Shown here one piece after another: positions 1 through 52,267 of a stretch of 52,267 nt of DNA (positions are counted from its first letter, which is position 1; each line of letters starts with the position of its first letter). The stretch is from a virus. The stretch lies in the IMG/VR virus record IMGVR_UViG_3300032053_000108, positions 1-52,267 of that record, one strand, 5' to 3'. Both the position numbers and the translations under genes were made by a program. The notes under the pieces were generated by a model, which was not told the DNA's origin, did not search any database, and worked only from the letters and a program-made list of their open reading frames with translations.

Positions 1-621
1 GATGGCAACGGCATTACAGGCGAATTTGCGAGCATCCTCTTCTGGAACTTTAAGTAATTCTAGTCCAGCTTCCAATGAGGAAACAGTATCTTTATCGAAA
101 GCTCCGGGCCAAATTAAAGCGTAGTCATCTTTGAGAGGACAGAAGCAGGTATCTAGGTGGTAAAAATAAGGATCAGATAATTTAATGTATTGGGTGCTTT
201 CCGTCCAGAGGACTCCCCAATCTGGGTGTGTAACGCATTCGTAATCGCTACGGAACCCGTATCCAAAATAGAGCTTATTCTCGAAATCATGCCGACTAGA
301 TTGTTCCTTGAACAAAGCATCGCCAGCGCCTTCAAAATGAAACTCAGGAAAGAATTCCATTGTTTCAAAGCCATTGGCCTCGAACCAAGATTGATAATGT
401 TCTTTTTCGGCTTGTCGCTCAGGATGCTTGAAGTTCGAGAGCATGACTCTATTTCGATCTCGAAATACGAGTCCGGCATTGGCGGTAAAAACCATATCTG
501 GTAAGCCGGGTTGCCCCGGCATGGTCAATACAGTGGCTCCGATTTCATTCAACAATTTGACTAAGCCATGCCATTGACGAACTGCTAATTCTCGATCCGT
601 TGAGGTTTCTTTTGGTTGCAT
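1..621 (-). CDS. DDAH/amidinotransferase-like hydrolase (3' end beyond window)
   Basis: The reading frame is open to the left edge, so the C-terminus, which carries the catalytic Cys in this family, is missing. Visible signatures of the dimethylarginine dimethylaminohydrolase / amidinotransferase fold are PGLPDMVFTANAG near residues 32-44, EGAGDAL (the E-G-x-G-D motif), LYFGYGFRSD, and YHLDTCFCPL, which holds the catalytic His. The family hydrolyses or transfers guanidino groups of arginine derivatives. The start is uncertain: ATG at 621 lies 9 nt after GGGGGAG, while ATG at 639 has no ribosome site; an in-frame stop lies further upstream. Either start leaves the N-terminus shorter than usual, because the usual 'INPWM' segment is reduced to roughly SWMQ. 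It overlaps the next small gene by 77 nt. Family assignment is confident; the substrate is unknown. Confidence 0.8.
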   Translation of the reverse strand, partial: MQPKETSTDRELAVRQWHGLVKLLNEIGATVLTMPGQPGLPDMVFTANAGLVFRDRNRVMLSNFKHPERQAEKEHYQSWFEANGFETMEFFPEFHFEGAGDALFKEQSSRHDFENKLYFGYGFRSDYECVTHPDWGVLWTESTQYIKLSDPYFYHLDTCFCPLKDDYALIWPGAFDKDTVSSLEAGLELLKVPEEDARKFACNAVAI

Positions 622-736
622 CCACGATTTCTCCCCCATCAACTTTGAGTGAGACGCCTTTATTGCCAACTAATGAAGAGACGCCCCAAGCTGCTTCTGG
701 AAATCTGTTTTCGAGCCATTGTTTGAATCTAATCAC
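545..736 (-). CDS. Small protein with capsid-targeting-like N-terminus
   Basis: 63 residues, GTG start placed directly after the TAA of the upstream gene (TAAGTG), so probably translationally coupled. No known domain. The N-terminus MIRFKQWLEN carries the F-x-x-W-L pattern shared by several other proteins here. The last third overlaps the start of the DDAH-like gene in another frame, so the true C-terminus or the downstream start may be misjudged. It may be a small internal or accessory protein; function unknown. Confidence 0.5.
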   Translation of the reverse strand: MIRFKQWLENRFPEAAWGVSSLVGNKGVSLKVDGGEIVDATKRNLNGSRISSSSMAWLSQIVE

Positions 737-1549
737 TTAGTATCCCTTTGCCAATCTGGTAAAGATTGGAGACAGTTTCTTATTTGATTGTTCTTGTCGA
801 ACCAGTTCCATTGCTACATCGTCGAAGTTAACAGCGAAGTTATCCCAGGAAAAATCTGGACGCAGTGACATTTCTTTGTTTTGAACTACGAAGAATTGAT
901 TGAGGGGCGAGTTAGAGGACAGCAGACCGACGTGTGCGTGATCGAAGTCATCTAGGATGACAGCCTTTTGATCTGCATAGGTTCCATAGATGTAGAAGTA
1001 GCTTGTTTGTGCAACGACTTCTGTGAACATAGCTTTTGCTGCTAAGCATTCTCCTGCTTTAACTTGGTTGACATTGCAAAGTGTTTTTAGATGGCGATTA
1101 TAAGCTCCGTATTCTCCTCTAGCGGAGAATGGATGTTGTCCATAGTAGTGAGCGATAACATCATGAACGCCACGTTGTTTTACGTTATCGTCATTTGAGA
1201 ATACTGGGTGTCCTGCTTGTTGGTCGCCATCCATTGCTGGTGGTTCTGCGTAGACAGGGATCACTGGTTTTCGGACACCCATTGATTTTTGTTTGTTGAT
1301 ATCTTGAGTCATAGCTTTCATGCTATGATAAGGATCAGCCTGTGACGGATTCATCTGAAACTTTGAGGAAAGAAATTCTTGTTGACGGCTTATTTTTCTT
1401 CCTAGCTCTTGAAACGCTGGCACGGCTTCTGGTTGTTGAGTTGGTGCTAATTTGTATTTAGCGGCAACCAGTCTTTGAAAAAGACTTCCTTTGAAGTCTC
1501 CTTTTAGAGCAAGAGTTTCATCTAGGTTTAGCCATTCTGAGAATTTCAT
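737..1549 (-). CDS. Conserved hypothetical protein with HD-x3-H motif and capsid-targeting-like N-terminus
   Basis: 270 residues. The start ATG follows AGAGG at good spacing. The N-terminus MKFSEWLNLDE matches the F-x-x-W-L signature followed by L-x-E, the kind of site cut by T4-type prohead protease. The middle contains VHDVIAHYYGQHPFSARGE, whose H-D-x-x-x-H arrangement could be a metal or catalytic site, followed by a helical stretch with a conserved-looking Cys pair. I do not recognise the family. It is the first gene of a short minus-strand operon ending in the DDAH-like gene. An injected or packaged protein is an inference from the N-terminal motif only. Confidence 0.75.
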   Translation of the reverse strand: MKFSEWLNLDETLALKGDFKGSLFQRLVAAKYKLAPTQQPEAVPAFQELGRKISRQQEFLSSKFQMNPSQADPYHSMKAMTQDINKQKSMGVRKPVIPVYAEPPAMDGDQQAGHPVFSNDDNVKQRGVHDVIAHYYGQHPFSARGEYGAYNRHLKTLCNVNQVKAGECLAAKAMFTEVVAQTSYFYIYGTYADQKAVILDDFDHAHVGLLSSNSPLNQFFVVQNKEMSLRPDFSWDNFAVNFDDVAMELVRQEQSNKKLSPIFTRLAKGY

Positions 1550-1671
1550 TTTGCCTCTTTCACATTTTTATTTTTATGTAGCCATTCCAAGAACAGCTTT
1601 CTACTTTTTCTTGTTGACACTTATGTATTTAGCCATCTGGCAATTATCTTTATGTGATGATAAATAACATC

Positions 1672-1950
1672 ATGAGAACAACAATTGAACCTAAATTCTT
1701 CCACTTCATTCCTGAAGAACTGGAGGACGGCATCTTGTACATATCGTTGGAGTACGGTGCTGCCCTTCACAAGTGCTGCTGTGGCTGCGGCGAGACTGTT
1801 TCTACGCCAATTGATCCCAATCCACCACATAATGGTTGGACGCTTACAAACGACTCTGGGAGGGTTTCTTTGAGTCCATCTATTGGCAACTTCCAATTGC
1901 CGTGCAAGACGCATTATTTCATTCGAGAAAACCGAGTTGTGTGGTGCTAA
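1672..1950 (+). CDS. DUF6527-like zinc-binding protein
   Basis: About 92 residues from the ATG at 1672; GTG 1654 and ATG 1657 are alternatives and none has a clear ribosome site. The protein resembles the DUF6527 family: FHFIPEELEDGILYISLEY at the start, then HKCCCGCGETV, a Ser/Gly segment with VSLSPSIGN, and PCKTHYFI near the end. The Cys cluster and C-x-x-H suggest one bound zinc. From general knowledge, DUF6527 genes are often found beside bacterial ubiquitin-like (E1/E2/JAB) genes; no such partner is visible here. A 54-residue open frame starting in the TAATG overlap (1950-2114) follows, but it runs into the antisense gene and is not recognised. An antisense frame across 1621-2028 was rejected in favour of this one. 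Confidence 0.75.
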   Translation: MRTTIEPKFFHFIPEELEDGILYISLEYGAALHKCCCGCGETVSTPIDPNPPHNGWTLTNDSGRVSLSPSIGNFQLPCKTHYFIRENRVVWC

Positions 1951-2020
1951 TGAAAGAAGAAGAAACGATTGATCGAATAAGTTACATCGTAATAAGTTGG
2001 GTCGCAAACAAGTATTTTGG

Positions 2021-2305
2021 TCATCCATTGCTGCCTAAAGTTGGTGTTGAAGACATGATACGGATGAGATCGCCAAGTGTTCCCATTCGGCTTCTGATCT
2101 GTCCGATGACTTGATCTTGGACTTCTTGTCGCAACTCTTTGAACTCGCCAAGTCCATTGAGAACATTGATTAACTGCTCTGGTTCCCAGGCGTCAAGACC
2201 TTGGGATAAACCGTGGGTGCGATCAAGGTTCAGTTTACCAAGAAGGACATTCTTGTAGAAGTCATAACCTTTGTTTTCCATTTCTGTAAGCCAAACCTTA
2301 AACAT
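2021..2305 (-). CDS. Small hypothetical protein with capsid-targeting-like N-terminus
   Basis: 94 residues, starting at an ATG preceded by AGGCGG. The N-terminus MFKVWLTEMENK is a clear example of the F-x-x-W-L-x-E motif. The rest is a helical, charged sequence with a repeated hydrophobic pattern (LINVLNGLGEF, LRQEVQDQVIGQI) and no recognised domain. It is transcribed divergently from the next + strand gene, which has the same kind of N-terminus; the roughly 180 bp between them holds the promoters and an ATTCGG/CCGAAT inverted repeat. Confidence 0.65.
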   Translation of the reverse strand: MFKVWLTEMENKGYDFYKNVLLGKLNLDRTHGLSQGLDAWEPEQLINVLNGLGEFKELRQEVQDQVIGQIRSRMGTLGDLIRIMSSTPTLGSNG

Positions 2306-2488
2306 CAATTACCGCCTATTTTTATCTTAAACGAATTGTCACGTCGTCACGACTATCCAAATTCGGAATCGGTTTTCCGAATCGGGTCGTTGTTTGAACG
2401 GCCATTTCATTCATATTGAGCCAACTTCTAAATGCTCCCATGCCATTTCTTCCCTTGCAGTAATTGAGTCTCTCTCCTATATAAAGAC

Positions 2489-3304
2489 ATGAACCGTTTA
2501 CTTTTCAAGCAATGGATGTTATCCGAAATGGCCGATTTCGGCTTTGACAATGACCAACGAGGCAAGCCGAAAGGCGGCATCGAGGCAATGGATGGGGATA
2601 CTCTGTTCAAAGCGGTAGACGGTAGCAAAATAATCACAGAACTAGCTAGTTTTCCGGCTCTTGGCCCTAATCGTCCTCTTCAGCGATGGAACGATGTGGT
2701 AGAATGGGGAGTCGGTCCTGGAGCAATCCAGGTGGGTGTAACGCCGTTAGGATCAATGCGTGTGGTTGTCCGTAGAATGACAAAAGACCTCTGCGGAGAG
2801 GCTACTTGGATATGCACCAAGGTAATACCGCTTGGCGATAACGCAGCAGAAAACAAAGAAACCGCCATTGCTCACGACGTGTACGATACGCTTACGGAAG
2901 TTTCCAATGAGATGGTTCCGGGGCCTGCCAAAGAGTATGATGAACTGGAGCGGTTATCGTGGAAACTGTGGGCAGCAACTAAACGTCAACATCCGTCATA
3001 TTGCATGTTCCCTATTGGGATGCGACAGCAAAATGAAAATTACTACAAGCTCGTGTTTGAATTCCGTGGGCAGGGAGTAAACCGCCAGACCGGAAGTGGC
3101 GGTGGTCGTGCGGAACAATTCAACATCGACATGGTTTGGGAACCAAAGCGTGGTTTGATTCGATGTCTAGGCTACGATATTGACTCTTCAACTGGACAAC
3201 ACTCGTGGGAAGTTCAGCCTGCTGAGTTCAACGAATATTATTCGCCTCAACAGAAACACGAAAATATCATCGACAGTATAGTTCAGACCTTCTTGCAGTA
3301 TTAA
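2489..3304 (+). CDS. Hypothetical protein with capsid-targeting-like N-terminus
   Basis: 271 residues, no recognised domain. It begins MNRLLFKQWMLSEMADFG, again F-x-x-W with L-S-E just behind. The body is a mixed alpha/beta, water-soluble sequence with a Gly-rich loop (RQTGSGGGRAEQF) near residue 207 and a C-terminal helix. No membrane segment or catalytic signature stands out. It lies 11 bp before the thioredoxin gene, likely the same transcript. The length and composition would fit a virion-internal protein, but that is inferred only from the N-terminus. Confidence 0.75.
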   Translation: MNRLLFKQWMLSEMADFGFDNDQRGKPKGGIEAMDGDTLFKAVDGSKIITELASFPALGPNRPLQRWNDVVEWGVGPGAIQVGVTPLGSMRVVVRRMTKDLCGEATWICTKVIPLGDNAAENKETAIAHDVYDTLTEVSNEMVPGPAKEYDELERLSWKLWAATKRQHPSYCMFPIGMRQQNENYYKLVFEFRGQGVNRQTGSGGGRAEQFNIDMVWEPKRGLIRCLGYDIDSSTGQHSWEVQPAEFNEYYSPQQKHENIIDSIVQTFLQY

Positions 3305-3315
3305 CAAAGAGGACA

Positions 3316-3861
3316 ATGATGTATACAAAGAAAATCTTGATTGCCGCACTGCTCTTAGTCGGTGCCGGTGCCTTGTATGTGAAATACGGCAAACATAATG
3401 ATGTGCCGGTAAAACCACCTACTAAGATGACTGATCCTGTCACTCCACCTGTGGCACCGCCAGTCACGCCTCCTCCTGTGGTTCCTCCTGTGGCACCGCC
3501 AGAAGTGCTGGCTAATTTCAGCAACTACCAAGAAGCGTTAGCTGCCGCCAAGAAACACAACCGACCAATCTTTTTATATTTCAGTGCAGAGTGGTGCGGC
3601 TGGTGCAAAAAGATGAAATCAGAAACGCTTTCTGATGCGGCTGTCAAATATAAGCTAGGCAAGGAATATGTCACTTGCCTTATTGATACCGACAAAGATC
3701 GTGCCACGGCCAGAAAATACAAAGTCTCAGGTATCCCTGCCTATATGGTCATTGATACATCTGAGACTGTTGTTGTCCGTGACTCTGGATTCAAGAGTAA
3801 GCACGATATGTTGATTTGGTTGCGACCTAAGAATGTATCCCTGCTTGAAGATAAATACTAA
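3316..3861 (+). CDS. Membrane-anchored thioredoxin-like protein
   Basis: 181 residues; ATG preceded by AAAGAGGAC. Residues 5-24 form an uncleaved signal anchor, residues 31-62 a proline-rich spacer with PVTPP/PVAPP-type repeats, and residues 65-175 a thioredoxin fold. The active site is WCGWC (93-97, CxxC with Gly-Trp between) and the cis-proline loop is GIPAY (Pro 141). The topology places the redox domain outside the inner membrane, in the periplasm of a Gram-negative host. It resembles the Thioredoxin_7 / DsbD-gamma type rather than a cytoplasmic thioredoxin for ribonucleotide reductase. Its 3' end overlaps the convergent gene by 4 bp. A role in disulfide handling of exported phage or host envelope proteins is inference. 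Confidence 0.85.
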   Translation: MMYTKKILIAALLLVGAGALYVKYGKHNDVPVKPPTKMTDPVTPPVAPPVTPPPVVPPVAPPEVLANFSNYQEALAAAKKHNRPIFLYFSAEWCGWCKKMKSETLSDAAVKYKLGKEYVTCLIDTDKDRATARKYKVSGIPAYMVIDTSETVVVRDSGFKSKHDMLIWLRPKNVSLLEDKY

Positions 3862-4214
3862 GCAGCCTTCTTTTCTTGAAGTTTCTCATACAGAACCTCC
3901 TCGGTGGCCTCTAGCAGATCATCGAGGCGGTTCATTGTATAGAAGTCACCTTTGATGCCACGAGTATTATTGACCTTGTAGCCCAATCTGGTCAACTCTT
4001 GATACACCTTCTCGTGGGAAGGGTCGGCCATATCGGTCAGACCCAACGCCACAGCCAGCGGGCAAAACTTGCCATCTTCGTAGTTGTATGTGTCCAGAAC
4101 CATTGGCTCAGGATGCAAGAACACCTTCAGCAACTCTTCTACACTCAATTGTCGTAGGCCATTCTTGAGGCCAATCTTGCGGCCAATCTTGCGATCATCT
4201 TCTACACACCACAT
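3858..4214 (-). CDS. Hypothetical protein
   Basis: 118 residues, start ATG preceded by AAGGAAAAA. The sequence has a basic N-terminus, then LSVEELLKVFL, and a central segment FCPLAVALGLTDMADPSHEKVYQELTRLGY (quoted in parts: FCPLAVALGL and KVYQELTRLGY) that looks like a small globular fold, and a charged C-terminal helix. I recognise no family. It lies downstream of the PD-(D/E)XK-like gene by 9 bp and is probably the last gene of that minus-strand operon. Confidence 0.6.
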   Translation of the reverse strand: MWCVEDDRKIGRKIGLKNGLRQLSVEELLKVFLHPEPMVLDTYNYEDGKFCPLAVALGLTDMADPSHEKVYQELTRLGYKVNNTRGIKGDFYTMNRLDDLLEATEEVLYEKLQEKKAA

Positions 4215-4223
4215 GCTTTTTCC

Positions 4224-4904
4224 TTATTGGAGATAGTCAAAATCAGTAATTGATGTCGCCGACTGAATTACGGCGGGTTGTTGTGGTGTTCTATTTTTCA
4301 GGGCGTCGAACGACAACAAGTTTCTTTGTTCCATGATATATTGTGGTTTATCTCGTCCTGGCAAACAACGGAAGTTTTCTTCTTTGGCTAATTCCTTTGC
4401 CCAATAGAAGCCACGGAACGTAAACCTACCATTCTTTCCGGTAAATAGACACAGTGCATCAATATGTTCAGCTTGTTTCCAATGTGAAAGCGTGAGCCTT
4501 CCTGTATGGTATTCAGTGGCCTTGATGTCAATCTTGAGGCCATCATGCACTATATCTCCGAAATCGTCTTTGGCATCTCTTGGACGAATCTCCAATTGCT
4601 CACCTGGATAGAGATCGAACATCTTGGCATAAAGTAATTCGCCTTGAAGTCCATTGATTTCCATGAACTTCTCTTTATCAGAGCCACCAGACGCAGCCTG
4701 AATCATGTTCACTTTGCCACTAGCCCGTGCAGCTTGAGTTCTTTTCGGCCCCAAGATTTCCGTAGCTTTAATTTCCCGTTCATTCAATGTGTATTCTTGA
4801 CCAACATCTATTGAATCAAATGGCGTAGAGCCAAAAAACTCAAATGGATATTTGTTGTCGAGCTTACACTGATCGAGGTATTGTTTGTATTGGTTCATAT
4901 TCAC
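4224..4904 (-). CDS. Putative PD-(D/E)XK nuclease-like protein
   Basis: 226 residues; its ATG overlaps the TGA of the upstream gene (ATGA). A possible restriction-endonuclease-like core lies at residues 85-165: a Glu in GLQGELLYAKMF, then DDFGDIVHDG followed by LKIDIKATEY, where D-x-K after a hydrophobic strand gives the typical D...(D/E)xK arrangement, then a beta strand FTFRGFYWAKEL. A second protein with the same order of motifs (G-x-x-GEL, D-x-GD, I-x-(I/V)) lies at 16689-17231, so these may be paralogues. Nuclease activity is inferred from the motif and not certain; a DNA-processing or host-DNA degradation role would fit. Confidence 0.5.
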   Translation of the reverse strand: MNMNQYKQYLDQCKLDNKYPFEFFGSTPFDSIDVGQEYTLNEREIKATEILGPKRTQAARASGKVNMIQAASGGSDKEKFMEINGLQGELLYAKMFDLYPGEQLEIRPRDAKDDFGDIVHDGLKIDIKATEYHTGRLTLSHWKQAEHIDALCLFTGKNGRFTFRGFYWAKELAKEENFRCLPGRDKPQYIMEQRNLLSFDALKNRTPQQPAVIQSATSITDFDYLQ

Positions 4905-5617
4905 AACATCAATTTTGTTTTTGAAAAATACAATGGTGTATTGTAATAGGTTTTGATTGCGTTTGTAAGTCCGAATGCCGCAAGCGTCTCTTGGTGTTCA
5001 TCCCATGCTTTCTTCCCATTAGGGAATACGGTGTCTTGTGACACACATGGTCGAGTATGCTCAATGGTTAAGTTGTTGATGACACCAACATTAGACTTCT
5101 TTTCATTGGCGACAATGATAGGCCAAACGAAATCAAGTCCCCATGCAGAGTATGACAAAGAAAATGTCCACAAGCAAGAGAACATGCCTCTACGAGAAAA
5201 TATTGGACACATAGGCTCAATCAAGTTCATGTGTCTAATGAGAATGTTTTTATCGTCAATCGGAGCCAAGGGCGGGTGATTGAGATGGCCTGTAATAGAC
5301 GGTTGGCATAAGTCCAAACTATAATGTTTGGCAATATCAAACATCCTGTTGATGTCATTGACTTTTATTTTGAGATCAGGATCAGGACACATCACATAGT
5401 CGTACTTGCCTAAAGACCTAAAGTGATTTCCATAGAGCTTTACCAGGGTGCGAAACTTGTGTTCTTTGATTTCAAAATACAACTCTGGATTGCGATCCCG
5501 GAAAAAACCGGGATCGCCCCAATTGTTCACAAGAATGTCGTAATTCCTACCCTGACCAAACCATAAGTCTGCGTACTCGCAGTTGGTTCTACTGAGGGGA
5601 AGATAGACTAAATTCAT
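4901..5617 (-). CDS. DUF707-like putative glycosyltransferase
   Basis: 238 residues, with 4-nt ATGA overlaps on both sides. Matches the DUF707 pattern: YDYVMCPDPDLKIKVNDINR (Asp motif at about residues 93-105), DIAKHYSLDLCQPSI, a central EPMCPIFSRRGM, then SAWGLDFVWP and IEHTRP near the C-terminus. The family has a GT-A-like fold and is found in sugar-modifying loci of bacteria and phages; no activity is proven. The coding sequence contains a perfect 10-bp hairpin with a six-A/T loop (5492-5517). Likely acts together with the other glycosyltransferases of this phage. Confidence 0.7.
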   Translation of the reverse strand: MNLVYLPLSRTNCEYADLWFGQGRNYDILVNNWGDPGFFRDRNPELYFEIKEHKFRTLVKLYGNHFRSLGKYDYVMCPDPDLKIKVNDINRMFDIAKHYSLDLCQPSITGHLNHPPLAPIDDKNILIRHMNLIEPMCPIFSRRGMFSCLWTFSLSYSAWGLDFVWPIIVANEKKSNVGVINNLTIEHTRPCVSQDTVFPNGKKAWDEHQETLAAFGLTNAIKTYYNTPLYFSKTKLML

Positions 5618-6381
5618 ACGACGCTCCTGAACTCCGGCATGTTCACTTCCTCAAACTCGTGAGGAAACATCTCTCTGAATCTGCGAACGACTTCATCAGT
5701 GATGCACGGCTTGTAAAGGTCAGGATCGAAGTTCATCCTCTTATAGTCTTCTGGCTTCATAACTGCCGCAATATGCGGCGACATTGCAATATAGTACGGA
5801 CTGATTTTGCCGAAATTAACCCAGCGAAAGAGGTTGTTGTTGATGTGGGACTCCCGGTACTTTTCAAGGTTTGGACTTGCTCCAAAGGTTTTGGCGAAGA
5901 ACTCTTTAGTTCGCTCAAGTCCTTCGAGGGCTTTGATGACGCCGGGACCAACAGGCTGGGATACTTCGGACGGCTTCGCAGAGATGGAATCATATTTTCT
6001 TTTCCATAATTTCCACCGCTTCCAGGCTTTATCTCCCACCAAACAATTGGCGTCGATGAGAGGGTGGCCCTTGCCGGTAATGATATGTCGGAGGACATCA
6101 AGCTGCGCCCGGATATACAAAGGGTAGTCTTTTTCTTCGAGTACGCCCTGTGTCTCACGAACCAGCTTGTAGCACACTTTGAATATCAGCGACTTTCGAG
6201 GGTCGCCCTTCTTCATTGTCGTGTGCTGATATTCAGGGAATACTTTACGACTTCTATCGAGCCAGAGCAAGCACAATTTATACGCTTTGCCTTCAAGCTC
6301 ATCCATTTCGTAGTCAATAATTGCTTCGAGTCGCACGTCGTTGCTCTCCGAGAATAAGTCTTCTTTTTTGTTTTCAGCCAT
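5614..6381 (-). CDS. Hypothetical protein
   Basis: 255 residues from the ATG at 6381, which follows ACGAGG; a TTG start at 6414 is possible but has no ribosome site. Residues 15-110 are helical and charged (LSESNDVRLEAIIDYEMDE, region ending in LDVLRHI), followed by a Lys/Trp-rich part KAWKRWKLWKRKYDS and a C-terminal domain containing NNNLFRWVNFGKISPYYIAM. I do not recognise it; an accessory replication protein is possible because it diverges from the helicase gene, but nothing in the sequence proves that. First gene of a four-gene minus-strand operon (6381 down to 3858). Confidence 0.65.
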   Translation of the reverse strand: MAENKKEDLFSESNDVRLEAIIDYEMDELEGKAYKLCLLWLDRSRKVFPEYQHTTMKKGDPRKSLIFKVCYKLVRETQGVLEEKDYPLYIRAQLDVLRHIITGKGHPLIDANCLVGDKAWKRWKLWKRKYDSISAKPSEVSQPVGPGVIKALEGLERTKEFFAKTFGASPNLEKYRESHINNNLFRWVNFGKISPYYIAMSPHIAAVMKPEDYKRMNFDPDLYKPCITDEVVRRFREMFPHEFEEVNMPEFRSVV

Positions 6382-6540
6382 TTTACCTCGTTCCTTTTTT
6401 TCAGTCGAGTGCAATTATTTATCTAAATCGGACTTGATCTGCGGAATCTCAAAATATATCATTCTCTTTGTCGATGCCCTTGTTGCAGGGATTCGACGAT
6501 CAACAAAACCAGGGACGCCTCATTCGAGATTTCCCGCATA

Positions 6541-8370
6541 TTGAAAGACAATCCTTTGAAAATTCGCATCAGACATGATGAAGCTGCGCATGTGCCAATT
6601 TCATCTTTATTTAATCCATATCCTTGGATTATCCAAGCGATTCGCAAACGACTTCAGTTAGACCAAATCGACTTTTTGGCAAATTCTTGCCCCGGTTCAG
6701 GAAAAACTGGATTTGGAGTTTTGGCAGGTGCGCAAGACCTAAACGCTAAAATTGTAGACTACATTCTAGTAGTCTCGCCATCTGCCACTGTGAATGACCA
6801 GTGGATTAAGAAGTTCAAAAAATTCGCCAATATCCCAATTATTGGGACGGAAAAAAATCCTTGGCGACCTGACACCCGTACTGGAAAATTCCAAATTCCT
6901 GATGGGTTCCGTGGTGCTGTTCTTACCTATAGCGCCTTAGCATCGAATGCGGAAGAAGTTCGAGAGTTCATTGAAAACCATAATGTCTTAGTCATTTTCG
7001 ATGAAGTACATCATCTTGGCGAAGACCTCACATGGGGCAAAAAAGCACGAGAGGCTTTCGATAAAGCGAAACGGCGACTGCTTCTAACCGGCACTGCTTT
7101 CCGTGGTGATGATGTAGAAATCCCGTTTGTGCAATATGTACTCAATGCTGAAGGATATAAGGTCTGCAAGACAGATTTCGACTACACATATCGTGAAGCT
7201 GTTCGAGATAAGATTTGTCGAGCTATGGCCTTTCCTGACTTCACTGGCAGAGGGAAGTACAAATACGATGGTAAAGTGTATGACTACAACTACAAAGATG
7301 AAGTTGGAGATCAACAAGCTCGAAGACGATTGAGAGCATCACTGGCGGCAAGTGAAAACTTTATCAAGACCATGATTGAGGATGCAAACGACCGACTCAC
7401 ATTCGTTCGGAAAACTCAACCTGATGCCGCTGGGTTGGTCGTGGCAATGAACATCAAGCACGCCAGGGATATTATTTCCATCCTCGAAGACCTGGGCGAA
7501 AGCCCTATTTTAGTCGTGTCTACAGACCCCAGCGGGAGTATAGACAAAAAATCGAAAGCCGCCTTGGACGCATTCGCCGAATCCAACAGCAGATGGGTTG
7601 TGTCGGTAAATATGGTCACAGAAGGCGTGGATATTCCCCGTTTTCGAGTTGGTGTATACGCCAGCAACGTCACTGCATGGTTGCGATTTCTTCAGATCAT
7701 TGGGCGGTTTGGTCGCCACCAACAGGATATTCCTTATGAAAACGAGATGTCCTGGATTTATATCCCCAAAGACCCAATCCTCTATGAATATGCTAATTCC
7801 ATTTTGGAAGACGTGGAAGTAGCTCTGGAGGAACGAAAGAAGCAAACTGAACCCGGTTTGGAAGACATGCCCGGTCCAGAAAAGAAGAAACTCGAAACAC
7901 TCGAAGCAAATGGAGAGCATGACGAGACAACGGTTGCTTCTATCAAGAACAACGGTGAAGCAGGCATGGATAAGTTCACCGCTGACGAAATCAGCCGTGC
8001 CAAGGATATTATCGTCCAACTCAATTTGCCAACAACACCAGAAAAGTTGGCAGCGGCAATGAGAGTCAATTCAAACGGCACCAATACGGTGATTCTGAGT
8101 GGTAAATTATCGAAAGATGACCTACCAGATGCTTACCGATGTGATAAACTAAGGAAAGACTGCGGCAAAAAGGTCCGACAACTTGTCATTGCCAGAAATG
8201 GCGATACCAACAACTTCGATGACTGGAAAAAGTGGACCAGTAGAATTGAGTTGGAATGGCAAGGTAAAGGTAAAGGATACCCGGACGTTAAGAATTCAAG
8301 TGTGGCAGACTTGGAGGCCAAATTGAAATGGCTCCAAGGGGAACTACGAGCAACCAAAAAAGACGAGTGA
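6541..8370 (+). CDS. SF2 DEAD/DEAH-type helicase (UvsW/type III restriction-like)
   Basis: 609 residues if read from the TTG at 6541. No ATG lies in frame between the upstream stop (6424) and the core, so a non-ATG start is needed; TTG at 6553 is the other option. Helicase motifs in order: Walker A SCPGSGKT (49-56), motif II DEVH (154-157), motif III LLTGTAFR (181-188), and motif VI QIIGRFGRH (about 385). The second RecA domain contains MVTEGVDIPRFRVGVYAS. The C-terminal 180 residues are charged and not recognised. UvsW-type helicases resolve branched replication and recombination intermediates; the DEVH box and the layout also fit the Res subunit of type III restriction enzymes. The next gene begins 4 bp downstream, so both are probably one operon. 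Confidence 0.8.
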   Translation: MKDNPLKIRIRHDEAAHVPISSLFNPYPWIIQAIRKRLQLDQIDFLANSCPGSGKTGFGVLAGAQDLNAKIVDYILVVSPSATVNDQWIKKFKKFANIPIIGTEKNPWRPDTRTGKFQIPDGFRGAVLTYSALASNAEEVREFIENHNVLVIFDEVHHLGEDLTWGKKAREAFDKAKRRLLLTGTAFRGDDVEIPFVQYVLNAEGYKVCKTDFDYTYREAVRDKICRAMAFPDFTGRGKYKYDGKVYDYNYKDEVGDQQARRRLRASLAASENFIKTMIEDANDRLTFVRKTQPDAAGLVVAMNIKHARDIISILEDLGESPILVVSTDPSGSIDKKSKAALDAFAESNSRWVVSVNMVTEGVDIPRFRVGVYASNVTAWLRFLQIIGRFGRHQQDIPYENEMSWIYIPKDPILYEYANSILEDVEVALEERKKQTEPGLEDMPGPEKKKLETLEANGEHDETTVASIKNNGEAGMDKFTADEISRAKDIIVQLNLPTTPEKLAAAMRVNSNGTNTVILSGKLSKDDLPDAYRCDKLRKDCGKKVRQLVIARNGDTNNFDDWKKWTSRIELEWQGKGKGYPDVKNSSVADLEAKLKWLQGELRATKKDE

Positions 8371-8374
8371 ACCA

Positions 8375-9133
8375 ATGACTGCCAATCTAGTTCGTAATGG
8401 TCAGATCATCAACTCCCTGGCGCAAGCAGTTGCGTCAGGGAGTTCTGGTTTGAATGCAATCCCTGCCCTCATCAAAAGGGTAATCGAAGATGGCATGTAT
8501 CGACACTTTATTGTCGATATGGTCCACAAAGAAATTCAATTCGACAGCTTTGAGGAATTTGTAAATACTCGTGCGCCAATTGGATTAGAAACTGATATTC
8601 CTACGCTTCAAAAACTATGCAAAGCGAGCAAACACGACGACAGAGAATTGCGTGAAATAGAACTTCTAATCATCAATGAAGTAAGAAATCCGCATGGTGG
8701 TCGTTATAACCTAACTGGCAAAAACCAACATTCAGACGCACGAGTAGACGAGGCAATCGAAAAACTCAGCGATGACTCTTTACAACCAAAAGAAAACGAG
8801 GTCGAGTTTGATAATATAATACTCGACCACAATGTTGTACATCCCACTATAGAGCCTGCCCCTCTCAAGCCAAAGAAAAAACCTGCACCTACTGGAACGA
8901 CCAAAGAATACGCAATGAAGCGACTCCAGGCCGATCATCCAGAATTGCTGGAAGATGTGTTGGCTGGGAAGAAATCGGCAAACACGGCGATGGTGGAAGC
9001 AGGTGTTCGCAAGCGGTACATAAATGTGCGAGCGGACGATCCAAAAATTGCTGCCAAAACAATCATCAAATATTGTGGAACTGAGACGACAAAGGCTTTA
9101 ATTGAAGAACTCACAAAACTTTTGGATCAATAA
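8375..9133 (+). CDS. ParB/KfrB-like putative DNA-binding protein
   Basis: 252 residues; starts 4 bp after the helicase stop. N-terminal part helical (IKRVIEDGMYRHFIVDMVHK), a Pro/Lys-rich linker at about 165-175 (PLKPKKKPAPTGTT), then a C-terminal helix-turn-helix-like segment: RLQADHPELLEDVLAGKKSA with NTAMVEAGVRKR behind it. This C-terminal motif (R-L-x-x-D-x-P-E-L ... V-L-A-G ... A-x-x-x-A-G-x-R-K-R) is common in small replication or partition-associated proteins of plasmids, actinobacteria and cyanobacteria. The first 70 bases of coding sequence contain a 15-bp stem-loop. A strong terminator follows the stop codon. Confidence 0.55.
   Translation: MTANLVRNGQIINSLAQAVASGSSGLNAIPALIKRVIEDGMYRHFIVDMVHKEIQFDSFEEFVNTRAPIGLETDIPTLQKLCKASKHDDRELREIELLIINEVRNPHGGRYNLTGKNQHSDARVDEAIEKLSDDSLQPKENEVEFDNIILDHNVVHPTIEPAPLKPKKKPAPTGTTKEYAMKRLQADHPELLEDVLAGKKSANTAMVEAGVRKRYINVRADDPKIAAKTIIKYCGTETTKALIEELTKLLDQ
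8411..8444 (+). other. 15-bp stem-loop inside the 5' coding region
   Basis: AACTCCCTGGCGCAA pairs with TTGCGTCAGGGAGTT around a GCAG loop, one G-T wobble. It begins 36 nt after the ATG of the ParB-like gene. Such a stable helix near a start could slow or regulate translation, or serve as a DNA site for the encoded DNA-binding protein. Confidence 0.5.
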
Positions 9134-9164
9134 AATAAGCCCGGAATTTCCGGGCTTATTTTTT
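9134..9164. terminator. Bidirectional rho-independent terminator
   Basis: AATAAGCCCGGAA pairs with TTCCGGGCTTATT, a 13-bp stem with a 1-nt centre (the real loop will be larger), followed by a T run in both directions. It separates the convergent ParB-like and HNH genes; the HNH stop codon lies inside the stem. Confidence 0.85.
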
Positions 9165-9506
9165 GCGCTTTCGATATTTTCGGACACCATCAAGAATGAG
9201 TTTTGTGTCAGACAAGTTAAGCGAATCATCTTCTTTCAACAATTTATGAAATGTTTCATGACATTCTGAACAAAGTGGTATCAAATCCTTGAGCCATTCC
9301 CGCCCTAAACGATCATATGTCGTGTGGTGCAGTTGATAGTTCGGATCACCACAACAAAGACACTTCTGAGGCCGCTTGCTGGCCCGGTACGCTGCTTTCT
9401 TTTTTCGCCATAGGTCTGAGTCAAGATAAGCCGCATAGCTCTTAAAACCGATCCTACGCAGCTTCTCACTGAAACTAATCCAATTATTCTTCTTACGAAT
9501 ACTCAT
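9156..9506 (-). CDS. HNH endonuclease (probably homing type)
   Basis: 116 residues. Contains KCLCCGDP (first zinc knuckle), LHHTTYDRLGREW (the HH of the HNH motif), DLIPLCSECH and ETFHKLL, the order C-x2-C ... HH ... C-x2-C-H of the HNH fold. A basic N-terminus (MSIRKKNNW) and C-terminus (RKYRKRKK) may contact DNA. Free-standing HNH genes of this size spread between phages by cutting homing sites next to their own locus. Stands alone on the minus strand between a terminator and a divergent + strand gene. Confidence 0.85.
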   Translation of the reverse strand: MSIRKKNNWISFSEKLRRIGFKSYAAYLDSDLWRKKKAAYRASKRPQKCLCCGDPNYQLHHTTYDRLGREWLKDLIPLCSECHETFHKLLKEDDSLNLSDTKLILDGVRKYRKRKK

Positions 9507-9541
9507 ATCTCAATTTAGTAAATTGCCTACTAAATAAATCC

Positions 9542-9823
9542 ATGAACTTTAGAGAATGGCTCTTGAACGAAGGGCAAAACATTAGATTTGGTGACTGGTC
9601 TAAAGATGGGACAATAATCGTCTACATTGACAGCACCCGGTACGTTTTTGTGACCGATGCTCTTTACCACCGCCAACTTCAAAAATTGGCATGCTTTAAG
9701 CCTTGGACTGCCTTAAACAAGATCAAAGAGATGGTAAAAAATAAGGCGGCGACCCAAATAGAGCCACCGCCTCAAGAGAGATTGCCTCAAGAAAAACCGC
9801 CAGTTCATGGCACGTTATTTTAA
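9542..9823 (+). CDS. Small protein with capsid-targeting-like N-terminus
   Basis: 93 residues. MNFREWLLNEG is the cleanest example of the F-x-x-W-L-x-x-E motif. Behind it is a compact domain: DGTIIVYIDSTRYVFVTD, then HRQLQKLACFKPWTALNKIK, a beta-rich segment followed by helices seen in many small phage proteins, and a Pro/Gln-rich tail (EPPPQERLPQEKPP). The function is unknown. The 3' end overlaps the convergent amine oxidase gene by 9 bp. Confidence 0.65.
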   Translation: MNFREWLLNEGQNIRFGDWSKDGTIIVYIDSTRYVFVTDALYHRQLQKLACFKPWTALNKIKEMVKNKAATQIEPPPQERLPQEKPPVHGTLF

Positions 9824-11101
9824 TTCTTTGATGATTCTTGCAGCTAAGTCCGAACCAGATGTAACTGCGCCTTCCATGTATCCAATGAACTTATAGCATG
9901 TATGCTCGCCTGCGAAATGCAGATTTCCAATGCCCTGTCTCAAAATTGGACCGAGCTTTGTGATCTCCCCAGGTGCCGGGAAAGAATATCCACACTTCGT
10001 CCAGCGATCAGTTATCCAATTGACCAGTTCACTGCGAACAATAGACTGGTTGATATTTGGATAAAACTCCTCCAACTCATCAAGCAATTCCTTTTCGGCA
10101 TTTACTGATTTTGCAGAATCGCCGCCGCTGAATATCACAATGGCAGAATAATCAACTTGGATTTGACCTTCTGTGCCGTTCCATGTTTCGTTGATTTTCC
10201 TGTCGCCCTTGGCGTTTTGCGACACGTTCTTGTCGATCCAATATTTGCTTTCGACTGCCGAAAGATGCTTGATATTCATGCCCATCTGAGGAGCAAAACC
10301 ATCAGGCAATTCCGGTGTGAAACGAATAGTAGACCACAATGAAGGTGGAATTGCCAATACAACAATATCGGCCTCATGCTTTATGCCATGAGCGTCTACA
10401 ACAACCACATTCGGCTCAGTGATGATCTGCGTTACCGGGCAATTCAAAGTCAATCTAGTGCCTAGTTTTTGAGCAAACTTCAATGCGAACTGTTGGTTGC
10501 CACCCTTGGTGCGGTAGCTTTCGGTATCACTCCAGAATTTATCGAGGCCACCGCCTCGAATCAAAACTAGGTTGCCCAAAAGACTTTGCTTATCAGAGGT
10601 CACGCCGTTGTCACTCGATACCTGAATATCGAACAGATATTTGGCTATTGCCGAAGCATCTTGAGTGTAAATCCATTCTCGCATCGAAATCTGATCCAGA
10701 TATTCGGCTCGTGGAGACAACCAAGGTTGGTTAGCATCAATATCAACAGCCATTTCCGACAACGCATTTTGCATTTTGGATATTTCTGTTTTGATATTTC
10801 CGTATTCTACCTGCGACAATTTTTGTTGCTTCAGGATGATCGGTGTTTCAGCGTCATTATCTTCGGCTTCCAAAAATTCGAGGCCGAACTCAAGAGCGTA
10901 TCCGATCAAGCAATAGTGGTTTGAGCCGATAAGCTCCCCACCAAATTCGACGTTCATGCCAGAGATGAAATCGTCTTTGCTGTATACTCGGACACCAACT
11001 CGGTTGCGAGCTTCCAGAACTTGAACGGTATGACCAGCGGTCATTAGCTCGTATGCACAAGCAAGGCCGGAGAATCCTGCTCCGATTACAATTATTTTCA
11101 T
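9815..11101 (-). CDS. FAD-dependent amine oxidase family protein
   Basis: 428 residues, normal for the monoamine oxidase / protoporphyrinogen oxidase superfamily. Residues 4-19 form the FAD-binding GAGFSGLACAYEL Rossmann motif, followed by VLEARNRVG, the typical E-A-x-x-R-x-G adenine-ribose motif (GGR reads GVR here). The C-terminus GNLHFAGEHTCYKF and GYMEGAVTSG is the second FAD motif. Oxidises an amine or acts as a desaturase; the substrate is not predictable. Rare in phages; it may act in sugar, polyamine or amino-acid modification. No close neighbour on the same strand, so probably its own transcript starting in the 11.1 kb gap. Confidence 0.9.
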   Translation of the reverse strand: MKIIVIGAGFSGLACAYELMTAGHTVQVLEARNRVGVRVYSKDDFISGMNVEFGGELIGSNHYCLIGYALEFGLEFLEAEDNDAETPIILKQQKLSQVEYGNIKTEISKMQNALSEMAVDIDANQPWLSPRAEYLDQISMREWIYTQDASAIAKYLFDIQVSSDNGVTSDKQSLLGNLVLIRGGGLDKFWSDTESYRTKGGNQQFALKFAQKLGTRLTLNCPVTQIITEPNVVVVDAHGIKHEADIVVLAIPPSLWSTIRFTPELPDGFAPQMGMNIKHLSAVESKYWIDKNVSQNAKGDRKINETWNGTEGQIQVDYSAIVIFSGGDSAKSVNAEKELLDELEEFYPNINQSIVRSELVNWITDRWTKCGYSFPAPGEITKLGPILRQGIGNLHFAGEHTCYKFIGYMEGAVTSGSDLAARIIKELK

Positions 11102-11219
11102 GGAATCCTTCCATAGTAAAAGAAATACCCATACTGGTACTACCGTATTTATGCGCTACAACCAAACTAAAAGAAAAAACCTGGGATCAAATGGACGGAA
11201 GCGGTAAAAATACGTTCTA

Positions 11220-11800
11220 TCTGGCTTGATCGAAACGAATTTCGTGTCTAGGATATTGACGCTCGGTGAAATAAGTGCATCCAAATAGCCGAGTGAAAAC
11301 CTTCAATAAGGCATACAGGTCATCGCTGCTGGGATAGAAATATTCCTTCAGATTTCGGACAGCCTTTGATGCTACAGCCCCAATACCCCGGATTGGTTCG
11401 AGGGCCTGATTTACTGGATAGGGTTTCTTCCTCAAAAGAGGTCTTAGGTGGCAATGGGCCGACGTGTAGCGGCTAGTCGGAGAGTAATCTCCGAGGATTG
11501 AATAAGAGCTAGGATTCAACACCCACCAACGGCGTGCCTCGTCGCTCAGATAAACGAGGTTGGGATAAATCACAAAGAAACCGATATAATCCGCTGAACC
11601 TATAATCGCTCCAACGGAAGTTGGGTGTAAATCAGAAAGAGCTTTAGAGCTAACTTATTGTTGGGATTACAGCCGAAATTTTCGGCTATTGTATAAGTGA
11701 CTAATTACAGTTGCTTGTACAATGAATAATCCCAATAATAAGAAGGCTCTTTTAGTTTATAAATAATTATAAGAAGCGTTTGTTGTACACCCAACAAAGA
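11220..11800 (+). ncRNA. Candidate large structured non-coding RNA
   Basis: About 0.8 kb (11102-11916) separates the amine oxidase and polymerase genes without a convincing protein gene. On the + strand it holds a chain of compact hairpins: CGAAA-CGAA-TTTCG (11231-11244), CCTT-CAAT-AAGG (11300-11311), GGGATA-GAAA-TATTCC (11331-11346), CCTC-AAAA-GAGG (11430-11441), GCCG/CGGC (11458-11473), TCGGAGA-GTAA-TCTCCGA (11477-11494), TTGAAT/ATTCAA (11498-11519), CCTCGT/ACGAGG (11537-11559) and CCAAC-GGAA-GTTGG (11611-11624). Three loops are GNRA tetraloops on the + strand; the minus strand gives none at these positions. At the 3' end a long domain is closed by 11620-11629 with 11786-11795 (10 bp), then 11636-11642 with 11746-11752, then 16 bp of 11654-11669 with 11727-11742, enclosing two hairpins (11671-11687 and 11688-11723). 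Large ornate RNAs (GOLLD, ROOL) are known from phages; identity not established. Ends are approximate. Confidence 0.55.
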
Positions 11801-11862
11801 AACAAGAGACAACGAACAGTCTTGCAATCAAAGCGTTTGAGTCTTATACTTAACCAAGAAGG

Positions 11863-11879
11863 GTGCCTTTCATTGGCAC
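11863..11879 (+). promoter_or_regulatory. Conserved leader hairpin before the polymerase gene
   Basis: GTGCC-TTTCATT-GGCAC: a 5-bp stem with a 7-nt loop, ending 38 nt before the polymerase ATG. The same 17 bases occur before the recombinase gene (40025-40041), and a compensated version occurs before the single-strand binding protein gene (38912-38930). Likely an RNA operator bound by a phage regulator, similar in principle to the autogenous operators of T4 gp43 and gp32. Confidence 0.6.
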
Positions 11880-11916
11880 ACTGCCAAGGATGTCATAAAC
11901 CGCATGATTGAGACAC

Positions 11917-13227
11917 ATGGACCACTCGCAACTGGCAAAGGCTCTTACCGATACGGTGGGGCCAAATGTGTTTATCTGTTTCCAGCCGGAAGTGCTTGAC
12001 TTCACGGATCGGGCAGTCGTACCTGAATTGCAAATATTCAGTTCGAGTGGGCAAATCAAAGTTATGCTCACGGACGAAGTTTTGCCGATACTCTTGCCAA
12101 TGTTGCGGCTGAGTATTTTTGGAAAGAGCAACAAGATTGTCGCTTGGAATTGGAAGAACCTCGTAAGTTTCATTCTGGCCAAGACTGGCAAGACGTATCC
12201 CGTCGATGGGGCAATTATTGACTTGAAGATAATCGAAACTTATTGCGGGCGCAAGTTCAATGTTCCGAAGACACTGATCGAGGCAATGAACAGACTGAAA
12301 GACCTCATCACCACTGGTATGTGGAAAGAGGTTGAGACGGTTTATCGCAAGGTTCATATACCGCTCATCACTACGGTCATCCCTCATCTCGAAACTGTTG
12401 GCATCCTCAATACGCAAATCGGCAATAGGGTCTATGCGTATTACGAAATTAACGGCCAGGAAAATGGTCGTCTGAAATGTTCTGGCGAGTATCAGCAGGG
12501 CTATGTCCCGCACGCCATGAAGCCGGAGACACGGCAGGTTCTCAAGCCTCGCTCTGAGAGCGATCTGTTCATGGTTTTTGATTACAAGGGCATGGAAGTC
12601 TTCATGCTGGCCTGGATGAGCAAAGACCCGCTATTGCAGGAGTTTTGCCGGGAGCCGGATGTTTATGTTGCCCTTTACGAGAAAATCACCGGCAAGGAAT
12701 GCGAAGGAAAAAATGATCGTGAAATGGCGAAAAAATTCTTTCTGCCGGTTATATATGGACAGTCGGCTTATTCATTAAGTCAACGCTGCGGTGTCGCCCT
12801 GGATGTCGCAGAGATTATTGTAGAACGCATTGACGCTTTGTTTCCGGTTGCTTTGGCCTTCATCGAGGGTTATCAGAAGCAGCTTCAAGAACTCGGATAT
12901 GCCAAAGACATCTTTGGCAAACGCCGTTCAAGTTTCGAGGAAGGCAAAGAATATTCTGTCAGAAACTTCGCAGTTCAATCACCGGCATCCGTCGTGTGTT
13001 TGGAAAAGTTATCCCACCTATATTTCGCACTCAAAGATAAAACCGACCTCGCCTACACCGTCCATGACGGTTACGCTGTGTATGCAACGAAGGAGAACTG
13101 GAAAGCCATAGCAAAACTTGGCCGAGATGTTCTTACTGGCGAGTCAGATTTATGCCCCGGTTTACGGCTCAGAGTAACTTGCCGTGCTGGTCGCAACCTT
13201 GATGATCTGAAGTTACTCCGCACCTAG
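11917..13227 (+). CDS. Short family A DNA polymerase with altered motif C
   Basis: 436 residues from ATG 11917 (TTG 11908 is possible; a stop lies directly upstream). Family A landmarks in order: GRLKCSGEYQQGYVP (about 185-199, equivalent to TGRLSS..P..Q.IP), motif A FMVFDYKGMEVFMLAW with catalytic Asp 222 and the Glu kept, motif B REMAKKFFLPVIYG (268-281) and motif C TVHDGYAVY (382-390). Motif C reads H-D-G where most family members have H-D-E, and the O-helix position usually Phe/Tyr is Leu. The N-terminal 150 residues look like a shrunken 3'-5' exonuclease domain without its acidic residues, so proofreading is probably absent. T4 relatives use a family B polymerase, so this replisome is unusual. 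Preceded by a conserved hairpin; followed 7 bp later by the next gene. Confidence 0.85.
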   Translation: MDHSQLAKALTDTVGPNVFICFQPEVLDFTDRAVVPELQIFSSSGQIKVMLTDEVLPILLPMLRLSIFGKSNKIVAWNWKNLVSFILAKTGKTYPVDGAIIDLKIIETYCGRKFNVPKTLIEAMNRLKDLITTGMWKEVETVYRKVHIPLITTVIPHLETVGILNTQIGNRVYAYYEINGQENGRLKCSGEYQQGYVPHAMKPETRQVLKPRSESDLFMVFDYKGMEVFMLAWMSKDPLLQEFCREPDVYVALYEKITGKECEGKNDREMAKKFFLPVIYGQSAYSLSQRCGVALDVAEIIVERIDALFPVALAFIEGYQKQLQELGYAKDIFGKRRSSFEEGKEYSVRNFAVQSPASVVCLEKLSHLYFALKDKTDLAYTVHDGYAVYATKENWKAIAKLGRDVLTGESDLCPGLRLRVTCRAGRNLDDLKLLRT

Positions 13228-13234
13228 AGGACCA

Positions 13235-13792
13235 ATGTTAGACATTTGCATAAATTACAGCATTAACGAAGAAGAGTACCTAGAGCTTGAACATCGTTTC
13301 GGTCGCCTCTGTTGGCACGCCGCACACGAACTCAAGAAGAAGAACTCTCGCAACAACTACACCGATGATCCCGAAGACATCAAGCAAGAACTCCAGATGT
13401 CTATGCTCAGAGCCGGTAGCTATTACAAGCGACAGATATACATTGAAAAATGTCTTGCCGTGGCAAAGAAACATGCCACCGACGAGCTTATGCAGCATAT
13501 CATACAAGAGCTAGAGAACTTGTGGGCTAACCGAACTCGACATGGCGCAAACCGCCAGAAGTTCGGGACGTTCCAAGAACAGCTTCTCCAGAAGATCGTT
13601 CGGCAAATTGTTCCGAAAGAGGAGAGGCCCAATAAGAAAGAGAACTTGAAGATTGACGCCAAGTTCGCTACTTATTGCAAAGCCATTGTCTGGAATGGGC
13701 AGAAAAGCATGGGTAAGAAGATAACTAGAGAGAAAGCAATCCGATCTGGCCAAGTAAGCCTTTCTGAATTCGATTACTTGGGTACGGTATAA
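13235..13792 (+). CDS. Hypothetical protein, possibly sigma-factor-like
   Basis: 185 residues, ATG preceded by TAGAGGACC, 7 bp after the polymerase. Residues 15-75 resemble region 2 of sigma factors: FGRLCWHAAHELKKKN, then DDPEDIKQELQMSMLRAGSY, a helix with the acidic D-x-x-Q-E motif. The C-terminus (GQKSMGKKITREKA, SLSEFDYLG) is basic and may touch DNA. T4 late sigma gp55 is of similar size, so a late-transcription sigma is a reasonable guess but not secure. The whole protein is helical and lacks catalytic motifs. Confidence 0.4.
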   Translation: MLDICINYSINEEEYLELEHRFGRLCWHAAHELKKKNSRNNYTDDPEDIKQELQMSMLRAGSYYKRQIYIEKCLAVAKKHATDELMQHIIQELENLWANRTRHGANRQKFGTFQEQLLQKIVRQIVPKEERPNKKENLKIDAKFATYCKAIVWNGQKSMGKKITREKAIRSGQVSLSEFDYLGTV

Positions 13793-13949
13793 TCGGTTTA
13801 TAATACGGAAATGGGAACGGTGTAGTCTGTCGCCGAGGGCATACAACTTGATTGTGTTTTACATAAATATGTTTTGTTTTTTTATATAAAAAATGCCTTA
13901 GTAATGCGACACTCCGTTCCTTATTTCTTTTCTCCTGAAGGTTGTCCCG

Positions 13950-14540
13950 ATGGAACCCAAATCAAGACCCAAAATAACCACTGGATATGGCGATGATGGA
14001 TGGACTTACGCCGGAATCCATAAGCAATGTGCAAAAGATGATTTTGTCATTGACACCCTGGGCGACCTTGATGAACTTAATTGTTGGTTGGGTCGCACTA
14101 GAGAGTTGTATCCACAATTCGATGAAGACCTGAAGACGATCCAAGGCAACATTTTTGAGCTTGGTGTATTCGTCGTACAATATCGCCCGCCCTTCACTCT
14201 TGAGGATGTTCGCTGGTTGGAGAGCAAGTCTGTAGAACTCGAAAAAGACCTGCCCGACCTCAAGAACTTTATTCTTCCTCACTACCCTTCTGAAGTTCAC
14301 ATTGCACGAGCGGTATGCCGTCGTGTAGAACGTAAGCTATGTTCTTTCATGCGACAAGCAAACCGCATGATGTCAGAACTTCCAATCAATGAATCGGTTG
14401 ATTCTGAGGGATTCAAATTTATCGTTCCCTACATCAATCGCCTCAGCGATTATCTCTTCATCATGGCCCGCTATTTGTGCTATTCTGCTGGGAAAACAGA
14501 AACCATATGGCAAGGCACAAAACTGGAGGCAAGTAAGTGA
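13950..14540 (+). CDS. Cob(I)alamin adenosyltransferase (PduO type)
   Basis: 196 residues, ATG with GAAGG upstream. Contains the PduO/MMAB signatures: KITTGYGDDGWTYAG (ATP-binding N-terminus), DTLGDLDELNCWLGRTRELY, IQGNIFELGV, FILPHYPSEVHIARAVCRRV with VERKL behind it, and the C-terminal INRLSDYLFIMARYL. Transfers the adenosyl group of ATP to cob(I)alamin, giving coenzyme B12. In a phage this fits supply of cofactor to a B12-dependent (class II) ribonucleotide reductase, which would lie outside this window. Overlaps the following Nudix gene by 4 bp (GTGA), indicating a coupled nucleotide-metabolism operon. Confidence 0.9.
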   Translation: MEPKSRPKITTGYGDDGWTYAGIHKQCAKDDFVIDTLGDLDELNCWLGRTRELYPQFDEDLKTIQGNIFELGVFVVQYRPPFTLEDVRWLESKSVELEKDLPDLKNFILPHYPSEVHIARAVCRRVERKLCSFMRQANRMMSELPINESVDSEGFKFIVPYINRLSDYLFIMARYLCYSAGKTETIWQGTKLEASK

Positions 14541-15046
14541 AGAAAAAGAGTGTCGAAGTAGAAATCAAAAGTTACGTCATCGTTCACGCTCGTAATCCTG
14601 ATGGAAAAATATTGCTGGTTCTGAAAGATAGACCAGAGTGGCAAAAGGGAAGATTGAATTTGGTTGGCGGCAAAATTGAGCCTGGAGAAACACCCACTCA
14701 TGCCGCCATGCGTGAATTGAAGGAAGAGTCGGGACTCATTGGCGGTCCAGTGATTCCTAAGTTGTGCGGGGCAATCAAGGGCGTTGATTGCTTAATTTAT
14801 TGCTTCGCTGTGGATGTATATGACAAAGTAATCAATCCACGAGAAGGCGAAACAGAAAAAGTCGATTGGTATCCTCTGGAAGTGCTTGACGATCCAAGAC
14901 TTATGCCTAATTTAAGGCTAGTCATTCCGATGTTGCAAATGGGCATCATGGATTGGGTTATCTCTGACCACAAGTCGTCTTTGGGTGTGCCTACTCACGA
15001 GGTTATGGTATCCTTGCGTATAAATAAGCCTTTCGTGAATGGGTGA
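14537..15046 (+). CDS. Nudix hydrolase
   Basis: 169 residues, GTG start in a GTGA overlap with the adenosyltransferase. The Nudix box (about 45-67) is complete: GGKIEPGETPTH followed by AAMRELKEESGL, i.e. G-x5-E-x7-R-E-U-x-E-E-x-G-U. Nudix enzymes hydrolyse nucleoside diphosphates linked to another group, for example oxidised dNTPs, ADP-ribose or mRNA caps; the specificity is not visible. An extra 40-residue C-terminal tail follows the fold. Its stop overlaps the helicase start by 4 bp. Confidence 0.9.
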   Translation: MKKKSVEVEIKSYVIVHARNPDGKILLVLKDRPEWQKGRLNLVGGKIEPGETPTHAAMRELKEESGLIGGPVIPKLCGAIKGVDCLIYCFAVDVYDKVINPREGETEKVDWYPLEVLDDPRLMPNLRLVIPMLQMGIMDWVISDHKSSLGVPTHEVMVSLRINKPFVNG

Positions 15047-16602
15047 AAATAAAAATGCGAGAATTGACGCCAGACGAGGAAGCAAAGCTCTCAGCGATTA
15101 CCGATCCACAAGCCAATGCGAAGGTAAAGTTTGCCTGGGACGACACGTTCCAGCGAAAACTGATGGGCATGTTATTGACCGATCAATACATGCTCATTCA
15201 GGCAATTGACAAGTTGGAAGCTGGCTATTTCAGCAATGAAGCTCATGTGCTGATCTGCGATATTCTGTTGAAGCACTTTGCCATTCGCAAAGCAATTCCA
15301 GAAAAGTGGATCATTGAAAATGAGCTTCGAGAAAAACTCAAAGATCGTGATGCCAGTATTCAACTGCATTACTTGGCAGAACTACATTCTGTATACGACT
15401 ACTATGTTCCCGGTTTGGAAACACGGGAATATTTAATTGATAAAATAACCTTTTTTGCAAAAGTGCAAGCTGTAAAAAAAGCGTTTGGAAAATCTCTCGA
15501 ACTGATGGCAGAAGCCCCGGAAGATGAGAAAACCTGGGCCACCGTTTATGAGGAAATGCGAAAAGCAATGCTCATCGACCGGAGCTATGAACCCGGCGTT
15601 GAATATTTCATGAACCTGGATGAAATGTTCTTGCGAATGGATCAGGTCTTTGAAGGCAAGGACCGATTCACTTCTGGCTTTGCTCCCATTGATGACGCCC
15701 TAACTGGTGGTGGTCTATTCAACGGACAGATCGCTTCCTGGATTGGTTTGCCCGGCACAGGCAAATCTCTGGCGCTCGTCCGGTCAGCCGTACAGAACGT
15801 CCTATTGGGCCACAAGGTTCTCTATCTCACGATGGAAATGGACGAGCTTGGAATCATGCAGCGATTCACATCGCAGTTTGCCAAATTGGACATCAATAAC
15901 CTGCGAGGTGTTAAGGAAGAAGTGTATCGCACCGTGGAAGAGTTCAAGAAGGGATATGATGATCCCAACTTACTACACGTCAAGCAGTTCCCTGGCGGCG
16001 AAATGGACGTGAATGGCATTCGTGCCTATATCGCCCAACTTGAATTGCGGAAGTTCAAACCCAACTTGGTCATTATTGACTATGTTGGCGAAATGAAAGA
16101 CGATCCAAACGTCAAAAAGTACGAGTCTGCATATCGTATTCTCCGTGACCTTCGTGGCTTCGGCGTGAGTCGTGGACACTGCACAATGACTTGTGTGCAG
16201 CCTAATGCGACAGCCGCCAAACTGGAACTCGGTCAGTATATTGACGAGTCGAATATCGGTACGTCGTTCGACCAGTTCAAGCCGCTGGACGCCTTCTGGA
16301 GTATCAATCAGCAGGTATTGGAGAAGGATGCGGAAGTTGGTCGAGTCTTTGTCATCAAGCACCGCAACGGTCGCTCACGCTTCCCGTTCAAGATTGGATT
16401 TGACTATAAGCTGGGAACGCTAGATATGTTCGCTATCTCGAAGGAGAAATATCGAGAGCAAATGAATCTTGTCCAGGAAAAGAAGGCCGAGGAGGTCACG
16501 ATGGACAATATTAACACCGGCACTCCTCAGCCTGGGAAGAAACTAAGGAGCAAGCGGGGCTTTAAGGGTGACGATCCGGTTGAAGATACCTATGAGGCTT
16601 AA
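15043..16602 (+). CDS. DnaB-family replicative helicase (gp41-like)
   Basis: 519 residues from GTG 15043 (overlapping the Nudix stop); ATG at 15055 is an alternative. Residues 30-140 are the helical DnaB N-domain (FQRKLMGMLLTDQYMLIQ). The RecA core has Walker A GLPGTGKS (235-242), LYLTMEMDELG, Walker B LVIIDYVGEM (Asp 345), and the C-terminal arginine-finger region VIKHRNGRSRFPFKIGFDY. This hexameric 5'-3' helicase unwinds the fork; a primase is not visible in this window. The last 60 residues are charged and Lys-rich. An 86-bp gap follows. Confidence 0.9.
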   Translation: MKIKMRELTPDEEAKLSAITDPQANAKVKFAWDDTFQRKLMGMLLTDQYMLIQAIDKLEAGYFSNEAHVLICDILLKHFAIRKAIPEKWIIENELREKLKDRDASIQLHYLAELHSVYDYYVPGLETREYLIDKITFFAKVQAVKKAFGKSLELMAEAPEDEKTWATVYEEMRKAMLIDRSYEPGVEYFMNLDEMFLRMDQVFEGKDRFTSGFAPIDDALTGGGLFNGQIASWIGLPGTGKSLALVRSAVQNVLLGHKVLYLTMEMDELGIMQRFTSQFAKLDINNLRGVKEEVYRTVEEFKKGYDDPNLLHVKQFPGGEMDVNGIRAYIAQLELRKFKPNLVIIDYVGEMKDDPNVKKYESAYRILRDLRGFGVSRGHCTMTCVQPNATAAKLELGQYIDESNIGTSFDQFKPLDAFWSINQQVLEKDAEVGRVFVIKHRNGRSRFPFKIGFDYKLGTLDMFAISKEKYREQMNLVQEKKAEEVTMDNINTGTPQPGKKLRSKRGFKGDDPVEDTYEA

Positions 16603-16688
16603 CTCCAACCGAACTCCAATTTCATGGCGTGGAAACACAGCGTAAATTATGGATTCTGAAACGCAATTTACTTTTTCATGAGGTTCAA

Positions 16689-17231
16689 ATGAATAACGAA
16701 GATTTTTTTGCTGCATGGGATGTTCGGATCAACAACTCTATCGAACTTACTGAAGATGAATGTCGATTAGCCGACATTAGAGGCAAGAAGAAATATGATG
16801 AGGCTGTTAAGGCGGGCAAGAAGGACAAATATGGTTTCAATGGAAATCCTTTAGCCATTCATTGTCAAGGAGAGCGAGGCGAATTGGCTGCGTCCAAGTT
16901 TCTTGGCATCGAGTATGAATTTAGGTGCAATGAATACAAAAATGGTTTGGCCGATTTGGGGGATGACATTGAAGTAAGGACCAAGACATACGACGGAAAA
17001 ATGATAGTAAGACACGATGACCATGATAATCGAAAATATGTTCATGTGGTTCCTGTGGGAATTTCAGATGCTACTGGTTGTCATCGCAAGTTTCACATCA
17101 AAGGTTGGGCATTTGGTCGTGACTGTATGAAGAGGGAATATTTGGGTAGTCCCGATCCAAAAAGACCGCCATGTTATAACATTCCTGATGAGTTGCTTAG
17201 GCCAATTGGAGAACTCGTCCAGCATGGCTAA
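16689..17231 (+). CDS. Possible PD-(D/E)XK-like paralogue
   Basis: 180 residues from the ATG at 16689, which follows GAGG; the frame extends upstream to a GTG but without a ribosome site. Motif order matches the protein at 4224-4904: QGERGELAASKFLG, then LADLGDDIEVRTKTYDG, then a strand FHIKGWAFGRDC and a Pro-rich end. The expected E-x-K reads E-V-R, so a Lys is replaced, and the copy may be inactive or the match coincidental. Contains a His/Asp-rich stretch (RHDDHDNRKYVH) that might bind metal. It lies just downstream of the helicase. Confidence 0.4.
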   Translation: MNNEDFFAAWDVRINNSIELTEDECRLADIRGKKKYDEAVKAGKKDKYGFNGNPLAIHCQGERGELAASKFLGIEYEFRCNEYKNGLADLGDDIEVRTKTYDGKMIVRHDDHDNRKYVHVVPVGISDATGCHRKFHIKGWAFGRDCMKREYLGSPDPKRPPCYNIPDELLRPIGELVQHG

Positions 17232-17238
17232 ATAGGAT

Positions 17239-17832
17239 ATGTTAAAGAAAGTCGCTCTAGTAGCGGGGATCGTCATTATGGCGGTCCTGATAATCGTTCA
17301 TCTTCCGCACACGGTTATTCAGGAATCCTCTGCTACACAATTTGTTTTGAACGTCCCGTTTAAGGAAGTTCAAAAGTCTATCCGAAAGGGGAATTTTGAA
17401 CAGGAAACCTTGAAGATCAACAATGCGGAATTGCTACAAAAGCAATGGATAGACAGGAATTTCAATATTCAACGGCCCCTAAAGGCTGACCGATATTGGG
17501 AGTTTTCCGGCAGGCTGCTCGCCAAGGTGCGGGTAGATAATCCTCAAGCTGGAAAGATGGATGTGGAATTGGTGGAGGATATTTTTTTCGCCACCAATAG
17601 AATTGAAGTGAAGACGCAGCTTGCCAAGCCATTGGCGATAGGCGTCTCTGATATACGTCAGGAAATAGTGATATATCCTTACGGGCAGACAACCAGGGTG
17701 GAGTTGAGCAGCAACATAACGCTCAAGCGATTCGTGCCTTGGTTCATGACAGACTACGCTCGCAAGCAGGTGAAATCTGCAACCGAACAGTCTGTCTCGA
17801 AAATGGAATCTATTTTGAGGAACTTAAAATGA
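17239..17832 (+). CDS. Membrane-anchored SRPBCC-like protein
   Basis: 197 residues. Residues 4-22 are a hydrophobic signal anchor (KVALVAGIVIMAVLIIVHL). Residues 35-190 form a beta-rich domain of the polyketide-cyclase/START type: TQFVLNVPFKEVQKSIRKG at its start, strands VELVEDIFFATNRIEVKTQL and IVIYPYGQTTRVELSSNI, and a long C-terminal helix (ARKQVKSATEQSVSKMESIL). The fold usually binds small hydrophobic ligands; no catalytic residues stand out. The domain would face the periplasm. Overlaps the next gene by 4 bp (ATGA). Confidence 0.6.
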   Translation: MLKKVALVAGIVIMAVLIIVHLPHTVIQESSATQFVLNVPFKEVQKSIRKGNFEQETLKINNAELLQKQWIDRNFNIQRPLKADRYWEFSGRLLAKVRVDNPQAGKMDVELVEDIFFATNRIEVKTQLAKPLAIGVSDIRQEIVIYPYGQTTRVELSSNITLKRFVPWFMTDYARKQVKSATEQSVSKMESILRNLK

Positions 17833-18029
17833 AATATCGTATTTGCGAAATGATGCTCAATGAGTATGTTAATCACCCAACTGAAGTTAAGATTGACGAA
17901 ATTGAGGCATCAAGTCAGGAAGAAGCGCAGAAGCTCGCTAATTTACGTTGGCCGAATCGAGGACCGCTGAAGGTTGCTCCAGCGGACAGCTACACAGAAA
18001 ATAACTGTGTTGATTACATTCGAGAGTAA
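17829..18029 (+). CDS. Small hypothetical protein
   Basis: 66 residues from the ATG in the ATGA overlap with the SRPBCC-like gene. Contains a beta strand then EEAQKLANLRWPN, a pattern of small ferredoxin-like or regulatory domains; not recognised. Likely translationally coupled. Confidence 0.5.
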   Translation: MKYRICEMMLNEYVNHPTEVKIDEIEASSQEEAQKLANLRWPNRGPLKVAPADSYTENNCVDYIRE

Positions 18030-18058
18030 TGGTAAAGTATTCCTAAAGGCGAAACACT

Positions 18059-18553
18059 ATGGCACAAGAAGCACCCATTGAAATTGTTAAAGTAACTGTT
18101 CAGGGGCGAGAGATTGTTCTCGACCCTAAGAACATGAAGTACAACGAGAACTCCTTGGGCGATTACATGAACAAGGAATACGGGTGGGTTGACTATCTTG
18201 GCAAGCAACTTGAGTACGCTCAAAAAGAAGTTTTGCTCGCTGACATAGAAGCCGACCGATTGCTTGGTTTGCGATACATGGAAGCCAAAGATAATGGACA
18301 ATCAGAAGGTTATTCAAAAGCCTTTTCTACCTCTAGTGATGATGTGGTTGCGGCAAGGAAGCATTTAGCCGAACGAAAAGAAGTTGTCGGCCATCTCAAG
18401 GCTCACTTACGAGCTTTTGACAAGAACCACGAGAACGCTCAGAACCGAGGCCACACGCTTCGTAAAGAGTTGGATAAGCTCAACAGAGACATTTATGTGT
18501 CACCTGATGATGCGACTTGCACATTCGAGGAAGCACTGAACAAGGAGGAGTAA
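18059..18553 (+). CDS. Possible UvsY-like recombination mediator
   Basis: 164 residues, ATG at good distance after AAAGGCG. Predominantly helical. The arrangement YMNKEYGWVDYLGKQLEYAQ, then a helix rich in Ala/Glu/Asp, a gap with SEGYSKAFSTSSDDV, and a long C-terminal helix (HLKAHLRAFDKNHENAQNRG) is close in order and length to T4 UvsY, the protein that loads UvsX on gp32-covered DNA. Residue identity is low, so this is a structural resemblance judged by eye. The presence of both a gp32-like protein and a UvsX-like protein in this window makes a UvsY homologue expected. Confidence 0.5.
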   Translation: MAQEAPIEIVKVTVQGREIVLDPKNMKYNENSLGDYMNKEYGWVDYLGKQLEYAQKEVLLADIEADRLLGLRYMEAKDNGQSEGYSKAFSTSSDDVVAARKHLAERKEVVGHLKAHLRAFDKNHENAQNRGHTLRKELDKLNRDIYVSPDDATCTFEEALNKEE

Positions 18554-18879
18554 TGTCAATAATTACCCTTTACCGTTCTTTGACTAATGATTATCGTGTC
18601 TACCACTATCTGCGTCCTGATTTGTATGTTGAAGGCGAAGATCAATACGCTGCAATAGGCGAACTGATTCGCAGGCATCCAATGGGTGAAGTCTCTCATG
18701 GTCGATCCTACCAAGATTACGAACTATCGTCTTTCTCAAGCCAAGACAGAAGAAGTGCTTTTGTTTTGGGTTTGCGCAGCAGGCAAGAATGGCGTGACCG
18801 CAGCGAAATGCTTAGACAGACTTCTCTCGACTTGGCGGGAGAGAGCATCCAAGGTCAATCCGAAGCCGTCGCCGTTTGA
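18553..18879 (+). CDS. Small hypothetical overlapping the endonuclease III-like gene
   Basis: 108 residues from the ATG in a TAATG overlap with the UvsY-like gene. The first 45-50 residues look like real protein (SIITLYRSLTNDYRVYHYLR), while the rest runs in another frame through the start of the endonuclease III-like gene and looks like its shadow. Either the gene truly overlaps, or a frame change fuses its first part to the downstream gene. Low confidence in the C-terminal half. Confidence 0.35.
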   Translation: MSIITLYRSLTNDYRVYHYLRPDLYVEGEDQYAAIGELIRRHPMGEVSHGRSYQDYELSSFSSQDRRSAFVLGLRSRQEWRDRSEMLRQTSLDLAGESIQGQSEAVAV

Positions 18880-19288
18880 CATCATTCGACACATCTCTCA
18901 AGTCGGCGATCTTGCCGACGAAATGAAGAATCATGGCATTGGCTGTTATAACGCCAAGGCCAAAACATTTCTTCATCTGGTCGGCAAGTCAATGGACTTA
19001 AAGAAATGCACTGTGGAAGACCTTGAGTCCGTTCCTGGCATTGGCCCAAAGACCGCCCGATGCTTCTTGATTCACAGTCGCCCAAATCAGCAATACGCTG
19101 GTCTTGATACTCACGTTCTGAAATATCTTCGAGACAAGGGACATGAGGTTCCTAAGTCTACTCCCACTGGTAAAAAATACCGTGATTTAGAAACGGTGTT
19201 TTTGAAGTATGTGGCTGAGTCCGGTATGACCGTCGCAGATTTTGATTTGATGATTTGGAATGACTACCGGAACAGGAAAGCGGCATGA
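18698..19288 (+). CDS. Endonuclease III / HhH-GPD-like DNA glycosylase
   Basis: About 196 residues from ATG 18698; GTG 18686 is another possibility and no strong ribosome site is seen. HhH-GPD features: a helical start NYRLSQAKTEEVLLFWVCAA, helix-hairpin-helix SVPGIGPKTARCFLIHS (VPGIGPKTA), and LDTHVLKYLRD, where Asp corresponds to the catalytic Asp of endonuclease III. The family's iron-sulphur cluster Cys are absent, and so is an obvious catalytic Lys of the bifunctional type, so it may be monofunctional. Likely base-excision repair or removal of modified bases. Overlaps a 37-codon frame downstream (ATGA). Confidence 0.7.
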   Translation: MVDPTKITNYRLSQAKTEEVLLFWVCAAGKNGVTAAKCLDRLLSTWRERASKVNPKPSPFDIIRHISQVGDLADEMKNHGIGCYNAKAKTFLHLVGKSMDLKKCTVEDLESVPGIGPKTARCFLIHSRPNQQYAGLDTHVLKYLRDKGHEVPKSTPTGKKYRDLETVFLKYVAESGMTVADFDLMIWNDYRNRKAA

Positions 19289-19398
19289 GTATTATTACTA
19301 TGACAAATGGCGGCAAGCGTTTGTCGTCTGAAATCATAGAAGAAAGAAATCGTTTGTCATCTAAAGTCAAGGAGTTGAAGCATGTCTCGTGGGATTGA
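19285..19398 (+). CDS. 37-residue small ORF
   Basis: Starts in the ATGA overlap with the glycosylase stop and ends 17 nt inside the deaminase gene. Reads as one charged helix (EIIEERNRLSSKVKELKHV). Also carries the deaminase ribosome site (AAGGAG). It may be a real micro-gene or only a leader that couples translation. Confidence 0.3.
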   Translation: MSIITMTNGGKRLSSEIIEERNRLSSKVKELKHVSWD

Positions 19399-19858
19399 GT
19401 GGTGGGATCGTTGGTTTTTAGGAATGGCTGATTACATTTCTACTGCTTCTAAAGACCCTTCAACTAAAGTGGGGGCGGTCATAGTTGATCCACAAAGAAG
19501 AGTTGTGTCCACTGGATACAATGGCTTGCCACAAGGCGTCGAAGACACTGATGAGCGATTGAACAATCGTGAAATCAAATACAAGATGATCGTTCACGGC
19601 GAGCGTAATGCGTTGTTGTTTGCTGGACGGCCTGTCACGGGCTGCACGCTTTACACGATGCCATTCATGCCATGTGCGACCTGTGCCAGCATGGTTATCC
19701 AAGCAGGCATCAGAAGGGTCGTCGCACCATACAGCGATAACCCACGATGGGTAGAAGACTTTAAGCTCACCGAGCAGTTGTTCAGTGAAGCCGGAGTTGA
19801 ATTGGTTCTTTTACACGGAGACGACAGTGGCAACCAAGCTAACAAAGCCAGTAACTAG
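19382..19858 (+). CDS. dCMP deaminase family protein
   Basis: 158 residues; AAGGAG lies 7 nt before the ATG. Zinc ligands and catalytic Glu: VHGERNALLF (His 72, Glu 74) and MPCATCASMVIQAGI (Cys 98, Cys 101). The substrate loop TGYNGLPQGVED is typical of dCMP/deoxycytidylate deaminases. Converts dCMP to dUMP, feeding dTMP synthesis during phage replication. No obvious allosteric insert. It sits in the nucleotide block with the Nudix and adenosyltransferase genes. Confidence 0.9.
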   Translation: MSRGIEWWDRWFLGMADYISTASKDPSTKVGAVIVDPQRRVVSTGYNGLPQGVEDTDERLNNREIKYKMIVHGERNALLFAGRPVTGCTLYTMPFMPCATCASMVIQAGIRRVVAPYSDNPRWVEDFKLTEQLFSEAGVELVLLHGDDSGNQANKASN

Positions 19859-20063
19859 AGTTGTTGACATCAAGGACATTAACGACGTTGTAGGGGAGGT
19901 TGCCGTCACCATCACTGGCAGCGGCATTGTCTTTTCAAAAGGACGAAGAAAATTTGGTGTGATCCCGTGGGCATCCATTACAAAACTTGTGACCTTGCCC
20001 GGCAGTATTCCAGCTAAATTTGCGGGAAATCCAATGGGTTGGCTGACTGAATTGGGCAAATGA
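19827..20063 (+). CDS. Small hypothetical beta-rich protein
   Basis: 78 residues from GTG 19827 with GGAGA upstream, inside the 3' end of the deaminase gene. Sequence: DIKDINDVVGEVAVTITGSG, FSKGRRKFGVIPWASITKLV, a beta-sandwich-like pattern, then a Pro/Gly tail. Not recognised. Ends in an ATGA overlap with the glycosyltransferase gene, so co-translated with it. Confidence 0.5.
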   Translation: MATKLTKPVTRVVDIKDINDVVGEVAVTITGSGIVFSKGRRKFGVIPWASITKLVTLPGSIPAKFAGNPMGWLTELGK

Positions 20064-20917
20064 AATTATCGTTTACTTTAGGTGGAGGACTTGGGGATTA
20101 CATCCTCAATTATTTAGGTGATCCGGGCAACCGGCTTGCTTACATTATGATGGCAGTGCCGGACATTGAGTTCAGAGTTTCTGCTCAATGTCCGGCTGGC
20201 ATTGATTTGGTGAAGCATTCTCCGTACTTCAGATGTCAGCATGTTTATCAAGAAAAGAAGTTCGCTCAGAATCGACTTAAAAACGACATATCCAATATAG
20301 CCAATCTTTCTGATTACCTTAAAGTGGTTCCTCCTTTGTGGCTAGATTCAGACGAAGAAGACATTTTGGCGAACGTGGTTGGCCCTTACGGTGTTTTCCA
20401 TCCATTTGCCTCCTACGGCCCTCGTAATCTCGTTACAGCGTTCAATACGGCTAATATGGTGCAATGGATCGCCGATGCGTCTGGCGTCAATATGGTGGTT
20501 CTGGGACAAGAGGACTTTGGATATGAATCATCCAATGTGAGACACATCAAGGGCAGTCCACGTTTGGCAACCAAGCTGGTTGAGAGGTCTGCTTTTTTCG
20601 TTGGCAGTCATAGTTCCATGCAGTGTGCTGCCTGGGTTCATGACGTGCCATCATTGTGTATAGGTCCGAGCCACCTATTGTTTCACAATCTTTACTCGCC
20701 CAACAATAACGATCTGTATTTGAAGCCCTTGTTCAAAAACAAGAACGTATTCATGATGTACGACCAAGCAGATCGGTTCTCTTATTTCTTAGACTATTTT
20801 TTAAGGACGGCCACTTCTCTACGGCCTCAGCGAACCCCCGAAGAATGTCGGAGGAAGATAGCTCTGTCAGGCATGGCTTCTGAATTTCTTTTGACTTCGG
20901 ACAAGTTGTCATGTTGA
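20060..20917 (+). CDS. GT9-like (heptosyltransferase fold) glycosyltransferase
   Basis: 285 residues, starting in an ATGA overlap. N-terminus MKLSFTLGGGLGDYILNYL has the Gly-Gly-x-Gly-Asp of GT-B heptosyltransferases; FVGSHSSMQCAAWVHDVPSL near 195-215 is the sugar-nucleotide side of the fold. Shorter than usual for the family. The last 167 bases overlap the opposite gene at 20751-21764, so the real C-terminus of one of them may be shorter. Start of the glycan locus. Confidence 0.7.
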   Translation: MKLSFTLGGGLGDYILNYLGDPGNRLAYIMMAVPDIEFRVSAQCPAGIDLVKHSPYFRCQHVYQEKKFAQNRLKNDISNIANLSDYLKVVPPLWLDSDEEDILANVVGPYGVFHPFASYGPRNLVTAFNTANMVQWIADASGVNMVVLGQEDFGYESSNVRHIKGSPRLATKLVERSAFFVGSHSSMQCAAWVHDVPSLCIGPSHLLFHNLYSPNNNDLYLKPLFKNKNVFMMYDQADRFSYFLDYFLRTATSLRPQRTPEECRRKIALSGMASEFLLTSDKLSC

Positions 20918-21764
20918 AGCATGGGCCGCAGTCCCAATCGCCATTGTCTCTGTGTTTTTGAACCAGGATAAAATCGTAGTATTTGCCATATAGTTTGCCG
21001 TCAGTGAAAGCGAATATCCCGATTAAGGGTTTTTGAAGCCCACCTGCGATGTGAAATGTCGCAGTGTCTACCGAGATGACAGCATCGGCCAGTTCGACCA
21101 TAGAAATCCAGGCTTGTTGATGGATGCTGAATATTTGGTCTACTCCCAAGTTGTCGTATACAACTTGTTTATCGTCATGGATGGTAAACACATAGTAGCC
21201 TTGATCTCTTAGTGCCTTGACCACATCACTGATTTGATCGTAGGTCAGGCTTTTGGCTTTGCCTACCATATCGGGAGTGGAAGTTGAAGCAAGCAACACT
21301 GCTGGCTTTCCTTCTTTGTTGTATCGCTTGAATGCTTCTCGGCATTGCTCCAATACAATTGGGTCCGGCTTCAGCATCATATTGTGGTTTTTCAAAACCA
21401 TGCCGCAATGTGCCGCCCAAATATCGCTTCTGTGATCTTGATTTCTATCTCCAAATCGAGATTCGTGAACTCGACAGGCGGTCGATAGGTCGTATATGAC
21501 TCCATATTCATCCTCATTTACAGAGCCAAGATCGAGTACCTTGGCGAACGGATGGTTTTTAGCCATTTCAATGTATTGCGCAGGGCAGGTAAAGGTGATT
21601 TCTGCTCCTGGAAAAGCCTTAGAAAAGTCCTCGAATAACATTCTCTGCATGAGAATGTCACCGTAGCCGCCACTTCGTCTTTTGATGAGGATTTTGTTGC
21701 GTCTTTCTTGGTGATCTCGCAGCGACACTGGCTTCTTTGCTTTCTTTTTCACCAACTTGAGCAT
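20751..21764 (-). CDS. GT9-family glycosyltransferase (heptosyltransferase-like)
   Basis: 337 residues, a usual length. ATG preceded by GAGGTC. N-terminus is basic (KLVKKKAKKP), then RSGGYGDILMQRMLFEDFSK, the phosphate-binding loop of GT9 proteins, and ADAVISVDTATFHIAGGLQK (about 240-260), the conserved C-domain motif of heptosyltransferases. A Cys-rich segment CGPCFNMTTCPKSKEIQKPC follows, as in many GT9 members. Transfers a sugar from a nucleotide or ADP-heptose-like donor. Convergent overlap of 167 bp with the gene at 20060-20917. Confidence 0.85.
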   Translation of the reverse strand: MLKLVKKKAKKPVSLRDHQERRNKILIKRRSGGYGDILMQRMLFEDFSKAFPGAEITFTCPAQYIEMAKNHPFAKVLDLGSVNEDEYGVIYDLSTACRVHESRFGDRNQDHRSDIWAAHCGMVLKNHNMMLKPDPIVLEQCREAFKRYNKEGKPAVLLASTSTPDMVGKAKSLTYDQISDVVKALRDQGYYVFTIHDDKQVVYDNLGVDQIFSIHQQAWISMVELADAVISVDTATFHIAGGLQKPLIGIFAFTDGKLYGKYYDFILVQKHRDNGDWDCGPCFNMTTCPKSKEIQKPCLTELSSSDILRGFAEAVEKWPSLKNSLRNKRTDLLGRTS

Positions 21765-21809
21765 ATATTTTGACCTCGTTCTAAAATTTATCTGTCTGCA
21801 TTATAGATA

Positions 21810-22024
21810 ATGAGTCCTTGACTGACTCCCTAACTTCAGTCCGTGATAACAACTCAGTTCCGACTGTCTGCATGGAAGTTTGATCTGAGGTCACGAGTGG
21901 ATAGAGCCAATGCAGGGTCAGGATGCTTTAAGGCACTGATCGGGCGAAATTCAAACAGAGGAAATACCTCGACCAAGGATAAGGGAACCAATTACTCGAT
22001 AGTATTATTGGTTCCCTTTTTTTT
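21810..22024 (+). ncRNA. Candidate small RNA ending in a strong terminator
   Basis: Non-coding stretch between the divergent GT9 and radical SAM genes. Hairpins seen: GAGTC/GACTC (21812-21828), CTGCATGG with CCAATGCAG (around 21869-21915), and GAGG-AAATA-CCTC (21958-21970). It ends in a strong + strand terminator although no + strand protein gene lies immediately upstream, so a transcript must come from here or from far away. Protein-coding frames in this stretch look random. Confidence 0.35.
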
Positions 22025-22031
22025 GGTCGAG
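21968..22031 (+). terminator. Rho-independent terminator with nested inverted repeats
   Basis: AAGGGAACCAAT (21981-21992) pairs with ATTGGTTCCCTT (22007-22018), 12 bp, followed by eight T. An outer repeat CTCGACCAA / TTGGTCGAG (21968-21976, 22023-22031) surrounds it. The T run is only on the + strand. Confidence 0.85.
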
Positions 22032-22044
22032 ACTATTATAAACC

Positions 22045-22869
22045 ATGTTAATGAATTTTCCACCTATAGGCCAACCATTGCCTCTATTCGAGTGCATTGA
22101 GATAGAAACGACTAACACATGCACTCGAAAGTGTTGGTTTTGTTTACATGGTCAATTGGACAAGCCTCGTCCTCGTGCGGTCATGTCGTGGGATTTGATT
22201 AACAAAATAATCAACGAGCTATCTGACTTATCGTATGATGGAGTTTTGTTCTTGTATAGCACAAACGAGCCGTTGTTGGACAAGAGGCTTCCTGAGATCA
22301 TCGCTTTGTCTAAGCAAAAAATTCCATCGGCCCGGCTTCCCATCACCACCAATGGTGACTTGTTGAATCAAAAGTTGTTGGATGAGCTATTTGCAGCCGG
22401 AATGACCAAGTTGAACATTTCTTTATATGATCTCGAATCCGATGCGAATTTGGACAGGTTGGACTTTAAGAATTACCCGGTTTTATTTTGGAAGTATTAC
22501 GTTGGTCCAGATCATGGAAGAAAATATGAGTTGGAGTTAGACCCGGTTGAATCTTTTGACAATCGTGCCGGAAAAATCATTCAGCTTACTACTAGAAAGT
22601 ACGAGAATTATGATTGTTGGCGACCATTTCGATTCATGGCGATACGCTTTGATGGCAAAATGAAATTGTGTTCAAAAGATACTGACGCATCTGGCTTGCC
22701 AGATCACTGTAGTCTTGAGAACATGACTCTAAGAGAACTATGGCATTCTAAAGAAATGGAAGAATATCGTGCCTTTTTGAGACACGGCAGAACAGCAAAA
22801 TCGCCATGCAAGGAATGCAGTTATAGGTTTCGCTGCAACCCTCAGCCCCAACAAATAAAATACTTGTAG
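22045..22869 (+). CDS. Radical SAM/SPASM-domain enzyme
   Basis: 274 residues (ATG 22045 or 22051). The CxxxCxxC cluster is CTRKCWFC (Cys 26, 30, 33), preceded by IEIETTNT. The TIM-barrel core follows (LFLYSTNEPLLDKR, PITTNGDLLNQKLL, KLNISLYD). The C-terminal SPASM part has KLCSKDTDASGLPDHC, then SPCKECSYRFRCNPQ, ligands for auxiliary iron-sulphur clusters. SPASM enzymes modify peptides or sugars by radical chemistry. Located at the head of a gene run with a methyltransferase and a glycosyltransferase, suggesting glycan modification. Substrate unknown. Confidence 0.85.
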   Translation: MLMNFPPIGQPLPLFECIEIETTNTCTRKCWFCLHGQLDKPRPRAVMSWDLINKIINELSDLSYDGVLFLYSTNEPLLDKRLPEIIALSKQKIPSARLPITTNGDLLNQKLLDELFAAGMTKLNISLYDLESDANLDRLDFKNYPVLFWKYYVGPDHGRKYELELDPVESFDNRAGKIIQLTTRKYENYDCWRPFRFMAIRFDGKMKLCSKDTDASGLPDHCSLENMTLRELWHSKEMEEYRAFLRHGRTAKSPCKECSYRFRCNPQPQQIKYL

Positions 22870-22912
22870 ACGCATATCTACATTTGGATGAAAAAGGAAA
22901 AAGGAGAAAAAC

Positions 22913-23824
22913 ATGCCAGTTAATTCCATACCAGAAGCAGTTCAATTGCTCGTAGAGATTGAGCGGTATTTGACCACTTTACAATCATCAAGTCTTTCTG
23001 AGCAGTCGGCGGCTGGTCCTGCCTCTGATTTTAATACTTTAGTTGGCCTTTTGGCAACCGATCAGTGGCCTGCGGCTGTTCCTCCTGGTCTTATTTGTCA
23101 AGACACGGAAAGCGATAAGCTCGATAGGGCAACTTCCATTTTGGAAATAACCGTTGGGCAGGGTTTGACCAACCGTAAGTTGCTTGATTTCGGATGTGGG
23201 GAAGGCCATGTTTCTATCAAGGCATCAGAAATTGCTTCTAAGGTTGTGGGATATGATCTAGTTTCATCCGGCAATCAATCATGGGAGTCGGATAGTGACA
23301 AGTTGCTTTTGACAACTGATTTCTCCAAAGTTCAAGCAAATGCACCATTTGATTTTGTATTGCTTCACGACGTTCTTGACCACTCAGATTCTCCTGTGGA
23401 CTTGTTGAAGCAAGTTGCGACTGTCTGTGGACCATTGACGAGGGTGTATGTTCGTTGTCATCCTTTGACATCACGTCATGGCGGGCATCTTTACAATAAG
23501 CTGAACAAGGCATGGGCTGGGTTGATTTTCACTCCAAATGAACTAGCAACGATTGGTGTGGGTTCTATCGCAGAACCATATAAGGTAGATGCTCCTCAAA
23601 AGGTGTTGTTTCCTGTCAACACTTACAAACAGTGGTTTGCTGCCGCTGGTTTTTCCGTTGTTTCGGAGGATGCAACAGTAGGCGATGTGGAGAGGTTCTT
23701 CTCCGATACGCCAGCAGTTCGTGATAGATTGATTTCCATTTTTCAGCCATTTACACGAAATACAGAATTTCCATCTTGGCAGTTATCTCAGCAGTTTAAT
23801 GATTTCGTTATACGTTTAGGATAA
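22913..23824 (+). CDS. Class I SAM-dependent methyltransferase
   Basis: 303 residues, ATG preceded by AAGGAGAAA. A 75-residue helical N-terminal part precedes motif I LLDFGCGEGHVSIKA (about 92-106) and VVGYDLVS, then FDFVLLHDVLDH (post-I/motif II region). The C-terminal part is unlike common families and may recognise the sugar or lipid acceptor. Three bases separate it from the next glycosyltransferase gene. Probably methylates a glycan of the locus; the target is not visible. Confidence 0.8.
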   Translation: MPVNSIPEAVQLLVEIERYLTTLQSSSLSEQSAAGPASDFNTLVGLLATDQWPAAVPPGLICQDTESDKLDRATSILEITVGQGLTNRKLLDFGCGEGHVSIKASEIASKVVGYDLVSSGNQSWESDSDKLLLTTDFSKVQANAPFDFVLLHDVLDHSDSPVDLLKQVATVCGPLTRVYVRCHPLTSRHGGHLYNKLNKAWAGLIFTPNELATIGVGSIAEPYKVDAPQKVLFPVNTYKQWFAAAGFSVVSEDATVGDVERFFSDTPAVRDRLISIFQPFTRNTEFPSWQLSQQFNDFVIRLG

Positions 23825-23827
23825 CGA

Positions 23828-24670
23828 ATGTACAATGGCTACAAAGTAGTAGTTGCTACGCCCGCTGGCAGACAGAGATTTTTGGAAATCCTTTTGCGGC
23901 ATTCTTTGTGCAATCGTGACGTGATTGATCGTCACGATTTGTGGCTTAACACAACTGTTCCAAGCGATATTGATTTTATTCACAGGGCAGCAAGAGCTTA
24001 TCCTGATTATTTCAACATTGTCCATCCCATTGAACCTCTGGCCAACAGGCCAGTGGAGTCAATAGCTCAGTTTTACCGTAATTGCATTGATGAAGACACC
24101 ATATACATTAAACTTGATGATGATGTTTGCTACATCTGTCCTGACGCACTAAGACACTTGGTTGAGTTTAGGGTGGCGCACCCAGAAGCATTTCTCATTT
24201 ACCCAATTGTGATTTGCACCGGGATGGAATGGGTATTAGATGTTTTTCGTCCGGTTGCTCGATGGAAGCGATCATTTAAGAATTGCAACTTAGAACATAT
24301 TCGCCGTCATGTCGAGTTTCTGTCTGACCCTACAGCAGATCGTTATCTTTGTGAGCCATATCTGATACCATCAGACCTTAGTATAAGCATAAACTGCATT
24401 AGTTGGATGGGCAAGGACTTCGCATCTTTTGGTGGCAATGTCCCTGCTTGGCCGGTATATGATGAGGATTGGTTGACGCTGACAAAGACAAAAGAAATGG
24501 GCAGGCCCAATTACATAAATGGCTCTAGCGTCATGGTTCATTTCAGCTATACTCACGGCGGAACCATGAAATTCTTAGAAGACTTCACCGATTTACGTCA
24601 GAGGTATTTAGAACTAGCCCTAGAAATATGTCCCAAACTGCTCCCGGCTCAAATCAAATTTTTTGTATAG
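23828..24670 (+). CDS. GT-A type glycosyltransferase
   Basis: 280 residues; starts 3 nt after the methyltransferase stop. VVVATPAGRQRFLEILLRHS at the N-terminus and TIYIKLDDDVCYICPDALRH (about 92-110) with the metal-binding D-D-D are typical of the GT-A fold. VYDEDWLTLT near the C-terminus supplies the catalytic-type acidic patch. Inverting or retaining mechanism cannot be told. Overlaps the convergent carbamoyltransferase gene by 22 bp. Confidence 0.75.
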   Translation: MYNGYKVVVATPAGRQRFLEILLRHSLCNRDVIDRHDLWLNTTVPSDIDFIHRAARAYPDYFNIVHPIEPLANRPVESIAQFYRNCIDEDTIYIKLDDDVCYICPDALRHLVEFRVAHPEAFLIYPIVICTGMEWVLDVFRPVARWKRSFKNCNLEHIRRHVEFLSDPTADRYLCEPYLIPSDLSISINCISWMGKDFASFGGNVPAWPVYDEDWLTLTKTKEMGRPNYINGSSVMVHFSYTHGGTMKFLEDFTDLRQRYLELALEICPKLLPAQIKFFV

Positions 24671-26352
24671 AATTTATTTTCAATCGCCGCACAATCTAAT
24701 TTGGTGTCCATAACTAAGTTCAAAATTACTTGAATGTTATTGGCAATTGGTTTATTGCGATCATTAAGAGAAGTGTTGAGAAGTATAGGCACCCCTGTTT
24801 TTGCTTCTACGCTTTTCAATAATTTATACAACAATTGATTTTCATCTCTGCTAACAGTTTGCAATCTTGCTGTGTTATCAACATGCGTTACGGCTGGAAT
24901 GAGTGCTTGTTTATCGCTTTTGACAACAGGACATTCAAGCATATAAGGTTGTGGGTGGTCGATTTCAAACCAATCTTTCGCAGATTCTAATGTACAGATT
25001 GGCGCAAATGGTCGCCAAAATTCTCTATGTTTAACTTTTTCATTGATAACATCTTTCATCTTTGCTGGAGATGGCAAGCAGAATATGCTTCTGTTTCCAA
25101 GCGATCTTGGACCAATTTCGCTTCGTCCTTGCGCCCACGCAATAATTTTTCCAGCCATTAGCTTTTCAGTTGTTTTCTCTATCAATTCGTCTTCAGTTAA
25201 TTCAACTGCGTTCAATGATTTTGAATGAGATTCATTTTGTCCAAGTAAACTATCTCCAAGATAAGGTGTGTGATTTTTACGACCTTGAAAATCGTTCCCA
25301 AGAATATTGTGCCAATAATACAAACCAGCCCCGATAGACAATCCACTGTCTGAGCAAGCAGGTGGGATGTATAATTTTTCAATTGCTTTTTCTTGAATTA
25401 TTCTTGTGTTTGCTTGGCAGTTTAATGCACATCCTCCACTAAGACACATTTTGTCTTGCTCATAAATCGTTCCCAATTTCTTGACAGTTTCAACCATATA
25501 CAATTCAACTTCATCTTGAATTGTAGCCATTAAATCTTGCGCTGATTTTGATCGTGGGTCGTCAAAAGTCATAGTCATAGACATAGTAGACTTTAGAGTT
25601 TCGATTGTCGCTTTTGTTGTTGCCCAAACACCAAGCTCGTCATCATAACCAGATATATCATTTGGAAATAATACATCTCTAACATTTTTTCGCCAATGAT
25701 CTACCGGCTTGCCATACGAAGATAATCCCATTGCTTTGCCTGCGGCTCCTAATGGATCAAAGCCTAAAAATGGAAAAAGACGACCAAGACAACTGTATGT
25801 TATTCCAATATTGTTATAGGCAATGTCATCTTTGTTGTCCCAATTCGTATTTCCAAAATAAGTCAACTTGTTTTTTTCACCCAACCCATAAGCTGTATTT
25901 GTCGCAAAATCTCCACGACCATCTATTGCCAACAATGCACTTTGATTAAATGGACTTGTGTAATATGAATAAGCCATATGATTGACGTGATGTGTAACAG
26001 CAACAAATGTTCTTTTTCTTCCACGCCATATAGACGACCACATTGAATATGGCTGCGATAAACTCCTTTTGTACTGCATTCCTGTTACAATGTCTTTGAA
26101 CTCTGATTTAGACCAATCGCCGCCACTCCAAGGATACAATCCACCCATAACTATCGTTTGTATGTCTTCAATATTCCACCCAAGCCGATTCAGAACAATG
26201 TCTACTGATTCAGCGATTTCATTATTGAACGACGACCCACAAAAATGCTTTTTGTTATAGTATCTTTCAAGTTCAAAGTGCATAACAATTTCAGCACCAT
26301 CAAAAGCTGTAACGCTTGAATCATGACCGTTGTGAATCGAAATGTATTTCAT
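24649..26352 (-). CDS. NodU/CmcH-family carbamoyltransferase
   Basis: 567 residues, full length for the family. N-terminal Kae1-like ATPase fold: SIHNGHDSSVTAFDG, then VTHHVNHMAYSYYTSPF (the metal-binding His), ALLAIDGRGD, and CLSGGCALNCQANTRI. C-terminal YrdC-like/carbamoyltransferase part: AWAQGRSEIGPRSLGNRSIF, REFWRPFAPI, PILLNTSLNDRNKP. These enzymes use carbamoyl phosphate and ATP to O-carbamoylate a sugar, as in nodulation factors or aminoglycosides. In phages related genes decorate glycans or nucleotides. Its base composition is more AT-rich than its neighbours, a possible sign of acquisition. Overlaps the upstream gene by 4 bp. Confidence 0.9.
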   Translation of the reverse strand: MKYISIHNGHDSSVTAFDGAEIVMHFELERYYNKKHFCGSSFNNEIAESVDIVLNRLGWNIEDIQTIVMGGLYPWSGGDWSKSEFKDIVTGMQYKRSLSQPYSMWSSIWRGRKRTFVAVTHHVNHMAYSYYTSPFNQSALLAIDGRGDFATNTAYGLGEKNKLTYFGNTNWDNKDDIAYNNIGITYSCLGRLFPFLGFDPLGAAGKAMGLSSYGKPVDHWRKNVRDVLFPNDISGYDDELGVWATTKATIETLKSTMSMTMTFDDPRSKSAQDLMATIQDEVELYMVETVKKLGTIYEQDKMCLSGGCALNCQANTRIIQEKAIEKLYIPPACSDSGLSIGAGLYYWHNILGNDFQGRKNHTPYLGDSLLGQNESHSKSLNAVELTEDELIEKTTEKLMAGKIIAWAQGRSEIGPRSLGNRSIFCLPSPAKMKDVINEKVKHREFWRPFAPICTLESAKDWFEIDHPQPYMLECPVVKSDKQALIPAVTHVDNTARLQTVSRDENQLLYKLLKSVEAKTGVPILLNTSLNDRNKPIANNIQVILNLVMDTKLDCAAIENKFYTKNLI

Positions 26353-27143
26353 AAAAAGACCTTTTTGTTTTTTAGTTTATTGATGTTTTCCCAAACTATT
26401 TTAGCATAAGGTTCTGCCCACTTTAACTCACTCGGAACATATGGCGAAGCCTCATATCCTTCAAGAAGATCAAATATTTCTTCACTACATTTTTTACCAA
26501 AAGACCACATCTTTGTAGCACTTGCCGGGGAATGATTATAAGCGCTTAAAACATCATCAATCACATGCACATTAAGTTTTTTATCTTGAATTATTTCGTC
26601 TAATGTTCGATGATTTTCTAAAAAATCAGAGTGTTGAAAGTTGACTGCATTGTATCCTTTTTTCGTCAAGACGGCATTGTTTGAATATGCCCAACGTATA
26701 TTGTCTATTGGCTTGCTCGTAATTACGGTATTGTGTCTGAAAAATCCGAACGGCCAAATGATTACATCATCAAACGACTGTAGCTTTTTTTCTATAACTT
26801 CAAATATCTGAGGACACGCCCAATCATCATCATCCGTAATGTACAGTAAAAAAGAATCAGATTGATTGAGAACATCTTTTGTCTTTTCGTTGATGATCTT
26901 CGCATTGGGAACTTCGCCTAAATTCAACAGCGATACTTCTTTTAGTTTTTTCCTAAAATTGAAGTAATCGACGCCAAAACTCTTGTTCCATTTTTTGATA
27001 GAACTTATCAATTCTGGCATCCAGTCTTTCAATAAAGGTCGTGCATTTACATTTGCAGCAATAAAATCATCTATGGTCTTTATTTTATGCCAATCCAAAG
27101 ATGACCGAATATAAATGAATTTTTCTATTTCCAGCACGGGCAT
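26349..27143 (-). CDS. Putative GT-A glycosyltransferase
   Basis: 264 residues. LLYITDDDDWACPQIFEVIE at about 98-116 is the D-x-D-type metal site of a GT-A fold, and FIYIRSSLDWHKIKTIDDFI begins the protein. FGFFRHNTV and YNHSPASATKMWSFG are in the position of acceptor loops. AT-rich like the carbamoyltransferase downstream, with which it overlaps by 4 bp, so both were probably gained together. Family number not assignable by eye. Confidence 0.65.
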   Translation of the reverse strand: MPVLEIEKFIYIRSSLDWHKIKTIDDFIAANVNARPLLKDWMPELISSIKKWNKSFGVDYFNFRKKLKEVSLLNLGEVPNAKIINEKTKDVLNQSDSFLLYITDDDDWACPQIFEVIEKKLQSFDDVIIWPFGFFRHNTVITSKPIDNIRWAYSNNAVLTKKGYNAVNFQHSDFLENHRTLDEIIQDKKLNVHVIDDVLSAYNHSPASATKMWSFGKKCSEEIFDLLEGYEASPYVPSELKWAEPYAKIVWENINKLKNKKVFL

Positions 27144-27149
27144 TTCCTT

Positions 27150-27893
27150 TCACATCAATTGTTTGACGTTTAAGATGACTTCATCATTGAGATGAGCTAC
27201 GTTTTGTACGATCACGCAGCCATGATCTACTCCTACGTTCATGTGTCGTCGATACAAACCATGAATGACAGACTGTTCACAATTCCGAATAAGCGGACAA
27301 TATCTTTCGTCAACCTGAGTCCACAGCTTAACGGCAGCACATTCTGAAAAGAAATCTAAACAAAACTTTCGACGACCCATCCAAACGCCAGAGTTCAAAT
27401 AGCAGAATCGACCTGGAGACGCCGCCCGTTGATGCTGTTTGCATTCTCTGTAATATTGCACAGGCCATTCAGGATAAAAATCAATCTCCGCATTGAATAC
27501 CAAGTCCAAACCAAGATCAAGAAACCGCTCTAAACAAAGATTGGGATCGCCGAAGAATACAACATCAAAAGAATCCAAACCAATCACATATTCAGCCTCG
27601 ATTTCTTTCAATAGACCAACCACTAGCTCAAACTTTTTGAGATTGTTCCATTCATTGAGATCGCCGCCAATCTTGTAGTATTTAACGCCGTTGTGCCTCA
27701 AAGATTGTTCCACTAGAGAATCAGGAGCATTATTCCAAGTGATAATCGCCAGCCGAGAATCGAGGTTGTATTGTTTGCGTGATAATGTAGGCCAAAGGCG
27801 AAGAACATCTCTCCAAATGGCTGGCTTGGCGTGGTCAAATCCTGGGGCATGGATGATCTGTGGGTCGGAATGAGTGACCAAATTCTCAAGCAT
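27150..27893 (-). CDS. PLOD/GT25-like putative glycosyltransferase
   Basis: 247 residues from ATG 27893, chosen because the frame's upstream part lies inside the preceding gene. Key motifs: YYKIGGDLNEWNNLKKFE, YVIGLDSFDVVFFGDP (D-x-x-D metal site at about 110-118), LVFNAEIDFYPEW, YLNSGVWMGRRKFCLDF. This order matches the glycosyltransferase domain of procollagen lysyl hydroxylases and related bacterial enzymes. Six bases separate it from the downstream gene; it overlaps the upstream WbsX-like gene by 8 bp. Confidence 0.75.
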   Translation of the reverse strand: MLENLVTHSDPQIIHAPGFDHAKPAIWRDVLRLWPTLSRKQYNLDSRLAIITWNNAPDSLVEQSLRHNGVKYYKIGGDLNEWNNLKKFELVVGLLKEIEAEYVIGLDSFDVVFFGDPNLCLERFLDLGLDLVFNAEIDFYPEWPVQYYRECKQHQRAASPGRFCYLNSGVWMGRRKFCLDFFSECAAVKLWTQVDERYCPLIRNCEQSVIHGLYRRHMNVGVDHGCVIVQNVAHLNDEVILNVKQLM

Positions 27894-28926
27894 AGTATCT
27901 AACCTTCTTGGTGGCACGCCTGAATGCCTCAAGGTATCTGTATTCATATAAAGAATCTGGTTCTAAGCACGCTTGTTCGCCCCACTCATTCCAAGCGTTA
28001 ATGAATATGAATTCATCCTCTGATGCTCTGAAAATTTGCTTGCGCAAAGCAACCTCAAATGTTTCTGGTGTCCCGTTTATGTAGACGCACCCACGCAGAG
28101 GGCTTCGTGGGGAATTGTCAAATCCCACCATCATTCCTTTGAAGTGTCGATTGTGTATCTTGGTGTCGTTGAGCATCCTTTTCCAAGCAACACTCATTTC
28201 ACAAAAAGCTATATTTTCTTTCTCGTAAGAAATGGTGTCTGGGCGACGTAGGAAGTTGGGATAAAAGTCAAATGCCGCATCAACGTGTGGAACTATTGGA
28301 TAACATTCATCACGAGGAAATGGCCCAACAGTCATGATTATGAACATGCCGCCAAAGCCTTCTTCCTTGAGCCTCTTCTTCCAGTAAGCAAACCGCTGTG
28401 AATAGTTTGTGATTTGAGATATTCTGTAGATAACGAAAACTGGTTGGTCATCAACCTTGATATAATTAGGATGACGAAAAAATGGCAACAAATACTGCAA
28501 GTGTTGCTCCCATTCTTCTTCCTGACCATACATTTGAGGCTGAGTGATCTCTCCATTTCCACCGTTCATCCGTCTGGTCCAGGCTTCATTTGCCCAACTT
28601 AAACAAAAAGGCAAATCTGGTTGACCGTCTGCAATAGTCATTTCCAGAGTCTTTTGCATCAGCAACTTGCCATGAAACCAATAATGGTAATAGCAAAAGC
28701 CATAAACTCCATACTCTTTTGCGATCTCTGCTTGCTTTTGCCGCACGCTCCGATCTTCAAGACAATAATACCCTATGTCAGAATGAGGATATTTGAGGAC
28801 GTGGCCAGGGGCTAACACTTTGGCCTTTTCAAGACAAGTCCATTCTGTGAATCCCTTGCCCCACCAAAAATTGTTTTCCTCGAACTCATGAAATTGAGGC
28901 AGATACATGCAAATGGGCTTAATCAT
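27886..28926 (-). CDS. WbsX-like glycosyltransferase
   Basis: 346 residues, usual for the WbsX (Glyco_tran_WbsX) family. MIKPICMYLPQFHEFEENNF and WWGKGFTEWT at the N-terminus are diagnostic, followed by GFCYYHYWFHGKLLMQKTLE, WANEAWTRR, and at the end FIFINAWNEWGEQACLEPD. Found in O-antigen and polysaccharide loci. Transcribed divergently from the next gene with only 14 bp between the start codons, and no clear ribosome site. Heads a minus-strand run of four glycan genes (28926 down to 24649). Confidence 0.85.
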   Translation of the reverse strand: MIKPICMYLPQFHEFEENNFWWGKGFTEWTCLEKAKVLAPGHVLKYPHSDIGYYCLEDRSVRQKQAEIAKEYGVYGFCYYHYWFHGKLLMQKTLEMTIADGQPDLPFCLSWANEAWTRRMNGGNGEITQPQMYGQEEEWEQHLQYLLPFFRHPNYIKVDDQPVFVIYRISQITNYSQRFAYWKKRLKEEGFGGMFIIMTVGPFPRDECYPIVPHVDAAFDFYPNFLRRPDTISYEKENIAFCEMSVAWKRMLNDTKIHNRHFKGMMVGFDNSPRSPLRGCVYINGTPETFEVALRKQIFRASEDEFIFINAWNEWGEQACLEPDSLYEYRYLEAFRRATKKVRYYA

Positions 28927-28940
28927 ACTATGATTTAGTT

Positions 28941-29822
28941 ATGTTTCAGAGAAAAGTAAAAATTCATTGCCCCGCTGATTGGAGCCATCACAGACACGGA
29001 TGGAACTACGTTGTGAACTCATTAAAAGAAAACCTACACAATGATCTCGGTGTGGACTTCTTTACAAATGGCCTATATGCCAAAATGATCTCATCAAATG
29101 AATTTTACGAGAAGCCCTGGATAGGCATATTGCATCTTACTCCAAGTGATCCAGGAATGGGACACAACCTTGAAAACAACAAGGCATGGCATCGCAGTTT
29201 AGAACAATGTCATGGCTTGTATACCCTATCCAATCACGGTCGTAAATTCTTGGAAAAATACGTCAACTGCAAAGTCGAAAGATTGTACTACCCTGGAACT
29301 CCGGGTGGACCTCAATTCGACCCAATGCGTTACGAAGCCAATATGAATAAGAAAGTGTACTTTGTCGGACACTGGCTGAGAAGGTTCGAGCCTTTTTTTG
29401 AACTAAAAACAAATCATAAAAAAATAGCTGTTCGCTGTTCCGATACGCATATTCCGTCCAGCATTGACACAATTCAATATCTTCCACCTACCGATTACGA
29501 CAAGATATTCACAGACAATATTTTGTTTCTCTCTTTGCTTGATTCTTCGACAAACACAACAGTTCTTGAGTGCATCAAAAGCAGCACTCCGATTATTGTC
29601 AACAGGCTTCCAGCATTAGAAGAATATCTTGGCCGAGACTATCCTCTGTTTTACCAGGATTTACAAGAGGCTGAAAATGTTATTGATGACCACCACAGAA
29701 TTATCTCAGGACATGAATATCTACTTAGGATGGACAAGTCCCATCTAAACATAGATCGGTTCTTGAAAGACATTGCCGAATCTTCAATATATAGATCGCT
29801 AAAAATAACCAAGTTTTTATAG
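28941..29822 (+). CDS. Putative GT-B glycosyltransferase
   Basis: 293 residues; ATG 14 bp from the divergent WbsX-like gene. HGWNYVVNSLKENLH, then WIGILHLTPSDPG, and GLYTLSNHGRKFLEKYV form the N-domain; the C-domain has KKVYFVGHWLRRFEPFFEL and TNTTVLECIKSSTPIIVNRL with LPALEEYLG, the typical E-x(7)-E region of GT4/GT1-like enzymes. Likely transfers a sugar in the same pathway as the neighbouring enzymes. Confidence 0.7.
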   Translation: MFQRKVKIHCPADWSHHRHGWNYVVNSLKENLHNDLGVDFFTNGLYAKMISSNEFYEKPWIGILHLTPSDPGMGHNLENNKAWHRSLEQCHGLYTLSNHGRKFLEKYVNCKVERLYYPGTPGGPQFDPMRYEANMNKKVYFVGHWLRRFEPFFELKTNHKKIAVRCSDTHIPSSIDTIQYLPPTDYDKIFTDNILFLSLLDSSTNTTVLECIKSSTPIIVNRLPALEEYLGRDYPLFYQDLQEAENVIDDHHRIISGHEYLLRMDKSHLNIDRFLKDIAESSIYRSLKITKFL

Positions 29823-29823
29823 G

Positions 29824-30186
29824 ATGCTGATGTTTTCAAAAATAGCTGTTGGACTACTCTGCTCCGCATGTCTGCTGGTCGCAGGTGCCGCACCCATACC
29901 AAAAGGAATCAAAATGATCGAGAAAAATCAAGATAAAGAAACGACAACGAGTTTGATCGTTTACGCAAGTGACAACACAGTTGAGCAAAACACAATGCCA
30001 TCTCCAGACTTTGCTGACGCTAACTTATTGGACGTTCTGCGTGGCAAGGAATCTTTTGGATTCGAGGCTTTTGCAATTGTTACAACGGGAGACAAAACAT
30101 CATTCGTCTACATTGAAAACAATTGCACTGTCTGGGCAACGCCCTTGGAGTTCTTCAAGAACAAAGTAAAAATCAGCGAGCGATAA
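29824..30186 (+). CDS. Small exported protein
   Basis: 120 residues (ATG 29824 or 29830), starting 1 base after the glycosyltransferase stop. A signal peptide (KIAVGLLCSACLLVAGAAPI) with likely cleavage near AGA-AP, then about 95 residues with a beta-rich pattern (TTSLIVYASDNTVEQ, FEAFAIVTTGDKTSFVYI). The Cys in the signal is not in a standard lipobox. Function unknown; secreted to the periplasm by inference. Confidence 0.55.
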   Translation: MLMFSKIAVGLLCSACLLVAGAAPIPKGIKMIEKNQDKETTTSLIVYASDNTVEQNTMPSPDFADANLLDVLRGKESFGFEAFAIVTTGDKTSFVYIENNCTVWATPLEFFKNKVKISER

Positions 30187-30208
30187 TCCATACAAGGCAC
30201 ATTGGGAT

Positions 30209-30236
30209 ATTGGCAAGCGTCAAATCGCTTGCCAAT
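30209..30236. terminator. Hairpin between convergent genes
   Basis: ATTGGCAAGCG-TCAAAT-CGCTTGCCAAT: 11-bp stem, 6-nt loop, between the end of the exported protein gene and the stop of the minus-strand glycosyltransferase. The flanks are AT-rich but without a long T run, so termination is plausible, not certain. Confidence 0.55.
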
Positions 30237-30928
30237 TATAAAATGAACGGCTTCAACAGCAATCTCCAGTTCTTTCTTAGATTCCTGTTCGCTCCCTGAA
30301 AATGAACTCCGCATAATGAAATGTTTAGCGGGAAATCATATTCTGGAAAGTAATTAAGTATTGTCTCTGGTTCAATGATGATGTGCTGGTTCTGAAACAG
30401 CGAATAGGCAATCACCCCTTGGTCATCACACCACTCAATCCATGCTCGATCCACATCATTCTCACAGGCTTTCTTTATTTTACTGGCTAGATCGAAATGA
30501 GGAGGCATACCATAAAGTCCACTGTTTATTGCGTGCGGCTGAGGAACCAAGTGATCGTACCTGCCATACTTTCTAGCTCGACCTCTGAGCATCAGAGTGA
30601 AATCTGAATTCAAAAAATCATCAATTTCTTTGAACCTTCTGAATATGATGAGATCGTTGTCAATCACAATTTCGTGAGATTCTGGCCTCATTCGGGCCGG
30701 GTACATCTTCCACATTTCTCTCTGAGGAAGATATTCCATGTCTTCTGTGTGATGTTGTTGAAGCAGATCGGCATCTAAATTGCAGAGCTTGTTCTTTTCT
30801 ATATTGTTAAAGCAAACAACCCGATCTATATCGGGATAGCATTTTTTGAAAAGACGTATCGAATATTGAAGTATATCAAGCCCATCTTGGGAAACATCTC
30901 CAACCGTCCATCTGATTAAATTCTTCAT
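30236..30928 (-). CDS. GT8-like putative glycosyltransferase
   Basis: 230 residues. EIVIDNDLIIFRRFKEIDDF (about 86-105) has the D-x-D metal site, HAINSGLYGMPPHFDLASKI the acceptor loop, and CGVHFQGANRNLRKNW the C-terminal His of GT8-like enzymes. Shorter than most family members. Overlaps the upstream sulfotransferase-like gene by 4 bp. Confidence 0.7.
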   Translation of the reverse strand: MKNLIRWTVGDVSQDGLDILQYSIRLFKKCYPDIDRVVCFNNIEKNKLCNLDADLLQQHHTEDMEYLPQREMWKMYPARMRPESHEIVIDNDLIIFRRFKEIDDFLNSDFTLMLRGRARKYGRYDHLVPQPHAINSGLYGMPPHFDLASKIKKACENDVDRAWIEWCDDQGVIAYSLFQNQHIIIEPETILNYFPEYDFPLNISLCGVHFQGANRNLRKNWRLLLKPFIL

Positions 30929-31743
30929 TTCATGAGTTCCGTTAGGCTCTCTATGTAATCGTCACACTTCAAAAATGAAGAAGCGTCTTCTCTCGTTATG
31001 CGTGTTTCAATAATTCGATCTGTTAATGATTCAATATTGCCCAACCAAGATATTTGAACCAGATGCGATACAATCGACTCCCTGTCGCTGCTGGTTAAAA
31101 CATTGTAGTCAAGCACAGGTATCTGATGAATGCGAGCCTCTTTCAGCACTTTGTAGTAAGAAATAAGGTGTGCCGAAACTTGCTGCTTTTCGAGCGTGTC
31201 GGCATTGCTTTGAGCGTATTCCACGAATGGAATGATTTCTGGATCGAGCGAATTCTTATTGCTTATTAGGGAGAAATAAATGGCGTCATACCATGTTTTG
31301 CACGCCGTTCTCCTGTAGGCATTCTTCGAGAGACATGGCATACAGTATTTCAACTCCCGATAAAGTACAAAACACCTAAACACCTTGCAGTGGTTCGGCA
31401 TGTGGAACGCCGAATAATTCTCCTTGGTGAAGTTAAACTCGCTAAGTCTCCAGGTTTCATTCAATAAAAAATTATACTCTTCCCACGGCCTTATCTTAGC
31501 TATGTTCAAAGATGTAGAACTCAACTCACAACCGAACATGGTTGCCACTTTCATGGGGCAAAGATAGTTCGATATTGGATTGAAGTATTCTCTGTAATAT
31601 TTCAATTCTTGATTGTTTGCAGAGATGTTATCTGCAAGCCAATCTGTTCCTGAGTTGGGCAAGCCAATCAGCATGGTTGGCTTTCTTGTATTAGGCAAGC
31701 TAACCATGCTGATTGGCTTTGGTTTATTTTCAATCATGTCCAT
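30925..31743 (-). CDS. Sulfotransferase-like protein
   Basis: 272 residues from ATG 31743, chosen because the frame upstream lies inside the preceding gene. A P-loop TMLIGLPNSGTDWLADNI at about 23-40 resembles the PAPS-binding loop (P-x-S-G-T) of sulfotransferases. The rest is less conserved, with Cys-rich HMPNHCKVFRCFVL. A typical 3' PAPS motif is not clear, so the activity is tentative. The first 30 codons contain a 23-bp inverted repeat that yields two similar peptides, KPISMVSLPN and KPTMLIGLPN. Part of the glycan locus. Confidence 0.6.
   Translation of the reverse strand: MDMIENKPKPISMVSLPNTRKPTMLIGLPNSGTDWLADNISANNQELKYYREYFNPISNYLCPMKVATMFGCELSSTSLNIAKIRPWEEYNFLLNETWRLSEFNFTKENYSAFHMPNHCKVFRCFVLYRELKYCMPCLSKNAYRRTACKTWYDAIYFSLISNKNSLDPEIIPFVEYAQSNADTLEKQQVSAHLISYYKVLKEARIHQIPVLDYNVLTSSDRESIVSHLVQISWLGNIESLTDRIIETRITREDASSFLKCDDYIESLTELMK
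31661..31719. repeat. 23-bp inverted repeat inside the sulfotransferase-like gene
   Basis: Arms 31661-31683 and 31697-31719 are complementary with one mismatch, around a 13-nt loop. Each arm contains AGCATGGTTGGCTT or its complement. The repeat lies over the N-terminal codons and P-loop; it duplicates the peptide K-P-x-x-M-x-x-L-P-N. It would form a very stable mRNA hairpin near the start codon. Confidence 0.8.
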
Positions 31744-31745
31744 AC

Positions 31746-32456
31746 TTAGTAGCCACTTTTCATTACGTTTAGCAATTCTACATTGCAGCCAATAGCTGAG
31801 GCGTAAGCAATGAAATTGTTCATGATGTCTCGCTGAACAGGTCCAGATATTAACTTCATGGGGTCTGTTTGCCCAATAACAATCCACGCCTCTCGCAGTT
31901 GATTGAAGTCGATCCCACCCAGGGTCGATACATCTTTGATTTTCTGCATTAGTTCATGTTGAACTGATTCAAATACAGCCTTGGAATATTTGAACATCTC
32001 GCACGTTCTTGCATCTGTCTGAAGGTAGCGATATTTGTCCTTGGCGATTGAGGCAAAAAGATCGACTGCTTCCTTGGTGTCTTCTGGACTTCCTCCAAAG
32101 AGAAAGCCTCCTGGTTCGCAGCCAATATGGACGATTCGCTGTCCAGTTAGGGCCTTTAGCCTATCCGTTGTCCCAGGTTCTACTGGAGAGGCAATGATGA
32201 ATAGACCGGCATGGCAACATCGCATGGCATCCTCGATTAGCACGGTGTCACAACGGAAGTCCTCAATTTTAGGCTTCTTGGTTAGTCCACAGTTTTTGGT
32301 CAGGGCGGTTTCGCAAATCATTACATAATTGAACCATGTTGGTTCTTCTTTTTCTGCCGCCCAGATATTGAGGGTGCTGACCTCGTGGTGGTCCTTGAAG
32401 AACTGCCACATTCCTTCGCCTGACAGGTTGTCTCCCACGATTAAGATTCTAGCCAT
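31746..32456 (-). CDS. Truncated UDP-sugar dehydrogenase-like protein
   Basis: 236 residues against roughly 430 for UDP-glucose 6-dehydrogenases. Recognisable parts: FIIASPVEPGTTDRLKA (cofactor/substrate segment), IGCEPGGFLFGGSPEDTKEA, and DARTCEMFKYSKAVFESVQH with LGGIDFNQLREAW, the central helical domain. The N-terminal Rossmann motif is reduced to ILIVGDNLSGEG and the C-terminal UDP-binding domain is missing. It may therefore be regulatory or use a smaller substrate. Lies directly between UDP-galactopyranose mutase (overlap 8 bp) and the sulfotransferase-like gene. Confidence 0.65.
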   Translation of the reverse strand: MARILIVGDNLSGEGMWQFFKDHHEVSTLNIWAAEKEEPTWFNYVMICETALTKNCGLTKKPKIEDFRCDTVLIEDAMRCCHAGLFIIASPVEPGTTDRLKALTGQRIVHIGCEPGGFLFGGSPEDTKEAVDLFASIAKDKYRYLQTDARTCEMFKYSKAVFESVQHELMQKIKDVSTLGGIDFNQLREAWIVIGQTDPMKLISGPVQRDIMNNFIAYASAIGCNVELLNVMKSGY

Positions 32457-33582
32457 TGATGATTTTCTCCGCTTTGCTCATTGCTGAGGCTACAGTTTGG
32501 TCGATGTCAAGATATTTGTATTCTCCCAAACGGCCTCCGAATGTTATGTTCTTTATATCTTTTTTGAGATCGAAGTATTTAGAGTACAGTGCCGAATTGA
32601 TCTCGTCTCTTATTGGGTAGTATGGTTCTGGGTGGTCCTTAAAGGAGATCGGGATGTCATAGGAAACTACGGTTGGTTCAGTTGTGTCAATCAGCGGCTC
32701 GTGCTTGGGACCACGCTTATGAAAGTGCTTGTGTTCGATGCTCCGAATGTATGGCACAGACTGGTCAACGTAGTTGAACACAGCGTTCCCCTGAAAGTCG
32801 CCTTGGTGGAGTCTGTGTTCAAATCGGAGCGTATTGTATTCAAGCTCCCCATATTCGTAATTGAAGAATTTATCAATTGGTCCTGTATAAACCAAATGGT
32901 TGGCAAAGTCTTGCCAGTTGTTCTTCATGTCGAAGAAGTCTACTCCTAACTGAACCTCAATGCCGTCCAGCATGTTCTCTACCATTTTGCCGTACCCATC
33001 TTTGGGTATGCCTTGGTATTTTGTAGTGAAGTAGTTCTCTTCATATGTGAAACGAATAGGGAGTCTTTGGATGATTGAGCTTGGGAGTTCTCGTGGCTCT
33101 TTCATCCATTGCTTCTTGGTGTATCCATAGATAAACAGTTCATAGAGTTCACGTCCGATTTTGTCTAACGCCCACTCTTCAAAGTTGCGAGGGTTATCAC
33201 ATACGACACGAACAGAGTTCAGTTTCCTTCTTGCTTGTTCTGGTGTGATGACGCCCCACAGTTGGTGCATCGTCATCATGTTAATTGGAAACGAATAGAC
33301 TCTATCACCAGACAACACCTTGGGCTTGTTGATGAATGGCTCGATCTCCGAGAATTGGCTCAGAAAGTTCCAAATTGCATCGCTTTGCGTATGCAGAATG
33401 TGCGCACCGTATTCTCCGACAATGATGCCATTGTCCCACCGCTTATCGAATGCAGCACCAGCAATGTGTGGCAAACGGTCGATGACTAGGCATTTTTTTC
33501 CAAGATCAGTAGCCTTGCGAGCGAATGTGGCTCCGAAAAATCCTGCGCCCACAATTAAGAAATCATAGCGGTTATTTGGCAT
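32449..33582 (-). CDS. glf: UDP-galactopyranose mutase
   Basis: 377 residues, normal size. FAD motif DFLIVGAGFFGATFARKA at residues 8-25, IAGAAFDKRWDNGIIVGEYG (position of the H-I-G-G-N loop, altered), HILHTQSDAIWNFL, and the Trp/Arg-containing substrate part YTKKQWMKEPRELPSSIIQR. The C-terminus FGGRLGEYKYLDIDQTVASA is typical. Interconverts UDP-galactopyranose and UDP-galactofuranose, so the phage glycan probably contains galactofuranose. Overlaps the downstream dehydrogenase-like gene by 8 bp and the upstream HNH-type gene by 11 bp. Confidence 0.9.
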   Translation of the reverse strand: MPNNRYDFLIVGAGFFGATFARKATDLGKKCLVIDRLPHIAGAAFDKRWDNGIIVGEYGAHILHTQSDAIWNFLSQFSEIEPFINKPKVLSGDRVYSFPINMMTMHQLWGVITPEQARRKLNSVRVVCDNPRNFEEWALDKIGRELYELFIYGYTKKQWMKEPRELPSSIIQRLPIRFTYEENYFTTKYQGIPKDGYGKMVENMLDGIEVQLGVDFFDMKNNWQDFANHLVYTGPIDKFFNYEYGELEYNTLRFEHRLHQGDFQGNAVFNYVDQSVPYIRSIEHKHFHKRGPKHEPLIDTTEPTVVSYDIPISFKDHPEPYYPIRDEINSALYSKYFDLKKDIKNITFGGRLGEYKYLDIDQTVASAMSKAEKIING

Positions 33583-34234
33583 GGTTAGTCACCATCTTGC
33601 AGAGTTCTATGAACTCTTTTTGTGAAAGGGATTGTTTCATCATATTGATTTTTTTGAGTGTCCACTGCACGTTGTCTTTTGTGTATCCTTTGGTCGAGTC
33701 AATGCGATCCAGAGATGCTGTGGTGCGGGTTCTGGTTGGATTGGATTTTTTTCTTCCACAAAAAATTAGCGTTGCGTTTGTGAGAGCGCAGCGTTGCCCT
33801 TGGTCGAGAAAAAGTTGCCAAGCATATTCGACGGTAATTTCAAAGGGAATATTGCGTGCCTTTGCTCCATTTTTCACGTTTGCCCAAAATGTGCCTGTAA
33901 TCTCACCGTAACCTTTTTTGCAGCAGTTGTTACATTTCGTTGATGTGCCTTGCAACAAGTTGCATGACTTAACTGGTTTTTCTACACCGCATTTGCAACG
34001 ACATATCCATGTTGAATGAGATTTGGGATTCTTTCGTAATACTTTCCAATTTCCAAACTGTGTGCCAGTGTAATCCCTAACAGTCCAGTTTTTTCGTCTT
34101 TCAAAACCGGATAGTTGCATTGCTTTGTATATTGAGGATGCTGACCATCCTGTTTCTTTTGCTATTGTTGGTACGCTTTTTCCGAGTAAGATATATTCTC
34201 TTTCAAGGAAAGTTGAGTTAATTTTTACTTTCAT
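33572..34234 (-). CDS. HNH-type endonuclease with zinc ribbon (homing type)
   Basis: 220 residues from ATG 34234; a TTG 57 bases upstream is possible. N-terminal HTH (VPTIAKETGWSASSIYKAMQ), then a zinc ribbon CRCKCGVEKPVKSCNLL and CNNCCKKG, and an HNH-like core GQRCALTNATLIFCG ... TASLDRIDSTKGYTKDNVQW followed by KINMMKQSLSQKEF. This core is found in many phage endonucleases, with the active His/Asn near LDRID. Placed inside the glycan operon upstream of UDP-galactopyranose mutase, consistent with insertion by homing. Confidence 0.8.
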   Translation of the reverse strand: MKVKINSTFLEREYILLGKSVPTIAKETGWSASSIYKAMQLSGFERRKNWTVRDYTGTQFGNWKVLRKNPKSHSTWICRCKCGVEKPVKSCNLLQGTSTKCNNCCKKGYGEITGTFWANVKNGAKARNIPFEITVEYAWQLFLDQGQRCALTNATLIFCGRKKSNPTRTRTTASLDRIDSTKGYTKDNVQWTLKKINMMKQSLSQKEFIELCKMVTNHAK

Positions 34235-34295
34235 GTATTTATATAGAATATGAAAGTCATTCTTCGCAAGATAGTTCTTGCGAAGTGGCAAGATT

Positions 34296-35105
34296 TCATA
34301 GTGATCCTAAATAAGCAGCTAGGAGTGCGTCACAATATCCCTTTTGGGATGACCATCCGTATTTGTAGCAATCTCGGTTGCCTAAAAAGTTTGTAACCCA
34401 AAAGTCGATGTCATTTTCCATGCGATAGCCCCACGCTATTGCAGTATTCTTTCTGGCCGCTGCTCCCCATAATCCTGCCCAGCTATCACAGGAAACAACC
34501 ACATTCGCTCGATACATTGTAAAAGCAATTGCTTCTAATATTGACCATTTGCCACAACGGTTGTCGATGTGAGGTATATATTCATCCTTGACACAGAGAT
34601 GAATGGGATCATCTGCCGCACCAACCATTATGATTTGATACCCTTTGTTAATCAGTGTTCGTAAGCACCTGTCCCAGACAGGAATGTAATCATCCAGGTG
34701 GTCTTTCGGCTTCATTCTCAAGCTGATTGGCTGAAATACAGCGATCTTGTCCCCAGGTGCGTTTGGCGTCAAATCTCTGAGGTCTACCCATTCACGGATG
34801 TCGTTGTAGTCTCGACCCATCATTGGATGTTCGATATTTGTGTTGTATTTTTTGCTGAACTTGAATGTCTCTTCGTCGCCGTGTTCGACATCCATAACCA
34901 CTTCCTTGATGAAATTGGTTCGCCGCCAGATTTCATGTACGATTGGGTTGCTGGGGATATTGATGCCATTGGCAATCAAGAATGGCGTTGTGTGAATAAT
35001 CGCCTTTTCGTGATTGCTAGTGGCCAAAGCAATGTGCTGGCGACACAGATTTAGGGCCGTGTCGCCAATGGCTCCAGATTCAGCGTAAATATGCAGGTCT
35101 GACAT
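34296..35105 (-). CDS. GT9-like glycosyltransferase
   Basis: 269 residues. Begins DLHIYAESGAIGDTALNLCR (phosphate-binding loop, GxxGD), with KIAVFQPISLRMKPKDHLDD and YQIIMVGAADDPIHL in the C-domain, and ANVVVSCDSWAGLWGAAARK matching the D-S/T-x-x-x-H-like motif of heptosyltransferases (His replaced). Third GT9-like protein of the window. Divergent from the next gene with 14 bp between starts. Confidence 0.7.
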   Translation of the reverse strand: MSDLHIYAESGAIGDTALNLCRQHIALATSNHEKAIIHTTPFLIANGINIPSNPIVHEIWRRTNFIKEVVMDVEHGDEETFKFSKKYNTNIEHPMMGRDYNDIREWVDLRDLTPNAPGDKIAVFQPISLRMKPKDHLDDYIPVWDRCLRTLINKGYQIIMVGAADDPIHLCVKDEYIPHIDNRCGKWSILEAIAFTMYRANVVVSCDSWAGLWGAAARKNTAIAWGYRMENDIDFWVTNFLGNRDCYKYGWSSQKGYCDALLAAYLGSL

Positions 35106-35119
35106 AACTCTATTACAGT

Positions 35120-35749
35120 ATGAAAAAGACTGATCTTCAGTGGCTTACTGCCATTATGAATTCCGAACTGGACGCTGGCACGATCAGCGGTCGAGTGATA
35201 TTGGATCGCTTGCGATTGATTGACGAAGACTCTCGTAAGACGGCTCCGTATCTCGATCACCGATATGCACCCTTTTACTATCATCTCGGCAAGCATGTGG
35301 AGCCTCTATCCGTAATGGAAGTAGGCTTTAGCCTTGGCTTGCTGAGTGCCAGCTTCTTAACATCATGTAAGTCAGCTAAGAGATTTTTTGGCTACAAAGA
35401 AAACAGTTCTGATTTCACTCCTATCCGAATCGGTAAGGCAAATATCAACCTCAGATTCAAGGGCGAGGCAAAGTTTTACATTGGAAGTGTTTACGATCAG
35501 GAATTTATCGACATATTTTCACCAAATCCGTGGGATTTAGTCATACTTAATGATGAGACGGTCTACGACAAACATCTGGAATATCTGGATGCCGTATGGC
35601 CCCAAGTCAGCGAACACGGTCTTATAGTTGCCGAATATATCGACCGACACATTCCTGCCAGGGACGCTTTTTTTGCTTTCTGTGAGAGTAAGAACCGAAA
35701 GCCAGTGGTGTTTGAGACAAGATACGGGACCGGCTTACTCCAAAAATGA
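35120..35749 (+). CDS. Class I methyltransferase-like protein
   Basis: 209 residues. LSVMEVGFSLGLLSASFLTS (about 59-78) is motif I with Gly-x-x-x-Gly; FYIGSVYDQEFIDIF and WDLVILNDETVYDKHLEYLD follow as motifs II and III of the Methyltransf_24 type. Acts on a small molecule or sugar by analogy. Overlaps the capsid gene start region by an ATGA at 35746, but the ribosome site favours a start 15 bases later for the capsid protein. Confidence 0.6.
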   Translation: MKKTDLQWLTAIMNSELDAGTISGRVILDRLRLIDEDSRKTAPYLDHRYAPFYYHLGKHVEPLSVMEVGFSLGLLSASFLTSCKSAKRFFGYKENSSDFTPIRIGKANINLRFKGEAKFYIGSVYDQEFIDIFSPNPWDLVILNDETVYDKHLEYLDAVWPQVSEHGLIVAEYIDRHIPARDAFFAFCESKNRKPVVFETRYGTGLLQK

Positions 35750-35760
35750 AAGGTGATTTA

Positions 35761-36921
35761 ATGAAAATGAATAAGGATGAGTTGAGAGAATATTTGAACA
35801 AGGACATTGAAAGTCTTCGTTCCCTGAATTTCAGTGAGCCGTATATCAAGTCGGTATCTGAAAATACAAGCAAATGGGCAGGCACGGGCTTATTGGGCGG
35901 GATTAACGATCCGCATATTGGCCGCAACGTCGCAACCCTTTTGGAAAACCAAAGGTTATTCAACGAGCAGTGGCCGGGAAACGGTGCCTCATTGATCCCA
36001 GAAGGAGCAGAAACCGATATTCCAATGGAACATTGGGCCAGCCAGTGGAAGCGTATCAGTATCCCTGTGATGCGACGTGTATTTGGTGAGAATTTTATTG
36101 GTCATCATATTGTGTCTGTTCAGGCCATGAAAAGCAGTCAAGAGAATACTTATTTGATCGGCTTTGATGGTCGCACTATGTCTGGAATGACCGAGGCGAA
36201 TACTCGTCGTCTTTCTGTTTCTTGGGAGCCGCCCATCTGGAAATACTCAGAAGACGGCAGTGTGAAATGGGTTGAGTTTCGTGGTGAAAAATTCATGTCG
36301 GGACTGGATGGAGAAGCAGAAGCGACTGCAATGTTCTCTGAGGCCGTTTGTCAAGATTTTAGTCGAGAGATCATTCGAGACTTAGCCTTAAACGCTGGCA
36401 AGTTAGCCGTTTACGAATACAAGGACGAGAATCATCTTTTGTCGCTTGTTGAAGGAATGAGTGCTTATATTGCCGCCAAGTGTTATAACCGGGAGGCCAC
36501 TTGGGTTGTAACGAGTCCTACGATTGTGAAGCTGTTGGGAGAATATATCGAACCGGCTACAGATCAGTGGAACAACATCGTAAATATCAATGCCCAGAGG
36601 AATGGCGTCAACAAAGTTGGGGTGTTGAATAAAAAATGGCAACTGTTCGAGGATTCTACAGCACCAGCGGGAAATATACTGTTGGGGCTTAAAGACCATC
36701 GAAATCATTATTTTTCAGGATATGTATTTGCCCCGTTTTTGCCAGTTAATCCTACTCCATCTTGGAGAACTGATGAACAAGAGCAAACTGGACAAGTATT
36801 GGCCCGCTACGGGAAGCGGCTCACCAATCCTGGCTTTTACGGCACGATCAAGATTGAGAACTTGCCAGAAGCCACTCCCTTAGAGAAACCAGAACCGGAA
36901 GAGGCCGAAAGCGAGGAATAA
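35761..36921 (+). CDS. gp23-like major capsid (HK97-fold) protein
   Basis: 386 residues from ATG 35761, which has AAAGGTGA at good distance; ATG 35746 is the alternative. Matches the T4 gp23/gp24 family in order: VATLLENQRLFNEQWPG near residue 65, IPVMRRVFGENFIGHHIVSV, QAMKSSQENTYLIGFDG, EATWVVTSPTIVKLLGEYI, VGVLNKKWQLFED, and the end YVFAPFLPVNPTPSWRTDEQ with LARYGKRLTNPGFYG. Shorter than T4 gp23 (521 residues). It could be the major capsid protein or a vertex (gp24-type) protein. The acidic tail (EEAESEE) is unusual. It lies beside the glycan locus, so it is a plausible glycan acceptor. Confidence 0.7.
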   Translation: MKMNKDELREYLNKDIESLRSLNFSEPYIKSVSENTSKWAGTGLLGGINDPHIGRNVATLLENQRLFNEQWPGNGASLIPEGAETDIPMEHWASQWKRISIPVMRRVFGENFIGHHIVSVQAMKSSQENTYLIGFDGRTMSGMTEANTRRLSVSWEPPIWKYSEDGSVKWVEFRGEKFMSGLDGEAEATAMFSEAVCQDFSREIIRDLALNAGKLAVYEYKDENHLLSLVEGMSAYIAAKCYNREATWVVTSPTIVKLLGEYIEPATDQWNNIVNINAQRNGVNKVGVLNKKWQLFEDSTAPAGNILLGLKDHRNHYFSGYVFAPFLPVNPTPSWRTDEQEQTGQVLARYGKRLTNPGFYGTIKIENLPEATPLEKPEPEEAESEE

Positions 36922-37454
36922 TGGGACAAATATATGGAATCAAACATTTGTTGTCTGGAAAGATATACATCGGAAGCACAACTAAGCCAAAGTCAAGGAA
37001 AAAACAACATTTTAGTGATTTGAGAAAAAATCGTCATTGCAATAAACATTTGCAGCGAGCTTTTAACAAATACGGGGAAGGTGCATTTCAATGGTTGGTG
37101 ATAGAAACCACCACTGAAGATTTGGCATTTAGAGAGAAATACTGGATAGATTATTTTTATTCTGATGATGGCATACATGGTTATAACGGAACAAATCAAC
37201 CATACGCTCCAATGCGTGGCAAGACTTTTTCCGAAAAAACAATTGCGATGTTCAAAGACGGCAGAAGAAAAGGATCAAAGCACCCCAATGCTAAAATAGA
37301 TGAAAATGTAGTAAAGTCTATTTTTTCATTAAGAGAAAAAGGACTTACTCAAAAAGAGATTGGACTTCAATTGAGCATACACAATTCAAATGTAAGTTTG
37401 ATATTAAATGGCAAGGCGTGGAATCATGTAAAGGGGGTGAATTGTGGGATTTGA
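36921..37454 (+). CDS. GIY-YIG homing endonuclease (Seg-like)
   Basis: 177 residues, starting in a TAATG overlap with the capsid gene. N-terminal catalytic domain: QIYGIKHLLSGKIYIGSTTK, with the GIY/YIG strands as IYG and YIG, then Arg/His and Glu (FREKYWIDYF) of the active site. NUMOD3-like piece GKTFSEKTIAMFKDG, and a C-terminal HTH LTQKEIGLQLSIHNSNVSLI. In T4 the segD gene occupies the analogous place between genes 23 and 24, an interesting parallel. Confidence 0.85.
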   Translation: MGQIYGIKHLLSGKIYIGSTTKPKSRKKQHFSDLRKNRHCNKHLQRAFNKYGEGAFQWLVIETTTEDLAFREKYWIDYFYSDDGIHGYNGTNQPYAPMRGKTFSEKTIAMFKDGRRKGSKHPNAKIDENVVKSIFSLREKGLTQKEIGLQLSIHNSNVSLILNGKAWNHVKGVNCGI

Positions 37455-38196
37455 ATGTACTTACCATTACCACGAACGAGTTGAGGGCGACTACAACAAG
37501 GAGGAAACTAAGTCCTTCAAGAAGAAAGTCGGCGACCCGTTCGATGATGTATCATTGGAAAAGTTGGCTGGCGCTGTCATGGCCCAGCTTGCTCGTCGTG
37601 ACGTTTGGATTGTCGATGTGGAGGTCTTTGAGTTATCTAAGAAGCCTGTCAGCTTCAAAGAGTCCAAAGGCGGGATCATCTTAAAGAACAAGAAGTTTAA
37701 CTTCGATGGTGGTGGCGAGGACGCATCCACCGTTATTGTTCAGGATATGGTTCAAGCACCACCGCCAGTTCAATATGTTCAACCTGCCAGCAATGGACAG
37801 CATGTGAATATTCAAGGGCAGGCACCGCCAAACCCCTCCAGGGGAGTGCATCCTCACGAACAGGGGCAACCTCGTCGCCCGATAGACTGGATGGTATTTT
37901 CGCCGGAGCTTCCGCAGATGGCAGAAGTGAAGCAGAAGAACCTCCGATTCACTCCCGAAAAGAAATATCCAGTATTCGAGAAGCGAGAAGGCGTTGGTGG
38001 GGAAGTCTTTGTCATGATCGACGATACCGGACGGGAACAGTTGGTTTCCGACAAGTATTTTGTCCCAGGAAATATTCAGTTGATGGCCGATAGAGAGCTT
38101 GGCTTCTCTCAGAACCAACAACAGCGTGATGGTGGGAAGCTATATTGGGGTGGTGCAAACCAAGAACCTGATATGCCAGAAATCAGACGCCGATAA
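37444..38196 (+). CDS. Hypothetical protein with Pro/Gln-rich linker
   Basis: 250 residues; GTG start with AAAGGGGG upstream, inside the end of the GIY-YIG gene. The N-terminal domain (FECTYHYHERVEGDY to KNKKFNFDG) is alpha/beta; residues 100-140 are a Pro/Gln-rich linker (VQAPPPVQYVQPASNGQHV); the C-terminal domain contains FTPEKKYPVFEKREG and EQLVSDKYFVPGN. Not recognised. Possibly a virion or DNA-processing protein because it sits between the capsid and SSB genes. A terminator follows. Confidence 0.65.
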   Translation: MGFECTYHYHERVEGDYNKEETKSFKKKVGDPFDDVSLEKLAGAVMAQLARRDVWIVDVEVFELSKKPVSFKESKGGIILKNKKFNFDGGGEDASTVIVQDMVQAPPPVQYVQPASNGQHVNIQGQAPPNPSRGVHPHEQGQPRRPIDWMVFSPELPQMAEVKQKNLRFTPEKKYPVFEKREGVGGEVFVMIDDTGREQLVSDKYFVPGNIQLMADRELGFSQNQQQRDGGKLYWGGANQEPDMPEIRRR

Positions 38197-38204
38197 ACAA
38201 AAAC

Positions 38205-38231
38205 AAAAGCCCGGAGCAATCCGGGCTTTTT
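38205..38231 (+). terminator. Rho-independent terminator
   Basis: AAAGCCCGG (38206-38214) pairs with CCGGGCTTT (38221-38229), loop AGCAAT, then TTTT. Ends the transcript of the capsid to 37444-38196 genes, so the following coiled-coil and SSB genes need their own promoter. Confidence 0.85.
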
Positions 38232-38284
38232 CTATTTATCGAACTCCATTATCCTCGTATACTTCAAATATCTCGGAGGGAAAT

Positions 38285-38812
38285 ATGGCTACTCAAAAAC
38301 AAAAAGAAAAGAAGAAGAAGGATCGTGAACGAGTTGCCAAGGCACGGGTCTTGGTACGTCGTGAAGCTCTGCGTAAGGAGCGAAAGGCTGAAAAGGAAGA
38401 ACAGCGTAAGTTCGAGGAAGCTCAAGAGATTATGCACGGCAAGATGTTGCCGATCATCAATAATCCAGCAGTTGTTGCCCAGCGTGAAGCGGCTCATGCG
38501 AGAGCCGTATCAGATAAGCTGAAGCAAAACCTGGAGATATTGGAAGCTCTTGAACGTGAATATGAAGCCGAGCAATTTGCCCGTGCGGAAATGAACGATA
38601 AGCTCGAATCTGAAGGGCATAAGACAATGCGTGAGAAGATGGACGCATTGCACCAAAAGGCCCTGGCTATGACAGGCAAGGCAGAAGCATTAGCTCAAGC
38701 CGAGGAAGAATATGTTGCACAGCATAGTGGAACGGAATGTGTTGGACACCAAAATATTGAAGAAGAAATTGTTGTAGAGCCGACTATTTCGATTTCTTCG
38801 CAAGAAAAATAA
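38285..38812 (+). CDS. Highly charged coiled-coil protein
   Basis: 175 residues; ATG preceded by GGAGGG. Almost wholly helical with Lys/Glu/Arg/Ala repeats (KEKKKKDRERVAKARVLVRR, ALRKERKAEKEEQRKFEEAQ, LEILEALEREYEAEQFA). Looks like a long coiled coil with a basic start and acidic end; no enzyme motif. Could be scaffold, chaperone or head-core-like. The frame continues for 37 more codons after the stop (to 38926), see findings. Confidence 0.65.
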   Translation: MATQKQKEKKKKDRERVAKARVLVRREALRKERKAEKEEQRKFEEAQEIMHGKMLPIINNPAVVAQREAAHARAVSDKLKQNLEILEALEREYEAEQFARAEMNDKLESEGHKTMREKMDALHQKALAMTGKAEALAQAEEEYVAQHSGTECVGHQNIEEEIVVEPTISISSQEK

Positions 38813-38911
38813 AAAACAACTAAAGCTATTGAGTCTCCCGCCGATATAGCTTACAACATCACTCAACGAACGCCGACGACTGTTACTGTGACTTTCCAAG
38901 ACGTTCAGAAT

Positions 38912-38930
38912 TGTGTCTGTCAATGACACA
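38912..38930 (+). promoter_or_regulatory. Leader hairpin before the SSB gene
   Basis: TGTGTC-TGTCAAT-GACACA: 6-bp stem and 7-nt loop, ending 28 nt before the GTG start. Compared with the polymerase and recombinase hairpins, the fourth stem pair is changed on both sides (C-G to T-A), a compensatory change that argues for selection on RNA structure; the loop keeps T-x-T-C-A-x-T. Confidence 0.6.
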
Positions 38931-38958
38931 GCACTATTAAATGACTAAGGAGCTAACT

Positions 38959-39954
38959 GTGGCGAACACTGAATATGAAGGACTTGATCTATCGGAGATG
39001 CAACACGAATACGAGCGAGTCAATACCGAGCCGGGTTCTTTCGGCGGCGATGACTTCCTTGAAAAATTTGTGCGTCTCCCGGAGCGTGACGGATTTACGA
39101 TTATGCGTATCCTGCCTCGCAAGAAGGGTGGCAAGCATTATTGTGCAACCCGTGTTCACACGCTTTCCAACCCCACCACCAAGAAGAAGAGAACCTATCA
39201 CTGCCCGAAGGTTCTCGTGCAGACGGATAAAGGCCCTCGTTGGCAGGGCGAATGTATCATCTGTAAGTATTACGGTGATCTCTGGCAGAAGTCTGAGTCC
39301 TTGAGCGGTAAGGCTCAACAAGACTTGCAGAATCAGGCACGGGCCATCAAGCCAGTCGAACGGTATTACTACAACGTAATCGTTCGTGCAGAAAAAGACT
39401 TCAAGACTGGCGAAAACAAGAAGAACGTCGGACCCAAGATTTACTCTTGCGGCAAGACGGTTCACGCCAAGATTGTTCGTGCTATCGTCGGCGACGAAAC
39501 CGCAGGCGAAAAGGGCTTGGGCGACATCACTCACCCAATGACTGGTCGGGATTTCCGAGTGGTCAAGAAGGTTGTCAAGGGCGGTGGTGGTGCTGAATAT
39601 CCTAACTACGATAACTCGAAGTTCGAGGATGTGGCTCCTGCTGGTTCGCCGGATGAATTGTCTACCTGGATTGAAAACCTTAACGATCTTCAGGCGCTTC
39701 GGGCCATCAAGTCCGAAGATGAATTGAAGCACGCTCTCCGTGTCCACTTGGGCATGGTCAAAGAGGGTGAATCTCAAGACGATGACCTGAACGAATTCCG
39801 CAATGCTGGTCACACGGCTTCATCGCCTTCGACCGCATCGGAATCTGTTCGTGAGGAATTGACTGTTAGCAGCACTCCTGCCGCTTCTGAAGGCAAGAGC
39901 GGAGAAGAGATTCTCGCTGACGACGATTTCATGAAAGAACTCGAAGGCATGTAA
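38959..39954 (+). CDS. gp32-like single-stranded DNA-binding protein
   Basis: 331 residues from GTG 38959, which has a perfect AAGGAG 6 nt upstream; the upstream ATG at 38941 lies before that site and has none of its own. Zinc-binding OB-fold of T4 gp32 type: IMRILPRKKGGKHYCATRVH, YHCPKVLV, WQGECIICKYYGDLWQK, giving a His/Cys set with C-x2-C. Then GERYYYNVIV-like strand (PVERYYYNVIVRAEKDF) and a C-terminal acidic tail with DDDFMKELEGM, the part that binds partner proteins in gp32. Coats ssDNA in replication and recombination with the UvsX-like protein. Hairpin in its leader may be an autogenous control site. Confidence 0.85.
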   Translation: MANTEYEGLDLSEMQHEYERVNTEPGSFGGDDFLEKFVRLPERDGFTIMRILPRKKGGKHYCATRVHTLSNPTTKKKRTYHCPKVLVQTDKGPRWQGECIICKYYGDLWQKSESLSGKAQQDLQNQARAIKPVERYYYNVIVRAEKDFKTGENKKNVGPKIYSCGKTVHAKIVRAIVGDETAGEKGLGDITHPMTGRDFRVVKKVVKGGGGAEYPNYDNSKFEDVAPAGSPDELSTWIENLNDLQALRAIKSEDELKHALRVHLGMVKEGESQDDDLNEFRNAGHTASSPSTASESVREELTVSSTPAASEGKSGEEILADDDFMKELEGM

Positions 39955-39970
39955 CCTTCTGTTCCACTAG

Positions 39971-40006
39971 GCCATCCAGGGCCTCAAAACCCTGGATGGC
40001 TTTTTT
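39971..40006 (+). terminator. Rho-independent terminator
   Basis: GCCATCCAGGG (39971-39981) pairs with CCCTGGATGGC (39990-40000), loop CCTCAAAA, followed by six T. Separates the SSB and recombinase transcripts. Confidence 0.9.
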
Positions 40007-40024
40007 CTTGAGTTTTCAATAAAT

Positions 40025-40041
40025 GTGCCTTTCATTGGCAC
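40025..40041 (+). promoter_or_regulatory. Leader hairpin before the recombinase gene
   Basis: GTGCC-TTTCATT-GGCAC, identical to the hairpin before the polymerase gene, 20 nt before the ATG and just upstream of the AGAGG ribosome site. It lies between a terminator and the start codon, in the short leader of its own transcript. Confidence 0.6.
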
Positions 40042-40060
40042 TCAATACTTAGAGGTTCTA

Positions 40061-41296
40061 ATGGCAAAGAAGAAAGCTGCTGCGGGTGGTGGAGTTGATG
40101 ATGATTTTTTCGAGTCGCTGGCCGAATCAACGGGCGGTGATGTTTTGGATACCATAGATTCTGTTCGGTATTTTGTTGATACCGGCTCACTCGCTATCAA
40201 CTATATTTGTTCTGGGCAGTTCATCACGGGAGGTATTCCTGGTGGCAAGCTGACAGAAATCTATGGACCCAACTCGTCCTCGAAGTCTTTGCTAGGTGCG
40301 AATATTTTGTTCGGCACACAACGAGCAAAGGGCATTGCGGTTCTAATGGACTGCGAGAACTCTGCGAATAAAGAGTTCATTCAACAAGCCTCTCACTGTA
40401 ACTTGAAGCGTATTGTGCGTCATACGCCACAGTCGCTTGAGCAAGTATTCACCAAGATGTACAAGGTGATCGAGAAGGCTCGTGAAAAGATTTCGATGGA
40501 AATCCCTATCGTTATTGTTTACGACTCAATCGGCGTGTCTCCGTCCGAGCGTGAGTTGAAGGAAGTGGCTTTGCCGGAAGGTTATACTGCTGCTGACTTC
40601 AAGCGTATTGTTGGTGGTCACGAACAGCCGGGCGAACGGGCCAAGATTTGCTCCCGTGAATTCCGCAAGCTGAACACCGTGATGGAGAAGAACAACGCTA
40701 CCGTTGTCATCCTAAACCAGACTCGTGCTAAGATCGGCGGTTATGCCCCTATGGGTCAGCAGGCGTTGACTACGGCTGGTGGTGGCAACGCACTTCCTTT
40801 CTATGCTTCCTGTCGTCTTGAAACCAGGACGCAAATGAAGATCGAAAGGAAGATCACAGCGAAGAAGAAAAAGATTCTCGGCATCAACGTGAAGCTGAAG
40901 AATGTAAAGAACAAGACTCACCGGCCCTTTGTCGAGTCGGAGAACATTCAGTTGTTGTTCGATAAAGGCATCAACCCACTCAGCGGTCTGCTAAGTTGTT
41001 TGCTGGACGCAGAACGCATCGAGATCAAAGGCTCTGGAAACTTTGTGGTGAAAGAGCCTTGGGCCGGTGGGTCTGAAGTCAAGTTCAAGGCCAGCATGGA
41101 ACGCAATGACCTTCCTGCTGAAATCTTGATGCAATGTCCGGCTTTGATCGACGCAATTTCTGCGGAGCAGATCAAGGATTACCTGGAGCCATTCCAAGAG
41201 TCCATCAACTTCCGACCTGAAGACAATACCGACATCGAATTGAGCGGTGTTGGCGATGACGATGATGACGATATTGATGAAGAGTTAGAAGGCTAA
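40061..41296 (+). CDS. UvsX/RecA-like recombinase
   Basis: 411 residues from ATG 40061 (AGAGG upstream). Core: GGIPGGKLTEIYGPNSSSKS with Walker A GPNSSSKS (69-76), in which the usual Gly before Lys is Ser, as in T4 UvsX-type loops; VLMDCENSANKEFI; Walker B PIVIVYDSIG (Asp 155); and TVVILNQTRAKIGGYAP with GGGNALPFYAS, the L2-like region. The C-terminus is very acidic (DDDDDDIDEELEG). Forms filaments on ssDNA for recombination-dependent replication with gp32 and UvsY. Larger C-terminal domain than RecA (unknown). Confidence 0.9.
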   Translation: MAKKKAAAGGGVDDDFFESLAESTGGDVLDTIDSVRYFVDTGSLAINYICSGQFITGGIPGGKLTEIYGPNSSSKSLLGANILFGTQRAKGIAVLMDCENSANKEFIQQASHCNLKRIVRHTPQSLEQVFTKMYKVIEKAREKISMEIPIVIVYDSIGVSPSERELKEVALPEGYTAADFKRIVGGHEQPGERAKICSREFRKLNTVMEKNNATVVILNQTRAKIGGYAPMGQQALTTAGGGNALPFYASCRLETRTQMKIERKITAKKKKILGINVKLKNVKNKTHRPFVESENIQLLFDKGINPLSGLLSCLLDAERIEIKGSGNFVVKEPWAGGSEVKFKASMERNDLPAEILMQCPALIDAISAEQIKDYLEPFQESINFRPEDNTDIELSGVGDDDDDDIDEELEG

Positions 41297-41304
41297 AGGC
41301 CAAT

Positions 41305-41471
41305 AAGTGCTGACAACGGGCCGGTCTTGAGTCGGTGGTGTCGGCAACTATAAGTAATCACATCATTTGGTCCGCTGGTAGCGTCAAAAGTGCTGACAAC
41401 GGGCCGGTCTTGAGTCGGTGGTGTCGGCAACTATAAGTAATCACATCATTTGGTCCGCTGGTAGCGTCAAA
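41305..41471. repeat. Perfect 83-bp tandem duplication
   Basis: Two exact copies (41305-41387, 41388-41470, one extra base beyond). The right copy holds the last codons of the minus-strand glycosyltransferase gene; the left copy extends its 3' end in a different frame, because 83 is not a multiple of 3. Without the duplication the protein would end in ...LSALIGL; with it, ...LSALLTLPADQMM. Recent event or assembly artefact. Confidence 0.95.
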
Positions 41472-42434
41472 CACTATCAGCGGATAATTTTGCGCCATGT
41501 CACCATCTAAGTAAACGGTTAATTTACCTTCATTAGTCGCAGACCAGAGGCCAATTCTGTTTCTGTGGTTATTGTGGATGAATATTTCTTCAACGACATT
41601 GTTGGGATTCATAATGACCCATTTTTTGTGGTTGTCTGTTATGGACGAAGAAATAAAAGATAGATTCTTGTAGGGAGCTTCATGCTCAGGCGACATGGAT
41701 TCCAGCCAATTCATTACGCAGGCATTTTTGTCTCTGGCGACCCAATGGATGTGATTGAAGTGTCCTTGGAATTCTGAGAATTTGCAAATCTCTGGTCGAA
41801 CAGTCAAAAACCTTACTGTTGTTGGATGCACTTTCACCATGCGTGCGCAGAAGCATAATCCATGATCCCCGAATCCTTCAGGTATTTCTTTTCTTAATTT
41901 GAAATACTTCTGAGCATTGGCGTCGTTCAAAATTCGCTTCATGGCAGCATTGCTGGTTATTGACATTTCATATTCGTGTGGCGGGGTGTCATCTGAATGT
42001 TTATACCAATGATTGAAACCCAATTTTTCCAATACGAATCTTTCAACTGGTTGAACATCCCAATTGAGTTCTCCTGTGATGTGATATTCTCTGTCGTGAT
42101 CGAAGTGTGATTCCAGGTTATTCATTAACCCGCCGATGTCATTCATGGTGTCTTCGTCAATACGGTAGTACCACTTGGCCGTGTCAGGCTTGGCGATTGC
42201 ATCGTAGTAGTGATAGATTCTTTGAGCGACGTGTTTGTACGGTGTGACGGCAATTTCCACATCAACACCGTCTGGCCAACCACCTTCAAATACCGACAAG
42301 TCATTGTCGCAAGCAGCCGCCAGAACGAGTTTGATTTTGTGATCGCCTATGTTTCTGAGGCCCCACTTTTTGAAGTCCACAAATCTTTGGGCCATCTGTG
42401 CTTCAGCCGGAACAAGTATTTCCAAGTCGTACAT
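41358..42434 (-). CDS. Putative GT-A glycosyltransferase
   Basis: 358 residues. WYYRIDEDTMNDIGGLMNNL (about 89-108) carries the D-x-D metal site; the start DLEILVPAEAQMAQRFVDFK is the first strand and helix of the GT-A fold. HITGELNWDVQPVERFV and PEGFGDHGLCFCARMVK follow as acceptor segments. C-terminal 90 residues are a separate beta-rich part (GLWSATNEGKLTVYLDGDMA). The last 10-12 residues are products of the 83-bp tandem duplication. Overlaps the upstream gene by 1 bp. Confidence 0.7.
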   Translation of the reverse strand: MYDLEILVPAEAQMAQRFVDFKKWGLRNIGDHKIKLVLAAACDNDLSVFEGGWPDGVDVEIAVTPYKHVAQRIYHYYDAIAKPDTAKWYYRIDEDTMNDIGGLMNNLESHFDHDREYHITGELNWDVQPVERFVLEKLGFNHWYKHSDDTPPHEYEMSITSNAAMKRILNDANAQKYFKLRKEIPEGFGDHGLCFCARMVKVHPTTVRFLTVRPEICKFSEFQGHFNHIHWVARDKNACVMNWLESMSPEHEAPYKNLSFISSSITDNHKKWVIMNPNNVVEEIFIHNNHRNRIGLWSATNEGKLTVYLDGDMAQNYPLIVFDATSGPNDVITYSCRHHRLKTGPLSALLTLPADQMM

Positions 42435-42896
42435 TAGTTTACCTTATATTGTCCTGCGCCCAATTTCAAGAATTTGAACCCTTCTTTTTCGAGTTCAGAT
42501 TTCACACGACGCACATGATTACAGAGTGCGGCGTCGGTCAATTTGTATCGCTTGAATCGCTTCTTCAACTCTTTTAACGATACGGCATTGCGATTTTGGA
42601 ATTGTTCGTTGACGTACTTCTTTACCTTGTCGGCAATACGCAATATTTCGGCACGAGATCGCCCTTCTGTGGACATCTTTGTTTCGATGACCTCATATTG
42701 AACTTTTGGCTTTTTGTAAGCCGGATCGCACAATGCGGGGGCCAGTTCCTCAAGTTCCAATACCGTTCCTTCTTCCAATTTTACTATTGATATTTCGGCA
42801 TTGAAGGCTTTCGAGAACTCGATGAGTTGAATGAAATTCTTTTCGTGGGTGAAGAACTTGCGTTTGTCCTTCGTTTCGATGAGTAGGCAATTCATA
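42434..42896 (-). CDS. Hypothetical protein with C-terminal winged-helix-like part
   Basis: 153 residues from ATG 42896, preceded by AAGGAG. The N-terminal half is beta-rich (NCLLIETKDKRKFFTHEKNF, ISIVKLEEGTVLELEEL); the C-terminal half (EILRIADKVKKYVNEQFQ, LKELKKRFKRYKLTDAALC, VRRVKSELEKEGFKFLKLG) looks like a winged helix. May bind nucleic acid; not assigned to a family. Divergent from the amidoligase gene with 89 bp between starts. Confidence 0.6.
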
Positions 42897-42985
42897 AATT
42901 TACTCCTTGTAATGAAATTATATCGCCGACTCAGCGATCCTGGTGTTTGTGTCATATAATTATCGTAGAATTGGGGATAAATCGC

Positions 42986-44017
42986 ATGGACTCACCTAAA
43001 GAAAACTTGAATTTGAACTACGTTCGCAGGTTCGGCGTCGAAATAGAGATCAACTCTTTCGATGGTCGAAACCGCCCTATTGGATACGAAGACGGCGTTC
43101 TGCCAGAAGGCATCCATTACATAGGCAATCTGGTTCAAAAGCTCTCAGAAGAGAAGGTTCTGATCCATAAGTGGGGCAATGACCACCATAACGATGTGTG
43201 GATCGTTAAACCAGATGGAAGTTGCGGCATGGAGGTTTGCACGCCCGTAATGAAGGGGTGGAACGGCGTTGTGCGAACCTGTAGGGTCATCGACGGATTT
43301 AGCAAAGACTTGAAGATCGAATCGGATACTCGCTGCTCGTTCCACGTCCATGTTGATGTCTCTGACCTGACTGAACCGCAACTTGCCAGCGTTATATCCT
43401 GGTGGATTAAATGTGAGCCAGTATTTCTGGACTCAGTTCCAGCCCGTCGCAAGAAAAATCAATATTGCCAGTTTCTTGGTGAAATGGATATATTTGACGA
43501 TATTGAAGACGGTTTGATGCCAGCCGAACTTTTGCTCAAGAGGGTAGGTCATTGCAAGTATTACACCATCAATACCTTCCACTATCAGAACAAAAAAAGA
43601 AAGACCATTGAGTTTCGCATTATGGACAATGCGTGCTGTTTGGACCCCTGGATGGCTAAAAACTGGATCAGGATGGTTTTGCACTTTGTTGAGCGTGCGG
43701 CTGCACGAGGTTTGCCAGCACCATTTGAGATGGGCAATAAGTGGTCGGGTTATTGTTGGCTTGATCCGTTCGATGTGTTTGATTTTTTGGGATTCACTCC
43801 AGGGCAATATGAAATCTCCCCAGGGTTGCAGCAAGTGCGATCTTGGTTTGTTTCCAGATTACACTCTCAGTCAAAAAACACGGGATTGCGTGGAGTCATG
43901 AGTGATAAAGGTCGCAGAATATCGCACTCGCAGATTGATGAGTTGTACGCTAATTTGGTCCCACAGGAAGCGGCTCTCTCCGAAGAAGAGATATACAGTG
44001 AGAACTTTCGTATTTAA
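42986..44017 (+). CDS. Amidoligase-like (COOH-NH2 ligase) enzyme
   Basis: 343 residues from ATG 42986 (GGGGAT upstream). Matches the putative amidoligase family: FGVEIEINSFDGRNRP at the start (Glu pair), VWIVKPDGSCGMEVCTPVM (about 77-95), SDTRCSFHVHVDVSDLTEP (HVHV metal/ATP ligands), RRKKNQYCQFLGE, and KTIEFRIMDNACCLDPW. Related to the glutamine synthetase/gamma-glutamylcysteine ligase fold; family members are thought to add amino acids or peptides to proteins or small molecules. In phages the substrate is unknown. Two genes downstream (44062, 44529) follow in the same direction. Confidence 0.8.
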   Translation: MDSPKENLNLNYVRRFGVEIEINSFDGRNRPIGYEDGVLPEGIHYIGNLVQKLSEEKVLIHKWGNDHHNDVWIVKPDGSCGMEVCTPVMKGWNGVVRTCRVIDGFSKDLKIESDTRCSFHVHVDVSDLTEPQLASVISWWIKCEPVFLDSVPARRKKNQYCQFLGEMDIFDDIEDGLMPAELLLKRVGHCKYYTINTFHYQNKKRKTIEFRIMDNACCLDPWMAKNWIRMVLHFVERAAARGLPAPFEMGNKWSGYCWLDPFDVFDFLGFTPGQYEISPGLQQVRSWFVSRLHSQSKNTGLRGVMSDKGRRISHSQIDELYANLVPQEAALSEEEIYSENFRI

Positions 44018-44061
44018 GCGAATATATAACGCAGGGTGAATTCCCTGAATAAAGGTTTGCT

Positions 44062-44529
44062 ATGTTCTACAAGGAATCAAAACTCGAAGAGATTATCGAA
44101 GGCATGAGGGCCTTGGGTGATATGTTAATTCCCTATAACTTCCCAAAGGCACCGCCGCCGACTGCAATGGAGGATGATTTGGCTATTTTCAAACAACGAG
44201 AAGTCATTATCGACGGGTATCCCATCATGCTGCATTACCAAAAGGCTGATTACGATAAACATCTAATGGAAACGCTCCAGATTTACGGCAAGAGCAGCCC
44301 ATTTTTGCCGTTCAATTTGATCTGCAATTTGGCTAAGAGGTTTTTAGGGTCGTATCATTTGTCATTGGTTGAGATTTTCAAAGACAATAGAAAAATCTAC
44401 ATTTGGTCTGTTTGTGTTGATCGTCGAGGCCGACCCATTCTTGCTCCATTTGACACGGAAACTGAGGAATGTGAATTTGAAGGCTTGGACTATCTGTACA
44501 TGCAGCCTAGTCAGGTGAACTTTTACTAA
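44062..44529 (+). CDS. Hypothetical protein
   Basis: 155 residues. Helical start (KLEEIIEGMRALGDMLIPYN), Pro-rich APPPTAMEDD, then LPFNLICNLAKRFLGSYHLS and a beta segment KIYIWSVCVDRRGRPI. Not recognised. Preceded by a hairpin CAGGG-TGAATT-CCCTG (44032-44047), and joined to the next gene by a 1-bp overlap. Confidence 0.6.
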   Translation: MFYKESKLEEIIEGMRALGDMLIPYNFPKAPPPTAMEDDLAIFKQREVIIDGYPIMLHYQKADYDKHLMETLQIYGKSSPFLPFNLICNLAKRFLGSYHLSLVEIFKDNRKIYIWSVCVDRRGRPILAPFDTETEECEFEGLDYLYMQPSQVNFY

Positions 44530-45431
44530 TGTACAAACTGTTGCTGATAGGTTGTTTCACTTCTTGGAGAAACAACACAAGCTGCGAGTTCTTCAGCGAT
44601 GAATTCGCAAAACGATTTTCTAAATTGCCGGTGTCGCTTATCAAGCATCACTTCAACGACCCGGCTTTTCCAGAGGCAGACATTGCCTTGATCCACGCCT
44701 ACGATTCTACCGAGGCAGTTCAACAAGTATCTGAGATCAAGAAAAAGGTCAAGAAGGTTGTGTTGTTTATGGAGGAGCCTAAATATGAATTGGGCTTCGA
44801 CCATTGCTATTTTTACAACCAGAAATTTATACATGGCAACAAAGGCACCTACATTCGTATTCCTTTGGCAAAAGACCAATATGAAATGGTGCCTAAAGAG
44901 CCTGGGTCAATCTTGTTGGATCACGATTGTCAGCTATTTCCAGATCACGGAATTTCTGGTCACGACTGGACAGAGCGGCTGTGGGCTTTTTTTGAAAAAA
45001 ATAAACAATACAGGCCGGTCTATCAACTAGAGCGTGGCAATGTCAAGCACCCAGATTTCATCAAAAAATTATCCATTCAATCTCACCAAGATTATTTAAG
45101 TGCAACTGCTCACATTGAGACTTTTGTTTGCACGCACGCAGGAAAATACAATCACACGGCAGTTGATATGGCAGTGCGAGGTTCTAAAGTTATTGTTCCG
45201 ATGGTTCCAGGAACATTTCACAATACATTTGTTCCTGAATGTCTTGTTAGAGATTTGAACATGGCTTTGATTCTCAACGAGCAACAGCTTGGTGCGGCAT
45301 TGAATCTTATCAAGACTGGTTCAAGACGAGATCGGCCTGCCATTGATATGGCAACTGATTTAGATGAGGTTGTCTCGATTATGGATAGAGACTTCAAATC
45401 TTGGACTAGAAAAAAGATTGTGCTTCCTTGA
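44529..45431 (+). CDS. Putative GT-B glycosyltransferase
   Basis: 300 residues. LLLIGCFTSWRNNTSCEFFS starts an N-terminal Rossmann-like domain; KKVVLFMEEPKYELGFDHCY and NQKFIHGNKGTYIRIPLAKD; C-domain SATAHIETFVCTHAGKYNHT and VRGSKVIVPMVPGTFHNTFV, with E-x-L-VRDLNMALIL. The order is that of GT-B enzymes with a sugar-nucleotide donor, although the standard donor motif is weak. Follows the amidoligase; maybe adds a sugar to its product. Confidence 0.55.
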   Translation: MYKLLLIGCFTSWRNNTSCEFFSDEFAKRFSKLPVSLIKHHFNDPAFPEADIALIHAYDSTEAVQQVSEIKKKVKKVVLFMEEPKYELGFDHCYFYNQKFIHGNKGTYIRIPLAKDQYEMVPKEPGSILLDHDCQLFPDHGISGHDWTERLWAFFEKNKQYRPVYQLERGNVKHPDFIKKLSIQSHQDYLSATAHIETFVCTHAGKYNHTAVDMAVRGSKVIVPMVPGTFHNTFVPECLVRDLNMALILNEQQLGAALNLIKTGSRRDRPAIDMATDLDEVVSIMDRDFKSWTRKKIVLP

Positions 45432-45468
45432 AAATTGAATTCTCTTGGCGGGCAGCGTTCTTTGGAGT

Positions 45469-45891
45469 TTATGTTAAAAGTTTACAATTTGCGAGAGTGA
45501 TGTGAAAGCACTTCAGGTAGCCGTCAGGTGGTTGGGTGTATTTGTCATGGACATAAAGACCAAGCTCAACTCTGATCTCTTCCAGACGAGTGCTGAAGGC
45601 ATTGATCCACCAATATACTCGACCATTGTGGACGTAATTGGTGTATTCAAATTCAACCTGTTGACCTTCGTATTTTCCCCAATGCTCCATATTCACAGAA
45701 TGTTCGTGTCGCACAACGGAGATGTGTGGGGCGTATCGTTGTGGATTGAGTGTAATGTATTTGGGCATCATCGCACGACAAAAAGAGGCGATGCCAGGAT
45801 CAACCTCTAGGACGAGTTTGAACCCAGCATCGCCTGCGTGACTATATCGAAGCGTTCCGTCACTCTTGTGCAGCAGCATCCCAAAACTCAT
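45469..45891 (-). CDS. 2H phosphoesterase-like protein
   Basis: 140 residues. The two H-x-(S/T) motifs of the 2H superfamily are HIS at 56-58 (YAPHISVVR) and HIT at 130-132 (CFHITLANCK), with internal pairs of strands between them. Members cleave or join 2',3'- or 2',5'-phosphodiesters (LigT/CPDase), and the T4 anti-CBASS protein Acb1 is also a 2H protein. Located last in an operon with a cyclic-phosphate-processing receiver-like gene (overlap 32 bp) and a CCA-adding-type enzyme: RNA repair is the best-supported guess; CBASS evasion is an alternative. Confidence 0.65.
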   Translation of the reverse strand: MSFGMLLHKSDGTLRYSHAGDAGFKLVLEVDPGIASFCRAMMPKYITLNPQRYAPHISVVRHEHSVNMEHWGKYEGQQVEFEYTNYVHNGRVYWWINAFSTRLEEIRVELGLYVHDKYTQPPDGYLKCFHITLANCKLLT

Positions 45892-46198
45892 CGGCCTTCA
45901 CCAATGCCCTCATTATATTTTTTGCACCAACGGCATTCTTGGAATGTACTGCCCAGGTCAATCGGGGCAGATTGCCATGATACGCTTGTTCCTCGATCCA
46001 ATTGGCTACGTCCATGCCAGTACCGGCGATGGGTGGTCCAAGGTCATGATCGAGAGAGACAAACGTAACTTGGCCTTGGTTCAGGTAGGCAATCGCTACG
46101 TCAGCAGTTTTTGCCCAAACTTCGTCACCCTCGGCCCCAAAAATACTTTGAATTTTGGGGTCACGAGGATCACGTTCATCGTCCAGCCAGAGTTTCAT
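45860..46198 (-). CDS. Cyclic-phosphate-processing receiver-like (cPPR) protein
   Basis: 112 residues from ATG 46198 (GTG 46201 possible). Fits the cyclic-phosphate-processing receiver fold: KLWLDDERDPRDPKIQ (Asp pair at the start), then AIAYLNQGQVTFVSLDHDLG, the SLDHDLG signature, GTGMDVANWIEEQAYHGNLP, and a late WAVHSKNAVGAKNIM with H-S-x-N. Receiver-like domains of this type were predicted to act on cyclic phosphate ends of RNA. Overlaps the CCA-adding enzyme gene by 23 bp and the 2H gene by 32 bp, so the three are translated as one unit. Confidence 0.75.
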   Translation of the reverse strand: MKLWLDDERDPRDPKIQSIFGAEGDEVWAKTADVAIAYLNQGQVTFVSLDHDLGPPIAGTGMDVANWIEEQAYHGNLPRLTWAVHSKNAVGAKNIMRALVKADEFWDAAAQE

Positions 46199-47468
46199 CA
46201 CTAGACCTCTGATAAGCAGCCGATTCAGCCCCGCTCATTGCGTCACTGATCGCTTTGCCTTTTAGGTGCATGAAGTCTTGTGACCTCACGGTGGGTTGGT
46301 AATTCAGGAAGTGTTGAAGTTCCGCTTCCTTGCCAGAGATTCTAGCGAAATCCAATACGTCCGTCGTTAGGACTTCTTGTCCTGCCGCTTGAAGTTTTGG
46401 ATTTTCCAGTTGCTTGTGCAAGTCTCGGTGCTTCAACAGTTGAGCTACCTGCGACACGTCGAATCGGTACAGTCTGACCAGAAAGGAAGTTGCATCAGAA
46501 ACATCGTTGGCGTACTTGAGGCGATTGAGTTGGATGCGGACGGCTTTAGGGTCGTCTTGCTTCAACAGCCATGCAAGGACAGCTTTGATGTTCTTGATGT
46601 TTCCAATACGATCTACATCGTGCATATCGACTTGAAGACCAGGGAATACTGCGGGCAGCAATCCGGTGGCTTCGTAGTTCCTCAGATAGTTGACCGGGCT
46701 GGCCGCTTTCTGAAGACCGCCAGTGAACTCGGCGGCAATACGTTCTGGAGACACACCAGCTAGGTCTTTGAATTCTTTAATGGCCGCTAGGGTGTCTTTA
46801 TCCAGATGTTGCATGATGTATCCAGGATTGAAGCGTGAGAAGAACCGAACAAGTCGGGGGATTCTCAGCTTGTCTTCTTGGAAGCGATCACGAGCATTTC
46901 CTACAGGTCGGTGAACAAGATTTTTGATGTCATGCAGCCCTTGTCCTTCTCCTTCGTGGTTCAGGTTGTAGTCCCTGATTTCCTTCTTGTGAATATCGTA
47001 GAACAGAGCGTTGTAGGTCAGGTCACGACGTTGAGCGTCCTTGGCCGGAGTGCTGAAGCTCACGGAGTCAGGACGCCGCCCATCGGTGTATTGACCGTCT
47101 TCTCGGAAGGTGGCGATCTCGTATTCTTCTCCGTCAACAACGGCAGAAATAACTCCGAAAGCCTCGCCTTTCGGAAAGGTTTTGATGCCGTGCGAAAGAG
47201 CAGCCGGACTCCCCAAGATCGCCATCACTTTTTCTGGCGGTGCTTCAGTGGCAAGGTCTACGTCCTTCGGAGAGAATTTTCCCCCATGATGGTGGGAGTA
47301 GAGAAAATCACGGATTACTCCACCCACAGCAAACAACGAGGCTCCCTGACGAGCAAAAAGCTCGCTGAGGGTATACACCGCTGCGGGGAGCGGAATATCT
47401 GCCTTCATGCTGTGAAATTTTTCTTCCACGGTTTCTAAAAACCCCCTAAATTTAAGCTGTGCGACCAT
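46176..47468 (-). CDS. CCA-adding / poly(A) polymerase-type nucleotidyltransferase
   Basis: 430 residues, full length for class II tRNA nucleotidyltransferases. Motifs: FAVGGVIRDFL (49-54, GG-x-x-RD), DVDLAT (69-74, catalytic Asp pair), GQYTDGRRPDSVSFS, AKDAQRRDLTYNALFYD (RRD 147-149), FQEDKLRIPRLVRFFSRF (neck helix E-D-x-L-R-I-x-R). The C-terminal helical domain follows. Adds CCA or A residues to RNA 3' ends, most likely to tRNAs. N-terminus MVAQLKFRGFLETVEEKF has the F-x-x-F-L-E pattern similar to the capsid-targeting-like motif. Head of the RNA repair-like operon; ATG preceded by GGGGAAAATC. Confidence 0.85.
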   Translation of the reverse strand: MVAQLKFRGFLETVEEKFHSMKADIPLPAAVYTLSELFARQGASLFAVGGVIRDFLYSHHHGGKFSPKDVDLATEAPPEKVMAILGSPAALSHGIKTFPKGEAFGVISAVVDGEEYEIATFREDGQYTDGRRPDSVSFSTPAKDAQRRDLTYNALFYDIHKKEIRDYNLNHEGEGQGLHDIKNLVHRPVGNARDRFQEDKLRIPRLVRFFSRFNPGYIMQHLDKDTLAAIKEFKDLAGVSPERIAAEFTGGLQKAASPVNYLRNYEATGLLPAVFPGLQVDMHDVDRIGNIKNIKAVLAWLLKQDDPKAVRIQLNRLKYANDVSDATSFLVRLYRFDVSQVAQLLKHRDLHKQLENPKLQAAGQEVLTTDVLDFARISGKEAELQHFLNYQPTVRSQDFMHLKGKAISDAMSGAESAAYQRSSDETLAGR

Positions 47469-47551
47469 GATTTTCCCCAGATTGTACCATATTTTGGCGT
47501 TGTTGTAAAGCGTTCGATATTCCTTTCGTCATGGGAATATATACCTTCGTA

Positions 47552-47570
47552 GCGTCGGTCTATTCGACGC
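47552..47570 (+). promoter_or_regulatory. Leader hairpin with 7-nt loop
   Basis: GCGTCG-GTCTATT-CGACGC: a 6-bp stem and 7-nt loop, 28 nt before the ATG of a small gene. Same stem/loop size as the polymerase, SSB and recombinase hairpins, and the loop shares 5 of 7 positions with TTTCATT. Could be a fourth member or an independent hairpin. Confidence 0.35.
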
Positions 47571-47598
47571 AAATAACCTTTCAAACGAGGGTCCACAC

Positions 47599-47907
47599 AT
47601 GACAAACATGACAAAGAATAAAATTCAGTCGCTTATTGTCGAGCATCTTCTCAAGCACGGACAGATCGAACTTGTACTCCCAGACGGAGTAACACTCGAA
47701 ATCGGACTCACCCAAGAAGACCAAGAGGGTAAACTAACAATTCATGACGATTATTGTTGGGTCATTGCATCTCAAGGTGGCCGAGCCACGAGTATTGACT
47801 CATACAATATGGGCCTTCGTTTTGCAGACAAAGAAAATATCTTGGTGTTTGAAGATAAATTCGTGGACCAAGATGGAGAGAAAGTTCGCCGCTTAGATGT
47901 AGTTTAA
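47599..47907 (+). CDS. Small hypothetical protein
   Basis: 102 residues (ATG 47599 or 47608), AACGAGGG upstream. N-terminal helix (KIQSLIVEHLLKHGQIE) then strands LVLPDGVTLEIGLTQ, CWVIASQGGR, ENILVFEDKFVDQDG. Compact soluble protein; family not recognised. Its leader carries a 6-bp hairpin with a 7-nt loop. Confidence 0.6.
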   Translation: MTNMTKNKIQSLIVEHLLKHGQIELVLPDGVTLEIGLTQEDQEGKLTIHDDYCWVIASQGGRATSIDSYNMGLRFADKENILVFEDKFVDQDGEKVRRLDVV

Positions 47908-47929
47908 TATAATCAAAAAATATTTCATC

Positions 47930-48283
47930 TTAGACGCAATAAAGGTTGCCCATCGTATTCACATGCGTTATACTGCCGTTGCAGGATAAATGAAGTTCCA
48001 TAGTTCCTTCAGCCATTTGAGTTGAGGTAATGGGAATATGGAACTCAACCCATAGGTTGAAGCCTGTGGGAATCCAATAGCATCGGGAGAGCGTAAGAGA
48101 TACGCCTTTGGGTTTTATTTCGCTCGATGATATAATGGCAAGGCGGTTGATATTTGCCTTTACGGTCTGTAATACGAAGGCCAACAGCCTTGAACTATCC
48201 AAGAAGTGTGTCCAGTTTGCGACTAAGAGTTCTTCCAGTTTGTCTTCTCTGAAGGTGTTCTTCAGCACACTTACCAATTCCAT
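47930..48283 (-). CDS. Small hypothetical protein
   Basis: 117 residues. N-terminal helices (LKNTFREDKLEELLVANWTH, LLAFVLQTVKANINRLAII) and a C-terminal beta part (VSLTLSRCYWIPTG, LWVEFHIPITSTQMAEGTME, LHLSCNGSITHVNTMGN). Reads as a normal soluble protein; family not known. Divergent from the next gene with about 14 bp between start regions. Confidence 0.55.
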   Translation of the reverse strand: MELVSVLKNTFREDKLEELLVANWTHFLDSSRLLAFVLQTVKANINRLAIISSSEIKPKGVSLTLSRCYWIPTGFNLWVEFHIPITSTQMAEGTMELHLSCNGSITHVNTMGNLYCV

Positions 48284-48297
48284 GTTTGGAGTTTCCC

Positions 48298-48555
48298 GTG
48301 AAAAAGCCAGATGTTTACTTAAAAGAGTATTGCCAGCGTCTTTCGGATGATAACCTCAAGTTTATGACTGGAAGGTTGAATCAAAAATTGGGTGGCGATG
48401 TGGCAGAAATTCTTGATTTCCTCAGCAACGTGCGTGAGATTGATCGTTGGCTCGCTTCGGCATGTACCAGTAATGATCTTTTTGACATGATCGACCTTAT
48501 ACATTCATCAGTGGTGAAAGAATATGACCGTCGTTGCAGCAGCAATGCAGCCTGA
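48298..48555 (+). CDS. Small hypothetical protein
   Basis: 85 residues from GTG 48298, preceded by TTGGAG; a TTG at 48286 is in frame too. Helical: VYLKEYCQRLSDDNLKFMTG, LNQKLGGDVAEILDFLSNVR, DLFDMIDLIHSSVVKEYDRR. No recognised family. Overlaps the following membrane-protein frame by 32 bp. Confidence 0.55.
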   Translation: MKKPDVYLKEYCQRLSDDNLKFMTGRLNQKLGGDVAEILDFLSNVREIDRWLASACTSNDLFDMIDLIHSSVVKEYDRRCSSNAA

Positions 48556-48748
48556 GCCTATCGCCAAGTGCTGCCAGTCTCCTCCAAAAAAATCCCGATT
48601 CTGGTTAGGATTCCTTTTCGGACTTCCTGTGTATCCATTGGCTATGCCGTGGCTACTACTTGGTCTTCCGGCTAGATACTCTGAAGCGTATCTTTGGCTG
48701 TATGTGGAATATATCAGATGCGTGATGCACACTTTGGGTGTCTCATGA
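48524..48748 (+). CDS. Small membrane protein
   Basis: 74 residues. Polar start (KCCQSPPKKSRFW), then a long hydrophobic stretch FLFGLPVYPLAMPWLLLGLP (about 30-49), and a Tyr-rich end. Probably one or two membrane passes. Ends in an ATGA overlap with the exported peptidase-like gene; may assist its export or anchor it. Possible holin-like function cannot be supported from sequence. Confidence 0.5.
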   Translation: MTVVAAAMQPEPIAKCCQSPPKKSRFWLGFLFGLPVYPLAMPWLLLGLPARYSEAYLWLYVEYIRCVMHTLGVS

Positions 48749-49284
48749 AAAAGGCATTTTTGGCAATTGACATATTGCTGATGTCAGCAATATCCGTATT
48801 TGCCGTCGATATTCCCAAAGATTGCCGTGTGGCAAATATTCCACCAGGATATTGCTGCTGGGCAAGCCTCGAAACTTTGGGCAAGGTCCACAAAATATCC
48901 AGCCTGGATGGTTTGCTGGAATCCAGGACCAAAGAAAACGATACGATTGTCGTTTATCCTGGTGGTTTGCATCATGTTGAGCCAAAAAATTATGGATACG
49001 ACCATGCCATAAGTTCTAAACTCACCGATCTCAAGGTGAAGTTTTGGATGAATTTCACTGGCAGTTTCGACCGATCTCTGTTAAAGTATGCTAACTCGCA
49101 TGGATGCTTGGTGGGGTTGAAGGCAGGTGCCAGGGGCAAACTCGGCCACGGCATTGTCTTGACCCATTACGATGACAAGATTATTCGGTTCTATGACTCC
49201 AACCAGTCGAACGACACTTGGGAAGGATCGAGAGAGTGGTTCGATTTTTGGTGGAGTGGTATGACCGTAGTGGTTGAAAAATGA
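48745..49284 (+). CDS. Exported papain-like cysteine peptidase-like protein
   Basis: 179 residues from ATG 48745 in an ATGA overlap. Signal peptide residues 1-20 (KKAFLAIDILLMSAISVFA, cut before VDIP). Then NIPPGYCCWASLETLG (nucleophile Cys 37 or 38, in the C-W-A-S motif), and LGHGIVLTHYDDKIIRFYDS (catalytic His and Asp/Asn), the arrangement of papain/C39-like fold. No Gln before the Cys is obvious. Located outside the cytoplasm; a role in cleaving host envelope or phage proteins is possible. Activity is inferred. Confidence 0.7.
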   Translation: MKKAFLAIDILLMSAISVFAVDIPKDCRVANIPPGYCCWASLETLGKVHKISSLDGLLESRTKENDTIVVYPGGLHHVEPKNYGYDHAISSKLTDLKVKFWMNFTGSFDRSLLKYANSHGCLVGLKAGARGKLGHGIVLTHYDDKIIRFYDSNQSNDTWEGSREWFDFWWSGMTVVVEK

Positions 49285-49673
49285 AGTTTCACACAAAAAA
49301 GACTGCCTATTTTGAGGCTCGTATATACATTGGCTCTCGTGTCAAGTATGACGGGCCTCAATTTTCGTTTTCCGAGCTTAGAGAAGCCATTGGATATTTC
49401 CAAACAAACAACGGGATTGAATCCAATCCAGTTCGCATAACTCCAACTACGTTTGTTTGGGAGAAGTACGAAGAAGAAGGATGGGAGATCGCAGTGATTG
49501 ACTATCCACGAGTAAGCAAGCCTCATGAAGTTTTGCGAAAATTCGCATACAACTTGGCGGTGCATTTGCTCGAACGGTTCGAGCAGAACCGAATGTCTAT
49601 TGTTTTTCCTGATGAAATAGTTATGCTGGAGGCCGATGACGCAGAAGAAAACAAATACAAAAGCAACGAGTAA
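49281..49673 (+). CDS. Hypothetical protein
   Basis: 130 residues, ATGA overlap with the peptidase-like gene. Beta-rich N-terminus (KTAYFEARIYIGSRVKYDG), then FSELREAIGYFQTNNGIES and a C-terminal helix VLRKFAYNLAVHLLERFEQN, acidic tail DDAEENKYKSNE. Not recognised. The helicase start codon lies just behind its stop. Confidence 0.55.
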   Translation: MKFHTKKTAYFEARIYIGSRVKYDGPQFSFSELREAIGYFQTNNGIESNPVRITPTTFVWEKYEEEGWEIAVIDYPRVSKPHEVLRKFAYNLAVHLLERFEQNRMSIVFPDEIVMLEADDAEENKYKSNE

Positions 49674-49689
49674 ACGTAAGGAGAAAAAG

Positions 49690-51735
49690 GTGCCGCCAGT
49701 AATCAAAGCTGAGGATCAGCCGGTCATTGTAGCTACTGCTGATTATCCCTACGCCAAATGGAAATTCGAGAAATTCAATCCGGTGCAAAGCCGGATCATG
49801 GATTTTTATGACAAGGATGTGAATGGTCTGATTGCCGCTATGACATCAGCAGGCAAGACCGTCGTTGCTGAAATGTTTCTTGCGCAAGAGATTCGCAAAC
49901 GTGGCGGCAAAGGCATGTTCCTTGCCCCGTTGCGTGCATTGGCCCGTGAAAAGATTACTGATTGGAAAGATGAAAAATATCACTTTGCCGATCAGAAGAT
50001 TTCCATCTGCACTGGCGACTATAGATTGACCAAAGAGCGATCCAAAGAGTTGAATGATGCCAATCTCATCATTATGACTTCGGAAATGCTCAATCACCGT
50101 AGTCGCAATCACAAAGCAGAACAAAACAACTGGTTACTTGATGTTGGCACGTTGATTATTGATGAAAGTCACTTGCTGACTGTTGCTGGTCGTGGCGACC
50201 ATTTGGAAGTCGGTTTGATGAAGTTCACCGAGATCAATCCCAAGGCTCGTCTTGTATTGCTTTCGGCGACGATGCCAAACGTCGAAGAGATTGCAGACTG
50301 GATCAGTTATTCTTTGACCAAGCGTGAAACCTTCATGCTCAGGTCCAAGTACCGTCCAGTTCCGCTCACGGTTCACTATGAGTCGTACTACGACACTGGC
50401 AAATACGATCAAGTTGAAGAAGAGAAAGTCAATAAGGCACTCGAAATTATTGAGTGGTATCCTGACGACAAATTCCTGGTCTTTGCTCATACAAAGCGCA
50501 CGGGCGAATTGATGAAGCAAAGCCTGCGATCTATTGGCGTAGAAGCACAGTTCCACAACGCTGACTTGCAGGCCGACGAGCGAGCCAAAGTGGAAGACCG
50601 ATTCCGCAACGATCCTAAGCTGCGTGTCATTGTTGCCACGTCCACTTTGGCATGGGGGTTAAATCTTCCTGCTCGACGTGTTATTATTCTTGGCGTCAAT
50701 CGTGGCATTAGTGAAGTGGAGTCATACGATATTCTTCAGATGATTGGCCGATCTGGTCGCCTGGGCATTGACCCGATGGGCGATGCTTATATTCTCGTGC
50801 CAGAAAGCGAAGAGGCAAAATATCGTCAAAAATTCAGCAAGCCAAATCGCATTGAGTCGCAGCTTTTAGAGAAAGTGGGCGACAAATACAAGGTGCTGGC
50901 CTTCCACCTTGTCAGTGAAATTCACCACGGCACAGTCTCTACCACAGACGACGTTCATGCTTGGTATAAGCGGTCGTTGGCATATTTCCAAAACAAGTCT
51001 CTGGATGAGACGGTTGTAGATCAGACTTTGAATTTGCTGAAGAAATGTAGTGCCGTGTGGGAAGAAAAAGGCGAAGAAGACGGAGAAGACAAGTGGACGT
51101 GCCGACCCATTGGTAAAGTCTCCAGCATGTTTTACTTCAGTCCGTTTGATGTTTCGGACTTGTACTTTAACTTCAAGAATCTCTTCGAGGACAAAAAAGA
51201 AGACAACGATTATTTCATCGCTACTGCCTTGGGCAATATTGATGGACAAAGGATGAATATCGTGTCTCGCATCGAGAAAGAAGAGATGAGTATGTTCGCT
51301 ACGAAGGTGCGAGCATTGATGCCAGGGAAGTTCTTCAACGATGCTTCTTTGAAAGCGAGCTTCTGTTACTTCAATCTGTTGAATGGAGTCAACGCTCAAG
51401 CCTGTGCTGCAACACAGAGGAACCTTCAGTTCGATTTTAATCGACTGTCTCAAGTGCTTCAAGCTCTTGATTCGTTTGGCGGCAATTGGCAACGTGATGG
51501 CTTCTTCAAGATGCTAGAAGGCCGTATCGTCAATGGTGTGCCAGGGCATTTAGTTGATTTGTGTCGGTTGGCAAATATTGGAAAAACACGGGCTACAAAA
51601 CTTTACAATGCAGGCTACAAGACCGTTGAATCTATTGCTGATATGGACTTCAATAAATTCAAAGAGATTGTCAACATGAAAGCTGATGCAGCCAAAGAGA
51701 TTATGGACTCTGCCAAGAAGTTCGCTCTGCTTTAA
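49690..51735 (+). CDS. Hel308/Ski2-like SF2 helicase
   Basis: 681 residues from GTG 49690, preceded by AAGGAG with 6-nt spacing and placed right after the previous stop; ATG 49636 is another possible start inside that gene. Motifs (numbered from GTG): SAGKT (53-57), Ia FLAPLRALAREK, II LIIDESHL (158-161), III LLSATMPN (192-196), IV-V RVIVATSTLAWGLNLPARRV, VI QMIGRSGRLG (about 356). A long C-terminal region contains Asp/Glu-rich parts and ends in a helix-hairpin-helix (CRLANIGKTRATKLYNAGYK). Hel308-type enzymes move 3'-5' and remodel stalled forks; second SF2 helicase in the window. The winged-helix part is not obvious. Confidence 0.85.
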   Translation: MPPVIKAEDQPVIVATADYPYAKWKFEKFNPVQSRIMDFYDKDVNGLIAAMTSAGKTVVAEMFLAQEIRKRGGKGMFLAPLRALAREKITDWKDEKYHFADQKISICTGDYRLTKERSKELNDANLIIMTSEMLNHRSRNHKAEQNNWLLDVGTLIIDESHLLTVAGRGDHLEVGLMKFTEINPKARLVLLSATMPNVEEIADWISYSLTKRETFMLRSKYRPVPLTVHYESYYDTGKYDQVEEEKVNKALEIIEWYPDDKFLVFAHTKRTGELMKQSLRSIGVEAQFHNADLQADERAKVEDRFRNDPKLRVIVATSTLAWGLNLPARRVIILGVNRGISEVESYDILQMIGRSGRLGIDPMGDAYILVPESEEAKYRQKFSKPNRIESQLLEKVGDKYKVLAFHLVSEIHHGTVSTTDDVHAWYKRSLAYFQNKSLDETVVDQTLNLLKKCSAVWEEKGEEDGEDKWTCRPIGKVSSMFYFSPFDVSDLYFNFKNLFEDKKEDNDYFIATALGNIDGQRMNIVSRIEKEEMSMFATKVRALMPGKFFNDASLKASFCYFNLLNGVNAQACAATQRNLQFDFNRLSQVLQALDSFGGNWQRDGFFKMLEGRIVNGVPGHLVDLCRLANIGKTRATKLYNAGYKTVESIADMDFNKFKEIVNMKADAAKEIMDSAKKFALL

Positions 51736-52267
51736 CGGCGAGCTTTGGCAATTCTCTGCAAGAGCTTTTGCTTGCTGAGGTAGGTTTTCTGGCTCCCTGT
51801 TATCACTGATCGTTGCTTGAATGCAGCGAACGAAGTTGATCCACTGCACGCTCCTAACAGGGAGCCAGTGCTGCTTACTAAGCAGCACGAGCAGCACATC
51901 ACCGATGGCGGCGTGATTGATACGCCGACTCCTCCACAGTCTGCGACTGATACGCTAGTTCCTCCACCATTGATGGAGCAACTAAAACTTCCGCTACAGG
52001 CGCTTCCACATCCAGATAGCGATACCGTTCCTGCCCCAATTGCAGTAAACGAAAATCCCGATCCATAAAGGCAGCAGCCTGATGTGGACAACGTGATCGT
52101 TATTGTGGTGCATGGTATAGAACAGGAGGCCATGTCCATCACTGGTGTATCTTGTGCGAACACATATCCGTCCTCGGTGGTGCCACCATTGAACATATAT
52201 GCCGGATATTCAAAGTCAGGAAATTCTACATCTAAGCTAGGCGCACGAAACGCTGGTGGAGTAACTA
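51732..52267 (-). CDS. Gly/Ser/Cys-rich structural-type protein (5' part beyond window)
   Basis: Open to the right edge, so the N-terminus is missing; at least 177 residues visible. Starts in the window with TPPAFRAPSLDVEFPDFEYP, then GGTTEDGYVFAQDTPVMDMA, followed by a low-complexity Cys/Ser/Gly/Thr part (STSGCCLYGSGFSF, SGCGSACSGSFSCSINGGGT) and a basic tail LSKQKLLQRIAKARR. Looks like an extended beta structure of a tail or surface protein. A Pro-rich frame on the other strand (51817-52068) was considered and judged less likely. Convergent overlap of 4 bp with the helicase. Confidence 0.45.
   Translation of the reverse strand, partial: VTPPAFRAPSLDVEFPDFEYPAYMFNGGTTEDGYVFAQDTPVMDMASCSIPCTTITITLSTSGCCLYGSGFSFTAIGAGTVSLSGCGSACSGSFSCSINGGGTSVSVADCGGVGVSITPPSVMCCSCCLVSSTGSLLGACSGSTSFAAFKQRSVITGSQKTYLSKQKLLQRIAKARR
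51791..51888. repeat. Two inverted repeats in the C-terminal coding part
   Basis: GGCTCCCTGTTA (51791-51802) and TAACAGGGAGCC (51855-51866) are perfect 12-bp arms 52 bp apart; immediately beyond is a near-perfect palindrome GTGCTGCTTA-C-TAAGCAGCAC (51868-51888). They lie just beyond the helicase stop; no T run follows, so they are not simple terminators. Confidence 0.7.

Follow-up and report, generated by a model that had tools for sequence, protein, structure and literature searches.

A likely structured RNA beside the DNA polymerase gene of a huge phage and its probable kinship with a covarying RNA family at the same locus

Introduction

Priming transcripts linked to a replication origin exist, ColE1 RNA II being one example. 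Large phage RNAs on record are few, and what the best-studied of them, GOLLD and ROOL, do is still open. ROOL is a large structured RNA of 659 nt in the solved example and is often found near tRNA islands, and GOLLD, also a large phage RNA, is often longer than 800 nt and situated near tRNAs, the function being open in both cases (PMC12286853). In the present study, a noncoding region of the window (the whole stretch of 52,267 nt of viral DNA that was analysed) was compared with these RNAs and with the equivalent region of related phages. The window belongs to the genome of a huge phage; among its closest relatives are a 223-kb and a 98-kb contig, whose family-A DNA polymerase (polA) proteins are 98% and 89% identical to that of the window, respectively. 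The region itself had no match by blastn among the INPHARED phages.

Results

The noncoding gap upstream of polA

A noncoding gap of approximately 0.8 kb (11102-11907), bounded by genes ending at 11101 and starting at 11908, is present among otherwise packed genes, as the initial annotation had described, and contains no conserved frame. The proposed RNA and the genes on either side of the gap are as follows.

9815-11101, minus strand: amine-oxidase-like gene, forming the upstream edge of the gap and divergent from polA
11200-11800, plus strand: proposed structured RNA, approximate extent (fold z -5.9; conserved in L004 and L005/L006; without coding signal)
11908-13227, plus strand: polA, 439 aa (Pfam DNA_pol_A, 8e-26; PHROG DNA polymerase)

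The only sizeable frame inside the gap is an antisense ORF of 118 aa (11217-11573, minus strand). Substitutions at its three codon positions numbered 3/6/3 in L004 and 15/17/10 in L006, with no third-position bias in either comparison, and the frame is broken by two in-frame stops in L004 and by frameshifts in L006. A protein-coding gene at 11217-11573 was ruled out on these grounds, and the conserved protein frame that the initial annotation had named as evidence against an RNA was thus found to be interrupted in both relatives.

Several neighbouring observations were also made. Short invariant blocks, e.g. GGAAGCGGTAAAAATAC, lie at 11140-11220 just 5' of the RNA in the cluster formed by the window and its relatives and might be a regulatory or 5' RNA element. 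Downstream of polA, a 185-aa protein (13235-13792) without a clear Pfam or PHROG family was found near polA in all 46 of the 46 loci compared. Along with the amine-oxidase-like gene, the window encodes a carbamoyltransferase (24649-26352) and a poly(A) polymerase/CCA-adding-like enzyme (46176-47468).

Folding and conservation in the window cluster

The structural features recognised on the plus strand are listed below.

11260-11295, plus strand: long-looped stem CGCUCGG/CCGAGUG; in L006, one C-G pair is replaced by U-A, a compensatory change on both sides
11400-11607, plus strand: ultra-conserved core, approximately 97% identity with L006, against 87% for the polA gene
11478-11493, plus strand: GUAA-tetraloop hairpin CGGAGA-GUAA-UCUCCG, seen in the alignment, with the loop GCAA in all relatives
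11611-11624 (also given as 11610-11625), plus strand: GGAA-capped hairpin CCAAC-GGAA-GUUGG; three compensatory changes, each two-sided, with the loop invariant
11639-11758, plus strand: extremely stable 3' stem domain that encloses two hairpins

The plus strand of 11200-11810 reached a minimum free energy of -187.7 kcal/mol, compared with -154.9 +/- 5.6 kcal/mol for shuffles (z -5.9), and the minus strand scored z -3.6. The region as a whole folds better than shuffled sequence, but nearly all of the excess lies in the 3' stem domain (z -10.2 for 11630-11760), and no folding beyond that of shuffles was observed in 11400-11600 (z 0.03) or 11215-11400 (z 0.17). The consensus fold of three relatives scored similarly on the plus (z -5.9) and minus (z -5.3) strands, so folding alone leaves the strand unsettled. 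Of the three GNRA loops reported initially, GGAA is invariant and GUAA is replaced by GCAA, still a GNRA loop, in all relatives, but the GAAA loop is not conserved; judged from the alignment, the two conserved loops would favour the plus strand.

Hairpins claimed at the outset, including the GUAA and GGAA hairpins, are present, as are the long stems of the proposed 3' multi-branched domain. Covariation among relatives was observed in part of this structure. In the GGAA hairpin, CCAAC/GUUGG is replaced by UACCC/GGGUG with the loop unchanged. In L006, the stem at 11260-11295 gains its single compensatory change, but the 10-bp arm closing the multi-branched domain (11620-11629 with 11786-11795), which forms 10 of 10 pairs in the window, retains 6 of 10 in this 85%-identical relative. 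A switch between the two, as originally proposed, is not supported, given that the closing arm is not conserved while compensatory changes preserve the GGAA hairpin competing with it. The core, which is conserved with weak nested pairing, would suit an RNA held together by tertiary contacts or proteins, and equally a DNA element. A 17-mer taken from the core gave only chance coding matches outside the cluster. Taken together, a structured RNA in the window is considered likely.

A covarying RNA family upstream of polA

Polymerase-based searches yielded 80 loci, which were then dereplicated. A noncoding gap of approximately 0.4-1 kb was observed directly upstream of the same family-A polA in 41 distinct huge-phage sequences, and both the adjacency to polA and the orientation are strictly kept in all carriers. 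Alignment of the gaps revealed a common RNA. First, a four-way junction (model R1) is present in at least 22 distinct sequences, with a covariation of 0.494 compared with 0.200 +/- 0.016 in shuffled controls and 0.06-0.10 with slid partners. Second, a domain consisting of helices E and D (model R2) showed a covariation of 0.466 compared with 0.274 after shuffling. Third, a GCYGA strand of the E/D domain forms a pseudoknot with UCRGC a few hundred nucleotides downstream, beside a conserved CUCGGU-like element; in a count for which a run of N linked the two strands, the central position pairs as C-G in eight sequences, U-A in seven, and A-U in one, with no exception. When the junction was sought as a DNA pattern alone, without any protein, 21 contigs were recovered, nine of them beyond the protein search, and polA adjoins the match in 21/21.

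Members beyond the 22 are weaker: L099 has a marginal R1 match in the right place (E 0.004), L036, L037, and L039 have R2 matches (E 0.003-0.04), and several more, e.g. L126 and L137, rest on motif scores or inspection. L048 and L110 gave no convincing sign of the family RNA. One carrier contig, L058 (RXKI01000130.1), belongs to a metagenome-assembled genome binned as Neisseriaceae, which might be either a clue to the host or a binning error.

A structured RNA in this family is well supported. None of the 20 members searched against Rfam had a match, and the view that the RNA, provisionally named the polA-locus RNA, is a class new to Rfam is supported. The open-access literature searched, a collection with few preprints or subscription journals, yielded no description of it.

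The copy in the window

The window has a noncoding region within the 0.4-1 kb range directly upstream of its family-A polymerase gene. In the polA tree, the window and two relatives are nested among the carriers, as sister to L058/L033/L089/L065/L067/L132 with support 98/95. One candidate trace of the family structure was observed.

11308-11366, plus strand: candidate remnant of the E/D domain, AAGGC-AUAC-AGGUCAUCGCUG...CAGAUUUCGGA-CA-GCCUU (R2 match, motif score)

The best R2 match in the gap (11317-11361, AGGUCAUCGCUG...CAGAUUUCGGA, flanked by AAGGC/GCCUU) reached 7.6 bits (E 0.22) and is not significant over the whole window; the corresponding score in L031 was 9.6 bits, and the first half of the candidate in L031, AGGUAAUCGCUG, recurs unchanged in L058, a member of the sister group. 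Compared with shuffles, a combined motif-and-helix score had p values of 0.023 (window) and 0.011 (L031), for a motif that was sought after the match had been seen. No match to the R1 junction model was obtained in the window (the top score over 1 kb, with the filters switched off, was 6.2 bits, E 0.32), and the CUCGGU-like 3' element of the pseudoknot was not found by pattern in the last 330 nt of the gap.

Further candidates were rejected. When the 223-kb and 98-kb relatives were scanned in full with R1, matches of 16 and 12 bits appeared in places not homologous to each other and were taken as chance, a 5' "A element" in the window was not supported in L031, and a circular permutation of the family order does not fit the order of elements as judged by eye.

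In the Rfam search of the window, there was no match at the gathering threshold and nothing credible at E<=10; the group I/II intron models gave only a 17.7-bit fragment against a cutoff of 55.2. The window contains no tRNA genes.

GC skew and promoter-like sites

Skew consistent with bidirectional replication has been reported in approximately 30% of huge phages (PMC7162821). In four large carriers of the RNA, the detrended cumulative GC skew reaches its minimum no more than 1.5 kb from the locus (148.0 vs 149.3, 80.0 vs 78.5, 71.0 vs 70.7, and 513.0 vs 513.3 kb), and in G014 it lies at 88.0 kb with the locus at 88.1 kb. The strand-corrected skew change at third codon positions across the locus is significant in G003, G004, G005, and G015 and weaker in G006 and G014. 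For G001, the nearest large relative of the window, the raw skew is not significant, and the strand-corrected change has p 0.007 at 40 kb and is not significant at 80 kb. Several of these contigs (e.g. G005 and G001) carry polA on their minus strand, so gene orientation alone is insufficient to account for the skew. The polA locus is the skew-predicted replication origin in most of the large contigs tested.

Among the RNA-less controls (G011, G012, and G013), the minimum is at polA in two of three, that of G012 lying elsewhere, and the strand-corrected change is present in all three. A link to the origin that is specific to the RNA was thereby ruled out, and the locus is the predicted origin with or without the RNA. 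Judging by the signature of these controls, the origin of this group of phages may be marked by polA itself.

Promoter-like sites are present upstream of the family RNA in 12/21 sequences (3.5 expected) and between the RNA and polA in 16/41 (6.0 expected); an earlier, simpler promoter test near polA gave a weak result. A site of the latter kind was observed in the window.

11822-11850, plus strand: promoter-like TTGCAA-17-TATACT between the RNA and polA, conserved in cluster relatives

The window RNA itself showed no clear promoter. Promoter-like sites would favour a transcript separate from polA, consensus matches being weak evidence.

Discussion

Herein, we propose that the gap encodes a standalone plus-strand structured RNA gene of approximately 600 nt that belongs to a huge phage's replication module, likely a diverged polA-locus RNA, a reading that we hold with moderate confidence. 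The RNA would be transcribed separately from polA, would fold compactly around the rigid 3' stem domain, and might act in trans or as a ribonucleoprotein, playing a structural part in phage DNA replication near the predicted origin. Its location is the basis on which we infer such a role in replication.

Among the alternatives, control of polymerase synthesis in cis by a 5' leader of polA, whether an attenuator, a riboswitch, or an autoregulatory element, survives best, and we regard it as rather unlikely. The strict adjacency to polA with the same orientation in all carriers is what such a leader would show, but leaders are seldom as large as 400-600 nt with both a junction and a pseudoknot, and the promoter-like sites between the RNA and polA also argue against it, although consensus matches are weak evidence either way. 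A DNA-level replication origin, in which protein-binding sites and DNA hairpins rather than an RNA explain the conservation, appears more doubtful. The position of the locus at the predicted origin, a core conserved without excess folding, and the similar consensus folds of both strands are all consistent with such an element; two-sided compensatory changes with GNRA loops kept, covariation of the family junction and pseudoknot over long distances, and the skew signature retained by RNA-less relatives that have no such element are not. An ordinary intergenic region with one strong stem and the remains of an old gene would explain why the fold signal comes mostly from one stem domain and why a 118-aa antisense ORF exists, but it is improbable when the core is more conserved than polA, the frame is broken and lacks third-position bias, compensatory changes occur, and the same slot is noncoding in relatives. 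The GOLLD or ROOL identity suggested initially, or a group I/II intron, is highly improbable in spite of the size, phage origin, and ornate appearance of the region, as neither the window at the gathering threshold or at E<=10 nor the 20 relatives matched Rfam, and the tRNA neighbourhood is absent.

A strongly covarying RNA of approximately 500-600 nt recurs in huge-phage contigs from many samples, always beside the same polymerase gene and at the predicted origin, and is absent from both Rfam and the isolated-phage collection searched. This fixed position provides a concrete, testable link to phage DNA replication. In a wider and more speculative interpretation, which we put forward as doubtful, the polA-locus RNA is a widespread huge-phage class acting at the replication origin, e.g. 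as a primer or scaffold for the short family-A polymerase, and in some RNA-less lineages a second polymerase-like protein serves instead; if true, RNA and protein would be alternative solutions for starting replication.

In some RNA-less relatives, an ORF of approximately 390 aa abuts polA in the place of the RNA (L053:3826-5010, L050:3844-5007, L138:1781-2956, L054:3708-4919, and L027:4841-6004). This ORF has no Pfam or PHROG match and carries the conserved motifs DIxNSQPLL and TIHDSIL; its low-confidence structural model (pLDDT 65) shows a weak resemblance to DNA polymerase I folds (E 2.5e-4, TM approximately 0.3). It might possibly be a second family-A-like polymerase.

Comparison with known systems

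The initial annotation had offered a new class as the other possibility, and this idea holds for the RNA family at the polA locus, but the copy in the window is not hit by the four-way-junction model and its membership is no more than probable. The two are alike in occupying the same slot upstream of polA, in their similar size, and in a very stable 3' stem, and the window is nested among carriers in the polA tree with a possible E/D motif; in contrast, the junction, the pseudoknot strands, and the 3' CUCGGU-like element are all undetected in the window. The window RNA is not filed as a family member because these defining features were looked for and not found, and it is probably a strongly diverged member of the polA-locus RNA.

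Compared with the large ornate phage RNAs, the window RNA would be similarly big and elaborate, and by the tests made here it belongs to none of them. Like ROOL, it would be a large structured phage RNA, but it has no Rfam match and no tRNA nearby and is fixed beside polA. The same likeness in size and phage origin applies to GOLLD, which differs in often exceeding 800 nt and lying near tRNAs and whose Rfam model the window RNA does not match. With ColE1 RNA II, the relation would be one of analogy, in that both would be structured transcripts made at an origin of replication; for sequence relations to priming transcripts, the analysis covered Rfam. Any priming by the phage RNA would be hypothetical, and unlike the ColE1 system, RNA-less phage relatives seem to use the same locus.
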